64,000 bases of DNA from Planctomycetota bacterium (GTDB lineage: Bacteria > Planctomycetota > Phycisphaerae > Sedimentisphaerales > Anaerobacaceae): the NCBI GenBank assembly GCA_019456195.1, contig VRUK01000010.1, positions 1 to 64,000 of the forward strand, read 5' to 3'. The notes beneath the pieces are model-generated. The model searched no databases. It worked only from the letters and a program-made list of their open reading frames with translations, and had not been told where the DNA came from. Below are positions 1 to 64,000 of this stretch, one piece after another. The first letter of the stretch is position 1. Every line of letters begins with the position of its first letter. The translations under genes and the position numbers were made by a program.

Positions 1-14
1 CGCTCTTCCGATCT
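1..14 (+). other. Residual Illumina sequencing adapter
   Basis: The first 14 bases, CGCTCTTCCGATCT, are identical to the 3' end of the TruSeq read-1 adapter. They are not genomic. Their presence means the contig really ends here and that the assembly was not adapter-trimmed at this end. Confidence 0.93.
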
Positions 15-16
15 GT

Positions 17-1219
17 GCGACATATAATCCATATAATGCTGATATTGCTTCCCCCGGAAACAGGGATACTTTATTAATGGTCTGTTTCTTTGGGTTCGTC
101 TTTTTCTTTCTCAGGCAAGAATACATATGGATGTCTTTATTCCTCTGCTTAACGTACCTTTCTTCCCCTGCAGGACAAATCATCGTTGGCCTTTGGTTGT
201 TGGCTGTGATTCTCATTTGGAAGCCGAAGCCATGGCTTCCAGTTGTAATAACCACAAGCGTAATCTTAGGGTGCAAGTTAATAACTGCTATTCTTCCGAA
301 TATCTGTATTGCAATACCTCTCTCAGGAGGGGAACATTCTTTCTTTGCATTGTTGAGTAAACTGCGTTTTCTCTTGTTGTCTGACTGGCATCGTTTTGTT
401 TTTCTGGTGGTACCAAGCGGTATTGTTCCGGCAATTTCCCTGGTATTTTGGAAACATCAGGACAAGGTTGCGAGATCGTTGACATTTGTTACCTTAGTTT
501 ACTTTAGCTTCTTCTATGTAATGGCTGACACCGCTTACCATTATTTTGTCCCGGCAATGCTAATTCCATTAATAGTTTTTTGGCGATACGACTTTATCTC
601 TAATCCCCGTCACAGAACATTGAAACTCACCTGCATTGGAGTAATTGGCATAATATCCTTATTGATCTCTCTCCCTAATAACACTGCTCCAAACATGAGT
701 GCTCGGCTCGTTGGCGAAGCTATTGAAGACCGTATCGGTGGTTACCATAAACTAAATCCAATTGTCAAAAGGCGTGTCTTCTTTATACTTTCTCATCTTT
801 TTCCAAGTTCCGCATCCATAAAAGTACCCCACGAAAGCTATGGTGGTGCACCGGGTCAATGGTACCATTATGCAAATCGGGCGGACGGTATAACTCGCGA
901 TGTGAATTACGTAATACAATTATCGGACCATCCCCCACCAGCTGGCATGAAACTAATCGTAACAAAAGAGGGCGTTGCGCTCTTTGTTCGTAGCGAATCC
1001 GTATGGGCTAGCCACGGTGCCCTCAGGCCACCAACTCCAGCAGAAAGTAGAATTTACGCTATTCAGCGTGACATGTTATTTCTCGGCAGAGCCAAAAGCA
1101 TGGAAAACATACCAGGCATTATTGACCTAAAGAAAATACTAGAGCGATTTGGATTGGATAGCTTGATAGATATGCTGAAACGTTTGGAAAAACAAACCTC
1201 TATTTCAATTGACAGGTGA
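17..1219 (+). CDS. Polytopic membrane protein, C-terminal part (5' end missing)
   Basis: The reading frame is open from the contig edge, so the first ATG at 77 is probably internal. About 400 residues are visible. The first half is a run of strongly hydrophobic segments (about 6-7 likely membrane helices), one of them followed by a conserved-looking TAYHYFVPA stretch. The last 170 residues are soluble and end in a charged amphipathic helix. This layout, helices then a C-terminal extracytoplasmic domain, resembles GT-C type glycosyltransferases of the envelope, but no catalytic motif is visible because the N-terminal loops are missing. A strong terminator follows about 255 bases downstream. 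I do not assign a function. Confidence 0.75.
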   Translation, partial: ATYNPYNADIASPGNRDTLLMVCFFGFVFFFLRQEYIWMSLFLCLTYLSSPAGQIIVGLWLLAVILIWKPKPWLPVVITTSVILGCKLITAILPNICIAIPLSGGEHSFFALLSKLRFLLLSDWHRFVFLVVPSGIVPAISLVFWKHQDKVARSLTFVTLVYFSFFYVMADTAYHYFVPAMLIPLIVFWRYDFISNPRHRTLKLTCIGVIGIISLLISLPNNTAPNMSARLVGEAIEDRIGGYHKLNPIVKRRVFFILSHLFPSSASIKVPHESYGGAPGQWYHYANRADGITRDVNYVIQLSDHPPPAGMKLIVTKEGVALFVRSESVWASHGALRPPTPAESRIYAIQRDMLFLGRAKSMENIPGIIDLKKILERFGLDSLIDMLKRLEKQTSISIDR

Positions 1220-1473
1220 TTATATTACGAGTACGACAACTTCTATATTTTGTCTTCTGGAATATCTTTCTTTGTCTGGGCATATTCATATAGATATGCT
1301 GCATTACGCATTAGGTATGTTTTTATCGGATTGATTAATCAGACATATTGTGGCTTTCAGCAGTTCCGGCGCATGCGGCAGCATGCAAACAGCAAAAGGA
1401 TTGAAATACACTTTTTTATTGGACCTTCGACAAAAGAATATTGGGGCGGTTTATAAACAAGACCATACTCTCA

Positions 1474-1510
1474 GTTATGGAAAATATTTTTCCATAACCT
1501 TCTGTTTTTC
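1474..1510 (+). terminator. Rho-independent terminator
   Basis: An 11-bp perfect stem (GTTATGGAAAA / TTTTCCATAAC, loop TAT, 1474-1498) is followed by T-rich sequence. It separates the truncated membrane protein from the PEP-CTERM unit. The interval 1220-1473 before it shows no convincing gene. Confidence 0.75.
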
Positions 1511-1522
1511 CCTTTTTTTTTC

Positions 1523-1551
1523 TGGACATTCAGTTCGGAATTTGATAGAAT
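1523..1551 (+). promoter_or_regulatory. Sigma-70-type promoter of the PEP-CTERM unit (copy A)
   Basis: TGGACA (1523-1528) and TAGAAT (1546-1551) are separated by exactly 17 bases and preceded by a run of T. A nearly identical block (same hexamers, same spacing, same T run) stands at 3500-3528. Transcription would start near 1558 and leave an untranslated leader of roughly 250 bases before the ATG at 1806. The leader contains a CCTC/GAGG hairpin and a TAACG/CGTTA hairpin near 1580-1620. No known riboswitch was recognised in it. Confidence 0.6.
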
Positions 1552-1805
1552 AACATACAATAAAGATGTTCCTCAAGGGGGAGGCTAATCCATTATTACC
1601 TTAACGATATGCCGTTAGTTTATTCGAGACAAATCAAAAGAAAATGGGGGAGAAATATTAACTTTTACTGTATCCGCAAGCTTGGCTTGGCAACACATTA
1701 GTGCAGGCCCTGTAGGCCGACTGTCAAATTATAAAACCGGCATTTAATATTTTACTTTTTTGTAGGGTGAAGTGAAATAACAAATTCAGAGGGAGAGGAA
1801 AAGAA

Positions 1806-2519
1806 ATGAATAAGTTAATTATCATTTGTGTAACAGCAGGCCTAATTCTAACATTCAGCAACATAGCACTATCCAATACGACTCTTATACAACCGGGACC
1901 GACCGATGTTAAAGACAGCTTTATCGATCAGAGTGCGGACTTATCTCATGGTGATTGGGGTTTATTGTTAGCAAACGAGACTTCTACCTTTGACCAACGC
2001 ATCCTTATTGAGTTCACTGACTTGTCCGCATTACCATCCGGGGCAACAATAAACTCAGCGAAGCTTGGATTATACCGTTACGATGCTGATGCTTCCGGCA
2101 ACCCTGTTACCCTTGATGCATATCAGATTACTTCATCCTGGGCAGAAACTGTAACGTTTTCCACCCAACCTTCGTATAACTCGAGTGTCGAATCATCGGT
2201 CACTCTTAGCGGTACTGCTGACGGTTGGTATGAATGGGACATAACTAATTTGGCTCAGCAGTGGGTAGACGGCTCAATACCTAATTATGGTGTAGCTATT
2301 TTCGATCATGGGACAGGCTTAGCCCAGCGGTTCGTTTCGAGCGATAACGCAACTGCCACAATGCCATCGTGGAACTTACCACCAACAGATGCTACATTCA
2401 GGCCATATCTTGTTGTTGATTTCACTCCAATTCCAATACCCGCACCTGGGGCTATTCTATTAGGCAGCATTGGCGCAGGTCTCGTCGGCTGGTTGAGAAA
2501 GAACAGAACTTTTTCTTAG
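1806..2519 (+). CDS. PEP-CTERM-like secreted protein with DNRLRE domain
   Basis: The 237-residue product has an N-terminal signal peptide (cleavage near residue 23, after ALS). Its body, about residues 25-195, follows the DNRLRE pattern: phosphate-like opening DVKDSFIDQS, then RILIEFTDLSALPSG, ATINSAKLGLYRY and a WxEWDITNLAQQWVDG strand. This beta-sandwich module is common in surface proteins. The C-terminus is PIPAPGAILLGSIGAG, a hydrophobic helix, then basic residues, i.e. a PEP-CTERM sorting tag of the planctomycete PAPGA type, processed by an exosortase that is not in this window. A good ribosome site (GGGAGAGG) precedes the ATG. It is followed 30 bases later by a second PEP-CTERM gene, so the two form an operon. 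Binding partner or enzymatic role is unknown. Confidence 0.85.
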   Translation: MNKLIIICVTAGLILTFSNIALSNTTLIQPGPTDVKDSFIDQSADLSHGDWGLLLANETSTFDQRILIEFTDLSALPSGATINSAKLGLYRYDADASGNPVTLDAYQITSSWAETVTFSTQPSYNSSVESSVTLSGTADGWYEWDITNLAQQWVDGSIPNYGVAIFDHGTGLAQRFVSSDNATATMPSWNLPPTDATFRPYLVVDFTPIPIPAPGAILLGSIGAGLVGWLRKNRTFS

Positions 2520-2549
2520 AAAACAGCATTCTTTTTTGAGGACAGTGTA

Positions 2550-3170
2550 ATGAGAAATTTAATTGCAATTTGCGCTTTTGTGGCGTTGATGCTGTCAGTC
2601 AACAGCCCCGCAGATGCAAGCATTACAATTATGGATGATATGGTTGATTCCACCGATGGCCAGGCAAACACATATTTCAGCAGTACCCCAACCGATACCG
2701 ACAGCACCCGGCCATCCCCAACGGATACCTATCGTTGGTGGAATGAAGACTGGGGCTGGACACATACCTTTAGCCCGCCCGGACCAACACCTTCGGCGAT
2801 AATTTCAGCAACATTGGAAATCAGGGCATGGGATGTGGACCTTCCTTCTGAAATAAATATCGTATTTGGCAGCGGCTCCAGCGGCACAAATATAGGAACT
2901 CTTCAGGGTGGCGATGATATATGGACAACAAGCATCTTATCCCTCTCCCCCGATTTATTTAGCGATTTGATGGATGGAAATATTGATATATGGATGGATA
3001 TTGATTCTTTGAACACTCTTAATATGGACATGTGGGCGGTAACATTGGAATCATCCAAGCTTACAGTTACTTACAATCCGATACCTCCGATACCTGCTCC
3101 CGGCGCTGTTCTGTTAAGCAGCATTGGTGTTGGCCTTGTCGGCTGGCTCAGAAGAAGAACAATACTGTAA
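2550..3170 (+). CDS. PEP-CTERM-like secreted protein
   Basis: This 206-residue secreted protein has a signal peptide ending near SPADA, residue 24. The body is rich in Asp, Thr and Trp, with no enzyme motif. The segment SATLEIRAWDVD followed by LPSEINIVFG looks like a beta-sandwich strand pattern. The C-terminal tag, PIPAPGAVLLSSIGVG plus a helix and RRR, matches that of the gene upstream. A GAGGAC ribosome site lies before the ATG, and the gap from the previous stop is only 30 bases, so both genes are probably co-transcribed from the promoter at 1523. A hairpin at 3194-3224 likely ends the unit. Function beyond surface display is not evident. Confidence 0.82.
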   Translation: MRNLIAICAFVALMLSVNSPADASITIMDDMVDSTDGQANTYFSSTPTDTDSTRPSPTDTYRWWNEDWGWTHTFSPPGPTPSAIISATLEIRAWDVDLPSEINIVFGSGSSGTNIGTLQGGDDIWTTSILSLSPDLFSDLMDGNIDIWMDIDSLNTLNMDMWAVTLESSKLTVTYNPIPPIPAPGAVLLSSIGVGLVGWLRRRTIL

Positions 3171-3193
3171 AATAAGTAAATAAAACTTAAAGC

Positions 3194-3224
3194 AAAAGGG
3201 CGAAACTATACAATCTCGCCTTTT
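3194..3224 (+). terminator. Probable terminator after the first PEP-CTERM operon
   Basis: AAAAGGGCGA pairs with TCGCCTTTT around a short loop, leaving one bulged G. The T-tract is short. The stem resembles the much stronger GGGCGAAG terminator after the third PEP-CTERM gene at 5155. The bases from 3225 to 3499 show no gene. Confidence 0.5.
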
Positions 3225-3499
3225 GTCAAGTTTTGAGAAGTTATTTCTACACTTTAAATTCAACTTTCGGCTCTACTGCGGCCAGTAAAATCAATTGCAT
3301 CAAGCCTGCCCATCTCCATCACAGACATCCCCATGAAATTTCACAAATCTTAGCCTATACGGCTTTAGAGCCTATTAAAAGTCATATTTCAACTATTTGC
3401 TCCCTCTGAACATTCCATAATTCCAACGACAAACTCATCCATCAAAGGTGATATAACTACAAAGAAAAGATGATTTTCTCAAAAATGACTTTTTTTTTC

Positions 3500-3528
3500 T
3501 GGACATAAGGTCGGGAACTTGATAGAAT
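3500..3528 (+). promoter_or_regulatory. Sigma-70-type promoter (copy B of the PEP-CTERM promoter)
   Basis: TGGACA (3500-3505), 17 bases, TAGAAT (3523-3528), preceded by a T run. It is almost the same as the block at 1523-1551, including the GATAGAATAAC around the -10. Just downstream AATCCTC (3545 region) can pair with GAGGATT to form a 7-bp hairpin, the counterpart of the CCTC/GAGG hairpin in copy A. This suggests that the two units share regulation. Confidence 0.6.
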
Positions 3529-3639
3529 AACGGACTATAAGGACAATCCTCTTTAGGAGGAGGATTATCACGTTTATTACGGTGCGTTACTTTGCTTGTT
3601 CGATAGTGCGGTAATCTATAAAAAGTAAAGGTGCGAGGA

Positions 3640-4314
3640 GTGGGATTAGGAAAGAATAGCATATTGCTGATTATTTTTGTGTCGCTTATCGCGGCCACGG
3701 CCGTAAACGCTGCACCAACAATCACCTATTGCGATAACTTCACGGTTGCCTCCACAAGTCCAAATAAACACATCCTCGAAATACCTGGAAAAAGCAATAT
3801 TGCCGAAATTTATAATTCCGCCCTGGCGGCTGTCGGCACAGAAATTTTAATCCAGCCCGCCGAGTTTACAGATTCGCCATCCGCCGGCGCTGGGACTTCC
3901 CACCCTCAAGCAACATTGTTTATAGTCTTAACAGGATTCCTTTGCGTTTCATTGGTTATTGACCGCAGGCTCTGGCTGGCAACTCTGACTGCTCCGCTGC
4001 GGCCGGGCCAAAGTGGATTTCATTCTATCCCGCAATTAGCTGGAATACCGGCCGGAACAATAACTTTCCCACCCTGTTTCAGTATGCACGATAAAATCCG
4101 GCAGATACACAATACTCAATACGCAATAAATAATACGAATGTTGTTCCTCAATTCGCTATAACGCACTTTTCATCCTCAATAAACCCAGCATTGATACGT
4201 GTGGCTCAAAGAGCCGAACAGAACATGTCTTTTTCACCAGAATTCATTTTTGTCCGACTGGCTCGCGGACCGCCTATCCTGACCTTAGAACTAATATTAA
4301 CCTTCATTTCGTAA
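3640..4314 (+). CDS. Orphan secreted or membrane-anchored protein
   Basis: I do not recognise the family. The frame starts with GTG at 3631 or 3640; the latter gives a clean signal peptide (MGLGKN, hydrophobic core, cleavage after VNA). Residues about 25-85 look like a secreted domain. Around residues 88-110 is a hydrophobic segment, ATLFIVLTGFLCVSLV, followed by DRRLW, so the protein may be anchored there. The remaining 120 residues are low in recognisable structure and contain an ARGPP motif near the end. It sits between two PEP-CTERM units and has its own copy of their promoter, which argues that it is real. The start codon and the integrity of the C-terminal part are uncertain; a frameshift cannot be excluded. 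Confidence 0.5.
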   Translation: MGLGKNSILLIIFVSLIAATAVNAAPTITYCDNFTVASTSPNKHILEIPGKSNIAEIYNSALAAVGTEILIQPAEFTDSPSAGAGTSHPQATLFIVLTGFLCVSLVIDRRLWLATLTAPLRPGQSGFHSIPQLAGIPAGTITFPPCFSMHDKIRQIHNTQYAINNTNVVPQFAITHFSSSINPALIRVAQRAEQNMSFSPEFIFVRLARGPPILTLELILTFIS

Positions 4315-4511
4315 AGGGGAACTAGCGCGCTTCTCCTTTTAGGCCAAAGGTTGATATGCTTCTTATTTGTTATTCTCCACGTACAAAAGAAGAATAATGG
4401 AGTAAACGAAAAGTAATAGAAATGCAAATATGTATCCAAAAACAACATGAAATTGAATTTAACAAATCTCATTTTTCACAGTGAAAAGTGAGAAGAAGAG
4501 GAGTTTAACTG

Positions 4512-5132
4512 ATGAAAAAGAAATTAATAGTATTTTGCATGGCAGTGGGATTGAGTTTGACACTTGCGGCGCCATCATTCGCAGTGCCTACTCTTGATCT
4601 CAATGCGGACTCGCTTGCAACGGGAACTTATACTTCCGGCAGCCCGCTCATTATCTCGACAGCATTTGGCTCTGTCAGCTTTGTCGGAGAAATAAACAGC
4701 ACACCTGGTGGCGATGATGAATTCATAGCCGCGGGAGCATCGGGGAACACATTCGACGTCCCTTCTACCCCTAACGACGCTGAATTGTCCTGGAGTAACT
4801 TCGAGGTCCGTTCCGCAGAGTTCATTTATGGAGGCAACGCTGGAAACATTACCATAGAGGCCCGGGATATTAACGGCAATGTGCTTGATTCGTTCTCCCA
4901 ATCGGATACAGGCTTCCAGCAGCCTGCTGGTCCCATAACTCTTTACGCAGGTTATACCGGCGCTGTTGAGAACTCTATCCGCAGCCTTTGGTGGACAGAT
5001 ACATCAAGTACCAACGAGATGGCAGCACTTGATAACATCACCCTGTCAATTATTCCTGCTCCCGGTGCTATTCTGTTAGGTAGTATTGGTGTAGGTTTTG
5101 TAGGCTGGCTCAGAAGAAGAAGGACACTGTAA
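4512..5132 (+). CDS. PEP-CTERM-like secreted protein
   Basis: The 206-residue product begins with a typical signal peptide (MKKKLIVF, cleavage after SFA, residue 24). The body, about 25-175, is a beta-rich domain with GGNAGNITIEARDINGN and a Trp-rich strand near the end; such domains occur in many PEP-CTERM proteins as binding modules without a named family. The tag IPAPGAILLGSIGVG plus a helix and RRRR closes the protein. A GAAGAGGAG ribosome site precedes the ATG and a perfect terminator follows the stop. The intergenic region upstream (4315-4511) lacks the shared promoter seen at 1523 and 3500, so this gene may be read through from the orphan gene or have a different promoter. Confidence 0.82.
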   Translation: MKKKLIVFCMAVGLSLTLAAPSFAVPTLDLNADSLATGTYTSGSPLIISTAFGSVSFVGEINSTPGGDDEFIAAGASGNTFDVPSTPNDAELSWSNFEVRSAEFIYGGNAGNITIEARDINGNVLDSFSQSDTGFQQPAGPITLYAGYTGAVENSIRSLWWTDTSSTNEMAALDNITLSIIPAPGAILLGSIGVGFVGWLRRRRTL

Positions 5133-5154
5133 CAAGATGTGAACACTAAAAGCG

Positions 5155-5190
5155 ATAAGGGCGAAGCTATATACTTCGCCCTTATTTTTT
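5155..5190 (+). terminator. Rho-independent terminator
   Basis: A 12-bp perfect stem (ATAAGGGCGAAG / CTTCGCCCTTAT, loop CTATATA) is followed by TTTTTT. It terminates the PEP-CTERM gene ending at 5132 and faces the convergent membrane-protein gene that ends at 5243. Confidence 0.88.
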
Positions 5191-5242
5191 GCTCTGGTCA
5201 ATAATAATATCGTTGAATTTATCCAACGATTAAGTTCAGCTT

Positions 5243-6052
5243 TCAAACAAGTGAAGGTTGACGCCAGCTTCCAATACCGTCCCACCAAACACCAATGTAA
5301 TCAACAACAGACTTGTCCCTTTCTTTAGCTAAGTCTATCGCCATATCGCGAAGCTCACTCATACAGCTTAGCCCACCAATTTGCCATGCTTTTACGCCTA
5401 TTCCAACCGCCTCACATTCTATCTGCTTTAAGTCAATCTCATCAGCAGCCAACATTACCGCTAATATTTCAGCATTAGGTTTTAACACTTCCCGCCATTG
5501 CTGCCGCTTCTGTTCTTCTTTTACAAATACATCTTTTAACAAACTCTCACGGTCCTCTTGCCTGCTTTGCCGCAAAGCTTTAGCATGGGCAATCCGTTGT
5601 GAACGATGCCTTCGGCTCGCAGACGGTAACAGCATCTCCAGCAATCCGGTCAAAGGGTCAACAATCACCCATACCAAAAACGTCGTCCCCAATGTTCCTA
5701 ACGCAACCCCCAATGCGAATTGGCCAACCGTACTGATGCCTATCATTCCCAGGCAACTCGCAAATCCGCCCAAAAGAGGTGTTATCACATAAAATACCCT
5801 ATAGTAATTCGTGCTGGTGAGCAGGTGTTCTATCTGCACCTTTTGGCTGCTGCTAATCCCTCTGAAAATTGCAAATAAATACAGACTAATCAACATCAGA
5901 GCTATTAACAAACCGTGACCGGACAGGGAGAATACAACCCACCAATGAACGCCCGCCTGCCTTAAAGTTAAAACTAAAATATAACCGATGCAAATGATGA
6001 ACCAGATTGTGCTGGCAAGATGAATTAACTTCAATGTCCTCTGTCTGGACAT
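5243..6052 (-). CDS. Membrane protein with four predicted helices and a cytoplasmic tail
   Basis: The product has about 269 residues from the ATG at 6052 (MSRQRTLKLIHL); an upstream in-frame start at 6076 would add eight residues. Four hydrophobic segments occupy roughly residues 12-160, with a WWVVFSLSGHG loop. Then comes a basic, coiled-coil-like stretch (RRHRSQRIAHAKALRQ) and a soluble C-terminal domain in which ECEAVGIGVKAWQIGG recurs as the most conserved-looking part. It lies directly behind the polysaccharide export lipoprotein on the same strand, so a role in exopolysaccharide production or envelope assembly is plausible by context only. No family was recognised. Confidence 0.7.
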   Translation of the reverse strand: MSRQRTLKLIHLASTIWFIICIGYILVLTLRQAGVHWWVVFSLSGHGLLIALMLISLYLFAIFRGISSSQKVQIEHLLTSTNYYRVFYVITPLLGGFASCLGMIGISTVGQFALGVALGTLGTTFLVWVIVDPLTGLLEMLLPSASRRHRSQRIAHAKALRQSRQEDRESLLKDVFVKEEQKRQQWREVLKPNAEILAVMLAADEIDLKQIECEAVGIGVKAWQIGGLSCMSELRDMAIDLAKERDKSVVDYIGVWWDGIGSWRQPSLV

Positions 6053-6133
6053 GATTATATGTCCCCTCACAACCACCCTTATTACTCCGTCAACTTCTTC
6101 TACACAGTTCTGTTAGTTCTATTGCTTGAAAAC

Positions 6134-6922
6134 TTATCGAACACCCCCGCCGCCACCGCCGCTGTTGTTGTAGTACCCTGTGCCACTGTAGCCTCCGGTT
6201 GTCGCTCTCTCAGCCATATAGGCCCCGGACAAGGCCCGGCCAAGCGGCGTAATAAACTCTTCAATCTTCATTGCTATAGCAGCTAATATCGTCGGCGGCA
6301 CATAAATTACATCGCCTTCCTGCAACAAAACATCTTTACTTAGTTCGCCATGAGCACCCATACGGTCAAAATTCACTTCAAAAATTTTGGCCTTAACATT
6401 TTCATCTCTCGACGGCCTTATTACCTGGATGCGATTCACCCAAGCCAGAGTAGTGGGTTGTGCAAGAGCAAGAGCACCAAAAACCGTATCACGGCCTGAA
6501 TAGACTTGGGGCCCGGGGCGTGAAACCTGCCCCAATACGTAATACTTTTTGCTCTGGTACGAAATAATACGAATATCGACAGGATTATCACCTTCCAATT
6601 TGTAAAGTTCAATAACTTTGCCTCGTAGGATATTTGCAAGTTGTGCAGGGGTTCTGCCCGCCGCTTCTACCTCGCCAATATCCTCAAAGCTTATCTTGCC
6701 ATCCGGACGAATCAGCTGCGCTTGCCCGTGTATCTCAGGCACCTCGGAACACTGCACCACAATCTGATCGGGCGGCTGCAAAACATATCTTTCGGCTGTA
6801 ACATCGACCTTATGCGGATGTAGATATGCTTCTATGTCTGCTGGATGAGATGAAAAACAACCTGTTAGGCTAATCGTAATTAACGACACAATAACCATTG
6901 ATATTACTCGAAAGCTTTTCAC
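6134..6922 (-). CDS. Polysaccharide export lipoprotein (Wza/poly_export type)
   Basis: Outer-membrane auxiliary protein for export of exopolysaccharide or capsule. The 262-residue sequence has a lipoprotein signal with lipobox LTGC at residues 19-22. A poly_export domain follows (about 45-125: YVLQPPDQIVVQC, then RPDGKISFEDIGEVEAAGRT), then an SLBB-like beta-grasp (YYVLGQVSRPGPQVYSG), which in this family lines the export channel. The C-terminus ends in a Gly-rich tail. Length is near the short end for Wza homologues. A GGAG ribosome site lies before the ATG. PEP-CTERM proteins are usually found in exopolysaccharide producers, which fits the three tagged proteins next door. No glycosyltransferase or Wzc partner is adjacent. 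Confidence 0.88.
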   Translation of the reverse strand: MKSFRVISMVIVSLITISLTGCFSSHPADIEAYLHPHKVDVTAERYVLQPPDQIVVQCSEVPEIHGQAQLIRPDGKISFEDIGEVEAAGRTPAQLANILRGKVIELYKLEGDNPVDIRIISYQSKKYYVLGQVSRPGPQVYSGRDTVFGALALAQPTTLAWVNRIQVIRPSRDENVKAKIFEVNFDRMGAHGELSKDVLLQEGDVIYVPPTILAAIAMKIEEFITPLGRALSGAYMAERATTGGYSGTGYYNNSGGGGGGVR

Positions 6923-7148
6923 TGTTATTCTCCTTTAATTCTCTGTATTATCGGATTTTTCGCATTCTTTTTTTATATATGAAAACTAATATCGGAATAT
7001 ATTATACTCAATATCATCTTTTTCCTAATATTTTCTCAAATTTCTCTCTACTTAATATCTGCTGTCTATACAACTTCCCACTTTTTTCCGGCAAACTGAT
7101 TGACAGAATATATTCAAAGTTGTTATGCTATTGGCTTTCGTAAATGTC

Positions 7149-7222
7149 GGCGGCGTAGCTCAGTTGGTTAGAGCATGGGATTCATAAGCCCAGGGTCGTT
7201 GGTTCGAATCCAACCGCCGCTA
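7149..7222 (+). tRNA. tRNA-Met (CAT)
   Basis: A 74-base cloverleaf: acceptor arm GGCGGCG / CGCCGCT with a terminal G-U pair, D-arm GCTC/GAGC, anticodon loop TTCATAA, T-arm GTTGG TTCGAAT CCAAC, discriminator A. The 3' CCA is not encoded. The layout is that of an elongator (or Ile2-type) CAT tRNA; which one depends on modification by TilS. Confidence 0.93.
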
Positions 7223-7293
7223 TTTAATAGAAAATATAATGGGCAAAAATCCAAAACATTTTGGTCATTTGAACATTCAAATTTTGACAGTGT

Positions 7294-7325
7294 TTCGGAT
7301 TTCGATATCCGTATTTCGGATTTGA
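7294..7325 (+). repeat. TTCGGATTT-type intergenic repeat
   Basis: Between the two tRNAs, TTCGGATTT occurs twice around a CGGAT..ATCCG hairpin. The same strand reads as an SDFDIRISDL-like peptide, but the frame has no proper start. It is therefore called as a DNA repeat and not as a gene. Confidence 0.4.
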
Positions 7326-7332
7326 ATATTTT

Positions 7333-7405
7333 GCCCCCATCGTCTAGTGGCCTAGGATATCAGGTTCTCATCCTGGAGACAGGGGTTCGACTCCCCTTGG
7401 GGGTA
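7333..7405 (+). tRNA. tRNA-Glu (CTC)
   Basis: A 73-base cloverleaf: acceptor GCCCCCA / TGGGGGT, anticodon loop TTCTCAT, T-arm AGGGG TTCGACT CCCCT, discriminator A, no encoded CCA. Seven T follow directly, which may act as its terminator. An integrase remnant reads into it from the other strand, so the gene is a probable integration target. Confidence 0.94.
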
Positions 7406-7769
7406 CTTTTTTTATTCCAGCCAGGATTGCGGTTTTTAGCGTGTCTTGGCTGTTTTTATGTCTATGGTTGTCTATGAGAATCTCTTGTTTTCTGCACATT
7501 TTGTCCAAGCTGGTGGACAAGACAAAATTCCCAAAATCCGGCAGGCAATTCAATGCTTTCAGCTCAGCATCCTCAAAGGTTCTTGCGTATGTGTTAAATG
7601 TTAATCGGGGGTCTGAATGGCAGGCAAGTTTCTGGACAACCTTTGCAGGCGTTTGACTGTTCGCAAGGAATGAAATATAACTGTTTCGCAGGCTGTGAAA
7701 ACATATCTCATTGCCGTCTCTGTCCGTCAGTTCAATCTTCGCCACCAGTAAATCTTTTCGGATATGTCC
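7368..7769 (-). pseudogene. Tyrosine recombinase (phage integrase) C-terminal remnant
   Basis: About 133 residues are left of a site-specific recombinase. Visible catalytic elements are the HxLR motif (FHSLRNSY), the second His (LACHSDPRL) and the nucleophile Tyr in TFNTYART. The region with the first catalytic Arg and the whole N-terminal DNA-binding domain are missing. Homology continues upstream of the nominal GTG at 7745 (IRKDLLVAKI matches the family pattern before it), but a TGA at 7770-7772 closes the frame. The 3' end is read into tRNA-Glu and ends with PPRGVEPLSPG, the usual signature of an integrase gene overlapping its tRNA attachment site. The enzyme cannot be active. Confidence 0.8.
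7398..7416 (+). repeat. Candidate att site at the tRNA-Glu end (left)
   Basis: TGGGGGTACTTTTTTTATT covers the last eight bases of tRNA-Glu and the T run behind it. An 18/19 copy stands at 14014-14032 in the same orientation, just before tadA. Together with the integrase remnant this suggests the left boundary of an integrated island. The T-rich half is low-complexity, which limits certainty. Confidence 0.45.
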
Positions 7770-8042
7770 TCACATATTTTCCTTTTTTAGCTACTCTGTT
7801 CAACCAGCAATCATACCTACCAGTACTTTAGTTCTCAGGAATTGGTTCCCACCATAATCCGGTATGGCCACAAGACAGATAACCCCAGAAATCCTCCACC
7901 AACACAGCCTTAGAAAACCATATATTTTCGGATGTTATAGAGTTTACGAAGTTATGTGTTTCCCAAAAATTGCCGATATATTGAAAGCGGGAATATCTTT
8001 TGTGGCTTGGATGAACCAATCTTAATTAAGAGGTGAATCAAA

Positions 8043-8513
8043 ATGAGTGACACTGTTAAACCAAAAAGGCATTGGAGGTTGAAGGCTGAATTGACGGTAC
8101 TTATTTGTATAGTCTGTATCTTGGTTATTAAGTTAGTATTCCCCGACATTAATAGCAGCGAAGGGGGAGTTTTCACGGAGGCTCTACCGATACGGCCAAA
8201 TAGTGCCGATGTATCCGACAAGGCCAGAAAATATTCCAGAAACTTCGATGAACTTCATTCTGTTTATTCACCGAATAACGATAATACAAGTAAATCCGAG
8301 CCAGAGTCATTTGGGTTAGTTACAGGGATATGTTACAGCAGTGACAGGTCATCAGCTGTGATTAATAATAAAACAATAGTGTATGAGGGAGATGCTATTG
8401 ACGGTATCACAATTGTCAAAATATATAAAGACAAGGTTGAATTTACAAAAAACGGCAAGAACTGGATACAAAAGGTAACAAAAGATTTCTATAAAGTTAA
8501 TAATGAGAAATAA
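8043..8513 (+). CDS. Single-pass membrane protein with GspB/MshK-like C-terminal domain
   Basis: The 156-residue product has a short basic N-terminus, one membrane helix (about 18-38: LTVLICIVCILVIKLVF), a polar linker rich in Ser and Asn, and a C-terminal domain from about residue 98. That domain, with ITG-like start GLVTGICYSS, AVINNKTIVYEGDAIDGITIVKI and DKVEFTKNGKNW, has the pattern of the small periplasmic domain of GspB, GspC and MshK proteins in type II secretion and pseudopilus systems. An AAGAGGTG ribosome site precedes the ATG. It lies alone between an integrase remnant and a broken rhuM. No other secretion gene is adjacent; a secretin is encoded 49 kb away. Function is inferred from fold pattern only. 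Confidence 0.6.
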   Translation: MSDTVKPKRHWRLKAELTVLICIVCILVIKLVFPDINSSEGGVFTEALPIRPNSADVSDKARKYSRNFDELHSVYSPNNDNTSKSEPESFGLVTGICYSSDRSSAVINNKTIVYEGDAIDGITIVKIYKDKVEFTKNGKNWIQKVTKDFYKVNNEK

Positions 8514-8588
8514 ACCATCAATTCCTTATATATAAGTCATGCATTTAGAAAACGAGCTTTATAATGCAAACTAAGAAAGACGCTTCAC

Positions 8589-8894
8589 TTATCCCACCGA
8601 AATTATCATATCAAGGTTGTAATGCTTAACCCGCCTGCTGACCTGTCTGCCGCCTTCGGTTTGAACTGTCAAGTATTCCTTGACAACTGAATCTTCCGAA
8701 AGCTCCCCCTCGTCATAAATGTTTTTAATATGGATATTTATATTAGGAATGGTCGTCTGATAGAGCTTCGCCAATCCCGCTTGATTGAGTCATAGCGTTT
8801 CACCTTCCAGACGAACTTCAATTTTCGTCTCACCGCTTTCGGTCTGATAGATAACTATCTCCCCGCCCTTGGGGACTATATTACCCGTAGCCAT
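8589..8894 (-). pseudogene. RhuM-family (virulence/Fic-associated) protein remnant
   Basis: Reading from the ATG at 8894 gives about 34 residues that match the RhuM N-terminus (IVIYQTESGETKIEVRLEGE), then a TGA where the family has the Trp of a VWLxQ motif. The frame continues without shift as LNQAGLAKLYQTTIPNINIH, IKNIYDEGELSEDSVVKEYL and ends at VKHYNLDMIISVG followed by TAA. Intact RhuM proteins are about 330 residues long, so only the N-terminal third (about 100 residues, including the HTH-like part) remains. RhuM genes are typical cargo of genomic islands and restriction loci. This copy is broken by one nonsense codon and a C-terminal deletion. Confidence 0.75.
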
Positions 8895-9025
8895 TATCTG
8901 ACGTCCTCATAAATTATCAATTTATCCCCAAGGGATAGTCAATCGAAAAGTCCCCGGCGGGTTCTTTCTTAGTTTACCCAGAGTTTATCCCCGGGAGTTG
9001 CCAACTTGACTCACAACAGGGGAAT

Positions 9026-9062
9026 GTGAGCTTACTTGCTTTCCTGCCGGGGGCCGGGGGCG
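9026..9062 (+). repeat. Dispersed intergenic repeat, copy A
   Basis: GTGAGCTTACTTGCTTT followed by CCTGCCGGGGG and a second G-rich run. Related copies stand at 13151-13196 and 13787-13871, on the other side of the SIR2 gene and in the same orientation. A degenerate AGTTTACCC occurs just upstream at 8971. Confidence 0.6.
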
Positions 9063-9093
9063 GAGTTACTTTCTCAATTCTGACAGATAGACT

Positions 9094-9239
9094 ACTAGGA
9101 GCGTGTCCGAGTATTCGCTCTCAAAACACGTAAGTCTTTGGTAACAAAGAACTTAATGTTTTTGGGCACAAAACAGCTAAGTCTTGTATCTATAAGTAGT
9201 TATGAATTCCAAAGGCTATTACTCGGACAGACTCCTAGT
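9094..9239 (+). mobile_element. Short element with 20-bp imperfect terminal inverted repeats (MITE-like)
   Basis: ACTAGGAGCGTGTCCGAGTA (9094-9113) is the inverted complement of 9220-9239 with two mismatches. The 106 bases between have no reading frame. Size and structure fit a miniature inverted-repeat element. The right repeat contains the stop codon of the SIR2 gene (9235-9237), so the insertion may have trimmed the end of that gene. No target-site duplication could be identified. Confidence 0.55.
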
Positions 9240-12200
9240 TCTCCCATTTATTGCGTATATCAGAAAATTCTTCGATATCACTACAAATATATCTCCATTT
9301 TTCTATGATTTCCGGAATTGGCAATTCGTTCTTTAAGTAATAGTTATATAACGTATAGGTTAGGGATGCTGCTAGTGATCTAACATCAAGCCGTTTATCA
9401 ATATCCATGGCAGATTGTCGATTCTGTAAACTTGTTTCCTCAATCAGAGAGTTCAGTCCAAATAATATGTCATATAATGATTCTTCCATAATGGTTTCTG
9501 GGAAATTGTTTACAATACTAATACTTAATCTCATTGCATTAATTAAACTCTGGTAATGTCTCCATCTTATTGGCGATACGATATATGACCATATATCGCT
9601 TGGAATCTCTGCTATCTTGTTAGTATTATGCAAAACAAAAATTTGATAAATAGCATTATATCCATCTTCTATTTTTTCTTCCTGTTTTGATAATATGGCT
9701 AACTCAATTTTGTCAAATACATCCTGTCTTTGTTCAGGGAAAATACAAAGACTAGCTGCATGTGTAGCTACACACAGAACGTCATATTTAGAAAGCTCCT
9801 TCAGTAAACGATTTAATTCCTCTTTTATTGAAACCGGAGACAATAATCTTGGGATAATAACACAATTTAGTATCCGAGTGAGATTAGCAAAACGTTTTTT
9901 GAACTCATCGCCGGTGCTACCAAAGAATTTTGCATCATTATCCTTTTTAACAAATTCTTTGTCCGCATCCCACCATTCTAATAACCGATAAAAAATATCA
10001 ACAGCTTCTTGCTCTGACCAATCAATACCGTTGTCGGAGAGAGGTCTTTTTGTTGCTCCTATAAGCTCATAGCAAAAGGGAATATCTCCGCCTGTGATAC
10101 TAATACCTTTTTCTGCTTTTGTCTTTTGTATAGGAAATTTTTCTTGTGCAATATAGTCTTTGAACAAGGATATAGAGTTAATGTTATTTGGATGAGGTAG
10201 CGACTTTAGGAATGCAAACTTATAGAAGTCTGTATTCTTGGGAAAGCCTGTTGACTCATCGGTCTGAGACCAAAGGGCTTCAGAAAATTCTTTGATTTGG
10301 TTTTCATTTAAACCGTTAAGTTTGTGCAACTCGGCGATCCTGTGAATTGCTCTTTTCCTCTTCTCGGAATCGTTAGAATCCGCTTTCTCCAATAAGGAAT
10401 TGATGATACTTTGCTCAATATGAATTTCTTTAAATTTCGCCACATATTCCCTATCTATCGCAATAATTTTGAATGGCTCCAGATACTCGTCTTTTGTGAC
10501 AAGATTTAGATCGTTAGGAATTGGGAATTCTAATAACTGTGACAGCCTTGTGTATTGTTCCTGCGCTGAATAAGAACGCAGCAATCTTATAACTAAATTC
10601 ATTATCCCTTTATATTTATGCTTATGGCTTGATGAATATATTTCTTTGACGAAGCTAAATATTTTATCTTTCGAATTGGTCGAACATTTCATACACAGCC
10701 GTGAAAGAACTTCCGGTATCACATTACCTAAAACAATACCAAAGTTATTTTTAAGGAACGTATCTCCTCTTTCGATTTCAGGCAGCGCCTTCCGAAGGAC
10801 CTCTAAATATTTTTCAATGAGTTCATCCACTTGTTCGGAGGTCATTTTATAAATGGATTCACGATGAAATATGGCATCAGCGATCCTTGAATCCCCAATT
10901 CTTACAAAAGTTGTAATAGCTAAATATGGCGAGTATTTAGTAATTCGCTTCGATGCCCCTTCTGCGGTCTTTTGGCTTATATTAAGCATTGGTATTCTAA
11001 AAGGAATTCCGACTTCTTCACAGTATCGAAGGAATGAGTATGCAGCTAATGCTTCTGTATCTGTTGTACCGAAATGATGGGTAAATGAAATTCCTCCTAT
11101 ATCGAATCCATGTTTTTCGATAGTGGTAGGTGTATAAACTGGGTCTCGTTCCAAACTCCTTTCAAATAATTTCACTTCGTTCCACGGATCACATTTATAT
11201 TGTTTAAGTAAATTCCATCGTTCATTAAATTTTTTCCTGATTTCTTCTCGCTCTTCAGATCGACTATGTCTAAGCATTTTTGCGTCTTTGACATATCGTA
11301 ACAAAAGCATTACGTAAGATTCTCTTGAGACCAATGAATAATCGTTTAAGACTGGAGAAATATTAAGCTGTTTTCTGATGTTACCTAATGATATTTCGAG
11401 TATTTTCTCGGCCTCATTGATGTCACCTAATTCTGCCAATAGTCCGGCTCGCTTAGCTTCCCAAAATGGAAGTGATTCGTTGATAGGCCATAATCTTATT
11501 TGCTCTCTGACATTAGTGATATTAAGTGAAAATAATGCGTAAAGGCATCGCTCATAATGTACCTGTGCTATCAATTTGGGAGATAAAATGGAATAAAGTT
11601 GCTGGATTCGATTGTTTATATTTTCCCACTCTTTTAGATGCCCCTCTTCACGATAAAAACGCATCATAGAAATATGAAGTTCAATCCATTCTACTTCGAT
11701 TTTCTCCCAGTCTAAATTCTTGTGTATCTCGCTGTCCCTTATGACCGAAGCTGTTTCTATTGTTAATTTATCAGGAAATGGATTGTACTTCTCGATCACT
11801 GACTTATAAATGTTAATGTTGTCATTAAAAATAGGGTAAAGGCACTTCTCCAGCCTCCAATTTAACTCATAAATAAATTCAATATCATGAGGGATTTCTA
11901 ATTTTTTACACTGCGTCGAAATGCTTATCCAATATTCTGTGTAAGTCCATAATGAATTACGGCGATCTTCGGGAAGAATAATCCAGTTCGGATATGTTTT
12001 CCTATTCTTTTTCCATTCATTAATGACATTTCTCAGTTGCTGGATAGTCTCTTTCTGAGTATCGGAATACATAAACTTTTGCTTGCCAGGCCATTCAAGT
12101 AGATTGTCTGGTGGCGCAAATAACACCTTTTCCTTCTGAGACCGAATATAATCAAAAAAAACTTTCTGTGCTTTGGCATGGTCACCATTGACATCAGGAA

Positions 12201-12969
12201 AAACAGACATGTCGATTAGAACAATATTTCGTTGTTCTAAAAGTTTTTTCTCTGCATCTGACAAATCGAAGATTCCGATCATAAATATTTTAGGAGAGTA
12301 ATCTTTTCCTAAATTATCCCGAATCCAACCTATCCATTGGAGAAAGTTAGGATCATTTCCGGAAAATCCAACAAGACAAAGTGTGTTTTCTAAAAGCGAT
12401 TGTTGAACTGTATTTACAAAAGGAGCAAAATCTTTTGGGTATTTACGATAATCTTCTTTTGTAATGACAAAAGGACCAGAAGGAAAACTGCCATGCAATT
12501 TAATTATCCTTGGCTTTTTACAACGAGACAATTCTCGTTTTTTATAGACTGTTTCGAATTTCTGATATCCAATGTTTGCGTTAGCACGTTCTAAAAGAGT
12601 GTCATAATTTGTAGTAAACACATCTGTCCATGGCAATTTTAATAAATCCACATGCAGTTCGGACGGCCCATAATCCTTATCAGGAATAAAGTAACACAAC
12701 ATACGGTCTAACGTTGATCGGTCAAAAGTTGCTTCCACTTGGCCAGCCAATTCAAGCACATCCAAATATCGCTGTTCATTTCCAGGTTCCTTACTATTTA
12801 CTTTTTTGTAAAAAATATCCCCAAGTTCATTCCAGTCTGGAAAATCTTTTTGTGAAGGATTATTCTTTTTTGCATTTTTGCTGAAGCCTGCGCCAACCAT
12901 TACTGCAGCATGGTCTGACCACAGCCTTTCGGCAATTTCATTTAAATACTTTTTCATTTCTTCCGCCAT
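9235..12969 (-). CDS. Large SIR2-domain protein, probable antiphage NADase
   Basis: The 1244-residue product has an N-terminal SIR2 domain (about residues 15-285) with all expected motifs: GAGFS at 26-30, TTNYD at 119-123, KLHGS at 157-161 (His159 would be catalytic) and GFSGNDPNF at 201-209. The remaining 950 residues are helical and rich in Lys, Glu and Leu, like tetratricopeptide or armadillo repeats. I see no Walker A motif, so it is not an obvious STAND ATPase of the Avs type. The architecture matches defence-associated sirtuins (DSR class), in which phage sensing by the C-terminal part triggers NAD+ depletion and growth arrest. It is a lone gene, AT-rich relative to its surroundings, inside the tRNA-Glu island. 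Its stop codon lies in a small inverted-repeat element. Defence function is inferred from family and context. Confidence 0.82.
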   Translation of the reverse strand: MAEEMKKYLNEIAERLWSDHAAVMVGAGFSKNAKKNNPSQKDFPDWNELGDIFYKKVNSKEPGNEQRYLDVLELAGQVEATFDRSTLDRMLCYFIPDKDYGPSELHVDLLKLPWTDVFTTNYDTLLERANANIGYQKFETVYKKRELSRCKKPRIIKLHGSFPSGPFVITKEDYRKYPKDFAPFVNTVQQSLLENTLCLVGFSGNDPNFLQWIGWIRDNLGKDYSPKIFMIGIFDLSDAEKKLLEQRNIVLIDMSVFPDVNGDHAKAQKVFFDYIRSQKEKVLFAPPDNLLEWPGKQKFMYSDTQKETIQQLRNVINEWKKNRKTYPNWIILPEDRRNSLWTYTEYWISISTQCKKLEIPHDIEFIYELNWRLEKCLYPIFNDNINIYKSVIEKYNPFPDKLTIETASVIRDSEIHKNLDWEKIEVEWIELHISMMRFYREEGHLKEWENINNRIQQLYSILSPKLIAQVHYERCLYALFSLNITNVREQIRLWPINESLPFWEAKRAGLLAELGDINEAEKILEISLGNIRKQLNISPVLNDYSLVSRESYVMLLLRYVKDAKMLRHSRSEEREEIRKKFNERWNLLKQYKCDPWNEVKLFERSLERDPVYTPTTIEKHGFDIGGISFTHHFGTTDTEALAAYSFLRYCEEVGIPFRIPMLNISQKTAEGASKRITKYSPYLAITTFVRIGDSRIADAIFHRESIYKMTSEQVDELIEKYLEVLRKALPEIERGDTFLKNNFGIVLGNVIPEVLSRLCMKCSTNSKDKIFSFVKEIYSSSHKHKYKGIMNLVIRLLRSYSAQEQYTRLSQLLEFPIPNDLNLVTKDEYLEPFKIIAIDREYVAKFKEIHIEQSIINSLLEKADSNDSEKRKRAIHRIAELHKLNGLNENQIKEFSEALWSQTDESTGFPKNTDFYKFAFLKSLPHPNNINSISLFKDYIAQEKFPIQKTKAEKGISITGGDIPFCYELIGATKRPLSDNGIDWSEQEAVDIFYRLLEWWDADKEFVKKDNDAKFFGSTGDEFKKRFANLTRILNCVIIPRLLSPVSIKEELNRLLKELSKYDVLCVATHAASLCIFPEQRQDVFDKIELAILSKQEEKIEDGYNAIYQIFVLHNTNKIAEIPSDIWSYIVSPIRWRHYQSLINAMRLSISIVNNFPETIMEESLYDILFGLNSLIEETSLQNRQSAMDIDKRLDVRSLAASLTYTLYNYYLKNELPIPEIIEKWRYICSDIEEFSDIRNKWEN

Positions 12970-13111
12970 TTCCTAAATTATCTCGGTTTTATGCAAATCT
13001 CTCTCAAAAACCAAAAAATAACACCAAAAATCGTTAATAGCAACCATTTTTAGACAAAAAATCCCCAATTTATCTTAAAGGGCTCCCATAGGGAAACCAG
13101 CAAAAACTTGC

Positions 13112-13140
13112 CCCGTTAGAGTGTCTTTTACTCTAATGGG
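13112..13140. other. Strong intergenic hairpin
   Basis: CCCGTTAGAGT pairs with ACTCTAATGGG (one G-U) around GTCTTTT. There is no T-tract on either side, so it is not a clear terminator. It lies in the upstream region of the SIR2 gene and next to the dispersed repeats. Confidence 0.5.
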
Positions 13141-13150
13141 ATCTCAACGC

Positions 13151-13196
13151 TGGAGTTTACCCTCGATGTGAGCTTACTTGCTTTTCTATCGGGGGC
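13151..13196 (+). repeat. Dispersed intergenic repeat, copy B
   Basis: It contains the exact 14-mer GGAGTTTACCCTCG (13152-13165), then ATGTGAGCTTACTTGCTTTT and a G-rich end. CCCTCGAT can pair with ATCGGGGG across the loop, so the unit can fold into a hairpin. Confidence 0.6.
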
Positions 13197-13251
13197 TAAA
13201 CGCCGTACGCTATACGAAGTGTCATCTCACGGAGTTTATTTTCGTTTCCCC

Positions 13252-13280
13252 TTGATTTTTCGCTTAAAATATGGTATAAT
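13252..13280 (+). promoter_or_regulatory. Strong sigma-70 promoter in front of a hairpin-rich region
   Basis: TTGATT (13252-13257), 17 bases, TATAAT (13275-13280). The -10 is a perfect consensus with optimal spacing. No reading frame starts close behind it; transcription would begin near 13287 and enter the hairpin train. Confidence 0.62.
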
Positions 13281-13286
13281 GTGTAT

Positions 13287-13440
13287 ATATTAGCCAAAAG
13301 GCTAATGTAAATCGTCGTTATTCGACGAAAAACAGCTATTTTCAGTTTTACTTTTTTACAAACTGCTTAAGTACCCCGGCCAGAAGGCCAAGACCACAGG
13401 GTCAGCAGACCCGGATTCGTGAATCTCGTAGATCCATCCA
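13287..13440 (+). ncRNA. Candidate structured RNA: train of six small hairpins
   Basis: Six stem-loops follow one another: ATTAGCC/GGCTAAT with loop AAAA (13289-13306), TCGTCG/CGACGA (13312-13328), CAGTTT/AAACTG (13343-13365), GGCC/GGCC with loop AGAA (13378-13389), GGGTC/GACCC with loop AGCA (13399-13412) and GATT/AATC with loop CGTG (13414-13425). They sit directly behind a good promoter and no open frame explains them. It may be an independent small RNA or the start of a long leader of tadA. No Rfam family was recognised by eye, and the 3' end is not defined. Confidence 0.42.
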
Positions 13441-13680
13441 ATTAACTAATTTACAAATTCGCTAATTCTCTAATTGGCAAGGTGTTATCAGTGGTTAATG
13501 AAAAAGACAGGTTTAACGAACAGTCCAAAGCCCCAAAAAGGAAACCTACGAAAGAATACGTACGAATTTATAAGCTTTTTATGCAAAACAAACCCAATGT
13601 CAAGTACACGAAAATGAACGTAAACACAATGATAACAATGAGATATGAAAAATTGGACATTTGGTTATTCAGACAAAACA

Positions 13681-13765
13681 AAGCCAATTCAAACCCAATA
13701 AAGCCAAAAACAAACCCAATTCAAACCCAATTTAAGCCAAAACAAACCCAATTCAAACCCAATTT
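13681..13765 (+). repeat. AT-rich tandem repeat, 32-33 bp unit
   Basis: Units at 13701-13733 and 13734-13765 are nearly identical (AAGCCAAAA(A)C followed by two AAACCCAATT-type halves), preceded by a partial unit at 13681-13699. Within each unit CAAACCCAATT itself recurs. The region is open in the tadA frame but reads as low-complexity [13 protein letters not shown] and is not a credible protein. Confidence 0.7.
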
Positions 13766-13786
13766 GCCGAAAAGCCAAAAAATGCT

Positions 13787-13871
13787 GGAGTTTACCCTCG
13801 ATGTTAGCTCACTTGCTTTGGAGTTTACCCTCGGGTGTACTTACCTGTTTTTCTGCCGGGGGTCGGGGGCG
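13787..13871 (+). repeat. Dispersed intergenic repeat, tandem copies C and D
   Basis: The 14-mer GGAGTTTACCCTCG occurs at 13787-13800 and 13820-13833. Copy C is cut after GTTAGCTCACTTGCTTT. Copy D continues through TCTGCCGGGGGTCGGGGGCG. In copy D CCCTCGG can pair with CCGGGGG, a compensating change relative to copy B. Confidence 0.6.
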
Positions 13872-14013
13872 TGGATAAGGAATGTTACGATTATTTTTTG
13901 TGATTTGCTCGCGGAACTTACCACCCTAAAGCATGTCAAAAATCAGCCAATAGGTTGTATTACCGCAACCGATTGTGTTATACTTACGGCCGGTAAACAT
14001 AACAGGGGCCTTC

Positions 14014-14032
14014 TGGGGGTATTTTTTTTATT
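14014..14032 (+). repeat. Candidate att site before tadA (right)
   Basis: TGGGGGTATTTTTTTTATT is a direct copy, with one mismatch, of the end of tRNA-Glu and its T run (7398-7416). It would mark the right edge of a 6.6 kb island and lies ten bases before the tadA start. Confidence 0.42.
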
Positions 14033-14042
14033 GATTAGAACA

Positions 14043-14522
14043 ATGGAAAGTAACAAAGAGGACGAGCGGTACATGCAGATGGCTATATCAGCCGCACAAA
14101 TAGCCGAGGAAAACGGCGATGTTCCTATCGGGGCGGTTATTGTCTATAAAAACCAGATAATCGGTAAGGCATATAATCAGCGAGAGCAGCTTAAAGACCC
14201 AACCGCCCACGCAGAGATTATCGCCCTGACGCAGGCGGCGTCTTTTATCGAAAGCTGGCGATTGCACGACTGCACAATCTATGTAACTTTAGAGCCGTGC
14301 CCTATGTGCGCAGGAGCTTTAGTTCTTGCAAGGATGGACAGGCTCGTTTACGGCTGCGACGATCCGAAGGCAGGTGCGTGCAAAAGCCTGTATAATATTG
14401 TTCAGGATGAAAGGCTCAACCACAGGCTTGAAGTTACCGGCGGTGTTTTAGCTGAGGATTGCAGCAGGTTACTCCAGGAATTCTTTCAACGCCGCAGATA
14501 CGAAAATAATCAGCAGTCGTAA
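14043..14522 (+). CDS. tadA: tRNA-specific adenosine deaminase TadA
   Basis: TadA deaminates A34 to inosine in tRNA-Arg (ACG). The ATG at 14043 gives 159 residues, the normal family length. The zinc site is complete: HAE at 56-58 (Glu58 as proton shuttle) and PCPMC at 85-89 (Cys86, Cys89). The frame is open back to 13482, but that extension consists of translated repeats and is rejected. The ribosome site is weak (GATTAGAACA), which may relate to the island having been placed directly upstream; the T run of the candidate right att site lies 10 bases before the start. Any native promoter would have been displaced, so the promoter at 13252 may now serve this gene. Confidence 0.93.
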
Positions 14523-14523
14523 G

Positions 14524-14539
14524 ATGGGCTTTAGCCCAT
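14524..14539. terminator. Palindromic hairpin after tadA
   Basis: ATGGGCT TT AGCCCAT directly follows the tadA stop and lies between convergent genes. No clear T-tract follows, so termination is likely but not certain. Confidence 0.4.
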
Positions 14540-14570
14540 GAGGATATAACTTTACACCCTGTCAATAGAT

Positions 14571-14972
14571 TTAGTTAGAGGCCTTTTTCGCCTGTTGCCA
14601 AAACACGAGTATGAGAACGCCCAATACCAGACAGCTCAAAGAATCACCCATGAAACACCAAAAAGGCATTGCCGTTAACAGCCCCGCTATCGCACAGACC
14701 ACGCCTACGAATATCGCCCCCAGAGCCGAGAACGGTACCATTATTCCGTATTTCAGAGGGGCCAGAGCCAGAATTATAAAAAATACGCCCACTGCAGCAT
14801 ACGTGCCCGATATCAGACGGACCAAATACACTAACAGCGGCAAATCCGGAAGCAACTCAATCCCAAAGAATTTAGCAATGGATTCGAGCCACGACATTGG
14901 TAAGAACATTTCAATTATCGACAGCAGGCATCCAAAACCGGCTATCCACAGACAGATTTTTAATGCACGCAT
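14571..14972 (-). CDS. Small four-helix membrane protein
   Basis: A 133-residue protein with four hydrophobic segments (about 5-25, 45-68, 72-100, 105-128) and short loops, ending in QQAKKASN. I do not recognise a family. It is the third gene of a minus-strand unit after the ECF sigma factor and a DUF6768-like protein, with a 34-base gap, so it probably shares their regulation and may take part in sensing at the membrane. Confidence 0.65.
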   Translation of the reverse strand: MRALKICLWIAGFGCLLSIIEMFLPMSWLESIAKFFGIELLPDLPLLVYLVRLISGTYAAVGVFFIILALAPLKYGIMVPFSALGAIFVGVVCAIAGLLTAMPFWCFMGDSLSCLVLGVLILVFWQQAKKASN

Positions 14973-15006
14973 AGTACCGCCCTTTCAATAAATAATAGAC
15001 TTCTTG

Positions 15007-15366
15007 TTATTTATTCTTCACAGTCTCATTCAGTTCAGCGATGTGAAGTTCCAGTCTTTTTATTTCCCGGCTGGTATTGATTTTGTAGAGCATTTGCCAG
15101 TACTTGGCTTTACTGAAAATACAAAACTGTATGCAGCAGACAAAGATGGCGGCATACATAATCTGGTATTGGGTCTGGTCTGTCTTGAAAAATTTAATGC
15201 CACAAAAGACAGCTCCAACCATAAAAGGTAAAGAATATGCGAAGTGGACGATCATGCTTGGGACCATTTTCTGGCTGTAGAGCTGCCCTACCATCGACAA
15301 TAATGTGTCTTCTCTCGAGTCATCGTAGGTACCATCGATTATCTTTTTGATTTCTTCTTCGTTCAT
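15007..15366 (-). CDS. DUF6768-like membrane protein encoded with an ECF sigma factor
   Basis: The 119-residue product begins with an acidic soluble stretch (MNEEEIKKIIDGTYDDSRED), has two hydrophobic segments around residues 42-60 and 66-86, and ends in a charged, probably coiled-coil helix. The layout, Asp/Glu-rich N-terminus followed by two helices, fits DUF6768 proteins, which in planctomycetes are often found beside ECF sigma factors. It starts 20 bases after the sigma gene. A role as the membrane partner of that sigma factor (anti-sigma-like) is an inference; no zinc-binding HxxxCxxC motif is present. Confidence 0.65.
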   Translation of the reverse strand: MNEEEIKKIIDGTYDDSREDTLLSMVGQLYSQKMVPSMIVHFAYSLPFMVGAVFCGIKFFKTDQTQYQIMYAAIFVCCIQFCIFSKAKYWQMLYKINTSREIKRLELHIAELNETVKNK

Positions 15367-15386
15367 TTTTTTATTCCTTAAAATTT

Positions 15387-15917
15387 TTATTCAATATATT
15401 TTTGGTAAAGTTTTTTAAGCTCTTTTCTTGCTTTGTGAAGCCGTGATTTAACGGTTCCCTTTGGAATCCTGAGAGCTACACTGATCTCTGAGATGTTAAG
15501 CTGTTCGAAGTAATATAAAGTAAGAACAATTTTTTTTTCGATATCTAATTTTTCCAGCAGCTCCTTAACGCCAGTGTCTTTTTTCCGACTTACCTGTTGT
15601 TCTTCAATTTCATCTATGCTGGTATGCTTTACAGCTTTACTTTTTCTTATCCAGTCGATTGATTTATTTGTTGTTATTTTATATGCCCAGGCTTTGAAAT
15701 TGGCCGGATCACGTAATTTCCTTAAACCTTTTATGATGCTCAGCCAGCTCTCCTGCGTTATGTCCCAGGAGGCCTCGGCATTTCCAGTCAGATGATAGGC
15801 ATATTGCCAGAGACGCTTCTGCCAGCGTGAGACTAAAATTTCCATAGCCTTAACACTGCCGCTCTGGCAATCCATGACTAAAATTTCATCTACAAGTTGT
15901 TCGACCGATCTGTCCAC
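15387..15917 (-). CDS. ECF RNA polymerase sigma factor
   Basis: The 176-residue protein has both sigma-70 core regions. Region 2 spans about residues 20-90 (LVSRWQKRLWQYAYHLTGN, then DITQESWLSIIKGL and FKAWAYKITTNKSIDWIRK). Region 4 spans about 120-172 (LTLYYFEQLNISEISVALRI, then PKGTVKSRLHKARKEL). No C-terminal extension is present. The short spacer contains EQQVSRKKD. It is the first gene of a three-gene unit. Its cognate regulator would be expected within this unit; the DUF6768-like gene downstream is the candidate. Confidence 0.9.
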   Translation of the reverse strand: MDRSVEQLVDEILVMDCQSGSVKAMEILVSRWQKRLWQYAYHLTGNAEASWDITQESWLSIIKGLRKLRDPANFKAWAYKITTNKSIDWIRKSKAVKHTSIDEIEEQQVSRKKDTGVKELLEKLDIEKKIVLTLYYFEQLNISEISVALRIPKGTVKSRLHKARKELKKLYQKYIE

Positions 15918-16120
15918 TCTATTTACCTTAGTCTGTCTCGGCTGCCGCGAGGTTCACTTTTTATTTAAAAATCCCATAATAATTCCGCGTATCTATGGTT
16001 ATTTATAATTGCATAGGTCTCATTTTTCCGCTATATATATTGATTACAAAATTAGAACAATCAGAATCTTATATTGAAATAAAAAACTCAAGTACAAAAT
16101 AACCAATATTAAATGCCACT

Positions 16121-16208
16121 GGAGAGGTGTCGGAGTGGCTTATCGAGCAGCCTTGGAAAGGCTGTGTAGGGCTTGTCCCTACCGCGGGTTCGAATCCCGC
16201 CCTCTCCG
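16121..16208 (+). tRNA. tRNA-Ser (GGA)
   Basis: An 88-base type II tRNA: acceptor GGAGAGG / CCTCTCC, anticodon loop TTGGAAA, long variable arm (TAGGGCTTGTCCCTA), T-arm GCGGG TTCGAAT CCCGC, discriminator G. CCA is not encoded. Confidence 0.95.
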
Positions 16209-16242
16209 TTTATTTTGGTTTCGGCCGGAAAGGAGCTGTAGT

Positions 16243-16767
16243 ATGACATGGAGATATCAAACAGGCCGGTTGCAAGCGGTTATTCTTTTGCTGGCAGCAT
16301 TAGTTTTTACAGGCTGTGCCGCTGAATCGGGGAAAACAAATGATGCTTTTACCTCTGGAGGTAAGAACCGAATACGCCTCGAGCACGTCGCAATCAACGT
16401 TAAAGACCCGGCCGCGATGGCAAGATGGTATAGAGATAATTTGGGGATGAAAGTTGTCAGGGAAGGCCCGGCACCGGCCAATATGCGATTTATCTCCGAT
16501 TCCGGCGGCAACATGATGCTGGAGCTTTACAATAATCCGCCGGACGAAGTGCCGGATTATCCGGCGATGAATCCTCTGTCTCTTCATATTGCCTTTATGG
16601 TTGACGATGTAAAAGCAATTACCAGGAAGCTGATTGGGGCCGGTGCAACGATTGCTGTGGAAATAAAAACAACGCCAGCAGGTGATGAATTAATTATTCT
16701 GCGAGATCCATGGGGTGTTCCAATACAGTTTCTGAAGCGGGCCAAGCCGATGTTACCGCACAAATAG
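16243..16767 (+). CDS. VOC (glyoxalase-like) family lipoprotein
   Basis: From the ATG at 16243, preceded by AAAGGAG, the product has 174 residues. A frame open to 16135 overlaps tRNA-Ser and is not used. The N-terminus is a lipoprotein signal with VFTGC as lipobox (Cys24). Residues about 44-168 form one vicinal-oxygen-chelate domain: LEHVAINVKDPAAMARWYRD, then MLELYNNP, SLHIAFMVDDV and LRDPWGVPIQFLKR. The usual metal ligands are partly visible (His46, Glu near 107, His in SLHIAF); the last Glu position is Gln in PIQF. An exported VOC lipoprotein is uncommon. Substrate unknown. Confidence 0.82.
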   Translation: MTWRYQTGRLQAVILLLAALVFTGCAAESGKTNDAFTSGGKNRIRLEHVAINVKDPAAMARWYRDNLGMKVVREGPAPANMRFISDSGGNMMLELYNNPPDEVPDYPAMNPLSLHIAFMVDDVKAITRKLIGAGATIAVEIKTTPAGDELIILRDPWGVPIQFLKRAKPMLPHK

Positions 16768-16843
16768 ATAATACCGAATTCTAAGGCCAGAGGTTAAAGC
16801 TCTTTACTGTGATATTTTATACACTTGCTAAGGATAGCTAATA

Positions 16844-18592
16844 ATGGCAGAAACAGAAGCCGGCGAAAAAAGAATCATCCGCAGGGGGCCTTATCCCGAA
16901 CTGACGCTGACCTCTGTCCTCGTCGGTTATGTTCTCGGCGTTCTCATTAGCATCAGTATGGGCTACGCATGCCTGATTCTGGGATTCTCACATGAGGGCT
17001 CGGAGCTGGCGGCCATCCTGGGCTTCGGCGTACTCAGGGGAATTCTCCGTCGGAACAGTATTATCGAAAACAACATAAGCCAGACCGTGGCCAGCAGTGT
17101 GAACGGCGCCTCGGCGGGCGTCATGTTTTCCGTGCCTGCACTGTTCATCCTGGGCGAAACCGATTTTAATCCCTATCTTATGACCTTTGGCTGCATCGCC
17201 GGCGGCATTCTTGGTATAGCCTTTATCATCCCGCTCCGCAAGCAGATGATTGACTTCGAGCGATTGACCTATCCTGGCGGCGTTGCGGTAGCGACCATAC
17301 TGAAATCGCCGGGTGCAGGCGTCCACAAAGCAATTCTCCTTATGATGGGCATTGCTCTGAGCGGCACCGTGGCTTTCATCAGCCATCTGACCGGATTTGA
17401 AAACTGGGCGTTGGGCCAACACATCGGCATGCCTGATTACATGAATGGTATCTGGTTCGTCTCGTTACTGACGATAGGAATCGGATTTATCGCAGGCAAA
17501 GGCGGGCTATGTTTTGTCATCGGCGGTTACGCCTGCTATTGGATTTTGGCGCCGATTCTGTCAAGGATGAATCTGCTGCCTTCGGCGGAACAATTGCAGG
17601 GACTTGGGCAGACGATGCCGGGTTATTTACGAATTTCGCTTTTCAGGCCGGTCGGAATCGGGATGTTAGTCGGCGGCGCACTGACCGGAATTGTTCTGGC
17701 GTTTCCGTTGATTATCAGTGCGATCCGCAGCATGCAATCGGCGGCAAAAACCGGTGCCGCAATGTCGAAGGACGAGCTGCCAATCAAGCTACTGTACGTG
17801 GGCATCGTTGGTGCGGTCATTCTCCTGGGAATTGTCGCAGTATTATCTGTAGAGGAAATGGGTATCATGCGAGGATTGGCAATGGCTTTGCTGGGCACGG
17901 TTTGGATATGGATGGCTGGCGTGATTCTCTCCGAATGCATAGGCCGAACAAACTGGTCGCCAATGAGCGGCATGACGCTTATTGCCGTGACTATTTTGAT
18001 TTTGATTTCAAGTGGCCTTGGTGACAAGGCGGCCATTGTATCGTCGGTCATGGTCGGCGCTGCCACATGCATGGCAATGTCCCAGGCGACGGACCTGATG
18101 CTTGATTTGAAAACGGGCTACCTCGTTGGCGCAATTCCAAGAAAACAGCAGATCGGACAGTTTCTTGCAACATGGCTTGGCCCGATTCTGATGATAGGCC
18201 TCTTGTTTGTGCTCCATAAGGCATACGGCCTTGGCAGTGAAAAATTACCGGCGCCGCAAGGCACGGTTCTGGCAAGCATGATAAAGGGGATTCTTGAAGG
18301 TAATGTCCCTGTTTACAAATATCTGGCCGGAGCAGGCCTGGGTGCTCTGCTCAGCACAACAGGTATTGGCGGGCTCGGGATTCAGGTAGGCCTTGGATTC
18401 TATCTGCCATTCAGCATTGTTCTGACATATACTATTGGCACAATTCTTCGGATTGTCAGCGATAAAGCAAAGGGGCAGCACTATAGCGAGCAGGTTGGTA
18501 TCCCCATCGCGGCCGGCCTGATCATTGGCGAAGGGATTATTGGAGTTGGTTTTGCCATCTACTACATTATCGCAGGAATGCAGGGAGGGTAG
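16844..18592 (+). CDS. OPT family oligopeptide transporter
   Basis: A 582-residue membrane protein with about 14 hydrophobic segments. Family features are visible: LTSVLVGYVLGVLISISMGY near the start, an NNISQTVASSVNGASAG segment around residue 80 and FERLTYPGGVAVATILKSPG near 145, which matches the (F)P(xG) motif of the OPT superfamily. It would import small peptides (or peptide-like metal chelates) with protons. The gene opens a plus-strand unit with a small membrane protein and a secreted cysteine peptidase, which suggests uptake of peptides released outside the cytoplasm. A second OPT protein is encoded on the other strand 2 kb further. Confidence 0.9.
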   Translation: MAETEAGEKRIIRRGPYPELTLTSVLVGYVLGVLISISMGYACLILGFSHEGSELAAILGFGVLRGILRRNSIIENNISQTVASSVNGASAGVMFSVPALFILGETDFNPYLMTFGCIAGGILGIAFIIPLRKQMIDFERLTYPGGVAVATILKSPGAGVHKAILLMMGIALSGTVAFISHLTGFENWALGQHIGMPDYMNGIWFVSLLTIGIGFIAGKGGLCFVIGGYACYWILAPILSRMNLLPSAEQLQGLGQTMPGYLRISLFRPVGIGMLVGGALTGIVLAFPLIISAIRSMQSAAKTGAAMSKDELPIKLLYVGIVGAVILLGIVAVLSVEEMGIMRGLAMALLGTVWIWMAGVILSECIGRTNWSPMSGMTLIAVTILILISSGLGDKAAIVSSVMVGAATCMAMSQATDLMLDLKTGYLVGAIPRKQQIGQFLATWLGPILMIGLLFVLHKAYGLGSEKLPAPQGTVLASMIKGILEGNVPVYKYLAGAGLGALLSTTGIGGLGIQVGLGFYLPFSIVLTYTIGTILRIVSDKAKGQHYSEQVGIPIAAGLIIGEGIIGVGFAIYYIIAGMQGG

Positions 18593-18601
18593 GGATTGAC
18601 T

Positions 18602-19162
18602 ATGAAATTGATTGGCTTTCTAATGGTTACAGTTGGTTTCATCGCAGCGGCTTTAGCTACGGTTGTCGATGAAAGCGCCGTCAGTTGGTTGTGGTATATA
18701 CCCGCACTTGGTCTCGGTGTGGCGGGAGTAATTGCAATAAGAGTCGATGATGCACGCCACAACAAGACGGAGCATCATGTTGCCTCCAGAATTGAAAATG
18801 TAGAAAGCAGCCTTGAAAAAATAGCAACCAATATCAACAAACTCAATACCGACAAGCACTCGATTAATACATACGATATGCGCTACCGAATTGATGAGCT
18901 ATTCGTTGACGATCTTGCTATGTTTGTGGACGCCCGTGAAAGCATCGCTCATCGTTACGGTATGGCCGCATACGGTGAGGTGATGAGCACTTTTGCCGCC
19001 GGTGAACGTTATCTTAACCGTGTATGGTCGGCTTCCGCAGATGGATATATAGATGAGGTCAATGCCTATCTGGAAAAAGCAAGAGAGCAATTCGTCGATA
19101 GTCTTGAGAAAATCCGCCGGCTAAAAACAAGCCCCGATTTACAAACTTCATCTTTCTCATAA
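18602..19162 (+). CDS. Small membrane-anchored coiled-coil protein
   Basis: The ATG at 18602, nine bases after AGGGAGGG, gives 186 residues. Two hydrophobic helices lie at about residues 3-22 and 29-48. A heptad-like segment follows (ENVESSLEKIATNINKLN), then a soluble helical domain ending in a Ser-rich tail. I recognise no family. It is embedded between an OPT transporter and a secreted peptidase with gaps of 9 and 17 bases, so it is co-transcribed and may assist one of them. Confidence 0.7.
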   Translation: MKLIGFLMVTVGFIAAALATVVDESAVSWLWYIPALGLGVAGVIAIRVDDARHNKTEHHVASRIENVESSLEKIATNINKLNTDKHSINTYDMRYRIDELFVDDLAMFVDARESIAHRYGMAAYGEVMSTFAAGERYLNRVWSASADGYIDEVNAYLEKAREQFVDSLEKIRRLKTSPDLQTSSFS

Positions 19163-19179
19163 TCAAAGGAGGAGTCATT

Positions 19180-20586
19180 ATGAAACGCTGTTCTAAACGA
19201 CAGACGGCTTTTGTCGTTCAATTGGTATTATTTGTTGTCGTATCATCGCTTTTTGCCGACGAAGGTGCGCTGACAACAAAGACAATCGATAAATTCCATT
19301 CATCTTTTGAAATGGATACCCATACCAGGGCGATGTATAATTCCATCACGAATAACGATATCAGCAGTCTTGCCCTGAATCGCGAAGTACTGCGCCAGCA
19401 CAATGAAATTTTCAGCCATAAAATCGAAACGAAAGGCATCACCAATCAGAAAAAGAGCGGCCGGTGCTGGCTGTTCGCCGGGCTTAATATCCTGCGACCG
19501 AAAGTCATCGAAAACAACAATCTCGAAAGCTTCGAGTTCTCACAGAACTATCTCGCCTTCTGGGACAAGCTCGAAAAAGCAAACTGCTTTTTGGAAAACA
19601 TCATTGAATTCGCAGGCCGTGACATCCTCGACCGAGAAATGGAATTCATCCTTCGCACACCCCTACCCGACGGCGGCTATTGGGAAAACGTCGTCAATCT
19701 CGTCGAAAAATATGGCGCCGTTCCCCAGGAGATTATGCCCGAAACAAACAGCTCCGGAAATACAAGCCTGATGAATGCCCTTATCAGCAGAAAGCTGCGC
19801 GCCGACGCCGTTAAACTCCGAAATATGCACAAACAAAGAAAGTCGGCCAAAAAACTCCGCACAGAAAAAACGAAAATGCTCGCGCAGGTGTATAAAATGC
19901 TCGTACTGAACCTCGGCCAGCCGCCAGCCGAATTCCAGTGGCGATTCGAGGACGCCAATTCCGTTGTAAGTAAAATCCACACCTATAGTCCGAAGAGCTT
20001 CTATAAGGAATTCGTCGATGTCGATTTGAGGCAATACGTGGACATCTTTAACGACCCTTCAAAAAAATACGGAAAACATTACAGCATTAATCTTACAAGA
20101 AATATCCGTGACGGTGACGATGCTCACTTTGCAAACGTCAAAATGCAAATTCTCAAAGACATTGCTGTCAAGGCCGTACTCAATGACGAACCAATCTGGT
20201 TCGCCTGCGATGTCGGTAAAGACCAGAGCAGAGAACACGGCATAATGGCCATGGGGATGTTCGATTACGATTCTATTTACCTGACTGATATGACCATGAC
20301 CAAAGCCCAGCGTTCACTGTTTCGTGAAAGTGTCCCCAATCACGCTATGGTCTTCATCGGCGTCGATATGCAAAAAGGTAAACCCGCAAAGTGGCTGGTT
20401 GAAAATAGTTGGGGAGACGACAAAGGCAGTAAGGGCCTCTGGACCATTTACGATTCATGGTTCGATAGAAACGTTTACAGCATCATCGTAAAGAAAAAAT
20501 ATGTTCCAAAGGAAATTCTGGATATTTATAAACAGCCCGCGATAAAGCTGCCCCCATGGGACCCGATATACTCGTTCGTGCAGTAA
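19180..20586 (+). CDS. Exported C1B cysteine peptidase (aminopeptidase C / bleomycin hydrolase type)
   Basis: Papain-like aminopeptidase of family C1B. All active-site residues are visible: Gln90 and Cys96 in GITNQKKSGRCWLFAG, His388 in VPNHAMVF and Asn409 in VENSWGD. The 468-residue length matches the family. Unlike the usual cytoplasmic PepC it has an N-terminal signal peptide (hydrophobic core 10-25, cleavage near LFADE), so it should act in the periplasm or outside. AAAGGAGG precedes the ATG. Encoded directly after an OPT peptide transporter, it probably trims peptides for uptake. Confidence 0.9.
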   Translation: MKRCSKRQTAFVVQLVLFVVVSSLFADEGALTTKTIDKFHSSFEMDTHTRAMYNSITNNDISSLALNREVLRQHNEIFSHKIETKGITNQKKSGRCWLFAGLNILRPKVIENNNLESFEFSQNYLAFWDKLEKANCFLENIIEFAGRDILDREMEFILRTPLPDGGYWENVVNLVEKYGAVPQEIMPETNSSGNTSLMNALISRKLRADAVKLRNMHKQRKSAKKLRTEKTKMLAQVYKMLVLNLGQPPAEFQWRFEDANSVVSKIHTYSPKSFYKEFVDVDLRQYVDIFNDPSKKYGKHYSINLTRNIRDGDDAHFANVKMQILKDIAVKAVLNDEPIWFACDVGKDQSREHGIMAMGMFDYDSIYLTDMTMTKAQRSLFRESVPNHAMVFIGVDMQKGKPAKWLVENSWGDDKGSKGLWTIYDSWFDRNVYSIIVKKKYVPKEILDIYKQPAIKLPPWDPIYSFVQ

Positions 20587-20647
20587 ACCAACAGCCCAAA
20601 TATAGAAACTGCCGAACATTGAATTTATCGGCTCTTTATTTTCCGCA

Positions 20648-22738
20648 TTATGATTGCTGTTTCACTCCCAATGCAGAGCGATACAACCAGTACGCCACAC
20701 CTATTAGCAATACTGCACCAATCCAACCACCCAAGGGCATCGTTTTACCAGTTAAGTACTCGATAATAGGAAGGTCAATTTCGTATTGCTTGAGTATAAC
20801 AATCGGAATCGCCAGGAGGATTCCGGTCAGTGCTTCACCCGTAATGAGGCCGGAAGCAAACAGCAGGCCGTTGCGGCTGGATTTTTTGATTTGCTCCGAA
20901 CTGGTATTTTTTCGCTTGTGAAAACTCTTTATCGCCCAATGTATGATGCCGCCTGCGAAGATAGGCACAGACAACTCCAACGGCAGATAGAAACCAATCG
21001 CCACGGCAAGTACAGGCGTGCGGAACGAGCTTTGTCGAGCTTCGAGAAAACGGTCAAGAATAATAATCACAGCAGCGAAACCCATCCCGATAAATGCGAA
21101 ATTCCAGGGCATATCGCCCTTAAAAACGCCCGTTGCGACCGAGGCCATCAGGTTCGCCTGAACAGCCGAGAGAGCGTCCGGACCGGCACCCGGCTGTCCT
21201 TTGAAACCGTACGCCTCGTGCAGGAGCATAAGAACCGGTGCTATTATGATTGCTCCGGACAATGTTCCTACTATCTGCATGACCTGCTGTTTCCATGGCG
21301 TTGCCCCGACAATCCTGCCGGCCTTGAGGTCCTGCATATTGTCGCCAGCAATCGCGGCCGCACAGCAAACAACCGAACCAACTATGATCGCCGCTGCAGG
21401 GCCATTTTCAGCGCCTTTGCCCATAAGCACAAGCAGCAAAAGAGAGGAAACAACTATAGTAGCAATGGTAATACCGGAGATTGGATTATTTGAAGAACCG
21501 ACCAGGCCCGCCATATAGCCGGCCACAGCAGAGAATAAAAATCCCGCGATAAGCATGACAACCGCCATTGGCAGTGAGACAAACACGTCTGCAACGAATG
21601 TCTGGTAAACAAGGAACAGCGGAACAATTGAAGCAACAATCAGTATAAGTATCCATTTCATGGGCAAGTCTTTTTCGGTTCTCTCGATTTCAGTTGTGCC
21701 CTGCCCCATCGCCTGATATGCCTTCAATCCGCTCTTCATCCCGCTCAGAAGGGAGCCTCTCATTTTGAAAATAGTCCACAGGCCCCCAATGAGCATCGCG
21801 CCGACACCAATGTATCGCGTCCGCTTCGACCAGATTTGCCAGGCGTAGTCCTTTGCATCAACAGGTGTGCCCAGCTTAGCTTCGACATCAGCATTGTGTT
21901 TTTTCACTTCTTCAGTTTCTTCAATAGATGCTTCGGGTTCGATGGTTTTGTATTCCATGACAAAGACGTTCCAGCTATCGGAATTTTCAACTTCACTCTC
22001 AATCTGGTAAACCGGCCATTCGTGTTGGTCGGCCATGATCGGGATGGCCGCAAACCAGTTGGCAGCTCCCCCGAGAAAGATTAGAACTGCAATATTCAAA
22101 CCTACAATATATCCCACCGAAAGCAGCGCCGGGCTTAGGTTCGAGCCGCCGTAAAGCAGTATTCCCTTGATGCCTCTGGCGCCTTCGAGTACCTCAGGCC
22201 ACAGGCCGATGCCTTTTGCACAGACCTTAAACAATCCACCAACAAGGGCCGCTATTGCAATAGTCCAGACTCCTTTGCCACCCTCCTGGCCCGTCTCAAG
22301 AACCTCGGCAGTCGCGATACCTTCCGGAAACTGCAGATCGCCCTCAACTATAAGGGAGCGTCGAAGCGGTATCGTAAACAGTACACCTAACAAACCCCCA
22401 AACGCGGCGATGATTGTAATCCACCAGTAGTTGTTCCCTCCGAAATCGTCCCAATAGCCCATAATGACCAGAGCAGGCAAAGTGAAAATAACACCCGCAG
22501 CCAGAGATTCTCCCGCCGAGGCCGCCGTCTGGACGATGTTATTCTCCAGGATATTGCTTTTGCGAAAGAGTCTGAGCAAACCCATCGAGACAACCGCCGC
22601 AGGTATCGAAGCCGAGACCGTCATACCAGCAAACAATCCCAGATAGGCGTTTGCCGCCGCCAAGACCATCGAAAGCACAACGCCTAAAACAAAAGCCTTA
22701 ACTGTAATTTCGGGTAAAGACTGTCCTTGTGAATTCAT
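20648..22738 (-). CDS. OPT family oligopeptide transporter (large form)
   Basis: About 696 residues from the ATG at 22738, which has GGAG seven bases upstream; an ATG at 22750 has no ribosome site. Features of the family are VLAAANAYLGLFAGMTVSAS near the N-terminus, NNIVQTAASAGESLAAG around residue 75 and LQFPEGIATAEVLETG near 140. A soluble insertion rich in Glu at about 250-300 separates two helix bundles. It is convergent with the secreted C1B peptidase and followed on its own strand, upstream, by a lipoprotein metallopeptidase. Substrates are probably short peptides. It shares the motif order with the 582-residue OPT protein at 16844 but is clearly a different subfamily. Confidence 0.92.
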   Translation of the reverse strand: MNSQGQSLPEITVKAFVLGVVLSMVLAAANAYLGLFAGMTVSASIPAAVVSMGLLRLFRKSNILENNIVQTAASAGESLAAGVIFTLPALVIMGYWDDFGGNNYWWITIIAAFGGLLGVLFTIPLRRSLIVEGDLQFPEGIATAEVLETGQEGGKGVWTIAIAALVGGLFKVCAKGIGLWPEVLEGARGIKGILLYGGSNLSPALLSVGYIVGLNIAVLIFLGGAANWFAAIPIMADQHEWPVYQIESEVENSDSWNVFVMEYKTIEPEASIEETEEVKKHNADVEAKLGTPVDAKDYAWQIWSKRTRYIGVGAMLIGGLWTIFKMRGSLLSGMKSGLKAYQAMGQGTTEIERTEKDLPMKWILILIVASIVPLFLVYQTFVADVFVSLPMAVVMLIAGFLFSAVAGYMAGLVGSSNNPISGITIATIVVSSLLLLVLMGKGAENGPAAAIIVGSVVCCAAAIAGDNMQDLKAGRIVGATPWKQQVMQIVGTLSGAIIIAPVLMLLHEAYGFKGQPGAGPDALSAVQANLMASVATGVFKGDMPWNFAFIGMGFAAVIIILDRFLEARQSSFRTPVLAVAIGFYLPLELSVPIFAGGIIHWAIKSFHKRKNTSSEQIKKSSRNGLLFASGLITGEALTGILLAIPIVILKQYEIDLPIIEYLTGKTMPLGGWIGAVLLIGVAYWLYRSALGVKQQS

Positions 22739-22820
22739 AACTGACTCCATTCATAATCGGAAGAGTATTTGTAACAATCTATTGGAATTATAACTGTGAC
22801 ATATCAGTCCATTTTGGAAA

Positions 22821-24500
22821 TCATTCAACAAACTGCCCAACATAATACTCCGGCGTGAGAGGTTGTCCGGTCGCCCTTTTAATCATCTCATTCCAATGAT
22901 AAACCGCCCCGGCTTCAAAGACTTTTTCGCGAAGAAAATCACCGAGTTCACGCCGGCCAATATAGCTGAGATTTTTGTCCGATTCAAGCTTTAGGATTTC
23001 GCGGATCATCTGATTATGCAACTGAGATGCCAGCAATTCACCTAACAAATAGTTATGGTAATAACAGGGGGCAATAGTAAAATGAATTTTAGCGGCCCAA
23101 TCCGGCTCATTGCGATTTTGTGGTTTTTTGACAAGCTGATATTTCTCGACCATTTGCCACCAAAGTGAATTCAGGTCCTGCTCAGGATTTGCATAAAGCT
23201 GTTTTTCGAAATTGTACATCACCATATCCCAGCGGGCAAAAATCAATTGTTTGAGCTGTGAGTACTTGCTGCTTACTTTTTCAATTTCCGCTCGCTGCCT
23301 GTCGGTAAGTCCCAGCATTTGCTGCATCCATGCGGGATTGCGGCTCAAGCGGCCGAAGAACATAGCTATAGCTTCGGTAGTAAAAGCATGCACCGGTCTT
23401 CTCAGCAGAAAAGGAACCTTCCGGTCGTGATATTTATCATAAACAGCGTGGCCTAATTCGTGCAATGTCACCTCCATCCAATATTCGTTATTTGTAATAT
23501 TACACAGAATACGCACATCACCTTCCCGATCAATGTCCGCACAAAAAGCATGCGGATTTTTGCCTTCACGCTCATACAGGTCGCTGTTGGCAAGGATGGA
23601 TCCCACAGGCAAACCAATTCCAGCGTAGAACTGGGCCGCCAGTTCCTTAACATCTTTATCTTCGTAGTATGCGTCCAAATCAAGCTCATATACCAGAGGA
23701 GTTTCCTGGAAGAACGGATCGTGATAATGCCATGGCATAAGCTCGGCAACGGCAATATCGTAGTTGTCCGCCAGAATGCGATCCAGCTCTGCTTTTAATT
23801 TAGCATACGGCTCGTTGGTCAATTCGTAGAGCTGCTCGAATATCCGGTCCAGCTCTTTTACATCCTGCTCGGTAGTAGCCAGAGAAAGAGCATGATAATT
23901 GTCAAAGCCAAGTTTCCTGGCAGCCTGGTTTCGCAGCTTTACCAACTGGATTATATCATCAGCTACTTCGACACTGACCTGCTTGCTGGCCAGCCACGCC
24001 TGCTTTCTCTTGCCGGAATCCGTATCTGTTTTAAGAATTTCCTTAATTTCGTTGCCGGTAACTTTCTTTCCTTCAATCGTACTGCGGAAAGTGCTGAAGT
24101 TCTTTTCAATTTTTGTGTCCAAATCTACAATCTTCTTTAATAGCTCCGGGGCTATCTGGCTCTCAAGATAACTGTTATACAGAACATCCAGTTGCCTGGC
24201 CAGGATGGCGTCGGTGACCTGTCCGGATTCTTTCGCATCTTTAAGAAAAGCAAAATCCTGAGGATTACTGTAAACCTGACGGACCTTGAGTGTTAATTCA
24301 CTGACTTTGTCATAATCCTCCGGCCTGCCGCTAATGGCAGCATCCCATGAAGCAAGACTAACCTCCTTAGCCATCGGTTTAATTTTTTCCACATGCGTTG
24401 TAATGAACTCGTCCAATTCCGCCTCCTTTGCGTTATGTGCACAGCCAAACAGAACCACACTTATTGCCAGCATAATGATTAAAAACGATAAAGTTTTCAT
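22821..24500 (-). CDS. Zinc metallopeptidase lipoprotein (M2/M3-like)
   Basis: A 559-residue protein from the ATG at 24500; a TTG at 24515 is possible. The N-terminus is a lipoprotein signal with lipobox VLFGC. The catalytic centre is HELGH within TLHELGHAVYDKYHD, and the third zinc ligand is the Glu in FTTEAIAMFF about 30 residues on. The helical N-terminal half and the C-terminal HFTIAPCYYHNYLLGELLA motif fit the bacterial M2 (ACE-like peptidyl-dipeptidase) or the related M3 group. It would release dipeptides or short peptides at the envelope. It is divergently placed against the POT transporter gene and co-directional with the OPT gene, which supports a role in peptide feeding. Confidence 0.85.
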   Translation of the reverse strand: MKTLSFLIIMLAISVVLFGCAHNAKEAELDEFITTHVEKIKPMAKEVSLASWDAAISGRPEDYDKVSELTLKVRQVYSNPQDFAFLKDAKESGQVTDAILARQLDVLYNSYLESQIAPELLKKIVDLDTKIEKNFSTFRSTIEGKKVTGNEIKEILKTDTDSGKRKQAWLASKQVSVEVADDIIQLVKLRNQAARKLGFDNYHALSLATTEQDVKELDRIFEQLYELTNEPYAKLKAELDRILADNYDIAVAELMPWHYHDPFFQETPLVYELDLDAYYEDKDVKELAAQFYAGIGLPVGSILANSDLYEREGKNPHAFCADIDREGDVRILCNITNNEYWMEVTLHELGHAVYDKYHDRKVPFLLRRPVHAFTTEAIAMFFGRLSRNPAWMQQMLGLTDRQRAEIEKVSSKYSQLKQLIFARWDMVMYNFEKQLYANPEQDLNSLWWQMVEKYQLVKKPQNRNEPDWAAKIHFTIAPCYYHNYLLGELLASQLHNQMIREILKLESDKNLSYIGRRELGDFLREKVFEAGAVYHWNEMIKRATGQPLTPEYYVGQFVE

Positions 24501-24748
24501 AGCCTCATACCCCAATTAATTGTCATATTGTCTGAAGGATATTAACACCTGTGACTGCTGAAATCAAGGGGGTTTTGGAATTGCCGACAGACAACCCAGC
24601 TATTTTTTCATATCAGAGTATTTCTTCTTTGAACTCAGCTAATGAGAAATGTACTATATAGCCCAATTATATTAACAGGGCCAAAAAGGTTTTATATCAA
24701 AACCTTAAAAGAAATTGTTTACTTAAATAGAGAGTCGGAGAAGTCATT

Positions 24749-26107
24749 ATGGCCGAAAGCAAATATCTGAGTGCACCTGTACCATCTAAAAAAATGCCCG
24801 CCGGCGTCCCCTACATCCTCACCAATGAAGCTACCGAGCGATTCAGCTTCTACGGTTCAAGATGTATCCTTGTATTCTTTATGACCCATTTGCTTATGAA
24901 CGCCAAAGGCCAACTTGCTCCTATGACTGCAGAGCAAAGCAAAACATGGTTTCACCTCTTTGTCTCGGCGGTCTATTTTATGCCTTTGCTCGGCGCTCTG
25001 ATATCCGATATCTGGCTGAGCAAGTACAGAACCATTCTCTGTTTTTCGTTACTTTACTGTTTCGGTTTTTTTGCCTTGGCCGTTAATCAAACACGTCTGG
25101 GCCTAGCGGTAGGACTGATTCTGATAGCAGTCGGCTCAGGGATAATAAAGCCCTGCGTTTCTGCGAACGTGGGTGACCAATTCGGAAAAACCAACAAACA
25201 TCTGTTAAACAGAGTCTTTCATTGGTTTTACTTTGCAATCAATCTGGGTGCTTTCATCTCCAATTTATTGATACCTGAATTACTTGACCGATACGGGCCT
25301 GCTGTCGCATTTGGCGTTCCCGTGGGCTTCATGATGCTGGCTACAATAGCATTTTGGCTCGGACGCAAAAATTTTGTCCATATACCACGGGGCGGTATCG
25401 AATTTGTAAAGGAGTGCTTCAGCGGTGAAGGTATCAAAGCAATCGGCAAGCTGTGTATTATTTATATCTTCGTAGCACCTTTTTGGGCACTGTTCGACCA
25501 AATGGATTCGGCATGGATGTTGCAGGCCGAAAAGATGAACCGCAACTGGCTGGGACATGAGTGGCTGTCAACCCAGATCGTAGCTCTTAATCCCCTGTTG
25601 ATATTGATTTTGATTCCCGTTTTTTCTTACGTTATATATCCGGCAATAAACAGGATATTTCCTTTGACCGCATTGCGCAAAATAGGATTGGGCTTGCTTC
25701 TGGCAGCTTCACCTTTTGTCGTCTCTTCCCTGATTGAAACCGGAATTGTTGCCGGCGGCACACCCAGCATCGGCTGGATGGTTCTTGCGTATGTGCTGCT
25801 TACCTCTGCTGAAATAATGGTCTCAATCACCTGTCTGGAGTTCTCATATACTCAGGCACCAAAGAAAATGAAGTCATTCATTATGGCGGTCTTTCTCCTG
25901 TCGATTTCGCTCGGAAATGCCTTCACCGCCGCAGTCAATATCTTCATTCAAAATGAAGACGGCACAAGCAAGCTGCCGGGAGCCAGCTATTACTGGTTCT
26001 TTGCGATAGTGATGCTGATCACAGCGATACTGTTTATTCCTGTAGCCAAACGTTACCCTGTGAAAGAATACATTCAGGATGAGGACGCAGCGGAATCTTC
26101 CGCTTGA
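24749..26107 (+). CDS. POT/PTR family proton-coupled peptide transporter
   Basis: A 452-residue major-facilitator protein of the POT family, which imports di- and tripeptides with protons. Visible hallmarks are the ExxERFSFYG motif in TM1 (residues 29-37), a second POT signature GSGIIKPCVSANVGDQFG around 130-147, and NRVFHWFYFAINLGAF around 155-170. About 12 hydrophobic segments are present. The cluster thus holds three peptide carriers of two unrelated families. An AAGGTTTT/AAAACCTT hairpin lies in the leader about 40 bases before the ATG. The start has GTCGGAGAAG as ribosome site. Confidence 0.92.
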   Translation: MAESKYLSAPVPSKKMPAGVPYILTNEATERFSFYGSRCILVFFMTHLLMNAKGQLAPMTAEQSKTWFHLFVSAVYFMPLLGALISDIWLSKYRTILCFSLLYCFGFFALAVNQTRLGLAVGLILIAVGSGIIKPCVSANVGDQFGKTNKHLLNRVFHWFYFAINLGAFISNLLIPELLDRYGPAVAFGVPVGFMMLATIAFWLGRKNFVHIPRGGIEFVKECFSGEGIKAIGKLCIIYIFVAPFWALFDQMDSAWMLQAEKMNRNWLGHEWLSTQIVALNPLLILILIPVFSYVIYPAINRIFPLTALRKIGLGLLLAASPFVVSSLIETGIVAGGTPSIGWMVLAYVLLTSAEIMVSITCLEFSYTQAPKKMKSFIMAVFLLSISLGNAFTAAVNIFIQNEDGTSKLPGASYYWFFAIVMLITAILFIPVAKRYPVKEYIQDEDAAESSA

Positions 26108-26159
26108 CCGTACAGAGGTATTATTTAGCCGTCATCAGTACCGAAGTGTCAACTATTTC

Positions 26160-26774
26160 TTAAAGGGGTTTGAGCAGAAGCTCACGGACAACAATCTTCA
26201 TCGGTCCGAACTGGTCTCCCGGATGGATCTGAAAACCAATCTTGCCCGAATCAGTGGTATCATCATGCACGTCAGCAACCTGGTGGCCGTTAATCCATAC
26301 CTGAAGGTGGTCGCCCTCGGCACGAACTTTTATCGTATTCCAGCCTTCGCGGTCAATTATGCTTTTGTCTTCATTTATTGCCAGGAACATCTTACCCGGG
26401 CAATACAGTGTGCCCGAATAGGCTACAGGATTCTTGTATTCGAGTATATCGGCCTGGTACGCTTTCTGCGGTGACTGGTAACGGAACCAGAGGCCACTGT
26501 TACAGGGCCATTCAGCACGGTAAGTCAGTGTTACCAGAAAATCGTCATATGTATTTGTTGTAAACAAATCTCCCGGTGCGTTATTCGCACCCTGTGTCCC
26601 TACAAGGTTGCCGTTTTCAACGAACCACTTTGCGTTTCCGCTCGTTTCCCAGCCGGTCAGGTCCCTTCCGTTGAAAAGCTTTACAAAGCCAGCCTTGTTC
26701 TGGCTCAGTTCCCCACAACCAATTAACAACATCATTACTGCCAAACATAAAACAACCAAAATTCTGCGCACCAT
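26160..26774 (-). CDS. DUF1080 (3-keto-disaccharide hydrolase) lipoprotein
   Basis: The 204-residue product has a lipobox MLLIGC and a single DUF1080 domain (about 28-203): FVKLFNGRDLTGWE, then WFVENGNLVG, LTYRAEWPCNSGLWFR, KAYQADILEYKN and WNTIKVRAEGDHLQVWINGH. Proteins of this family have been shown to cleave 3-keto-glycosides. It is the last gene of a five-gene minus-strand operon that also begins with a DUF1080 gene. AAAGGAG precedes the ATG. The fold is a concanavalin-like beta-sandwich, so carbohydrate binding without catalysis is an alternative. Confidence 0.9.
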   Translation of the reverse strand: MVRRILVVLCLAVMMLLIGCGELSQNKAGFVKLFNGRDLTGWETSGNAKWFVENGNLVGTQGANNAPGDLFTTNTYDDFLVTLTYRAEWPCNSGLWFRYQSPQKAYQADILEYKNPVAYSGTLYCPGKMFLAINEDKSIIDREGWNTIKVRAEGDHLQVWINGHQVADVHDDTTDSGKIGFQIHPGDQFGPMKIVVRELLLKPL

Positions 26775-26810
26775 AATTTTCTCCTTTAGCCTTATCTGTG
26801 TAATTACATC

Positions 26811-28175
26811 TCAATACAAAGTGAAATTGAATTCGGTTCCGAGCCGGAGAGGCCCACTGGCTTTTGCTCCTTTTCGGTTTACATAGATATAAACCTTCTC
26901 CGGAGTTACCATCATCACGTCCTGCACTCCGTCACTTGTTACATCAGCGATTAGCATACTCCTTTCCCCCTTACTCTTGCCCAACAAACCACCCCCAGGT
27001 ACTGCCAAAACACCAATTCGCCTGCCATGATGGTCATAGATACACCCATTGTGGGCTACTAAGATTTCATCAATGCCGTCACCTGTCCAGTCCAGCAAGC
27101 AGTGATGTCGGCTGTAGTCGGTTACAATTCGGCCAAGAAGCTTACCTTTTTCATCCAGCGTCCAAATCGGACTATTACCAAGGGGCTGATGGTCAATGTC
27201 AACAACTAATTGTTGCCCGCTTACACCGGGAAAGACCCTTCCAACATCCACCGACTCGAAATGATATCCGGCAACTTCCCAGATAATCTCTCCGGTGCCA
27301 TCCACCAAAGCTACATTATTCGCCCCGCAGCAAGTCAGCACCAATTTGAAATCTTCCGGTTTCCGGCCCCGCTGAAAAATTCGAACGCAATCAAGATGCC
27401 CGCGTGCCTGGTCAACAGTCTTCGATTTATACACCCACCGCACAGAACCATCGGCATTCAACATCGCATAGCCAGCCATAATTTCATCGCGTCCATCACA
27501 GTTAATATCAATAGGCCGGGGCTGATGAGCCGTTCGATAGCCGCCCGGATCCTTAATGGTCCAGAGAAGATTGCCTGCCTGGTCATAAGCCCAAATCTGA
27601 TGGTATCGGTCTTTTACCAACACATCACTCGGCCGGCGGCCACCACTCAAATTACAAAACACCAGACAATCCGAAGCATCATCGGCAATGCGAATGCGTC
27701 TCTTTTCCCGGCCGGTAGCGCCATCAAGCTCTACCAGGAAACCTTTTGTACAAAGCACAACCTCATTCAGGCCGTCACCGTCCCAATCGTGAATCTGACA
27801 GGCTACATCGTGGTGCCAAATCTTACGGCCGATAGCGGGATTGCCCCACTTCCATAAAACTGAGCCGTCCAGTTTCTGTGCCACAGCAGTACTGGTGTAA
27901 TGAACGTCGCCTTTGTTCACGTTCCTGGAGCTGACGATTTCAACCTGGCCATCACCGTCCAAGTCAGACGCCACAACCCACTGCCCTCCATATTCGGCAT
28001 CCAGAGGGATGACCTTCCATGGCTGTATCATAGATGTTTGGCCCGACGGTTCGCCAACGTCTTTGACGTCATAATAGATGGGATTCTCCTGCTTTGCACA
28101 AAGTACTGTGCAAAAGCTAAATACAACCAACAAACACAATATCGCCGCCCGTACAGGTTTCTGTATTCTACTCAT
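26811..28175 (-). CDS. Secreted FG-GAP/VCBS beta-propeller protein
   Basis: About 454 residues from the ATG at 28175 (a GTG at 28190 is also possible). It has a signal peptide ending near TVLCAKQ. The mature part consists of repeated blades with Asp-rich calcium-loop-like motifs: VASDLDGDGQVEIVSS, HDWDGDGLNEVVLC, IDINCDGRDEIMAG and LDWTGDGIDEILVA, i.e. FG-GAP repeats of a seven- or eight-bladed propeller. Similar propellers occur in rhamnogalacturonan lyases of family PL11 and in sugar-binding surface proteins. The operon context (GH172, DUF1080, epimerase) favours a role in glycan recognition or cleavage. No catalytic residue is assigned. Confidence 0.82.
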   Translation of the reverse strand: MSRIQKPVRAAILCLLVVFSFCTVLCAKQENPIYYDVKDVGEPSGQTSMIQPWKVIPLDAEYGGQWVVASDLDGDGQVEIVSSRNVNKGDVHYTSTAVAQKLDGSVLWKWGNPAIGRKIWHHDVACQIHDWDGDGLNEVVLCTKGFLVELDGATGREKRRIRIADDASDCLVFCNLSGGRRPSDVLVKDRYHQIWAYDQAGNLLWTIKDPGGYRTAHQPRPIDINCDGRDEIMAGYAMLNADGSVRWVYKSKTVDQARGHLDCVRIFQRGRKPEDFKLVLTCCGANNVALVDGTGEIIWEVAGYHFESVDVGRVFPGVSGQQLVVDIDHQPLGNSPIWTLDEKGKLLGRIVTDYSRHHCLLDWTGDGIDEILVAHNGCIYDHHGRRIGVLAVPGGGLLGKSKGERSMLIADVTSDGVQDVMMVTPEKVYIYVNRKGAKASGPLRLGTEFNFTLY

Positions 28176-28240
28176 CGTATTCCAACTCACTTATCATAAA
28201 ATCGCGGCTTCATTATTAACTCACAACTCAATAATCAAAC

Positions 28241-29203
28241 TCACACTGGAAAAAGAATATCCAGCATCTCATCCAATTTCTGTTTGCCCACAATTGTCGC
28301 ACGGTAGATATCCGGAATATTCCACAGGTCCAGCATAATCCACTTGTCGTAGCTTTGGTTTTTCAACTCACGCAGCGTCCCTAACAAATCCACTGTCCCA
28401 TCGCCCAGGGTCAGATGTTTGCTCGTTCCCTTGCCGCCACGGCGTGTTCCGTCGGTGTCGGTAAAGTGTACGTGCCCCATCCTGCGGCGAAACTTTTTCA
28501 GAAAGACAAACGGGTCGCCTCCGCCAAGCACAGTCGAATGGCTCGGGTCAAATATCAGCCGGAAGTTCGGCGATCCTATTGAATCCACCACCTGCTCCAG
28601 CAATTCAAGTGTATGAATCGCCATTACCGGCTCAGGCTCGGTAACTACATACATCCGGCGTTCTGTAGCGTATTGGGTCAAACGACTCCATGTATCGGCC
28701 GTCCATTTGCAGTATTCCTCGCTTCCTGGACCGGGCCGCCCTCCGGACCAAACCCCAATGAATTCGCACCCCCACGAGGCCAACAAATCAACCTGCCGTT
28801 TAAGGTCCGACAGATACTTCTCACGCCGGCTTTTTTCGGCACTGCCGCAACTGCCTCCGCGTGAGGACCCCTGCAGTGACATTATCTGCAGTCCAATATC
28901 ATCATACTGTTTCTTCAGCGTCCGAGCTTCTGCCGGCGTTTTGGGATACGGTTTTGGCCAGGGAACCAGCTCAACACCATCGTAACCGCAGTTCTTGATA
29001 AGCTTCAAGACCTGAGTTATGTCCATTTTATAGCCATAAGTTCTTCGAGATGACATAAAACCATTCAATCCCACGGCCGTTCGCCACCGCTTAGAGCTGA
29101 CGCCTGACTGGCCTGATGCAACACTGGCATTCAATGCTGCTGCTCCTGCAGCAACAGCTCCTAATTGTCCAAGAAACTCTCTGCGATTCATATGGTTATC
29201 CAT
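28241..29203 (-). CDS. Tat-exported sugar phosphate isomerase/epimerase-like protein (TIM barrel)
   Basis: The 320-residue protein starts with a twin-arginine signal (NRREFLGQLGAVAAGAAAL). The rest is a xylose-isomerase-like TIM barrel (AP endonuclease 2 superfamily): GYDGVELVPWP, then SLQGSSRGG, EFIGVWSGG, YVVTEPEPVMA, LIFDPSHSTVLGG, MGHVHFTDTDG and HLTLGDGTVDL. Metal ligands Glu, Asp/His and Glu are plausible in these motifs. It starts three bases after the GH172 gene with AAGGA as ribosome site. In 3-keto-glycoside degradation clusters such proteins act on the keto-sugars, which fits the flanking DUF1080 genes. Confidence 0.88.
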   Translation of the reverse strand: MDNHMNRREFLGQLGAVAAGAAALNASVASGQSGVSSKRWRTAVGLNGFMSSRRTYGYKMDITQVLKLIKNCGYDGVELVPWPKPYPKTPAEARTLKKQYDDIGLQIMSLQGSSRGGSCGSAEKSRREKYLSDLKRQVDLLASWGCEFIGVWSGGRPGPGSEEYCKWTADTWSRLTQYATERRMYVVTEPEPVMAIHTLELLEQVVDSIGSPNFRLIFDPSHSTVLGGGDPFVFLKKFRRRMGHVHFTDTDGTRRGGKGTSKHLTLGDGTVDLLGTLRELKNQSYDKWIMLDLWNIPDIYRATIVGKQKLDEMLDILFPV

Positions 29204-29206
29204 CCG

Positions 29207-30292
29207 CTAATCCTTCCAGATGTCCGCCGTCCGTGCCTGTACGTCCGGCATCCGGGGCAAGACAGCACTTGGGACCGGCTCGTACCAGAACGTCGCGCAT
29301 GACCAGTCATCCTGCGTTTCGGCCAGACCGTTCTTCCAGGCAATCTGCTGAATCGTTATGCGACAGTCCTCTCGCCACAAAATCGGGTCAGGCAGATGCC
29401 AGCGATACATCGAGACAAAGTTTTTCTCATCCAGATTGCAACCATTATAAAGGAACGGCGTCTGCTGCATACCATAGGACAGGCACACGTAGTCTTCGCT
29501 TCCTGTACCGCAAATCGTAGGAAAGTCGGTGTCGCCATCCATATAAATCTTTATCTCACCTTCACCCCACCACTGGCCGGGTGTCATGTTTCGTATGCCG
29601 ATGAGCGCACCCATAAAGCGGCCTTTGTTCTTTCGCTTGGGAAGCATTACAAAGTCTTTCTTTATCGTTGTCGGATTTTCCCTGCGGAACAAAACATGCA
29701 GCCTACCTACATCAGTTGGATGCTTGTCTGCGATTGTATAATCAATCTGGTAAAACAACGGAACATCCTTTTCGCCGTCGTTGGTCAATGTAATCTTAGC
29801 TCGTTTACTAAAAGGCATTGGCAGCCATATATTCATGCCAGCATTTTTACCCAAAGAATGCACTGCGGAATGATACGGCATCACCTTTCCGTGCGCAAAT
29901 CCCATAAAGTCACCAATCGGACATTCGACGCTCGGATGTTCCTGTCCATCCCACCAGGCGCGAATTACCAGAGACCGCAGATTAAGCGGGTCTCTTCGTG
30001 TCGTCATCCATATATGCCGAATCGTCCCCGGCCCCTCGATATCGCAAAGCTGTACCTCCTGTCCGGCTTTTAGTGTCATCGCCGGAGCACCCTTTCGCCC
30101 AGCGCCGAGTTTGCTCGCCGCCTTCCCCCCCTGTCCCGGAGCACCGGTCGGATTCTCAAAACAAATCGAACGCGAAATCAGGCCAGTATCCAACAGATAC
30201 GGCTCAGTGACGATGTCCACCGTTCGCTCACAAGATATGCATCCCAGCATAATCACAAACAGTAAAATACAGGACACAATTTGCTTGGCCAT
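29207..30292 (-). CDS. DUF2961 / glycoside hydrolase family 172 lipoprotein
   Basis: From the ATG at 30292, with AAAGGAGAG upstream, the product has 361 residues and a lipoprotein signal (MLGCISC). Family features: LCDIEGPGTIRHIWMTT, a conserved FMGFAHG segment, NIWLPMPFSKRAKITL, WWGEGEIKIYMDGD and a TICGTGSEDYVCLSYG motif, which in GH172 contains catalytic Glu residues. Characterised members act on alpha-D-fructofuranosides or arabinofuranosides. Here it stands between DUF1080 and epimerase genes, so the operon probably degrades one specific glycan. The exact substrate cannot be told from sequence. Confidence 0.9.
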   Translation of the reverse strand: MAKQIVSCILLFVIMLGCISCERTVDIVTEPYLLDTGLISRSICFENPTGAPGQGGKAASKLGAGRKGAPAMTLKAGQEVQLCDIEGPGTIRHIWMTTRRDPLNLRSLVIRAWWDGQEHPSVECPIGDFMGFAHGKVMPYHSAVHSLGKNAGMNIWLPMPFSKRAKITLTNDGEKDVPLFYQIDYTIADKHPTDVGRLHVLFRRENPTTIKKDFVMLPKRKNKGRFMGALIGIRNMTPGQWWGEGEIKIYMDGDTDFPTICGTGSEDYVCLSYGMQQTPFLYNGCNLDEKNFVSMYRWHLPDPILWREDCRITIQQIAWKNGLAETQDDWSCATFWYEPVPSAVLPRMPDVQARTADIWKD

Positions 30293-30357
30293 AATCTCTC
30301 CTTTCACAAAGATAAATTGGTATTATTAATCAGTTTCTTTTGCTGGCAGAGTCTTTA

Positions 30358-31038
30358 TCAATCCAGCGGCTCAATATATATATTGCGAAATTCAATCGGA
30401 CCACCTTCGCTTTGCAGGCATATCCACCCGGAAGTATCCGAAGCACTGGTCCCTATGTTCTGGAGAACACTATTGACATAACAACGAATAACGTCCTGGT
30501 CACAATAGATATCATAGCTGTTCCATTGTCGCGGGGATTTTTCGCTGCTCTGCTGTTTCATAGCTACGCTAACGAATTGCTTGTTAACATCCTGCCTATC
30601 CCGGCCGTCAACAGTAACACCGGTGCCATTGATAAGAACAAAATCACCGGCTCTGCCCCCTTTTAACTGGCACTCTATGCATCGTGGCCAAACTTTATCG
30701 GCCCCGCTGGAATGCAGTAGTACACCGCTATTGGATGGTTCGGCCGTCCATCGCCATTCCAGGTGAAGCTTGTAGTTTGTATATTCGGCTTCGGTCCGCA
30801 TATAACCGTTGGGCTTTCCTTTACAATGCACAACGCCGTTTTTCACTGACCATATTTTGTTTACATCGATTGCCTCATCCGGGATGAATAACTTCCAGCC
30901 GGCAAGGTCTTTACCGTTGAAGAGCATTGTTTTTTTGCCCGGCTCAATCGGCCCGGCGATTCCCTGACAACCCACCAATGTCGATAAAATTACTACCAGA
31001 ATACTCAATACCAATAAACTACCTGCAACTCGCTTCAT
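30358..31038 (-). CDS. DUF1080 (3-keto-disaccharide hydrolase) lipoprotein
   Basis: First gene of the operon. The ATG at 31038 is chosen because GGAGG lies seven bases upstream; the frame is open further to 31098. The product has 226 residues, a signal with lipobox LVGC and one DUF1080 domain: TMLFNGKDLAGWKLF, VVHCKGKPNGYMRTE, YKLHLEWRW, NSGVLLHSSG, ECQLKGGRAGDFVLING and WNSYDIYCD. It is only distantly similar to the second DUF1080 protein at 26160, so the two may bind different parts of the same glycan. Confidence 0.9.
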   Translation of the reverse strand: MKRVAGSLLVLSILVVILSTLVGCQGIAGPIEPGKKTMLFNGKDLAGWKLFIPDEAIDVNKIWSVKNGVVHCKGKPNGYMRTEAEYTNYKLHLEWRWTAEPSNSGVLLHSSGADKVWPRCIECQLKGGRAGDFVLINGTGVTVDGRDRQDVNKQFVSVAMKQQSSEKSPRQWNSYDIYCDQDVIRCYVNSVLQNIGTSASDTSGWICLQSEGGPIEFRNIYIEPLD

Positions 31039-31242
31039 GGTTTTGCCTCCAATAATCCATTTTTCAACCGAAATTTTTCCTTTGATATACCTGGCCACAC
31101 AGCCAAGCGTCGATATATGACAAAAAATACCAAATTACCTCAACAAACGCAACCGTAACAAGAAACATATTCTCAAGCATAATAAAGAACAAGGCTTAAA
31201 TTTTCACGTATAGTATTACACTCTCCTTGTCGATAATAATTT

Positions 31243-31956
31243 ATGGATGAAAAAATGAATAAACAAAAAGTTACAAGATTGATTTACAAGCTCTGGAAAG
31301 AATGGCGAGTGACCATTTTTTTCATAGTTTTCATTTTAGTACCTGCAAAATCAAGTTTGGCTGACTGGAACTGGGTCCCAACCGGCTCTATGAATCCCAC
31401 TATACTGGAAGGTGATTTAATTTATGTGGATAAAATTGCATATAGCCTGCGATTTCCTCTTACTTTGCATCGGCTTGCAAAATGGTCGAATCCACAAAGA
31501 GGTGACATAGTAGTTTGTTTTTCTCCCGATGAGGGAACTCGATTAGTAAAGAGAGTAACAGGACAGCCGGGCGACATAATCGAATTAAGAAATAATACAC
31601 TTTTTCTAAACGGAGAACCCGCCGGCTATACGAAAATCGACTCGAAATACAAAGAATATCTATCCGTCAACCTGAAAGAAAAGTGTACATTGGCGATGGA
31701 AGATTTGGATGGGCTTTCTCATGCGGTAATGAATATCCCTTCAATTACGGCTATCCGCAGCTTCGGGCCGGTCAAGATACCACAGAACAGCTACTTTGTT
31801 ATGGGCGACAACAGGGACAATAGTAAGGACTCAAGATATTTCGGATTTGTGGAAAGAAAATTCATAATCGGAAAAGCAAAGGGAGTAATCACTTCATTTG
31901 ACATTACCGATAAATATCAGCCCAGATTCAAGAGGTTCTTTGCCTCTTTGAAATAG
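31243..31956 (+). CDS. lepB: Signal peptidase I
   Basis: Membrane-bound Ser/Lys peptidase that removes signal peptides from exported proteins. The 237-residue protein has one N-terminal helix (about 22-40), the nucleophile Ser49 in VPTGSMNPT, the general base Lys103 in TRLVKRVTGQPGD, and the box E motif MGDNRDNSKDSR at 187-198. The order and spacing match family S26. The N-terminus is short, with one helix as in Gram-positive-type enzymes. The gene stands alone on the plus strand between minus-strand units. Confidence 0.93.
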   Translation: MDEKMNKQKVTRLIYKLWKEWRVTIFFIVFILVPAKSSLADWNWVPTGSMNPTILEGDLIYVDKIAYSLRFPLTLHRLAKWSNPQRGDIVVCFSPDEGTRLVKRVTGQPGDIIELRNNTLFLNGEPAGYTKIDSKYKEYLSVNLKEKCTLAMEDLDGLSHAVMNIPSITAIRSFGPVKIPQNSYFVMGDNRDNSKDSRYFGFVERKFIIGKAKGVITSFDITDKYQPRFKRFFASLK

Positions 31957-31978
31957 GCCTTTCAAACCTGACCTGCTG

Positions 31979-32344
31979 TCAGCCGGAATTTTTTGTAAAT
32001 AACTTTGCAGTCTCGTCATTCAGCAAAACCCAGATAGTGTAAATACCAATGACAGTACCAAATGGGATTTGGAATAAATCCAAAACGGCAATTATCAGAA
32101 CCAGAACCCTCGCCCAGCCCCTGTGTTTAAGAAGCCCGACACCACCAATAATCTCCGGCACAGATAAGGTAATAAAAAATACAGCTATCGCAGTGGCAAC
32201 AATCGAAGTGATAGCCATTGCCTCCGGGTCTCCTGATATAGATCCAGCCCCGGCAATAACTACAAAAGCCAGACAGGCAATTAATACTCCAAGAATACCA
32301 AATCCTATATTAAGCGCGGCTACAAGAGTAACATGTTTTTCCAT
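31979..32344 (-). CDS. Small membrane protein with three or four helices
   Basis: The ATG at 32344 (MEKHVTLV), with GAGAGGAAAGGG upstream, gives 121 residues; a longer frame to 32365 is less likely. Hydrophobic segments lie at about 8-32, 44-68 and 78-110, with a conserved-looking LKHRGWARVLVLI motif between the last two. This pattern occurs in many DUF-type bacterial membrane proteins of unknown role. It follows the oligoendopeptidase gene on the same strand, 38 bases downstream of its stop. Confidence 0.65.
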   Translation of the reverse strand: MEKHVTLVAALNIGFGILGVLIACLAFVVIAGAGSISGDPEAMAITSIVATAIAVFFITLSVPEIIGGVGLLKHRGWARVLVLIIAVLDLFQIPFGTVIGIYTIWVLLNDETAKLFTKNSG

Positions 32345-32382
32345 TTCTCTACCCTTTCCTCTCAAAAAAAAATTATTTCATC

Positions 32383-34269
32383 TTATCTTCCCTTTTTATC
32401 TAAAATCGCCTCGATTTCATCCATAGTTCTATTCATCGCCTCCATCGTTTTATTAAACGGCTCAGCGCCTGTCATATCCACTCCCGCCTTTTTCAAAAGA
32501 TCAATTGGATAATCGCTGCCGCCGGATGATATAAATTCAACGAATTTTCCGACCGCTCCTTTTTCTCTGCCCAGGACCTTTTCAGCCAAAGCCGTGGATG
32601 CGGTAAAAGATGTCGAATACTGATAGACATAGAAGTTATAATAAAAATGCGGGATGTATGCCCATTCTATCGCATACAAATCATCGATATGACAAACTCC
32701 TTTATCATGGCCATAGTATTTCTTAAGAATCTCGCCGTATAATTCGCTTAACACATCCCCTGTCAGCGGCTCACCACGTTCGGCCTTCTCGTGGATACGC
32801 AGCTCGAACTCGGCAAACTGGGTCTGACGAAAAACCGTTCCCTTGATTCCATCCAGGTAAGTCATCAGCAAAGATAAACGTGTGTCATCATCTTTGATTT
32901 CTTCGAGCATCTTGTGAATCAGCAGAGCCTCGTTAAAAGTGGAAGCCACTTCTGCGACAAAAATCGAATAGTCGGCTGTCGCATAGGGTTGATTCTTGTT
33001 GGAATAATAACTGTGCATCGCATGGCCCAGCTCATGAGCCAACGTACTTACATCATCATATTGGCCGTTATAATTCAAAAGAATGTAAGGATGGACATCG
33101 TAGGCACTGCCATTGCAATAACCGCCCGAGCGTTTACCCGGCGTGGGATAAACATCAATCCATCGCTCCTTGAAGGCCTTCTCGACAACCCGGCCGTAAC
33201 TGCTACCCAAAGGTTTTACCGAATCGAGCGCAAGCTTTTTTGCTTCATCGAATGTATATTTCAAATCAAGGCCTTTTACAACCGGAGCATATATGTCCGA
33301 ATATTTTAACGTCTCTACACCAAGCATTCGTTTTTTCAGATTCAGATAGCGATGGAATGAATCAAGATTATTGGCTACATTTTCGATAAGAGCCAAATAC
33401 ACCTCTGTGGGAATATTATTGTCATCCAGCGAGCTGTGAAGCGAAGAATCATAGCCGCGTGTGCGGGCGTAAAACATATCCTTCTTAACATTCGCATAAA
33501 GCTGCGTGCCGAAAGTCCCTTTGAATTTGGTGAACGTATCCCAGAATGCCTGAAATACAGCCTCGCGGTCCTCTCGAATGGGCGAAGCCCTATGCTGGGC
33601 ATATCCGGCCTTGGTCAGTTTGGCCGCAGTGCCGTCACTTAACGTAATCTCAGGATAAGGCAGTTCCGCATTGCTGAAGACCGAAAAAATTGAGGCTGGC
33701 CCGCCGGCTAACAAGCTCGCTTCGGCAAGTATCTTTTCTTCTTTATCAGATAACGTATGAGCCTTCGTCCGCTGTATGTCATATAACGGCATTTTATAGA
33801 TTTTCAGCCCGCGATTCTGTTCAATAAACTTATCAATTTTATCCTTATCCATTTCGGCAATTTCCGGCCTGATAAATGCAGCCTTCGAGCTGTAATCGGT
33901 ACTAATCTGCTGGATTTCCTGCTTCATTGCCAGATACTTCGAATTGCCAACGTCCTCATCGGATTTCATATTAGCATAGCTGTATAGACGTCCAAAGTCT
34001 TTCGAGACACTGCTGCTAAACTTAAGACAAGCCAACAACTCGGATGCAGAATTTGCTAATTTGCCTTTGTACCCGCTCACTTGGTCAAACTTAGCAACGA
34101 GTTCCTGCTTGGCCGTATTCCACGCCTCGTCCGAAGTGTAAAGGTCTTCCATGTTCCATTTGTATTTATCGGAAATGTCCGCTCTTTCACGAGTTTGAGC
34201 TAAAACTCGCGCAGGCGAAAATGTAACAACTGTAATCAATAAAATAATGATATTTACAGCTTTGTTCAT
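32383..34269 (-). CDS. pepF: Oligoendopeptidase F (M3B zinc peptidase), exported
   Basis: The 628-residue protein contains the M3B catalytic centre HELGH in STLAHELGHAMHSYY, and the third zinc ligand Glu in ASTFNEALLIHK about 25 residues further. The N-terminal helical domain (WNMEDLYTSDEAWN, then YSYANMKSDED) and the C-terminal YVYQYSTSFTASTALAEKVL motif are typical of PepF. An N-terminal signal peptide (cleavage near RVLAQ) suggests export, which is less common for this family. It degrades peptides of roughly 7-20 residues and complements the peptide uptake cluster 6 kb away. Confidence 0.92.
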   Translation of the reverse strand: MNKAVNIIILLITVVTFSPARVLAQTRERADISDKYKWNMEDLYTSDEAWNTAKQELVAKFDQVSGYKGKLANSASELLACLKFSSSVSKDFGRLYSYANMKSDEDVGNSKYLAMKQEIQQISTDYSSKAAFIRPEIAEMDKDKIDKFIEQNRGLKIYKMPLYDIQRTKAHTLSDKEEKILAEASLLAGGPASIFSVFSNAELPYPEITLSDGTAAKLTKAGYAQHRASPIREDREAVFQAFWDTFTKFKGTFGTQLYANVKKDMFYARTRGYDSSLHSSLDDNNIPTEVYLALIENVANNLDSFHRYLNLKKRMLGVETLKYSDIYAPVVKGLDLKYTFDEAKKLALDSVKPLGSSYGRVVEKAFKERWIDVYPTPGKRSGGYCNGSAYDVHPYILLNYNGQYDDVSTLAHELGHAMHSYYSNKNQPYATADYSIFVAEVASTFNEALLIHKMLEEIKDDDTRLSLLMTYLDGIKGTVFRQTQFAEFELRIHEKAERGEPLTGDVLSELYGEILKKYYGHDKGVCHIDDLYAIEWAYIPHFYYNFYVYQYSTSFTASTALAEKVLGREKGAVGKFVEFISSGGSDYPIDLLKKAGVDMTGAEPFNKTMEAMNRTMDEIEAILDKKGR

Positions 34270-34399
34270 AATTGTCTCCCCATGTGTAAATTGTTAATAA
34301 ATATTTTTACCGTTATTAGCTGCTAAACCAGACAACATATCTTAATGCCCCCGGGAGATTATTTCAATCGTGCAACTTCAGAATTTCACAATTAGCCGA

Positions 34400-35323
34400 T
34401 TACGATTCACGCTTGAGGTACCCCTGTGCCCAGACAGCAAGTCCAGATCCTGCTAACAAAACAACTCCGAAAAGTAACTGAAGAATATTCAAAGATTCTT
34501 CGAAAACGACATGGGAAATCGCAAGGACAATAAACGGCTGTACCAACATAATGAGCGCCGGGATTGTCGCCCCGATGCGTCTCATCGCCGAGTAATACAG
34601 TGTATGGGACAATGCTATGGCCGTCGCCCCTGATATCACAATGCACGCCCACTGCCAGGGGCCCATTTTAACACACCCCCCCAGATCACCGAACAACAGC
34701 CCAAGCACAAAAAGTCCCGCAACCGTATAAATGCTGATAACTGAAAAACCGTGACGGGAGTCAATATCTCTAAAGGCAATTCGCGCAGAAATAATATACA
34801 CCGCCCACATAAACGCCATAGCAAGAGTAAGGACTATACCGGTTAAAGTCCCGGCGGCAGTGAAATCCTCCTTGAAACACATCACGCCGATTACTCCGGT
34901 CATCGAAAGCACCAGCCCCGACCAGAAACGTTTGCTTTTGACTAATGCTCTTTCCTCGGCAAAGAATATCAAAGAAAAACCCGCTATCCAGACGAGAGAA
35001 GATTTGGCTAACAGAACCATAAAGGCAGGTCCGATATAATAAAAAGCACAGGCGAACAAACTCTGCATAACAACATTTGCCACACCGGGCACAACAGCCC
35101 TTCGCCAGATCCTTGCATTGACCCGGCCTTTTTTTATGGAAAAGATAAGAAACGGCATCCATAGCAGACATGCAACCGAATATCGCAGCAGGTTTTGGGT
35201 CCACGAATCCAGATACCCCGTAAGATATGTTATAAAAATCGGCCCTAATGACCAGAAAGTCAGCGCACCAATGCTGGCAAAGGTTGCCGATAAATCCACT
35301 TTTCGTATATTACTACCATCACT
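34400..35323 (-). CDS. DMT superfamily transporter (EamA domains)
   Basis: A GTG at 35323 (VSDGSNIRKVDL) with TGGAG upstream gives 307 residues; an upstream start would add 20 residues with poor ribosome signal. Ten hydrophobic segments form two EamA repeats (about 15-145 and 160-300). Typical pieces are LTFWSLGPIFITYL, LLAKSSLVWIAGFSLIFFAEE and LMLVQPFIVLAISHVVFEES. Members export or import amino acids, nucleosides or drugs; the substrate is not predictable here. The gene is alone. Confidence 0.88.
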   Translation of the reverse strand, partial: SDGSNIRKVDLSATFASIGALTFWSLGPIFITYLTGYLDSWTQNLLRYSVACLLWMPFLIFSIKKGRVNARIWRRAVVPGVANVVMQSLFACAFYYIGPAFMVLLAKSSLVWIAGFSLIFFAEERALVKSKRFWSGLVLSMTGVIGVMCFKEDFTAAGTLTGIVLTLAMAFMWAVYIISARIAFRDIDSRHGFSVISIYTVAGLFVLGLLFGDLGGCVKMGPWQWACIVISGATAIALSHTLYYSAMRRIGATIPALIMLVQPFIVLAISHVVFEESLNILQLLFGVVLLAGSGLAVWAQGYLKRES

Positions 35324-35472
35324 CACGAAGAAACTCCAATTATTCAGTCGAGATTTGGGCACAATATAAGCATAACACCACACCTAAATCAATCTTATTG
35401 TGCCCTAAAAAGGGAATCTATTCTAAAGCCCACTTGTTTTATTTCTATTTATGAAAAACTCGGAGGTTATAG

Positions 35473-35538
35473 ATGTGTAAGATGACAATCGACAAAAAAG
35501 AAACTTTCTTAATAATTTTTGCATCTGGTTATAAATAA
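35473..35538 (+). CDS. Possible 21-residue peptide
   Basis: An ATG at 35473 follows a good ribosome site (CGGAGG, six bases before) and opens a 21-residue frame (MCKMTIDKKETFLIIFASGY, then K). It lies in the 308-base gap between the DMT transporter and the Cys-rich protein. It may be a leader peptide or chance. Nothing else is evident in this gap. Confidence 0.2.
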   Translation: MCKMTIDKKETFLIIFASGYK

Positions 35539-35631
35539 CTTATATTTTTTATAGATTGAGACTTGAGCAAAGAGGAATTAAAAGCAGGATAAACGACATA
35601 ATTTACTTCAGTTGCGAGGGATTATACCCAG

Positions 35632-35847
35632 ATGAAAACGACTAAAAGTCAGCACGTTGAAGAAGTTGAACCAGACGATAACGACACAAAAGCAAGGAAT
35701 CCCGGATGTGCAAACTTCGACTATCATTACGACAGTTGCTTATTTCGAGATGAGTGTTTAGTACAAAAGGGTCAGCGATGCGAATATTTTGAGCGTGCTG
35801 TTTTGCCTACCATTACCAATAATACAGAGAATAAGCCCTCTAATTAA
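35632..35847 (+). CDS. Small cysteine-cluster protein
   Basis: The 71-residue product has an acidic Asp/Glu-rich start and a compact Cys cluster: GCANFDYHYDSCLFRDECLV, then GQRCEYFERAVLP. Four cysteines with this spacing could bind zinc or an iron-sulfur cluster. Similar CxxYD..C...C...RCxYFE modules are frequent as small proteins in environmental genomes, but I know no function. A GAGGG ribosome site lies about ten bases upstream. It has no operon partner. Confidence 0.62.
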   Translation: MKTTKSQHVEEVEPDDNDTKARNPGCANFDYHYDSCLFRDECLVQKGQRCEYFERAVLPTITNNTENKPSN

Positions 35848-36015
35848 AGGCCGATAAATCTACCCATCGGAACGAATTATACTCCCAACAAGACAAGTTC
35901 GTCGATTATACCAGCGAAAAACTTCTTTTTTCAGCAGTCTTTCAATTCTTTTGTCCATCCCGGTCGCTCGCTTGCCAGAGCGCCACCTGCCAAAGCGTCA
36001 TAAAAAAAGAGATGC

Positions 36016-37173
36016 TCATAAAATCTTTTTCAGACCACTGACAAGGCGGCCAATGCCCTCGGCGGCGGTTTCTTTCTGAAGTGCTCCATAGGCAACCCGC
36101 AGATAGCATTTATCGACCATTCCGAAGGTCATACCCGGAACAACAGCTACTTTGTGCTCTTGAATCAGACGTTTGACAAGTTTCATCGAGTCAAGGTCTG
36201 TGTGTACTCGAAGAAGAAAATAGAACGCTCCATCGGCACGAGGAACGGCTACTAAATCTCTGATGCTGCTCAATTCATTCAGGAATATCTCGCGGACCTC
36301 GGTGGTCATACGCAGCTTTTGGCGGCAGTAGTCTGCTCCGGCACGCATTGCTCCGACTGCGGCCCACTGTGAGATTACCGGTGGACAAATCAAAATCGTG
36401 TCCTGAATCTTCCTGATTGGCATATAAAGATGCTCAGGTATCACCATCCAGCCGATGCGCCAGCTTGCAAAGCCATAGGCCTTGGAAAGGGAAAACAGCG
36501 AGATAGTATGTTCGGCGCCGCCCTCGATTGAACCGGGTGAAAAGTGCTCAACGCCATTATAGGTGAAATATTCATAGGCTTCATCGCTGATGTGGTATAT
36601 ACCCTTTTGCCGGCAAAGTTCATTGACCTGCCGAAGGTTCGATTCGCGATACACAGAACCGGTTGGATTATTCGGTGAGATGGTAACAATGGCTCGCGTT
36701 CGGTCGGTAATGGCAGCGGCAATTGAATCCAGCCGCAACTGGTAATCGTCATCGGTAGGCACGCAGACGGCCTTACAGTCGGCTATAACGACAGCCATTT
36801 CGTGATTGAAGTAGTAAGGCAATTGGAGAATAATCTCATCGCCCGGGTCCGTAACGGCAAGAACTGCGTTGACAAAGCCCATATTGGCACCGGCGGTTAC
36901 GACAATTCGACTGCCCTCTGTGGATATATTATTTTCTGTTGTTAGCTTTGCCTGAATCGTATTGAGTAGTTCCGGGATGCCCTGGACAAGTTTGTACTTG
37001 TGGTTTTCCGGATCGGCAAGAAATGTTTCGATAGCCCCTGCGGCTTCCGGGGGCGGGCCGTAATAGGCAACTCCCTGGCCTAACGAAATTGTGCCGGGAT
37101 TACTACGAATTAGGTCGCCGACTATGGGGATTATCGGCGACTGCACAGACTGCATTCGCAAACTTTTGGCCAC
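36016..37173 (-). CDS. PLP-dependent aminotransferase, class I/II
   Basis: The 385-residue fold-type I enzyme has the PLP-binding Lys231 in SLFSLSKAYGFASWRIGW, the SPNNPTGSVY motif at about 166-175, an ISDEAYEYFTY segment with the cofactor Asp around 197, and Arg in CYLRVAYGA near the end for carboxylate binding. The N-terminal ISLGQGVAYYGPP fits the aspartate/aromatic aminotransferase group. Substrate is uncertain (aspartate, tyrosine or kynurenine-like). The gene is alone; no biosynthetic neighbour fixes its role. Confidence 0.88.
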   Translation of the reverse strand: MAKSLRMQSVQSPIIPIVGDLIRSNPGTISLGQGVAYYGPPPEAAGAIETFLADPENHKYKLVQGIPELLNTIQAKLTTENNISTEGSRIVVTAGANMGFVNAVLAVTDPGDEIILQLPYYFNHEMAVVIADCKAVCVPTDDDYQLRLDSIAAAITDRTRAIVTISPNNPTGSVYRESNLRQVNELCRQKGIYHISDEAYEYFTYNGVEHFSPGSIEGGAEHTISLFSLSKAYGFASWRIGWMVIPEHLYMPIRKIQDTILICPPVISQWAAVGAMRAGADYCRQKLRMTTEVREIFLNELSSIRDLVAVPRADGAFYFLLRVHTDLDSMKLVKRLIQEHKVAVVPGMTFGMVDKCYLRVAYGALQKETAAEGIGRLVSGLKKIL

Positions 37174-37603
37174 TTAAACTTCCCAATATGTAATTGACAA
37201 CCTGTTAAGACCTATGTTCCGGTCAATTTACAAAATCCATCGCTGATTGTCAACCGATTTTCAGTTTCTAAGATAGTCTTTGGTGCCATAAATGCTCGTT
37301 ATAAGTATTCCCTATAGGAGCCTCTCAGATGTGATTTTGCTTTCTAATATGACCGAATTCAAGCCAAACTGTATCTGGAACAGGGGCCGGTTATTTTTCA
37401 CATAAATCCCCGCCTGAACTTGAATGAAAAAAATATTCTCACAGCGCAAACAAAATCATGAACCTATTGTAAGAAAAATCGTAATTGTTATCAAATTTGT
37501 ACATATTAACGGTTAATAACAAAATATTGGGCTGTTTCAGACCTTGAGCAATAAACATCTCTTGTGAAGCTTTGTTTTCGTACTTTAATGGAAAGAAGGT
37601 AGT
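37174..37603. other. Intergenic region without a visible gene
   Basis: A 430-base AT-rich gap between the divergent aminotransferase and the acidic protein. I see no RNA gene, repeat or clear promoter in it; it should hold promoters for both flanking genes. Confidence 0.5.
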
Positions 37604-37777
37604 ATGTGGGACGAAGAAAAAAAAATCGAGATTTTAGATGAGGTGGAAGAGTACGACCTGGACGATGAAAGTTCCGATGATTCTCTCTACTCGGAATTGG
37701 ATCCATCAGCCGACGAAAATGAAAATAGTGATGTTTTTGAATACGAAACCGATTTTTACTACGACGAAGAAGACTAA
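37604..37777 (+). CDS. Very acidic 57-residue protein
   Basis: The ATG at 37604, preceded by AGAAGG, opens a frame of 57 residues that is almost half Asp and Glu (MWDEEKKIEILDEVEEYDLD near the start, DFYYDEED at the end). Hydrophobic residues are spaced among the acids, and Tyr is frequent. No family was recognised. Low-complexity acidic proteins of this size can act as DNA mimics, chaperone partners or metal buffers, but nothing here decides among these. The opposite strand is also open by chance because of the codon bias. Confidence 0.5.
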   Translation: MWDEEKKIEILDEVEEYDLDDESSDDSLYSELDPSADENENSDVFEYETDFYYDEED

Positions 37778-37977
37778 TAGACGAATAAAAGCGGCATCCT
37801 CTATTCAATAACACAATAAACTAAGAATTAGCTAAAACTGCCGGCAGTTGCATATGGCGAACTCAAACATTTCTGCTTTCTCCTTAACAATTTCGTCCTG
37901 AACAGCGCTGAAGGGCCAGTGCCTCGGCAATATACATCAACAGACTAAATGGTAGATCGAGTCATCTCAGGTAATGA

Positions 37978-38010
37978 AAAAGGGCTGTAAGCTAATGCTC
38001 ACAGCCCTTT
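37978..38010 (-). terminator. Rho-independent terminator
   Basis: An 11-bp stem (GGGCTGTAAGC / GCTCACAGCCC, one mismatch, loop TAAT) flanked by A and T runs. Read on the minus strand it ends in TTTTT and terminates the large secreted protein that stops at 38062. Confidence 0.8.
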
Positions 38011-38061
38011 ATACAAATCATCGTCGATAATTAGCCCATCGCCGTTGTAATCTTCACATAT

Positions 38062-39987
38062 CTAAAAGCTTTCGCCCGGTACGAAATAGTAATCTTCCGT
38101 TTCACCGGTTCCGTAGCCCTCCTTTGGCCCTGATCCGCCGTTACCTATGGAGCCAGGGGCACTGCCGCCAGTCCAGGATTTCTCAGAAAGAGTGATTCTC
38201 ATCCATATTTCCCCGCTTGCATCGTCCGGATGCCATGACAGGAACGCTGGCGTTGTCATCTTGTTTAATCCGGCCGGCAAATTGATAAGATACTGATTCT
38301 GTACAGCCCATTCGGACACAATTCCCTCGGAACAGGCGAGTTCCGGGTTGGTGCTGGTGTCATCATCCCAGTCACCATCACGATTCCAGTCGCACCAGAC
38401 ATTGATCCAGAGGTTTGCACCCGGCTTGATAACATTGACATTGTAGTCAAAAGTAGTCCAGCTGCATTGTGGCATATTGATTGGGAAGATAAGACCATCG
38501 TCACCTTTGTCGTTATCCGATGAGTCGGTTTGAGGTTTGATATTGTTTAGGCCATCCTCATCCGGCCCCATGTCGGCCTCATCTTCATCAGAAACAATCT
38601 TGCCCAAATGAGCCACTGCAAGAGAACTCGAGTGAATCGGCCCAACCGGCCCGGCGGAGTTGCCGTCATTATATACAGTGGGATAATAGGCTATGACTCC
38701 GGAAGGCCCACCCTTGGGATATGCGGTCATGTTATTTCCGAAATTGTTAGTGCTGTCCGGTGCATCGCCGAGGTCTGGTTCTATTAGTGCTGTCCCCTCA
38801 CAACTGATACTTATCATCCCCTCACCGGCATGGTCGCCGAATCCGCCGACTTCAATGAGATACTGCAAACCGGCGACAACATCAAAGGTTACCTCAGACT
38901 GAAAGCCGCAGGAGTCGTCGTTACAGTCTATTAGTGTGCTTAGTAACGGATTGCAGCCGCCTCCATTATAGATGGCAAGCTTGGTATCGTAGCTGCTTCC
39001 GCAGAGGCTGACAGTAGCATTACCTGTGCACGTGGCGGTATAGATATACCAGATATTTGGGCCGGTCATACAGTGGCCGGGACCGTCGAAAGTTGCATTG
39101 CTGGTGTCGAACGTTAGATCTGTTACGTTACCGATTAGCTTTGCGTTATAGCAGTCATCGTTTAACCCGCTTGGCGGTGGAAAGTTAGCATCTACCGATC
39201 CCGCAATTTCTATCAAGTAGTCCTGACCGGCGGTCGCATCGAATGTGATCTGAGGCTGCTGTCCTCTGATGTTTTCGCAGAAGATCCTGTTATCCCAACT
39301 TGGGAAGATATTGTAATCCTCATAGATAGCAAGTTCGATGTCGAATCCACTACCGTCCAGAGTGATGGTAACCTCACCTGTGCTCGAAGCAGTATAGCAG
39401 TACCAGATATTCGCGCCCTCAACACAATCACCAGGCCCGTCCTTCGTCGCGTGAGTGGTGTCGACATCCAGTCCATGTAAACTACTGACCCAATCTGCAT
39501 CAAACCAGTCATCATTAGATGGCGTAAAAACAGGATTATCATCGCAGCTAATATTTAACACACCTGAGCCGAACTCAAGTATATTGTAACCGCCAACCTC
39601 GATAAGGTAACTGTAGCCAGCGGTCACAGGAAAGGCAACCTCCGATTGCCTGCCGCAGAAGTCATCGCTGCATTGGATCATATCGCCCGAAGTCGGAGTT
39701 GAACCGCATCCGTAATAGACGGCAAGCTTAGTGTCGAAGCTGCTGCCGCAAAGGCTGACAGTAGCTGTACCGGAGCAGGTGGCGGTATAACAATACCAGA
39801 TGTTCGCCCCTGACATACAAGCTTCAGGACCATCAATTGTTGCCTCTGTGGTGTCGAAAGCCAAGTCCGTTACGTTACCGACCGACTCTGCGTTCTGACG
39901 GTCGTCATTGGCCGGTGGCGCACCGTTGCCGACCTGTGGGATGCCCAATAATAATGCCAGTATAATAGCAGCGATTGTGAGTTTCAT
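38062..39987 (-). CDS. Secreted protein with three PPC-like domains and a GEVED domain
   Basis: From the ATG at 39987 (MKLTIAAII), with AGAGGAG upstream, 641 residues are encoded. After a signal peptide three homologous modules of about 130 residues follow (near 25-145, 150-260, 270-395), each with NDDxxxA, ANIWYCYTAT-like and SxDTKLAVY-like motifs and a YLIEVGG strand: bacterial pre-peptidase (PPC-like) beta-sandwiches. From about residue 400 comes DLGDAPDSTNNFG, then Asp-rich calcium-type loops (DEDGLNN) and VWCDWNRDGDWDD, ending in TGETEDYYF, the signature of the GEVED domain. Cysteine pairs suggest disulfides. No catalytic domain and no PEP-CTERM tag is present, so it is probably a structural or adhesive surface protein. 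Confidence 0.82.
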   Translation of the reverse strand: MKLTIAAIILALLLGIPQVGNGAPPANDDRQNAESVGNVTDLAFDTTEATIDGPEACMSGANIWYCYTATCSGTATVSLCGSSFDTKLAVYYGCGSTPTSGDMIQCSDDFCGRQSEVAFPVTAGYSYLIEVGGYNILEFGSGVLNISCDDNPVFTPSNDDWFDADWVSSLHGLDVDTTHATKDGPGDCVEGANIWYCYTASSTGEVTITLDGSGFDIELAIYEDYNIFPSWDNRIFCENIRGQQPQITFDATAGQDYLIEIAGSVDANFPPPSGLNDDCYNAKLIGNVTDLTFDTSNATFDGPGHCMTGPNIWYIYTATCTGNATVSLCGSSYDTKLAIYNGGGCNPLLSTLIDCNDDSCGFQSEVTFDVVAGLQYLIEVGGFGDHAGEGMISISCEGTALIEPDLGDAPDSTNNFGNNMTAYPKGGPSGVIAYYPTVYNDGNSAGPVGPIHSSSLAVAHLGKIVSDEDEADMGPDEDGLNNIKPQTDSSDNDKGDDGLIFPINMPQCSWTTFDYNVNVIKPGANLWINVWCDWNRDGDWDDDTSTNPELACSEGIVSEWAVQNQYLINLPAGLNKMTTPAFLSWHPDDASGEIWMRITLSEKSWTGGSAPGSIGNGGSGPKEGYGTGETEDYYFVPGESF

Positions 39988-40087
39988 CACTTTCTCCTCT
40001 AAAATAACGGTCATTTTCAATATGACCCTGCGTGTCTTTGCTTCGCTAAGCAGCTAAAGCCGCCCTGCACATGAATTACATAGAAAT

Positions 40088-40117
40088 ATACTACCCTTTA
40101 AAGTAGCAGTCTGTCAA
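40088..40117 (-). promoter_or_regulatory. Sigma-70-type promoter of the PPC/GEVED gene
   Basis: On the minus strand TTGACA (40112-40117) is followed after 18 bases by TAGTAT (40088-40093). It lies about 100 bases before the ATG at 39987. Nothing else is evident in 40118-40356. Confidence 0.5.
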
Positions 40118-40356
40118 GCGAAAAGTTCGGTAAGAGGGCTGTTTAGTGAAATAATCGAAAACATTACCCAAAATGCAGGCACTTTGGTCCGCCAAAATGG
40201 CCAAATTCACACCAAAGAGTATTTAAGGTAGAACTGAGGATTTTTAATGCAAATTAGACCGAAAAGAGGGACTTGATCTTTTCAACATCACACTGCTCAA
40301 ATCAATTTTGCGGTCCAAAACCCATTATGGGAAATATCGGTCAATACTATTGCCTG

Positions 40357-40641
40357 CTATTCTTTGTTCTCAGGTTTGGCCCTTTTTATAACAAAGAAAT
40401 ATGCAATTGCCCCGACACAATAAAAACTAAGTGACAAAGCAATTCCAGCGGCCCATATTAATTTGTCATACTTACCTTCATTAGTTATCGAAGTATAAAA
40501 CTTCGACGCCGACCGCTTTAGGCAATCGATGAGCATTATCAGAGAAAATATCACTCCCAGGACAGCCAATACACCCCACAGAGCCTCAAAGCCGAATATC
40601 GGTCTTATTGGCCAGAATGGAAATCTACACCAGTTAAACAT
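40357..40641 (-). CDS. Small membrane protein (two helices, PLDc_N-like layout)
   Basis: A 94-residue protein with one helix at about 20-40 (FEALWGVLAVLGVIFSLIML), a polar middle (DCLKRSASKFYTSIT) and a second helix at about 63-85 (LIWAAGIALSLSFYCVGAIA) ending in FVIKRAKPE. The layout of two helices with a KLIWA segment between resembles the PLDc_N type of small membrane proteins. Function is unknown. The gene stands alone. Confidence 0.6.
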   Translation of the reverse strand: MFNWCRFPFWPIRPIFGFEALWGVLAVLGVIFSLIMLIDCLKRSASKFYTSITNEGKYDKLIWAAGIALSLSFYCVGAIAYFFVIKRAKPENKE

Positions 40642-41005
40642 AACAGATAGCTCCTAAAAGGATTTACATTAAGTTTTTCTATACGTTCTGTACTAAGGGA
40701 AAATTCCAAAAAGGTTACACATAAATTGTAGATTTCCCTGAAGGTTTATGATGTATAAAGCCACGTTAAAGAAAGATTATCCATCCGAAAAAATCTTCAT
40801 TAATGCTGCAATAGCCGCCAGATTTAATTAAATCTCCCCACATTCTCATCCGATATAGCTTATTATTATTAATTTTGCCTGCTGCGTGCAAAAAAGTATT
40901 ATACATCAAGGCAGTATCAAGAAGATGTATATATAGTGCCCAATAGGCAAAGTAAAGATATGTAAAATAACCGCTTTCTCTTTGGTTTTCATAGGAGACA
41001 AAAGT
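40642..41005. other. Intergenic region without a clear gene
   Basis: A 364-base gap between divergent small genes. A minus-strand frame at 40766-41080 is open but has no ribosome site, and it overlaps the start of the zinc-ribbon gene. I see no RNA gene or repeat here. Confidence 0.4.
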
Positions 41006-41239
41006 ATGTCTGGAGAAACATGTATGTGCGCCGATGAAAAACATGCCGGCGATCGAAACGGAGTCCATGGAAAAGTTCATGGAACTTTGTCAGGCTTAGC
41101 CAATATGTGGAATGAGTGTACTGACTGTGGTCTGACCTATTGTGACGATTGCGGCAGAAATTGCCTCTCAGGAAAAGACAGCGTCATTGACCAAACGAGA
41201 GTCTGTCCGGAGTGTGGTGCTCCAACAAAGCAGTTTTAG
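41006..41239 (+). CDS. Small zinc-ribbon-like protein
   Basis: The ATG at 41006 has AGGAGA as ribosome site and gives 77 residues. Cysteines are paired as in treble-clef or zinc-ribbon folds: CMCADEKH near the start, then ECTDCGLTYCDDCGRNCLSG and VCPECGAPTKQF at the end, enough for two metal sites. No family was recognised. It may bind nucleic acid or protein. The stop is ten bases from the convergent lpxB stop. Confidence 0.6.
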   Translation: MSGETCMCADEKHAGDRNGVHGKVHGTLSGLANMWNECTDCGLTYCDDCGRNCLSGKDSVIDQTRVCPECGAPTKQF

Positions 41240-41248
41240 AGTTAATGC

Positions 41249-42388
41249 CTAATCCAGCATTTCAAGAACTATCTTTGTTACCTCCTTGCGGGCTTTTTTC
41301 ACAGCTAACGGCTGAGCTAATTGTATCAGTTCACCGCTTATTTGAGTTAGTTTGTCCCTGTCTTGCAAAAGTGGCTCAATGCTTTCGACAATCGGCTCAA
41401 TAGAAGTAAAATAAGGCATAAACTCCGGCACTAATTCCTTACCCGCCAGGATATTGACCAAAGACAGATATTTCGTTTTTATAAGCCATCGCCCCACCAA
41501 TTGCCATAGAATCCTGCTTGATTGATATATTATCACCATAGGACAGCCAGCCGCCGTTACCTCCAGCGTTGCACTACCGCTTGTAACAATCGTAAAATCT
41601 ACAGCGCCGGCAGTCTGGTTAACTGAACCAATTTTGTATTCACACTCAAAACCGCCGATTTTCGTTTTTCTAAGCAACTGTTCTCTTTCGTTATCCACGG
41701 CTACCGTAATAAAGCTTGCTTGCGGGTATTTTTCCTTTAAGCGCAGAGCAATCTGCTGCATCGGGCCCCAGAGCGATTCGATCTCAGCGGTACGCGATCC
41801 CGGCATAAGAGCAAATCTGGCTTTTTCGGGATTAAATTCCTCATATCTTTTATAATGGTCTGAACCAATCTCCAACTTATCAAATAACGGATTGCCCACA
41901 AAAACCACATCCATACCTCTTCGACCGAACCATTCCTGCTCGAAAGGTAGTATGCAGCAGAGTTTATCACAGCATTTGCGAAGTTTATGAATTCGCCAGC
42001 TCGCCCAGGCCCAAAGCTGAGGAGCAACGTAAAAAAGCGTCTTTACGCCGGCTCTTTTTGCGGCCTTTGCAATGTGAAAGTTAAATGCGGGGGAATCGCA
42101 GACAATAACCAAATCCACCTTATTGCTCTTGATAAAACCGGTTAAGCGTTTTATCAATTTGTAATAACGCCAGATGTGCGTGAAGGCCTTGTAAATCATG
42201 ACGGCCTTGCCGACGGTTGCCTCCAGCAGTTCACAGCCCGCCTCAGCCATTTTCGGGCCACCCACACCGACAAATTCAATATCATAACCGCTCTCATTCA
42301 ATGCAGTTATCAGGCCCGCACAATGGGCGTCAGCGCTTGGCTCGGCGGCACTGATAACGATGCGATATTTTTTATTTTTGTCCGGCAT
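41249..42388 (-). CDS. lpxB: Lipid-A-disaccharide synthase
   Basis: GT19 glycosyltransferase that joins UDP-2,3-diacylglucosamine and lipid X to the lipid A disaccharide at the inner membrane. The 379-residue length is normal. Visible family motifs: SAAEPSADAHCAGLI at the N-terminus, FVGVGGPKMAEAGCELL, VDLVIVCDSPAFNFHIAK, FYVAPQLWAWASWRI and LPFEQEWF, LMPGSRTAEIES and VTSGSATLEVTAAGCPMVIIY. It shows that the organism can make lipid A, as many planctomycetes do. Other lpx genes are not nearby. The gene stands alone on the minus strand. Confidence 0.95.
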   Translation of the reverse strand: MPDKNKKYRIVISAAEPSADAHCAGLITALNESGYDIEFVGVGGPKMAEAGCELLEATVGKAVMIYKAFTHIWRYYKLIKRLTGFIKSNKVDLVIVCDSPAFNFHIAKAAKRAGVKTLFYVAPQLWAWASWRIHKLRKCCDKLCCILPFEQEWFGRRGMDVVFVGNPLFDKLEIGSDHYKRYEEFNPEKARFALMPGSRTAEIESLWGPMQQIALRLKEKYPQASFITVAVDNEREQLLRKTKIGGFECEYKIGSVNQTAGAVDFTIVTSGSATLEVTAAGCPMVIIYQSSRILWQLVGRWLIKTKYLSLVNILAGKELVPEFMPYFTSIEPIVESIEPLLQDRDKLTQISGELIQLAQPLAVKKARKEVTKIVLEMLD

Positions 42389-42508
42389 AGGCGTATTTGT
42401 TTAACAAGATTCAGCTAAAACATCAACCAGATAATAAATTTCGTATCCGGTATTTAATATATCGAATATAGTATGTCGAATTAAGGGTATCGAATTGAGA
42501 ATACAGAA

Positions 42509-43033
42509 ATGCTTGAATTCATCACAGACAGGGACATATACGAAAAAGTGATTTGCGGGCGAGTCGGTAAAGCCCGCAGGTTCGTTTGGATAGCAACCTC
42601 CGATTTGAAAGACCTTTATATAGAAAAGCAGGGTCGGATGGTTCCTTTTCTTGAGGTTCTGTCCGATCTGGTAAAAAAACAAGTTGAAATAAGGCTGTTG
42701 CACGCCAAAGAGCCCGGACCGGCCTTTCGAAAGGATTTCGATAAATACCCGAACCTGATAGATGGGATGGAACGAATTTTATGCCCGAGAGTCCACCTTA
42801 AAGCCGTTATCATCGACGGCGGATTCGCTTACAGCGGCAGTGCCAATCTTACCGGCGCGGGTATGGGGGCCAAGAGCAAACACAAAAGAAATTTCGAGGC
42901 CGGCATTATCACCGATGATCAAACAATAGTCGGCAAAGTTATGGAGCAGTTTGACAATATATGGAGGGGGACTCACTGTAGAGCCTGCAAACGGAAGAAA
43001 TATTGCGCCGACTATAAAGACATTTTGGTTTGA
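42509..43033 (+). CDS. PLD-like protein with a single HKD motif and Cys-rich tail
   Basis: The 174-residue product resembles one half of a phospholipase-D-superfamily nuclease. It has one HKD-type motif, VHLKAVIIDGGFAYSGSANL (about 99-118), with His, Lys and a Gly-Gly step where the Asp follows. Enzymes with one motif, such as Nuc, act as dimers. The N-terminal half carries an FVWIATSDLKDL strand. Unusually, the C-terminus has HCRACKRKKYCADY, a four-residue His/Cys cluster that could bind metal. Candidate roles are a DNA or RNA nuclease or a lipid enzyme. It starts a plus-strand unit before the BASS carrier. The ribosome site is weak. Confidence 0.75.
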   Translation: MLEFITDRDIYEKVICGRVGKARRFVWIATSDLKDLYIEKQGRMVPFLEVLSDLVKKQVEIRLLHAKEPGPAFRKDFDKYPNLIDGMERILCPRVHLKAVIIDGGFAYSGSANLTGAGMGAKSKHKRNFEAGIITDDQTIVGKVMEQFDNIWRGTHCRACKRKKYCADYKDILV

Positions 43034-43084
43034 TGGAAATATTTTCAATTAATGATTGATTAAAAGGGATTTATACTTCTCGAT

Positions 43085-44092
43085 ATGTTGAAGAAGGCAT
43101 TAGATTTTTATATGAAGTATTTTGCGGTGTGGGTGGTTACCTTTGGGGTAGTGGCGTATTTTTGGCCTGAAGTATTTTTGACGCTTGAGGAGAAGATGGC
43201 CTGGTTCTTCGCGGTAACCATCGAGCGTATTTTGCCACGTGCTCTTCGACTGGAGAAGGGAATGAACTGGTTTTTCGCCCTTACTATGTTCGGTATAGGG
43301 GCGGTCCTGCAAATCGAAGATTTCAAACGAATCGCCAAAAGGCCGGCCATCGTTCTAATCGGCTCGGCCGCGCAGTTTAGTATTATGCCGTTGGGGTCAT
43401 TTGTTCTGGTTAAACTGTTCGGGTTACCGCCTGAAATTGCAGTTGGATTAATACTGACCGGCTCGGCGCCGGGAGCGATGGCAAGCAATGTGATGTGTTA
43501 TATCGCCAAAGCAGATACGGCGTATTCGGTCTCGCTGACAACCGTATCGACGTTGTTGTGTCCGCTATTAACGCCGGGATTAACTTTCCTTTTGGCAGGG
43601 TCGAGACTGGAAATTCCTTTCTGGGAAATGGTATTAAGTGTCATCAAAATGGTGATTCTGCCTTTGTTCATAGGATTTGGAGTAAGGCATTATTTAAAAG
43701 AAAAAATCGAAAAAGTCCTGCCGATATTCCCGGCAATATCGGTTACATTTATCATTTTTATCTGCTCGATGGTAATAGCACTTAACAAGAACCGCCTGGG
43801 ACAGGTGACGGAATTTGTTTTGATAACGGCGGTGATACTTAATCTTTACGGAATGTTTTGCGGCTACGGCATAGGCTCTGCTTTTCGTATGGAGCTGCGG
43901 CGAAGACGGACACTGTCGATTGAGATTGGGATGCAGAACGCCGGCTTAGGGACGGTTTTAGCACTGGAACATTTCGGGGAACAAGCGGCGATACCGGCGG
44001 CGATTTTCGTTTTTATATGCATTATCACAGCGTCTGTAATGGCGGAAATCTGGCAGAAAAAACCGGCTGAAACATTAACCTCAGCAGAATAA
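43085..44092 (+). CDS. Bile acid:sodium symporter family (BASS) carrier
   Basis: A 335-residue membrane protein with about nine hydrophobic segments. Family features are MFGIGAVLQIEDFKRIAKRP, the GSAPGAMASNVMCYIAKAD segment that lines the sodium sites, LTTVSTLLCPLLTPGLTFLL and SIEIGMQNAGLGTVLA. Bacterial members move pantoate, keto acids or other organic anions with sodium, seldom bile acids. The substrate here is open. No linked pathway gene was seen. The ribosome site before the ATG is poor. Confidence 0.9.
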   Translation: MLKKALDFYMKYFAVWVVTFGVVAYFWPEVFLTLEEKMAWFFAVTIERILPRALRLEKGMNWFFALTMFGIGAVLQIEDFKRIAKRPAIVLIGSAAQFSIMPLGSFVLVKLFGLPPEIAVGLILTGSAPGAMASNVMCYIAKADTAYSVSLTTVSTLLCPLLTPGLTFLLAGSRLEIPFWEMVLSVIKMVILPLFIGFGVRHYLKEKIEKVLPIFPAISVTFIIFICSMVIALNKNRLGQVTEFVLITAVILNLYGMFCGYGIGSAFRMELRRRRTLSIEIGMQNAGLGTVLALEHFGEQAAIPAAIFVFICIITASVMAEIWQKKPAETLTSAE

Positions 44093-44178
44093 ATAATATA
44101 TATTAGCGGAAGATTATTGCATTATGCCGATATAAAGGCTATAATCCTGCCTTAGATTTGGCACAAGCAAGTTCGATG

Positions 44179-44202
44179 GGCAGCCCTGTTTGGCTGCCTT
44201 TA
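44179..44202 (+). terminator. Terminator-like hairpin before asd
   Basis: A 7-bp perfect GC-rich stem (GGCAGCC / GGCTGCC, loop CTGTTT) followed by TTTAAGTTTAT. It probably ends the carrier gene. Its place in the asd leader also allows attenuation, but no lysine riboswitch pattern is present. Confidence 0.45.
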
Positions 44203-44241
44203 AGTTTATCCGTAATAGAAGATTTTGAGGAGTTTTAAGCT

Positions 44242-45243
44242 ATGGGTTGTAATCTGGCAATCGCAGGTGTGACCGGTGCGGTCGGTCAGGAATTTTTGGA
44301 AATCCTGGAAGAGCGGGATTTCCCATTTGATTCTTTGAAAATGTTGGCGTCCAGCCGGTCGGCAGGTAAGAAAATCGAATTCAAAGGCAAAGAATATACC
44401 GTTAAAGAATTAACAAAGAACAGCTTCGCCCGTGTTGATATTGCTTTGTTCAGTGCCGGTGCCTCGCGAACTAAAGAGTTCGGACCTGCCGCTGTTGAAG
44501 CCGGTGCGGTCGTTGTTGATAACTCCTCGGCGTTCAGGATGGACCCGGATGTTCCGCTGGTTATACCTGAAATAAATCCGCAGGCAATTAAAGAGAATAA
44601 AGGCATAATCGCCAATCCTAACTGCTCAACTATTATCGGTATTGTGCCGGTCTGGCCGCTGCATAAAGCAAATCCTGTCAAACGAATGGTCGTGAGCACT
44701 TATCAGGCCGCGAGCGGTGCGGGACACTCGGCTATGGTCGAGTTGGAAGAACAAACGCGCGAAATCCTCGACGGGAAAAAGCCGACCTGCAAGGCGTTCC
44801 CGTACCAAATAGCGTTTAACTGCTTCAGTCACAACGCGCCGCTTGCACCGAACGGATACAATCAGGAAGAGATGAAAATGGTCCACGAGACCAGAAAGAT
44901 TTTCGACTGTGCTGAGATTGCAATCACCTGTACCTGTATTCGTATCCCGGTATTACGCGCACACTGTGAGAGTATAAATCTTGAGTTCACCGAGGCGATT
45001 ACTCCGGACCAGGTCAGAGACCTTTTGAGTACGGCGCCGGGCGTCTCATTATTAGATGACCGTGAAAACAACCGCTTCCCGATGCCAATCGACGCCTCCG
45101 GCAAAGATGATATCCTGGTCGGTCGAATCCGGCAGGATGAATCCATACCTGAGAATCATGGTATAAATATTTGGGTCGCCGGCGACCAGTTGCGAAAAGG
45201 TGCGGCACTCAACGCTATCCAGATAGCGGAAAAGTTGCTCTAA
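44242..45243 (+). CDS. asd: Aspartate-semialdehyde dehydrogenase
   Basis: Reduces aspartyl phosphate to aspartate semialdehyde with NADPH, the branch point to lysine, threonine, methionine and diaminopimelate. The 333-residue protein has a Rossmann start (IAGVTGAVGQEFLEIL), MLASSRSAGK, the active-site Cys128 in IANPNCSTII, then STYQAASGAGHSAMVELEEQ and the general-base His in RVPVLRAHCES-like IPVLRAHCESIN. GAGGAG precedes the ATG. It is followed closely by truA (9 bases), so both are co-transcribed with the downstream glycosyltransferase. Confidence 0.96.
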   Translation: MGCNLAIAGVTGAVGQEFLEILEERDFPFDSLKMLASSRSAGKKIEFKGKEYTVKELTKNSFARVDIALFSAGASRTKEFGPAAVEAGAVVVDNSSAFRMDPDVPLVIPEINPQAIKENKGIIANPNCSTIIGIVPVWPLHKANPVKRMVVSTYQAASGAGHSAMVELEEQTREILDGKKPTCKAFPYQIAFNCFSHNAPLAPNGYNQEEMKMVHETRKIFDCAEIAITCTCIRIPVLRAHCESINLEFTEAITPDQVRDLLSTAPGVSLLDDRENNRFPMPIDASGKDDILVGRIRQDESIPENHGINIWVAGDQLRKGAALNAIQIAEKLL

Positions 45244-45252
45244 TCGGTAATA

Positions 45253-46005
45253 ATGCCCGTACGCAATATAAAACTGACAATTGCCTATGACGGCACCGAA
45301 TATCACGGCTGGCAAATTCAGCCGGGACTAAGAACAATCCAGGGTGTGATTACCGAAGCAATACAGGACCTGCTCGGCTCTGAGATAAGACTGTTCGGAG
45401 CGAGCAGAACCGATGCCGGCGTAAGCGCTTTGGGGCAGGTTGGTCTTATTCAAATCGATTCGCCAATACCAACGGAAAATCTGGCCAGGGCAATCACGGG
45501 CAGACTCCCCGCAGATATCGCGATTACCGAAGCGGTGGAAGTCCCTCAGGGCTTTGATTTGATGGGCGCGGTAACAAACAAGTTATACCGCTATACGATC
45601 TTTACAGGGCAGGTTCGGCCCGTCCTGAAAATCAGGCACTGCTGGCATCTGCACACTAAACTCGATATTACAGCTATGTCTGAAGCAGCGAAACTTCTGG
45701 TCGGCAAAAAAGATTTCAAATCCTTCGCCTCCGTAGCGGATAAAAGAGAAAGTTCGGTACGAACAATCTTTCGCTGTGATGTTGGTAATAGTAAAAAGGA
45801 AGAAAAAGACTTGATATATGTTGATGTAGAGGGGGACGGCTTTTTGTATAATATGGTCAGGAATATCGTCGGTACCCTGGTCGATGTGGGCAAGGGAAGG
45901 TGGAAGCCGGAAAAGATAAATGAGATTCTTGAAGCAAAAGACCGTACCGCAGCAGGACAGCTCGCTCCGCCTCAGGGATTGTGCCTGATGTGGATTAAGC
46001 ATTAG
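45253..46005 (+). CDS. truA: tRNA pseudouridine synthase A
   Basis: Makes pseudouridine at positions 38-40 of the tRNA anticodon stem. The 250-residue protein has the catalytic Asp54 in FGASRTDAGVSALGQV, the Tyr-containing YHGWQIQPGLRTIQGV motif near the start, TNKLYRYTIF, and GFLYNMVRNIVGTLVDVG near the end. It starts nine bases after asd, and a GT4 gene follows after 22 bases. This pairing with asd is by position only. Confidence 0.96.
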   Translation: MPVRNIKLTIAYDGTEYHGWQIQPGLRTIQGVITEAIQDLLGSEIRLFGASRTDAGVSALGQVGLIQIDSPIPTENLARAITGRLPADIAITEAVEVPQGFDLMGAVTNKLYRYTIFTGQVRPVLKIRHCWHLHTKLDITAMSEAAKLLVGKKDFKSFASVADKRESSVRTIFRCDVGNSKKEEKDLIYVDVEGDGFLYNMVRNIVGTLVDVGKGRWKPEKINEILEAKDRTAAGQLAPPQGLCLMWIKH

Positions 46006-46027
46006 AGGAAAGAATGCAGGAGAAGCA

Positions 46028-47206
46028 TTGAAAATCGTTCATATTATAACACGGTTGATTTTAGGCGGGGCGCAGGAGAATACGCTTATCACCTGTAAGC
46101 TCTTAGCACAGAGAGGTCATGATGTAACGCTCATTGCCGGACCGGCTATCGGGCCGGAGGGCGAGCTTTTTAATCAGACTAAGCAGCAGAATTATGAAGT
46201 TATAGTTGTTGACAGGCTTCGCCGGGCGATAAATCCATTTAACGATACTATCAGTTACTTCCAGATAAAGAAATTACTCAACAAATTACAGCCGGACATT
46301 GTTCACACTCATTCAGCAAAGGCGGGGATATTAGGCAGATTTGCCAGCCACAGCTTAAAAGGAAAATGGGCAGACAACCTGCCGGCTGTCGTACACGCAA
46401 TACACGGACTGGCCTTTCATCCGTACCAAAGCCAGTGGCTCAACAGGTTTTATATCGCTGCCGAGAAGTCGGCTGCAAAGCGAACGGACTTTTTTATCAG
46501 TGTCGCTGATGCAATGACCCGCCAGACAACGGCCGCAGGTATCGGCAGGCCGGAGCAGTTTGTTACCGCTTATTCAGCTATCGAAGAGGATGATTTCTTA
46601 GAGCCAATATCGCAGGATCGCAAAAAGGATTTCCGCCAAAAGTATGAAATCAGTGAAGATTCGATTGTGCTTGCATCAATCGCACGATTATTTATGCTCA
46701 AAGGACATAAATATATTATCGAATCCGCCAAACAGCTCTCGAAGCAGTTTGAAAAGTGCGTTTGGTTGTTTGTTGGAGATGGGAATCTTTCCGACCATTT
46801 CAAACAACAAGTTCGCCAGTTAGGATTAACCGAAAAGTTTAAATTCACAGGCCTATTGCCGCCGAGCCAAATACCCCTTGCCATAAAATCATCTGACATA
46901 CTCGTTCACTGCTCGCTGAGGGAAGGACTTGCGCGCACTCTGCCGCAGGCAATGCTTTGTGGCAGGCCGGCTATATCCTTCGACGTTGACGGCGCGAAAG
47001 AAGTTGTAAATGAAAATACTGGCCGATTGATTGAGCCCAAAAACATCGAGCAATTAACAAAGGCCTGTGCCGAATTGATAGAAGATGAGGACTTAAGAAA
47101 AAAACTCGGTGAAAACGGAAGGAATTCTGTAAAAGAAAAATTCGCACCGGAAACAATGGTCGATACCATCGAGGCGGTTTACCGAAAACTGTTGAATCAG
47201 AAATAA
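46028..47206 (+). CDS. Glycosyltransferase family 4
   Basis: The TTG at 46028 is used, with AGGAG six bases upstream; it gives the usual start MKIVHIITRLILGGAQENT. The 392-residue protein has GT-B architecture: an N-terminal acceptor domain with VHTHSAKAGILGRFA and a C-terminal nucleotide-sugar domain with IARLFMLKGHKYIIE, WLFVGDGNL, FTGLLPPSQIPLAIKSSDIL and a VHCSLREGLARTLPQAMLCG EX7E-type motif. It probably adds a hexose to an envelope polysaccharide. No other polysaccharide genes are adjacent. The final 20 residues are a short helix. Confidence 0.9.
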   Translation: MKIVHIITRLILGGAQENTLITCKLLAQRGHDVTLIAGPAIGPEGELFNQTKQQNYEVIVVDRLRRAINPFNDTISYFQIKKLLNKLQPDIVHTHSAKAGILGRFASHSLKGKWADNLPAVVHAIHGLAFHPYQSQWLNRFYIAAEKSAAKRTDFFISVADAMTRQTTAAGIGRPEQFVTAYSAIEEDDFLEPISQDRKKDFRQKYEISEDSIVLASIARLFMLKGHKYIIESAKQLSKQFEKCVWLFVGDGNLSDHFKQQVRQLGLTEKFKFTGLLPPSQIPLAIKSSDILVHCSLREGLARTLPQAMLCGRPAISFDVDGAKEVVNENTGRLIEPKNIEQLTKACAELIEDEDLRKKLGENGRNSVKEKFAPETMVDTIEAVYRKLLNQK

Positions 47207-47228
47207 TTCTGCTTAAAAGGAGAGAATT

Positions 47229-47588
47229 ATGAACGAGACTATTGGTTATTGCGGTCTGAATTGTCAAGGCTGCCCGATATACCTGGCAACGAGGGAAAAG
47301 GACGAAGAGAAACAATATAAAATGAGAGAGGAAATCGCTCAACAAATTAAAGAGCTTTACGGCCAGGAATATAAGCCGGAGGATATTACCGACTGCGACG
47401 GATGTAAGACCGAAGGCGGGAGATTATTCTCAGGAAGCCACAACTGCTATATGAGAAAGTGTGCAAGTCAAAAGCATATCGAAAATTGTGCATATTGCCA
47501 GGAGTACCCCTGTGAAGAGCTTGAGAAGCTGTTTACTACTGACAAGGATGCCAAGAAAAGATTAGATGCTATAAAAAGCACAATATAA
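47229..47588 (+). CDS. DUF3795 family cysteine-rich protein
   Basis: A 119-residue protein with the DUF3795 pattern: GYCGLNCQGCPIYLAT at the N-terminus, DCDGCKTEGG in the middle, and CASQKHIENCAYCQEYPCEEL at the end. Eight or more cysteines suggest one or two zinc or iron-sulfur sites. The function of the family is unknown; genes of this type are widespread in anaerobes. AAAGGAGAG precedes the ATG. It follows the GT4 gene by 22 bases but is probably functionally unrelated. Confidence 0.85.
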   Translation: MNETIGYCGLNCQGCPIYLATREKDEEKQYKMREEIAQQIKELYGQEYKPEDITDCDGCKTEGGRLFSGSHNCYMRKCASQKHIENCAYCQEYPCEELEKLFTTDKDAKKRLDAIKSTI

Positions 47589-47736
47589 AGGGCTCCTATA
47601 ACAGCTTCTAATATTCGTAAAGATATTGTCGTTTAATATTACCCGCCCATCCAGAACCTGCCGCCTATCGCTTAGCGGCTTGCTTTATATTGGTAATGAA
47701 TCTATAATTGCCGCATCTATGCAGGAGATTTATATT

Positions 47737-48153
47737 ATGAAGACATTGACAAAAGAAATCTGGATGAACATACCGCAGCGGCGGGCGATTGTATCTATCC
47801 ATAATGAAGTAGAGCGGCTTGTAGATAAAAGCGGCGTTCAGGAAGGCCTTGTACTTATTAACGCAATGCACATAACAGCATCGGTATTTATCAACGACAA
47901 CGAATCGGGCCTTCATCACGATTACGAACTATGGCTTGAAAAGCTCGCCCCGGAAAAACCGCACAGCCAATACCGCCATAACGGGTATGAGGACAACGCA
48001 GATGCTCATCTGAAACGGCAAATAATGGGACGTGAGGTCATGGTCGCAATTACAGAAGGAAAGCTTCATCTCGGGCCGTGGGAGCACATCTTCTACTTTG
48101 AGTTTGACGGCAAACGCAAAAAACGTCTCTTAGTAAAAATCATCGGCGAATAA
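47737..48153 (+). CDS. YjbQ/UPF0047 family protein (secondary thiamine-phosphate synthase)
   Basis: The ATG at 47737, with GCAGGAG upstream, gives 138 residues, the normal family length; the frame open from 47626 is not used. Family motifs: [49 protein letters not shown] and [17 protein letters not shown]. Several members have weak thiamin-phosphate synthase activity, but the main role is unsettled. Conserved His and Asp residues could bind a metal. The LysE-type gene follows with no gap in the same frame, which points to translational coupling. Confidence 0.92.
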
Positions 48154-48165
48154 ATTGGTGACCTG

Positions 48166-48789
48166 CTGGAACTGATACTTTTCTTAATTGAGGTTGTTGT
48201 AATATCGCTATCGGGCGTAATGGCACCGGGGCCAGTGACTGCTGCGGCGATTGGAATGGGGACACGTTCGCGATACGCCGGTATGCTTATCGCCGTTGGG
48301 CACGGCATTGTCGAATTTCCGCTGATGGTGTTGATTGTGTTGGGTCTGGGCAGGATACTAAAACTTTCCACGGCACAAATTATCATCGGTTTGGCAGGCG
48401 GAGCGTTTTTGCTGATAATGGCAATCCAAATGCTAAAGAGTCTGCGAGCAGAAGAAGAACAACAAAGCAAAACCACCAAAAGCACCCCGGTGTTGACAGG
48501 GATAATACTGTCGGCAAGTAATCCATATTTTCTCCTCTGGTGGGCGACCGTCGGATTAACTCTTGCAACCACTGCTACCGGAATAGGGATATGGGCCTTT
48601 GTAATATTCGCAATCGTTCATTGGCTGTGCGATTTTATCTGGCTTGGCACTTTGTCGTGGGCGAGTTTCAAAGGCTCGGTTTTGCTTGGCCCGCGAGGAA
48701 TGCGAATAGTGCTTATGATTTGCGCGATAGCACTATTTTTCTTCGGCCTGTTCTTTATTTACAATGCCCTTATGATTTTGTTTAAGTAA
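48166..48789 (+). CDS. LysE family translocator, start codon unusual
   Basis: Amino-acid exporter family protein (LysE/RhtB), about 208 residues and five or six helices. The first ATG in frame is at 48220, but it would cut off the first helix; the family start is visible upstream as LELILFLIEVVVISLSGVMA followed by PGPVTAAAIGMGTRSRYAG. Between the YjbQ stop (48153) and 48220 no ATG, GTG or TTG exists in frame, so initiation at CTG (48163 or 48166) or ATT (48154) is likely. The placement directly behind the previous stop suggests coupling. Family motif QxxLVSxxNP appears as TGIILSASNPYFLLWW. Confidence 0.82.
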   Translation: MELILFLIEVVVISLSGVMAPGPVTAAAIGMGTRSRYAGMLIAVGHGIVEFPLMVLIVLGLGRILKLSTAQIIIGLAGGAFLLIMAIQMLKSLRAEEEQQSKTTKSTPVLTGIILSASNPYFLLWWATVGLTLATTATGIGIWAFVIFAIVHWLCDFIWLGTLSWASFKGSVLLGPRGMRIVLMICAIALFFFGLFFIYNALMILFK

Positions 48790-48791
48790 TT

Positions 48792-50123
48792 TTAACTATC
48801 TTGTTGGGCGCTGAGAATTTGTTTCAGACTATATTGAGCCAGGATATTTCGCTGTGATTGATTTATCTGCTCAAGAACCTGCGGCTGGTCGGGAGCCGAT
48901 TGTGCAAAGCCCGCTACAGATACGGCTTCGGCGATATCAGACAACCTGATATTGGCCGGGTCTTTTACGGGCAGGAAACCAACCTTAGGCTCGGAAGTTT
49001 TTGCTATCAATCCTCTTCTGACGAGATGGTCGAGAATTTTGTCACCGAACTCAGGTGGAACATCTAATTTACTGCATATAACCTCCGGCGAAACCGGGGC
49101 CTGATTCTTCATGAAAGCAAGGGCTATCTCTCTGACGATGTTTATGGCGGTAATGTCGTTCGCTATGAAATATTCTTCGTTTTGCTTGGCAGCGGCAATC
49201 TCAGCGGCGTCGAGACTGCTGAGATGCTGAGTGGTAAACGTCAACTGCAGGCCGAACAGCACCGTGAGCCAGGTAATATAAATCCAGAACACCGTCATCG
49301 GAACCAGGGCCATTACGCCGTAAACCGTGCTGTACAGCTTTAATTCCGTAATACCATATCCGAAGGTACTTTTGGCGGCTACCCAAACCAAAGCCCCTAC
49401 CGCGGCGCCCCAAATGGCGGCTTTTGCCTTAACCTTCGTATTCGGCAAAACTAAATAGAGCAAAAAGAAGGCAACCGCAGCTACGATATAAGACAAGAGG
49501 ATCGGCGCAATTTCTGCAAGAAAAGTTTTCTGAAACCACGCGATAGTTGTATATGGATTGGCTATATATATGCCAGCCCCAAGAAGCAAAGGCCCAAGAG
49601 TCAAAAGCGCCCAGTAGCTGATAATTCGATGCAGAAAATTTCTGCCCCTTGCGACGTGCCAGATATGATTAAACGCCTTTTCTATTGTCGCCAAAAGAGA
49701 TAAAGCCGCCCAAACAACAATTACCACACTAAACAGAGTGATCGAGCCTTTGTTTACACCGGTAAAAAACTCACTCACTATCTTATCCAGTTCTTCCGTA
49801 ATCTTTATTATTTCTTCCGGTTTTTCTTTATCAGGTGTTATTTCGATAGTTGACAGGTTAAGCTGCTCATAAACGAGACTCTTTAGATTTTCAGCAACGT
49901 TACTATAGGCTGGGAATGACTGGAATATCAAAAGCGTTACGATAGCCAGGGGCACAATCCCGAAAACCGTATGATATGAAAGAGCAGCCGCCTGACGGCC
50001 TGCATGGTTTTTCTCCAGCAGTCTGATACAATGAGACCACAGTTTAATCTGAAAAACAGCAAACCGGCTGGCCTTACCAAGCTGAGTTGTAGGAGTTGAT
50101 AAAAGCTCCTTAAGTGATAACAT
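48792..50123 (-). CDS. YihY/virulence factor BrkB family membrane protein with C-terminal winged helix
   Basis: A 443-residue protein of the YihY (former ribonuclease BN) family. Six helices lie within about residues 40-300; typical pieces are AGRQAAALSYHTVFGIVPLA, ITLFSVVIVVWAALSLLATIEKAFNHIW, LPNTKVKAKAAIWGA and YGVMALVPMTVFWIYITW. From about 330 on, a soluble domain with EIALAFMKNQAPVSPEVICS and DHLVRRGLIAK reads like a winged-helix module, followed by a Gln-rich tail. The YihY core has no proven enzyme activity. The extra domain occurs in some relatives and suggests a regulatory or binding role. The gene ends two bases from the convergent LysE gene. Confidence 0.88.
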   Translation of the reverse strand: MLSLKELLSTPTTQLGKASRFAVFQIKLWSHCIRLLEKNHAGRQAAALSYHTVFGIVPLAIVTLLIFQSFPAYSNVAENLKSLVYEQLNLSTIEITPDKEKPEEIIKITEELDKIVSEFFTGVNKGSITLFSVVIVVWAALSLLATIEKAFNHIWHVARGRNFLHRIISYWALLTLGPLLLGAGIYIANPYTTIAWFQKTFLAEIAPILLSYIVAAVAFFLLYLVLPNTKVKAKAAIWGAAVGALVWVAAKSTFGYGITELKLYSTVYGVMALVPMTVFWIYITWLTVLFGLQLTFTTQHLSSLDAAEIAAAKQNEEYFIANDITAINIVREIALAFMKNQAPVSPEVICSKLDVPPEFGDKILDHLVRRGLIAKTSEPKVGFLPVKDPANIRLSDIAEAVSVAGFAQSAPDQPQVLEQINQSQRNILAQYSLKQILSAQQDS

Positions 50124-50246
50124 CTCTATGCCCTTTCAATTCAAGGTTATATCGGCAAATTAGGGTGGGAACCTGCGAGAAAACCACAGGCTAAATGAAG
50201 AATATTCGACGCTTGGGAATTTCTACGATTTACCGGTCTATTGATG

Positions 50247-53200
50247 TTATTTCAGTAATTTTTCAAGAAGATTCGGCAATTGTTCCTCCAGTTGTTGTAA
50301 TAACTGGCCCTCAAGGAGTTTGCCAACATCAAGTTCGGGCCTATCGACAGTACCCCCGAGTGATACCTTGATCCTTTGGCTGGTTGTTTCCTGACCAAGC
50401 CTTACTGTTCTACCATCGGCGGTGTAGGGTAAAGTTACGGTCATATCCAGGCTCTTATCCAGACCGATAACACCTTTGAAATTGACGGGATTATCACCGA
50501 TATCCATCTGCATATCATCATATCTGAGAAATCCATCTCGCAAGACAAACTTAGTCGGACGGATAGTAATAACCGCACCGCGGGCACTGGTACCGCCCGC
50601 TGAAAAAATCGTACTGAGCAAGCCCGACGCCTGCAAACGCAATTGGTCCATTGAAACCGTACCAACAATTTCAGCTTGATTTTGGGCGGCTGCATCGAGC
50701 GGAATAGTGAGCTGCTCACAGCTAAAAGAAGCAATGCCGCTGGCGTTGACGGCGTCTGCGAAAATTGGATTGAGGTACATCAGAAGCTTTTTGGTCGTCT
50801 GGTCGTTGATTTTGATATTCGTCATTAGCTGGAGAGGTTCGTCCATTTTCAATTGAGCTGGTTTTTGGTTGAAATCGACCTGGCCGGCAAAATTAAACCG
50901 GCCTTCGTTGACAGTAGTCTCAAACGGTACAATTTTAAGCAGACCGTTACGGATTTGAATATCTACGTCGGTCGGGCCAAAATCCAATCCCATATAACCG
51001 GCTTTTTCGAAACCTAATTTGGCATTGGCTGTGAGATTGGGTAATAGTTGATTTACATCATTAATGGGATATTCACTAAGAAAACTGACAAAGTCTTTTC
51101 GCTTGCCCTCTAGCGTTAAGCCTTCAGGTAAATAGGGTGCCGCCACAGAACTGACCGCGGACCAGTCGTAGTCGAGTTCGGCTTGTCCTGTTAGTATGGT
51201 TTTGCCTGATTCGTTCTTTTGGGTAAATTGACCTTCGTTGACTTTAATTCGCGGGCTTTCCAATCGCAGGTTTTTAATGGTTGTTCCTTGTGGATTAATC
51301 TCAGCTTCAAAAACAAGTGATACTTCATTTGGCTCATAAGGCTCCTCGCCGGGATAAGTGAGCTTTAGACCTTTAATTTTTGTTGAGTCGGTTGTTACTT
51401 TGTAGATGTTTTTATCCGAGCTTATGGAAACTTTTGATTCGGCGATACCGGCAAGCTGTGTTTCTTTCGGTAAAGAAGCAAATAAAACCGCAAATGGCTT
51501 CACTTTTTCAAGGTCAACATTCTTAGCAGATATATCCAGGCTCACGGGTACTTGCGTATTTCCACCTATTGGAAGAACGGCCTTATCAATATTGATTTGG
51601 CCCAGGCTCGCATTGGTCTCTATAGAATTAAAGATCAGAACGTTAGTTTTTCTGTCCACAGCAAAAGCAAATTTAATATCCGCCCTTGGCTCTTGCGCTG
51701 TGGTACCATCCGTTGAAGTTATGCGAAGATTTTTAACCTGTGATACACCGCTGCCCGTTATCTCGCTTTTATTAACCGACAAAGTTCCCTGTTCAACAAT
51801 CTCACCGGAAATCTCGTATTTACCTAAATCCACGAACTGTCCGAATTCCGATTGAAGTTTTTCCAGGTCAACATAACCATCATATTTAAGCTGCTCAAGA
51901 AGTCCGCTGGCATTAATTCTTGCAAACGAAGCTGTTACATCGAGTTCATCGAAACGTATTTTTTTCTTATCGGTTGAAATCTGAAGCTTGCCTGTAACCG
52001 GTTGGGAAAGAGCAAGCTTTTTGTTCTCGATGGTGCCGGCCAATTCGTTGAGCTTTACCTGGCCATTAAGCTTGCCGCGATTTGCTTTAATATTTCCGCT
52101 CAACTTACCCGAGGTGACCTTCATTTCCTCTTTGATACCAAATGTGTGCGGCATTTGAGAAAGAGCTGCGGCGACATCAAGCTCAAAATCAGCATTCAAG
52201 CTCACATCTGACTCGGACGTTAAAAAGTCGGACCAGGAACTAAAAGTAGTGGGAACCATTCCGCCGATTTGCCCAACAAGCCAGTCACTGTCGAACTGAA
52301 ATTGTTCGATGTTTATCAATTGCTGTTGGCTTTTAAGCTTCACAGCAACATTCAACAGACTCGTTTTTAGATTGTCGCCATTTAGCGCCGGTCCGGTTAT
52401 ATCCAGATTCGTTGCTTTAATTGAGCCGGTCAAATTTTCGAAGTTGCCATCTTTAATTACTGCGTTTAAATCGGCAGAAACCAGTCCTTTGGCTTGAACA
52501 TCTATTTTAGCCAATTCAAGAATCGAACCCAAAGATTCGAGATCCAGATCATTAACTTCTACAATCAAATCACCGGTAGTACCTTTAAGGGACCAGTTCC
52601 TTATCGCCTTATCAGGTTTAATTTTGCCCTCGGCGTGAATCTGTGATTTCTCAGCCTTACTGTTAACCACAGCCAGGTTGATATCAAAATCTGTTTGCCT
52701 GCCCGGGGGACGTAAACTCAGTTTTGAGTTTATCTCCGAGAGTTCAACGGTTTTTGCTTTTGAATCTGTCAATTTAAAATTGCCGTCGTTAACGACTACA
52801 TCCATAACAAGGGCAAGATATCCGGCTTTGGCGGGAATCGGCTCGGACACACCCACAGATTCCTGCCTGCTCACAGGTTGATTATTGAGATTTATGCTTA
52901 TCTTAGGCTGGTCGATTGTCGTTTGTCCGAAGGAAAGATTGCCGGTCAAAATTGAACCATATCGGGGCTTTATAGTGATTTGCTTTACCTGGATGGAAAT
53001 TGTGTCTGCATTATCAGCGAAACTAAGTTCTGCAATACTGATCCCTTTGAACCAGCCCATTGAAAGACCGGCGAAATCTAACCGGCCGTCAATTGAATTA
53101 TTGATTTTACCTGATACGAAACGATTGCCCTTCTTGGATGAAATGAATGCAGGTACAAACAAGAATACCAGCACAATCAGAATAACGATAAATATCAAAA

Positions 53201-53267
53201 TCAGCTTGATTATCTTCGTAGCGGTTTTTTTGGGCGGCTTAGCTTTTGATATCTTTTCAGCCGACAT
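50247..53267 (-). CDS. AsmA-like large envelope protein (DUF748/TamB-related)
   Basis: About 1006 residues from the ATG at 53267 (MSAEKISKAK), with GGGGGAT as ribosome site. One membrane helix near the N-terminus (about 22-45) anchors a long periplasmic part. That part has the repeated beta-strand pattern of AsmA-like proteins: GLSMGWFKGISIAELSFADN at the start, DGNFKLTDSKAKTVELSEIN, LTGSIKATNLDITGP, and a C-terminal LRYDDMQMDIGDNPVNFKGV segment typical of AsmA C-terminal regions. Such proteins are thought to carry phospholipids between membranes. The gene lies 93 bases downstream of frr on the same strand. Confidence 0.82.
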   Translation of the reverse strand: MSAEKISKAKPPKKTATKIIKLILIFIVILIVLVFLFVPAFISSKKGNRFVSGKINNSIDGRLDFAGLSMGWFKGISIAELSFADNADTISIQVKQITIKPRYGSILTGNLSFGQTTIDQPKISINLNNQPVSRQESVGVSEPIPAKAGYLALVMDVVVNDGNFKLTDSKAKTVELSEINSKLSLRPPGRQTDFDINLAVVNSKAEKSQIHAEGKIKPDKAIRNWSLKGTTGDLIVEVNDLDLESLGSILELAKIDVQAKGLVSADLNAVIKDGNFENLTGSIKATNLDITGPALNGDNLKTSLLNVAVKLKSQQQLINIEQFQFDSDWLVGQIGGMVPTTFSSWSDFLTSESDVSLNADFELDVAAALSQMPHTFGIKEEMKVTSGKLSGNIKANRGKLNGQVKLNELAGTIENKKLALSQPVTGKLQISTDKKKIRFDELDVTASFARINASGLLEQLKYDGYVDLEKLQSEFGQFVDLGKYEISGEIVEQGTLSVNKSEITGSGVSQVKNLRITSTDGTTAQEPRADIKFAFAVDRKTNVLIFNSIETNASLGQINIDKAVLPIGGNTQVPVSLDISAKNVDLEKVKPFAVLFASLPKETQLAGIAESKVSISSDKNIYKVTTDSTKIKGLKLTYPGEEPYEPNEVSLVFEAEINPQGTTIKNLRLESPRIKVNEGQFTQKNESGKTILTGQAELDYDWSAVSSVAAPYLPEGLTLEGKRKDFVSFLSEYPINDVNQLLPNLTANAKLGFEKAGYMGLDFGPTDVDIQIRNGLLKIVPFETTVNEGRFNFAGQVDFNQKPAQLKMDEPLQLMTNIKINDQTTKKLLMYLNPIFADAVNASGIASFSCEQLTIPLDAAAQNQAEIVGTVSMDQLRLQASGLLSTIFSAGGTSARGAVITIRPTKFVLRDGFLRYDDMQMDIGDNPVNFKGVIGLDKSLDMTVTLPYTADGRTVRLGQETTSQRIKVSLGGTVDRPELDVGKLLEGQLLQQLEEQLPNLLEKLLK

Positions 53268-53360
53268 CACTATGATCCCCCAAAATATTGTTAGTACACA
53301 TAAGCACAAAGTCCTTCAACAATACCTCACCCCGTTATTAGATGTGCACTTTTGCCAAAA

Positions 53361-53921
53361 CTAATCGAGTATTATTTCGTCCGATTTACTTTTGATGAGT
53401 TCGTCAACCTTGTCGGAGTATTTCTTAGTAATATCATCAGCCTGCTTCTTGCCGTTTTTAAGGTCATCTTCGGTGATGAGCTTATCTTTCTGCTGTTTTT
53501 CGAGATGTTTAATGGCGTCTCTTCGTATGTTTCGAATCCCAACTTTTGTCTGCTCACCTGCTTGTTTGGCCTGCTGAACAAGCTGTTTTCTTCTTTCCCC
53601 ACTAAGTGCCGGGATATTAAGTCTGATTACCTTGCCATCGACAATAGGTGCGATGCTGAGGTCGCTGGCTTTGATTGCCTTTTCAATTTCTCTAATCGAA
53701 GCAGGGTCGAACGGTTTAATTACAATCATATCGACCTGTGGTGCCGCAAGCGTTGCCATCTGTTTCAATGGCGTCGGCGTTCCATAGAAATCGGCTTTTA
53801 TGTTTTCAACCAGTCCGGTAGAAGCCATTCCGCTGCGAAGGGATTTTAGCTCATCATGAAGCACTTCTATGGTCTTTTTCATCTTGGATTCGCTGTCAGA
53901 GAGTATTTCATTAACGGACAT
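53361..53921 (-). CDS. frr: Ribosome recycling factor
   Basis: Splits post-termination ribosomes together with EF-G. The 186-residue length and motifs are standard: LRSGMASTGLVENIKADFYG, PLKQMATLAAPQVDMIVIKP, DLSIAPIVDGKVIRLNIPA, LSGERRKQLVQQAKQAGEQT and RNIRRDAIKHLEKQ. It is the fourth gene of the rpsB-tsf-pyrH-frr block and starts 29 bases after pyrH. Confidence 0.97.
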   Translation of the reverse strand: MSVNEILSDSESKMKKTIEVLHDELKSLRSGMASTGLVENIKADFYGTPTPLKQMATLAAPQVDMIVIKPFDPASIREIEKAIKASDLSIAPIVDGKVIRLNIPALSGERRKQLVQQAKQAGEQTKVGIRNIRRDAIKHLEKQQKDKLITEDDLKNGKKQADDITKKYSDKVDELIKSKSDEIILD

Positions 53922-53950
53922 CTTCTTTCCTCACTTGGTATTTCAATTCG

Positions 53951-54676
53951 CTATTGATGCATTACTATTTTAGTGCCGACCGGCTCGCCACAAATGGCCT
54001 TTGTTATGTTGCCCTTTTCGAAAATATTCAAAACAATTATCGGAATATTGTTGTCACGGCAGAGAGTTATTGCCGAATGGTCCATGATTCTAAGTTTTTT
54101 CTCCAAAACCTGGTCGTAAGTCAATTGTTCGAAAAACTGAGCATCCGGATTCTTCTCGGGGTCATCACTGTAAACACCCTGGACTTTTGTTGCTTTTATG
54201 AGTAGGCCCACATCAAGCTCCGAAGACCTCAAAGCAGCACAGGTATCGGTAGTGAAAAAAGGATTTCCAGTTCCACCGGCCAGTATTGCAACTCTTTCGC
54301 GTTCAAGGTGCCGAAGGGCCCTTCTGCGAATAAAACGCTCACACATCGCAGGAACCTCTATTGCACTGAGCACCCTCGTTGGCTGACCAAGCTTCTCAAG
54401 CGTCTCCTGCAGCGCACAGGCATTGATAATGGTTGCCAACATCCCCATATAATCTGCCGTGTTTCGTGGGATATGACTAGCCTGTGAGAAAGCCTCCCCC
54501 CGAAGGAAATTACCGGCACCCACCACGACGGCGACCTGCGGGCCAATTTTGCAAATCTGTGATATCCTCTCGGCGATTGACTCAAGTGAAGGGCCGTCAA
54601 TCCCGAATTCACCGGGCCTGCAAAAACTCTGGCCGGAAAGTTTCAGCAATATGCGACTATATTTGCTCGCTGCCAT
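53951..54676 (-). CDS. pyrH: Uridylate kinase
   Basis: Phosphorylates UMP to UDP with ATP in pyrimidine synthesis. The 241-residue protein of the amino-acid-kinase fold has RILLKLSGQSFCRPGEFGID at the N-terminus, VAVVVGAGNFLRG, TADYMGMLATIINACALQ, AILAGGTGNPFFTTDTCAAL and LLIKATKVQGVYSDDPEKNP. All nucleotide-binding loops are intact. The third gene of the translation block. Confidence 0.97.
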   Translation of the reverse strand: MAASKYSRILLKLSGQSFCRPGEFGIDGPSLESIAERISQICKIGPQVAVVVGAGNFLRGEAFSQASHIPRNTADYMGMLATIINACALQETLEKLGQPTRVLSAIEVPAMCERFIRRRALRHLERERVAILAGGTGNPFFTTDTCAALRSSELDVGLLIKATKVQGVYSDDPEKNPDAQFFEQLTYDQVLEKKLRIMDHSAITLCRDNNIPIIVLNIFEKGNITKAICGEPVGTKIVMHQ

Positions 54677-54761
54677 TTATTCCTTATCTCCCGTCTGGAC
54701 AGAAGCGGACTTGCGAGTTTCGTCGTGCACATCCTATATCACGGCTCACAAAGGACGTTTC

Positions 54762-55628
54762 TTAACCAACCTCAAATCGGACACATCTTTTTATTGTAGC
54801 CTCGCCTCCAGCCTGTTTGGCGGCATCGGTAAGGACCTGTTCAACCGACTTGCTGTCGTCTTTAACGAAAGGCTGGTCGAGAAGACAATTCTCTGCAAAG
54901 AACTTCCTCATCTTGCCTTCGACGATTTTTTCTATGATGTTGGCCGGTTTATTTTTAACCTGCTCGGCAAAAATATTTTTCTCACGCTCGATGAGCTCAG
55001 AGTCAATATCGTCCTTATTTAATGCCAGCGGTTTTGTTGCGGTAATGTGCATCGCAATATCGCTGGCCGTCTGCTTTAGCACATCTGCGGCTGCTACATT
55101 GTCATCGCTGGTCTCAATTTGAACCATTGTACCTACTTTGTCGTTGAAGTGTATGTAAGTGCTGATAAGACCCGGGCCGTCAAGCTGATATTTTGCGTAA
55201 TCCCCAACCTGTGTCTTTTCACCGGTCTTACTGACGGTTTCGGTTAAAATGTCACTGAACTTTTTGCCGTCAACAACGGACTCAAGGATATTCTCTGCGC
55301 CCTGATCGGCCGGGCATACCAGGGCATAGTCGGTCAGAGTTTTCGCTGTAGCCACAAATCCGTCGCTCTTGGCCACAAAATCGGTCTCGCAGCAAAGCGT
55401 TGCAAGAACTGATGTTTTGCCGTCCTGGCTGCATTTGCAGACAACCAGACCTTCGGTAGTTTCTCGTTCGGCGCGTTTTGCCAAAGTAGCAAGACCTTTT
55501 TTTCTAAGTGTGTCCATAGCCTGCTCGATATTACCATCAGCCTCCTGAAGGGCCTTTTTGCAATCCATCATTCCCTGTCCGCTCATATTTCTCAGCTTCA
55601 TCACCATTGCTGCTGAAATTTCCGCCAT
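54762..55628 (-). CDS. tsf: Elongation factor Ts
   Basis: Nucleotide exchange factor for EF-Tu. The 288-residue protein begins with ISAAMVMKLRNMSGQGMMDC and KKALQEADGNIEQAMDTLRK, the UBA-like N-terminal domain, followed by the exchange core with SVLATLCCETDFVAKSDGFV and a dimerisation domain with DIAMHITATKPLALNKDDID. The length is normal. It lies 141 bases after rpsB. Confidence 0.97.
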   Translation of the reverse strand: MAEISAAMVMKLRNMSGQGMMDCKKALQEADGNIEQAMDTLRKKGLATLAKRAERETTEGLVVCKCSQDGKTSVLATLCCETDFVAKSDGFVATAKTLTDYALVCPADQGAENILESVVDGKKFSDILTETVSKTGEKTQVGDYAKYQLDGPGLISTYIHFNDKVGTMVQIETSDDNVAAADVLKQTASDIAMHITATKPLALNKDDIDSELIEREKNIFAEQVKNKPANIIEKIVEGKMRKFFAENCLLDQPFVKDDSKSVEQVLTDAAKQAGGEATIKRCVRFEVG

Positions 55629-55769
55629 ATTAATAACTCCTATTCTTGTACTGCTTATATTGTGTTAAAGGAAATCTCTCTATTTGAAATTTGACATTTA
55701 TACTACGTTAGCCGGAAAATATATCACCGGCTGAATACTATAAGTTATCTATCACAGACTTGTGCCTTT

Positions 55770-56627
55770 TTACTTTGACTCCTGCTGTTCGGTTTGTGCT
55801 GGCTGGGAGGCAGTATCCGCATTCTGCGTTGGTTTTTGCTCAACAATTGGCAATGTCTGAGGTACTCCTTCGCTGGCGCGGGCCAGAACCGGTCTTTTTG
55901 AGCGGACGCGTCTTGGCCTTTGAGCCGGTTCCTGTCGAACAGAAACCATTGTTTTTCCAATCGCCACGGCATCGGCCAACTCGTTAAGTAACAATTCAAT
56001 CGCTCTGATAGAATCGTCATTAGCAGGAATGGCCACATCTACTGTGTCAGGGTCCGAATCAGTATCGAGAATTCCGACAGTTACAATATTCAGCTTTTTT
56101 GCTTCCATCAGAGCAAGATATTCCTTTTTGGCATCGATCACCACAACAACACCGGGCAAACGAGACATATTCCGAACACCCTGGAGATTAGCTTTAATCT
56201 TTCTCATCTCCCGCTTGAGCCTCGATGCCTGCTTTTTGCTTTCACGGTCAAGAGTTCCATCTTCGACCATCGCTTCCAACTGCTCCAATCTTTGCAGCCG
56301 CGAGCGAACGGTTCGGAAGTTTGTAAGCATCCCGCCAAGCCATCGCTGCGAGACATAGTGCATTCCGCACTTCTCGGCGACACCTTCAACGGCTTTTTGA
56401 GCCTGCCGTTTCGTGCCTACAAAAACAACATCTTTTCCGGAAGAGACCACTTCAGCAAGAAGCTTTTTTGCAATTAATAACCCCTTTAAGGTTTTTTTGA
56501 CGTCAATAATATGAATATTACCGCGTTTTGCAAAAATATATTGGCCCATTTTGGGATTCCATCGGCTCACGCCGTGTCCAAAATGTACCCCTGCATTTAT
56601 TAGTTTCCGAGCCAGCTCTTTAGCCAC
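55770..56627 (-). CDS. rpsB: 30S ribosomal protein S2
   Basis: Structural protein of the small ribosomal subunit. Residues 1-230 are the standard S2 fold: AGVHFGHGVSRWNPKMGQYI, FVGTKRQAQKAVEGVAEKCG, YVSQRWLGGMLTNFRTVRSR, LPGVVVVIDAKKEYLALMEA and IPANDDSIRAIELLLNELAD. A C-terminal extension of about 50 residues, rich in Gln, Pro, Arg and Ser, goes beyond the E. coli protein and is probably disordered. The first gene of the translation block; a promoter lies about 80 bases upstream. Confidence 0.97.
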   Translation of the reverse strand: MAKELARKLINAGVHFGHGVSRWNPKMGQYIFAKRGNIHIIDVKKTLKGLLIAKKLLAEVVSSGKDVVFVGTKRQAQKAVEGVAEKCGMHYVSQRWLGGMLTNFRTVRSRLQRLEQLEAMVEDGTLDRESKKQASRLKREMRKIKANLQGVRNMSRLPGVVVVIDAKKEYLALMEAKKLNIVTVGILDTDSDPDTVDVAIPANDDSIRAIELLLNELADAVAIGKTMVSVRQEPAQRPRRVRSKRPVLARASEGVPQTLPIVEQKPTQNADTASQPAQTEQQESK

Positions 56628-56704
56628 AAAAAACCTCCAAACAATCTATCAAAACAAGTCTCATTTGCTACACACAAACAGATAAACCAGATAAACTAAT
56701 GGAA

Positions 56705-56734
56705 ATTGTACTATATGTCAAGAAATTATATCAA
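56705..56734 (-). promoter_or_regulatory. Possible sigma-70 promoter of the rpsB operon
   Basis: On the minus strand TTGATA (56729-56734), 18 bases, TACAAT (56705-56710); a second -35-like TTGACA lies at 56716-56721. It is about 80 bases before rpsB. The rest of the gap 56628-56982 shows no gene. Confidence 0.4.
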
Positions 56735-56982
56735 GATTTTTTTATGAGTTGCTGGTTATTTTCCCAGTTAGCCGCAGACCGATGTCATGTCGTACCGTCA
56801 AACAGCAGAGGATGTACTCGGCGCACAGAATTATAAAATTGCCTGTTTTGAGATGCAAACAACCATTTCCGCCGAAATAGCAGAGTGTTGGAAAAGCTTA
56901 TTCATTGAAAAATGCAGACAGAGAAACCATAACCCCACCTGCAAACATAGCATGTACCCGTGATAATTCTGAGACAGCTTAT

Positions 56983-57396
56983 TTAATACCAGACTGTAAT
57001 AATAATATTCGGGTCGGTCTTTTTTCCCTGGATCTCACCTGTAATGATGTTTGTTCGTTTTATGGAAACTTCAGGATTTTCTGTAAGCCATTTGGTGATT
57101 TGTTCATCAAGAAAATTTATGGCCCCTGGGTGCAGTTTTGTAAAAAAGGTCTTTACACCCGTTATTCTATCGCCTGAGGCTACTTTTTCAGCCGGCTTTT
57201 TTGCAACAGGTTTTGGGGCCTCAATCTTCGGCAATTCCACAGGACTACTGCCGCCTAAATCCAGGGGCGCATGTGAAACACCACCTCCTCCGATACTGAT
57301 ATCGTCTAAAGGAATAGGCTTGTCGAGGTCTTGGTTAAGCGGGATAGGATCGTTGATATTTTGTCCCCCAAAATTACTGCCGTTAAAATTATCCAT
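56983..57396 (-). CDS. Hypothetical protein with Gly/Pro-rich N-terminus and conserved C-terminal domain
   Basis: A 137-residue protein. The first 70 residues are low-complexity (Asp, Gly, Pro, Lys), with PIPLDDISIGGGGVSHAPLD as an example, and probably disordered. The last 60 form a compact domain, KTFFTKLHPGAINFLDEQIT and WLTENPEVSIKRTNIITGEI, ending in IIITVWY, a mixed alpha/beta pattern. I do not recognise the family. AAAGGGAAC precedes the ATG. It stands between the secretin gene and rpsB on the same strand. Confidence 0.7.
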   Translation of the reverse strand: MDNFNGSNFGGQNINDPIPLNQDLDKPIPLDDISIGGGGVSHAPLDLGGSSPVELPKIEAPKPVAKKPAEKVASGDRITGVKTFFTKLHPGAINFLDEQITKWLTENPEVSIKRTNIITGEIQGKKTDPNIIITVWY

Positions 57397-57521
57397 AGAC
57401 TGTTCCCTTTAATATAAAAAATAGTTCTCCTAATGGCATCTGGGAATGGTACGACTGGCCGTTAAATGAAAAACGGCATATTTAGCCGGATATCTCATTT
57501 GTCTTGTGTGCTTTAGTCTTG

Positions 57522-59426
57522 TTAGGCTTCAGGTTTTGCGTTATCTTTTTCGGCTTTTGCTTTTTCGGCCTCAGCCTCTCGGTTGGCCTTTTCGGCGGCT
57601 TTAGCTTTCTCTTCAGCTTCAGCTTTTGCTCTCTGAGCTTCCGCCTGAATCTTTTTGGCTTCTGCCGTTGCTGCTTCTGCAGTAGCCTTGGCTGCTTCAG
57701 CAGCCTTGGACTTTTTATTGGCCTCTGTAGCTAACTTTTCGGCTTCAGCTTTGGTTTTCGTTGCATCGGTTGTGGCCGTCTCAGCGATCTTGTTTTTCGC
57801 CTCAGCCTGGGTTATTAGTTGTTTCGCCTCAGCCATTAGCTTGTCAGCATCAGCTTTGGTTTTTGCTGCATCGGATGTTGCTTTTTGAGCTTCGGCAGTA
57901 AGACGCTCGGCCCGAGCTTCTGACTCACGAGCGGCGTTTCTGTCCTCCACCTTTTCCGCCTCGGCCTCGAGACGAGAATGCTCAGCATCAACATCACGCT
58001 GCTGCTCTTCTGAAGATTTATCTCCAAAGAAATCTGTAATAGCTTCCTGCAAAGCACTTGGAGAAGCCGGTGCATGCTTTTTTCTGATTTCTTTCATTAT
58101 TTCCTGTTTTGGTCTGCCGCCGGTGGAATAGGTCGGAGTCAGTACAAACACAGTCTCGACCGCACGCTTCTCGGTATCTTCGCCGGAGAACAAAAAACCC
58201 AGTATTGGTATATCTTTTAGAATCGGGACACCGCGGACAACACCAAACTCTACGGTCTTTCTAATTCCGCCGATTATGAGACTTTCACCAGGACGAATAC
58301 GAGTTTCTTTGCTCGTGATTTCCCTTTTGGTAATGATTGGTACCTGCTTTACACCATCAGGAGTATTTCTTGCACCAAGCAGAATGTCGGTTTCAAGGGC
58401 GATGGTACCATCGGCAAAAACGTGGGGAGTGACTTCAAGCGAGTCAATGACGTCTATATATTCTATTTCAGTTTGGGGAGCGTACTCGCCGCCGCTTTTA
58501 ACAGGTATGAACTTAGTTACCGTTTGCAGCGGTACATGTTGAGTTGATTTAACTATTGCTGTTTTACCATTAATGGTCTGAAGCATTGGGTTCATCAGGA
58601 TTTTCAGATAACCCCTTGATTCAAGTATGTCCACCAGGGCCGTGAATTCGTGGGCTGCGCTCAAATATCCAATATTAAGACCCATTCTGGCGCGAATAAG
58701 TTCCCTCAATGAAGCTCCCGGAAATGCAGGAGGGATTTCACCTCCTTCGTTTATTAAATCCTGAACGCTACTCCCAAAGGGCAGACCACCAGGTTTCATC
58801 GCAATATCCTCACCGAACAACTCTCCAATTTCAATAGTGGTTTCCCGGTCGAATGTAAAATCTGAGTAAATTTCGGATATAAGACAGTCTATCTTGACCT
58901 GAATCGGAGGAACATCCACCGCTTCCAGAAGCTCAAGCACTGCATCGACATCTTCACGAAGCGGGCATCTGACTATCAACTGGTTCGTGGCAGGGTTACT
59001 GCTGACGGTATAATCTGAGACGGTAGTTGATTTACCTTTTTCATTGAAAAGCCTTGTTGCAAACTGTTCGTGGACAATTTTTTTAAGTTCATCGGATGTA
59101 TGCTGCTTACAAAAGTAGAATAGTTTGAACTCCGCTTTTCCCCCGACTATTTGCTCGACGATTTTGGGTGGAGTCTCGTAGATTTCAGGAATTGGTATAT
59201 TGGGATCAGTTAAAGTAGTATCGATTTGTAAATCTTTAATAGCTTTCTCGGCGTTGTGTTCGGTATCTGTCTGGGCAAAGAGGCTGCAATACCCCCCTAC
59301 CCAAATCACAAATCCTACAGTCAAAGCCGTGATTAGCCATCGACTGCGGCTGACATTTTGGCCGCTGCTGGTCATAATTTTGCACCCGTCATCATAATCC
59401 CGAGTCCAATAAACGATGTTATCCAC
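57522..59426 (-). CDS. Secretin (GspD/PilQ type) with long Ala/Glu/Lys coiled-coil tail
   Basis: Up to 634 residues; start is a GTG at 59426 or the ATG at 59375. After a signal segment (cleavage near SLFAQ), an N-domain with VSSNPATNQLIVRCPLREDV (about 140-160) leads into the secretin core (about 170-440): VPPIQVKIDCLISEIY, LMNPMLQTINGKTAIVKSTQ, the ETRIRPGESLIIGGI motif and GVPILKDIPILGFLFSG. These define an outer-membrane channel subunit of type II secretion or type IV pili. From about 465 to the end an unusual tail consists of repeats of Ala, Lys and Glu (ATSDAAKTKADADKL-like) and is predicted to be a long coiled coil. No other secretion gene is adjacent. Confidence 0.88.
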   Translation of the reverse strand: MDNIVYWTRDYDDGCKIMTSSGQNVSRSRWLITALTVGFVIWVGGYCSLFAQTDTEHNAEKAIKDLQIDTTLTDPNIPIPEIYETPPKIVEQIVGGKAEFKLFYFCKQHTSDELKKIVHEQFATRLFNEKGKSTTVSDYTVSSNPATNQLIVRCPLREDVDAVLELLEAVDVPPIQVKIDCLISEIYSDFTFDRETTIEIGELFGEDIAMKPGGLPFGSSVQDLINEGGEIPPAFPGASLRELIRARMGLNIGYLSAAHEFTALVDILESRGYLKILMNPMLQTINGKTAIVKSTQHVPLQTVTKFIPVKSGGEYAPQTEIEYIDVIDSLEVTPHVFADGTIALETDILLGARNTPDGVKQVPIITKREITSKETRIRPGESLIIGGIRKTVEFGVVRGVPILKDIPILGFLFSGEDTEKRAVETVFVLTPTYSTGGRPKQEIMKEIRKKHAPASPSALQEAITDFFGDKSSEEQQRDVDAEHSRLEAEAEKVEDRNAARESEARAERLTAEAQKATSDAAKTKADADKLMAEAKQLITQAEAKNKIAETATTDATKTKAEAEKLATEANKKSKAAEAAKATAEAATAEAKKIQAEAQRAKAEAEEKAKAAEKANREAEAEKAKAEKDNAKPEA

Positions 59427-59597
59427 ATTCCTGCGATTCTAACCCAGAATTAAACGAAATCTCGGAATATTCTATTGCATATACCACTTATCGTCAAGTA
59501 TATTCTGAAAGAATGAGTAAAAATAATTTCTTCTCCAGGCTTATCTAAATTAAAAATATTAGACTAAATTGTTCTTTTTTGCTATTTTTTGCAGGTT

Positions 59598-60938
59598 ATG
59601 AAGAAAAATAAGCAAAAAGTCACTGTAGGCTTTATATCGTTAGGTTGCCCAAAAAACTCGGTAGATAGCGAAAGAATGTTAGCAGAAATCGCCCAGGCCG
59701 GTTTTTTTATAACAGCCGCCCCTGATACCGCCGATGTCGTTGTCATCAATACCTGCGGTTTTATCGCTCCTGCAAAAGCCGAATCGCTCGAAACAATAAG
59801 GCACACCTTAGAACACAAACTCAGCGGCGCCGTAAAAAAAGTTATTGTCGCCGGCTGTCTTCCGGAAAGGGAAGGCGAGCAACTTTTTAATCAGGTTGAC
59901 GGCATCGATGCCGTCGTCGGTCTCGGCCAGCGAGATAATATTGCCGGGATAATCAAAAAAACGCTTTCTCATGAACACCCGGCCGCTTATCTGAATCAAC
60001 CGCCGCAGACAATTCCCGACGACAGAACCAGATTGCTTATTACACCCGGCCATTGGGCATACCTGCGAATCAGCGAGGGCTGTAACCACCGCTGCTCTTT
60101 TTGTACAATACCGGCAATCAGAGGTCGATTCCGAAGCAAACCCCCGGAACTCGTTCTGTCTGAGGCGGACGAATTAGTTTCATCGGGCGTAGTCGAGCTT
60201 AATATAATCGCACAGGACTGTACATCATACGGCCGGGACTTGAAAATCAAAAACTCTCTGGCCGCCCTTATCAGCGAACTTGAAAAGATTACCGGCCTGT
60301 CGTGGATTCGGCTGATGTATCTATACCCGACAGAAATCGACGACAAACTAATCGATACTATCGCAGAGAGCGAAAAAATTGTTCACTATCTGGACATTCC
60401 AATCCAGCACGTAAATAACACAATCCTAAAGGCCATGCGTCGGCCCGATTCCAAAGACCAGCTCAAACGGCTTATTGAGAAACTTCGAGGTGCTATGCCC
60501 GATATTATTCTGCGGACAACTTTGATAGTCGGCTTCCCTGGTGAGAGCGACCAGCAGTTCGCCGAGCTTCTGGACTTTATCAAATGGGCCGAGTTCGATG
60601 CCTTGGGCGGCTTTAAGTTCTACGCCGAATCCGGGACCCCCGCGGCACAAATGCCCGGCCAGGTCTCCGAGAAAGTAAAAAAGCAGCGTCTCGAAGAGTT
60701 AATGCTCACTCAGCAGAAAATCGCATTCACAAAAAACAAAAACAAAATCGGCAGTCAGCTTACCTGTCTCGTTGATGCCGTTGACAGTGAAAACGAAGGC
60801 CGCGGACGCTTTTACGGCCAGGCACCAGACATCGACAGTATCTGTATAATAAAGAAGTGCTCCGCGGAACCAGGTGAATTTATCAATACGAAAGTTATTG
60901 CCACAAAAGATTATGATTTACTCGTCGAGCAAATTTAG
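59598..60938 (+). CDS. rimO: Ribosomal protein S12 methylthiotransferase RimO
   Basis: Radical-SAM enzyme that adds a methylthio group to Asp89 (E. coli numbering) of ribosomal protein S12. The ATG at 59598 gives 446 residues. The N-terminal [4Fe-4S] site uses Cys in SLGCPKNSVDSERM, VINTCGFI and VAGCLPERE. The radical-SAM cluster is CNHRCSFC in LRISEGCNHRCSFCTIPAIR. A C-terminal TRAM domain (LTCLVDAVDSENEGRGRFYG) binds S12. All cluster ligands are present. It is divergent from the secretin gene. Confidence 0.96.
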   Translation: MKKNKQKVTVGFISLGCPKNSVDSERMLAEIAQAGFFITAAPDTADVVVINTCGFIAPAKAESLETIRHTLEHKLSGAVKKVIVAGCLPEREGEQLFNQVDGIDAVVGLGQRDNIAGIIKKTLSHEHPAAYLNQPPQTIPDDRTRLLITPGHWAYLRISEGCNHRCSFCTIPAIRGRFRSKPPELVLSEADELVSSGVVELNIIAQDCTSYGRDLKIKNSLAALISELEKITGLSWIRLMYLYPTEIDDKLIDTIAESEKIVHYLDIPIQHVNNTILKAMRRPDSKDQLKRLIEKLRGAMPDIILRTTLIVGFPGESDQQFAELLDFIKWAEFDALGGFKFYAESGTPAAQMPGQVSEKVKKQRLEELMLTQQKIAFTKNKNKIGSQLTCLVDAVDSENEGRGRFYGQAPDIDSICIIKKCSAEPGEFINTKVIATKDYDLLVEQI

Positions 60939-60945
60939 TCTGTGG

Positions 60946-61650
60946 CTATAATTCTGCCTTGACTGTTGATAGCAGCACCTGTGGATCCAGCCGGACTTTG
61001 TAATCGGGATTCGCGTATGTGAATTTGATTACGCCGTCGGGCCCGACCAGGAACACCGCTGGAATCGGCAGTAGATGGTGATTTTCCCCAGAAGCATCAT
61101 CTAAATCAATCCCATAGCCTTTATACTTTTCAATCGTTGCCTCATCGACCTTGAATGCGATTCCAAACCTCTTTGATGCTTCCATCTTGCTATCCGAAAA
61201 GAGTTTGTATTTCATCTGATGCTTGACAATGCTCTCTGACAGCTTCTGTGGCCGATCGGGACTGATTGCAATAATCTGCCATCCCGCATCCAGTATTTGC
61301 TGCTCAATCTCCTTAAGTCCGCCTAATTGGGTATTGCAGTATGGGCACCAGCCTCCGCGGTAGAACACCAGCACCGTCGGTTTTTCTTTGATCAAATCGA
61401 CTAAGTCGGCTGTTTGGCCATCGACCGTTTTCAGCAACACTGTTGGTACCTTAGCTCCGATCGATAAAGGCTGAGCCTGCTCAGCCGAGACAGCTACCAG
61501 TCCAGGAGTCTCTGTGGCTTCGCCAGACTCCTTCTGTTGTGCTGATTGTGTCTCTGACAGAGGCGTCTGATCTTTCTCTTTGCACCCGCTATTCAAACCA
61601 ACTGCGCTGGCAAATATTATAATCCCAAGAAAATACATCAACGCTTTCAT
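60946..61650 (-). CDS. Peroxiredoxin-like (AhpC/TSA-type) lipoprotein
   Basis: The 234-residue protein has a lipoprotein signal with SGC near residue 23, a polar linker of about 35 residues and a thioredoxin-fold domain from about 65. It has FYRGGWCPYCNTQLGGLKEI, i.e. the CxxC of the peroxiredoxin-like family, followed by IIAISPDRPQKLSESIVKHQ and AVFLVGPDGVIKFTYANPDY. It probably reduces thiols or peroxides at the envelope. The stop is seven bases from the convergent rimO stop. Confidence 0.9.
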   Translation of the reverse strand: MKALMYFLGIIIFASAVGLNSGCKEKDQTPLSETQSAQQKESGEATETPGLVAVSAEQAQPLSIGAKVPTVLLKTVDGQTADLVDLIKEKPTVLVFYRGGWCPYCNTQLGGLKEIEQQILDAGWQIIAISPDRPQKLSESIVKHQMKYKLFSDSKMEASKRFGIAFKVDEATIEKYKGYGIDLDDASGENHHLLPIPAVFLVGPDGVIKFTYANPDYKVRLDPQVLLSTVKAEL

Positions 61651-62098
61651 AATCTTGTCCTCATCAAGTCAAATTCATTTTCGTTTGATTTCCCATTCAA
61701 TATAGTAAAATCCCCCCTTTTTCACTTACGTACCCATACATCGACTTGTTCAAACAATTGATCCACCCATACGAAAAAAGAGATAATCTGAGATTGCTTG
61801 TATTTCCATTCAAGTAGTGAAAGAGGCAATATCGTAGATTATTTGAGGACTAATAATCCTTTCAACATTTAAGAAGCTGTCAAATTGTGTGCATCTCAAA
61901 AATTCAAGGAATACAATCGGCATTAAAGTATTTAGAAACCTTTGGCCTTATATCTGTAATATATGAGGTCACAGCCAATCACCAAAAGGTAATTGTTCTA
62001 CTGCAAGGCGCAAGGTAGGAACAGCATTCGTATAACCTGTTTTAGAGAACCTTATGTAAAAAATGTTTTAAGATTCTCAAACTACCTCTAAAGATATA
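61651..62098. other. Intergenic region without a visible gene
   Basis: A 448-base gap between two minus-strand genes. I see no RNA gene, repeat or strong hairpin; it should carry the promoter of the peroxiredoxin-like gene and the end of the next transcript. Confidence 0.5.
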
Positions 62099-64000
62099 TC
62101 ATTTATCGTATGATTTAGGCCACACAATATCTCCTGTATGATACCTCTGATCGGGTGAGAGTTCACCAATATCTATATGTGTTTTACTTTCAGGAACATC
62201 TGTATTATTCACAACAAGTTCCATTTGTACTCCAACGGGTACTCCATTAAACACAAAAACCCCCTCAGTATTGGTTCTTTTTTGCCTCCAAAGCTTACGC
62301 ACCTGTCCAGAAATCTCCTTAGAATAAGCGTACAATCCAAGATTAGCTTCTGACTGAGGGCTGCCCTTTTGGTCAATGACACGTCCTCTAATGGTGGCCA
62401 GCCAATCTAAAACAAGAACCAAATCTCCTGTTTGGTCTGCCGTCCTCCAGAAAAACATTTGCCCTGTGTGTCTTCTTGCGTCAAAGGCATAACCGAGTTG
62501 AAAATCTAAAGGATCACCGTGAGGTGCGGCCATGATAAAATGACCATTAAGGTAGGTTATCTGTTTGTTTTCCCCAATTCTAATGGTTCCTCTTCGAACG
62601 GATTTTCCATTAGCATAAACAAGGCGGCCCTTTACGAGGGGTATAGTGGGAATAGCTAATTCAACTGATGGATTCTTGTGGCCCGGTGCCACAGAAAGGG
62701 TAGTGCTGTAGTTAATGGGTCGACCATTTTCCCATCCCACCGCCGTTACCTCATAATCTCCCAGCAATAGTGGAAAATTACATTGCCCCAACCGATCTGT
62801 ATGGACGCGCTTAATTTGCGAAGATTCAGATGCCTTAGGCACTACTTCAACTCGAACAAATTCCATCGGGCGTTTTATTTGTTCGTCAACCACACGAATA
62901 GTGACAGGCAGCTTATTCTGCATAGCCAACTCCGTCTCAAACTTATCCGCCTCCTGGAAGGTGGAAAGGCTTGCTACACCCTGTGTTTCAAAGAGACGTT
63001 GTCCAAGCTGGACAGCAGAAAACTTCTCTATTCGTAGGGTCTCCAGGAATACCTCCATAACTCGGTAATCCGAAGCTGAGTTACTCCAATACATCAAAAT
63101 AGAACCCCAATCTTTTACAGTGACTTTATCCCCGTGGTATCCTACACGCTTTCCCTCATCAATCAGTTGAGAGTAAAAATGACATGCATCAAAAATCATA
63201 TCAAGTCGGTACTCTCCTTTAAGCTCTTGTCTTACTTTCATCGTATTTAGCGCCTTCTCATAATCTCCCAGTTCTTTTATAACAGTCTCATCATCAAGAC
63301 GACTCGGATACTTGCCATTACTCAGATCGGAAAACAGACGCAGACCTTTAAGGGCGTCGAATTCGCTCCTTTTGTACTCCTTGAGGGTATAGTCACCGGG
63401 AATGTTAGGCTCAAATAGATTGACAGGAAATTCAACACCCCAGTCGAATTGGTCAGATATCGACCGTCTTTTCCAATCTGCTTCTTTGGGTTTGGATACC
63501 AAATCTATATGTACTGGTAATTTTGTGTCTTTATCAAACCAGATTTGCAGGACAAATTCTTCGAAAGACCTGGATATTGAGGCACCATATATAGCTTTTG
63601 AATCTCGACTCTCAATACCTATCAAGACTTGACCATTGATGGTTTTTTGACCAAGCTCAACATAATGGCCCTCTAAAGTTCGTATTACTAATTGTTTGGG
63701 ATTAACATTTTCAACAATGTCATCCCGCGTTTGCTTTAAGGGACGAGGCTCATATTCCTTTGTTGTTGGTTTAATCAGAACAGACTCATTACTATCGAAT
63801 AACAAGTAGGTCTTGCTACTCAGTTTTCCATCTACAAAACATTCCATTAACCCGCCGTGTTGCTCAGAGAAATACCAAAATATCTCACCTTCCTTAGCGA
63901 CTATTTTGCCCTCTTCAGGTACATCTGTTGTTTGTGTTATTCTGACTCTACATGTGAAACTGTTAGCATTTCTCGTTTCCTCCAACGCTTTGGCCCATGC
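62099..64000 (-). CDS. LolA-like plus carboxypeptidase-regulatory-domain protein (5' end outside window)
   Basis: The frame is open to the window edge (AWAKALEETRNANS precedes the nominal TTG at 63985), so the N-terminus is missing. About 633 residues are visible. The first 200 have the LolA/LppX-like beta-sheet pattern (FTCRVRITQT, GEIFWYFSEQ, FEEFVLQIWFDKDTKLPVHI, WGVEFPVNLFEPNIPGDYTL). A helical middle part follows, then Ig-like repeats of the carboxypeptidase regulatory type: LPVTIRVVDEQIKRPMEFVR, GQCNFPLLLGDYEVTAVGWE and TIRGRVIDQKGSPQSEANLG. Planctomycete proteins of this layout are often linked to an ECF sigma factor and may be anti-sigma or envelope sensor proteins. That is inference; no transmembrane helix is visible in the part seen. 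Confidence 0.75.
   Translation of the reverse strand, partial: AWAKALEETRNANSFTCRVRITQTTDVPEEGKIVAKEGEIFWYFSEQHGGLMECFVDGKLSSKTYLLFDSNESVLIKPTTKEYEPRPLKQTRDDIVENVNPKQLVIRTLEGHYVELGQKTINGQVLIGIESRDSKAIYGASISRSFEEFVLQIWFDKDTKLPVHIDLVSKPKEADWKRRSISDQFDWGVEFPVNLFEPNIPGDYTLKEYKRSEFDALKGLRLFSDLSNGKYPSRLDDETVIKELGDYEKALNTMKVRQELKGEYRLDMIFDACHFYSQLIDEGKRVGYHGDKVTVKDWGSILMYWSNSASDYRVMEVFLETLRIEKFSAVQLGQRLFETQGVASLSTFQEADKFETELAMQNKLPVTIRVVDEQIKRPMEFVRVEVVPKASESSQIKRVHTDRLGQCNFPLLLGDYEVTAVGWENGRPINYSTTLSVAPGHKNPSVELAIPTIPLVKGRLVYANGKSVRRGTIRIGENKQITYLNGHFIMAAPHGDPLDFQLGYAFDARRHTGQMFFWRTADQTGDLVLVLDWLATIRGRVIDQKGSPQSEANLGLYAYSKEISGQVRKLWRQKRTNTEGVFVFNGVPVGVQMELVVNNTDVPESKTHIDIGELSPDQRYHTGDIVWPKSYDK

Follow-up and report, generated by a model that had tools for sequence, protein, structure and literature searches.

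A promoter-led train of hairpins in a planctomycete genome, probably a copy of a dispersed repeat tied to a conserved protein

What is the train of six short hairpins that stands behind a near-consensus promoter, between a SIR2 gene and tadA, in the genome of a Planctomycetota bacterium (Anaerobacaceae; contig VRUK01000010.1)? The 64,000-nucleotide stretch under analysis (positions 1 to 64,000 of the forward strand; hereafter the window) had earlier been read from its letters alone, and the original prediction proposed a possible new small RNA, with a role in the adjacent defence locus or as the leader of tadA as further options. We compared the segment with its copies in the same genome, with those of relatives and with described repeat families.

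The promoter and the hairpin train

The predicted TTGATT-17-TATAAT promoter and the six hairpins behind it are present (Table 1) and, as had also been noted, no long ORF runs across them. A lone match to such a promoter is at the level of chance (two such sites in the region versus 2.7 expected), and the promoter is credible because it is conserved across copies of the segment: all 20 copies aligned, which come from four congeneric species, have TATAAT, and the TTG is nearly invariant. The full 30-nt promoter block is also carried by other genera. As a marker in its own right the block was rejected, since the Clostridia and phage contigs that match it exactly do so at ordinary promoters, which lack the hairpins; thus, by itself it is no evidence of homology outside the order.

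The strand bearing the hairpin train folds at -48.5 kcal/mol (z -4.2), a value equalled by none of 200 dinucleotide shuffles. The reverse strand folds equally well (z -4.4), and hence folding alone cannot choose the strand. Searches of the window against Rfam at gathering thresholds recovered tRNAs only, with no family for the hairpin region; at permissive thresholds the only hit was DicF at an E-value of 9.9.

Table 1. Window positions of the segment, its modules and the surrounding insertion
Feature	Position	Strand	Basis and remarks
Insertion holding the element and the DSR2 gene, tRNA-Glu to tadA	7475–14040		Absent from congener G002
Sigma-70-type promoter TTGATT-17-TATAAT, extended -10 (TG)	13252–13280	+	Sequence; conserved among copies
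Structured leader, covariance model R1 (H1–H5)	13282–13412	+	R1 match, 152.8 bits
H1, ATTAGCC-AAAA-GGCTAAT	~13288–13307	+	Adjoins the inferred transcript start; compensatory changes in 5 of 8 pairs (30 distinct sequences, six genera)
H2, TCGTCG-TTATT-CGACGA	13312–13328	+	Pairing register varies between copies; two pairs changed on both sides (counted register)
H3, CAGTTT..AAACTG, T-rich loop	13343–13365	+	88.6% of cells paired; no double-sided changes
H4, GGCC-AGAA-GGCC	13378–13389	+	97.5% of cells paired; nearly invariant
H5, GGGTC-AGCA-GACCC	13399–13412	+	93.7% paired; double-sided changes in two pairs
H6, GATTC-GT-GAATC	13414–13425	+	Outside R1; sequence; retained in several copies
Spacer, site of the STG ORF in complete elements	13426–13574	+	Repeated in closest copies
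A module, TATGCAAAACAAACCCAAT and array of CAAACCCAATT-like units	13575–13765	+	Array candidates in genome; follows STG genes
M module, short dispersed repeat, tadA side	13781–13869	+	~40 copies in genome

Dispersed copies and covariation of the stems

A BLAST search of the source genome with the element returned 33 matches, and the covariance model R1 found 24 in the 5.8-Mb genome, 22 of them near-complete and only one, that of Table 1, in the window. The idea of a new small RNA thus stands in so far as this is a structured, apparently transcribed segment without an Rfam match, and fails for a small RNA confined to a single locus, given the approximately 22 genome copies. These copies stand in front of genes unrelated to one another and follow one order: promoter, hairpins, spacer and an array of CAAACCCAATT units. 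In the closest copies homology covers promoter, train and the CAAACCCAATT-like array that ends near 13765 without a break; in others the spacers differ and the order is kept, the array following the train in most copies. Upstream of the -35 box each copy is a mosaic built from further short repeats. Relatives in the genus also carry the element, often at contig ends, as is expected because repeats break assemblies.

The array is a separate module, far more abundant than the hairpin leader: the genome holds 116 candidates, and all 40 that were scored match. Most of 20 inspected array copies without the hairpin leader (H) carry another leader, C (TCAAAAACGCTCACTCTTAAAAACAAAAATAAAATTTTC...CTAATTATAGAGGGAGT; at L284, L288, L290, L246 and others), which precedes most of the examined array copies, the HNH-AP2 genes of the genus and the STG gene (see below) of G002. 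A long ORF at 13482–14522 that joins the array to tadA is repeat read-through, and other copies of the element show similar repeat-derived ORFs. A 67-nt repeat (CAATCCTGTTCGGCACAAGGATTGCGGTGTTCTTTATGG...) is identical on three unlinked contigs (L056:6805-6871, L064:8169-8235 and L066:11-77), in two of which it lies at or near the contig end.

Conservation of the stems in homologous regions was part of the test that the original prediction set itself, and in relatives they are indeed conserved. Across the five-helix structure, double-sided compensatory cells number 12 versus 4.4 when shuffled, with 2 of 500 shuffles as high. For H1, double-sided cells number 17 versus 4.1 and the covariation score is 0.297 versus 0.158, a value reached by none of 500 shuffles, and no slid control exceeds 0.122. 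The 30 sequences behind these figures were selected by hand for a four-base loop, a choice that inflates the paired percentage, and kinship among sequences can by itself exceed such shuffles. H4 has little power to covary because it is nearly invariant. Folding of 47 leaders gave a mean z of -2.4, a low estimate because about six of them were anchored on the wrong promoter. In other genera the train is made of different short stems that are still self-complementary, many with AGNA loops. Taken from these alignments, the hairpins appear to be under selection as pairs.

The STG gene and the complete element

The hairpin train is found in other planctomycetes, as the original prediction had anticipated might be checked, and in other genera it stands before a conserved ORF of ~190 aa, which we term STG (MATEAQ.IANRRNAxKSTGPRTxxGKAxxSxNAVKHGLxAR...). 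STG has no match in Pfam, NCBIfam, PHROGs or PDB sequences and was found in no viral contig, and a literature search for planctomycete repeats and the STG motif retrieved no description. Among 161 genomes of the order, 71 carry STG, one of them in as many as 20 copies; G116, of the same family, has about 20 STG genes. Its dN/dS of 0.17–0.28 shows that the gene is under purifying selection.

The STG genes of G020 and G027 have the promoter and train directly 5' and the array 3' of them. An array (at least two units within 450 nt downstream) follows 23 of 30 STG genes; in a comparable set of HNH-AP2 loci BLAST, a criterion that differs from that of the STG count, recovered the array in none. By inspection, promoter and train directly precede STG in at least seven genomes (loci L308, L309, L311, L313, L315, L316 and L321). 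As a test independent of the eye, R1, built only from STG-less copies, was run on the 30 STG loci and matched before STG in L311 (46.5 bits, E = 1.6e-8) and L313 (35 bits, E = 5.4e-6), which belong to two other genera. A third match, in L309 (E = 5.7e-4), has its 5' half misaligned and overlaps the train, and weaker ones coincide with the L316 and L308 leaders or lie near the L305 leader; beyond L311 and L313 the H leader is thus assigned by inspection or by weak model scores. R1 matched none of 27 HNH-AP2 control loci, and on mixed loci it found planctomycete loci only, with no Clostridia or phage locus among the matches listed. The HNH-AP2 endonuclease was itself considered as the partner gene and dropped, as its members in the genus carry leader C and none has the array; in one distant HNH-AP2 family the promoter block precedes the gene.

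These observations bear on whether the approximately 22 loci could each produce a free-standing, trans-acting small RNA, for example a sponge for an RNA-binding protein, with the array and STG incidental. Covarying hairpins, many with an AGNA-like loop, behind a promoter of their own and in several copies per genome would in principle resemble CsrB-type sponges; however, an array follows the train in most copies, other genera have the train as the 5' leader of a protein gene, no conserved terminator was seen 3' of it and the GGA loop motif of Csr RNAs is lacking. We regard such an RNA as unlikely. In STG genes the train lies after the promoter and before the start codon, as a transcribed leader would, which likewise tells against a palindromic repeat of the REP/BIME or MITE kind that acts as DNA, its single-stranded hairpins serving a transposase or recombinase while the promoter only drives the mobile gene. 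The dispersed, intergenic and mosaic modules and the equal folding of both strands would suit such a repeat, but the promoter is kept just 5' of the train in copies, and the one clear Y1/RAYT gene of the genome (PF01797) and a weak fragment have no element modules around them. A RAYT-mobilised REP was rejected on the latter observation, and the DNA-level explanation as a whole seems to us improbable.

The segment instead probably belongs to a non-autonomous, ORF-less copy of a planctomycete dispersed element, the STG element, as its promoter and structured 5' untranslated leader. The homology, number, fixed order and pairing of the copies, together with the leader and array that flank STG in other genera, all established from sequence comparison, point to this reading. 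A complete element would comprise the promoter, a train of short hairpins, the ~190-aa STG ORF and an array of CAAACCCAATT units. RNA polymerase would start near 13287 and read the train; in complete elements the hairpins would fold at the 5' end of the STG mRNA and behind it, ahead of the ribosome-binding site, where they may stabilise or regulate this mRNA. ORF-less copies would keep the promoter and leader, and they may spread in trans, possibly mobilised by STG, or via recombination between repeats, within variable intergenic regions. The window copy, presumably a non-autonomous remnant, would be transcribed into the array and possibly toward tadA.

Compared with the STG element family, the window copy has the order of promoter, hairpin leader and array, with the STG ORF between them absent: neither an ORF nor, by tblastn of STG, a remnant lies between 13425 and 13575. 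The sole STG gene of the source genome has a different leader. No remnant of STG is present in ORF-less copies, so the gene may have been added to a leader–array element that already existed, rather than lost from it. Like a MITE, the window copy is short, dispersed, ORF-less and related to a complete element; inspection by eye of the sppA and tadA junctions, where the ends are placed only approximately, revealed neither terminal inverted repeats nor a target-site duplication. That the element is mobile is suggested by its copy number, mosaic order and the empty sites at tadA and sppA. A bolder, rather doubtful proposal is a SINE-like element with the hairpin train as its active part: the STG protein would recognise the leader RNA, for regulation or copying, and ORF-less leader–array copies would parasitise the STG element, bringing ready-made promoters into accessory and defence islands.

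Insertion sites, neighbouring genes and known repeats

At two sites the element and cargo lie in the same insertion. The interval from tRNA-Glu to tadA measures 6.6 kb here versus ~210 bp in congener G002; the insertion contains an ORF, an M repeat, the SIR2 gene (DSR2) and the element. At sppA, ~30 bp in G002 correspond to an insertion of 3.9 kb here, which holds two ankyrin genes and the element. The tRNA-Glu/tadA site of G005 has other cargo, and of the element it has just a partial copy, inverted and at the tRNA end. The leader of tadA, one of the functions first suggested, is therefore not what the segment is, as tadA of G002 does without the element; tadA, which starts at 14043, has an apparent promoter-like sequence of its own near 13950–13990 (by eye). 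The M module (GAGTTTACCCTCGATGTTAGCTCACTTGC..CTGTCGGGGGC) occurs in direct orientation also at 8971–9053 and 13146–13196, so that direct repeats lie on both sides of the DSR2 gene. An integron-like cassette bounded by M was considered and set aside: M flanks cargo in several loci but is generic, with ~40 copies.

These sites also bear on whether the element could be a regulatory leader or insulator that secures expression of a downstream core gene (tadA, udk, sppA, disA or others) after an accessory insertion upstream. Cargo does lie 5' of the element, and a co-directional core gene begins within ~800 nt of the promoter in ~12–14 of 20 copies, but this excess of orientation is modest and not significant, the downstream genes are unrelated and congeners lack the element at tadA and sppA; we consider this reading very unlikely.

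The gene at 9235–12969 is a full-length DSR2-type SIR2 defence gene (PADLOC Dsr2, 1471 bits). A functional part in its locus had been suggested for the hairpins; this does not hold, as the module stands before unrelated genes in ~22 copies. Strong PADLOC matches just 5' of copies (L050–L069) include DSR2, a DSR1-like gene, a type IIG restriction enzyme, CBASS E1-E2 with JAB and a type II methyltransferase; weaker or partial defence matches also occur there, and the downstream neighbours of copies are core genes. Equally strong matches were found in none of 10 downstream genes, and no matches in 10 other window genes, in a comparison with small controls for which the upstream proteins were picked after viewing (unblinded). 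An enrichment of anti-phage genes 5' of copies is thus a lead, and the element and defence genes may simply collect in variable intergenic regions.

Among known systems, the pneumococcal BOX elements, which with RUP and SPRITE are interspersed, highly structured, in some large copies ORF-bearing and transcribed, and considered parasitic (Croucher et al. 2011, PMC3049150), resemble the STG element as small interspersed repeats with extensive secondary structure. Unlike them, copies of the STG element have a conserved sigma-70 promoter at one end and a long array at the other, and the complete element has a conserved ORF; by description, the level at which the two were compared, no sequence relation is evident. 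REP/BIME palindromes with RAYT transposases, of GTAG and CGTC families, are dispersed in intergenic regions and reported in Planctomycetes too (PMC3733652). A REP stem is a single conserved unit that carries a GTAG or CGTC tag, whereas the STG leader is a train of different stems after a promoter. In this train CGTC is found within H2 alone rather than unpaired at the foot of every hairpin. RAYT-mobilised palindromes flank their Y1 transposase gene, and no RAYT gene is linked to the train. Structured 5' leaders of mobile-element genes, for which the OMEGA/HEARO RNAs of IS200/IS605 may serve as a model, are likewise structured RNAs encoded inside a repeated element, but the STG leader matches neither HEARO nor any other Rfam family, and STG has no match in the family libraries used.

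The feature is thus real, ordinary as a repeat and new as a family. What appeared to be a single small RNA turns out to belong to a previously undescribed Planctomycetota family of interspersed repeats that carry a promoter, tied to a conserved, often multi-copy protein without a family model, and a class of spurious ORFs (MQNKPN... among them) is explained as element sequence. Should the leader be transcribed, every copy would set a strong promoter beside accessory genes, several of which are anti-phage systems.
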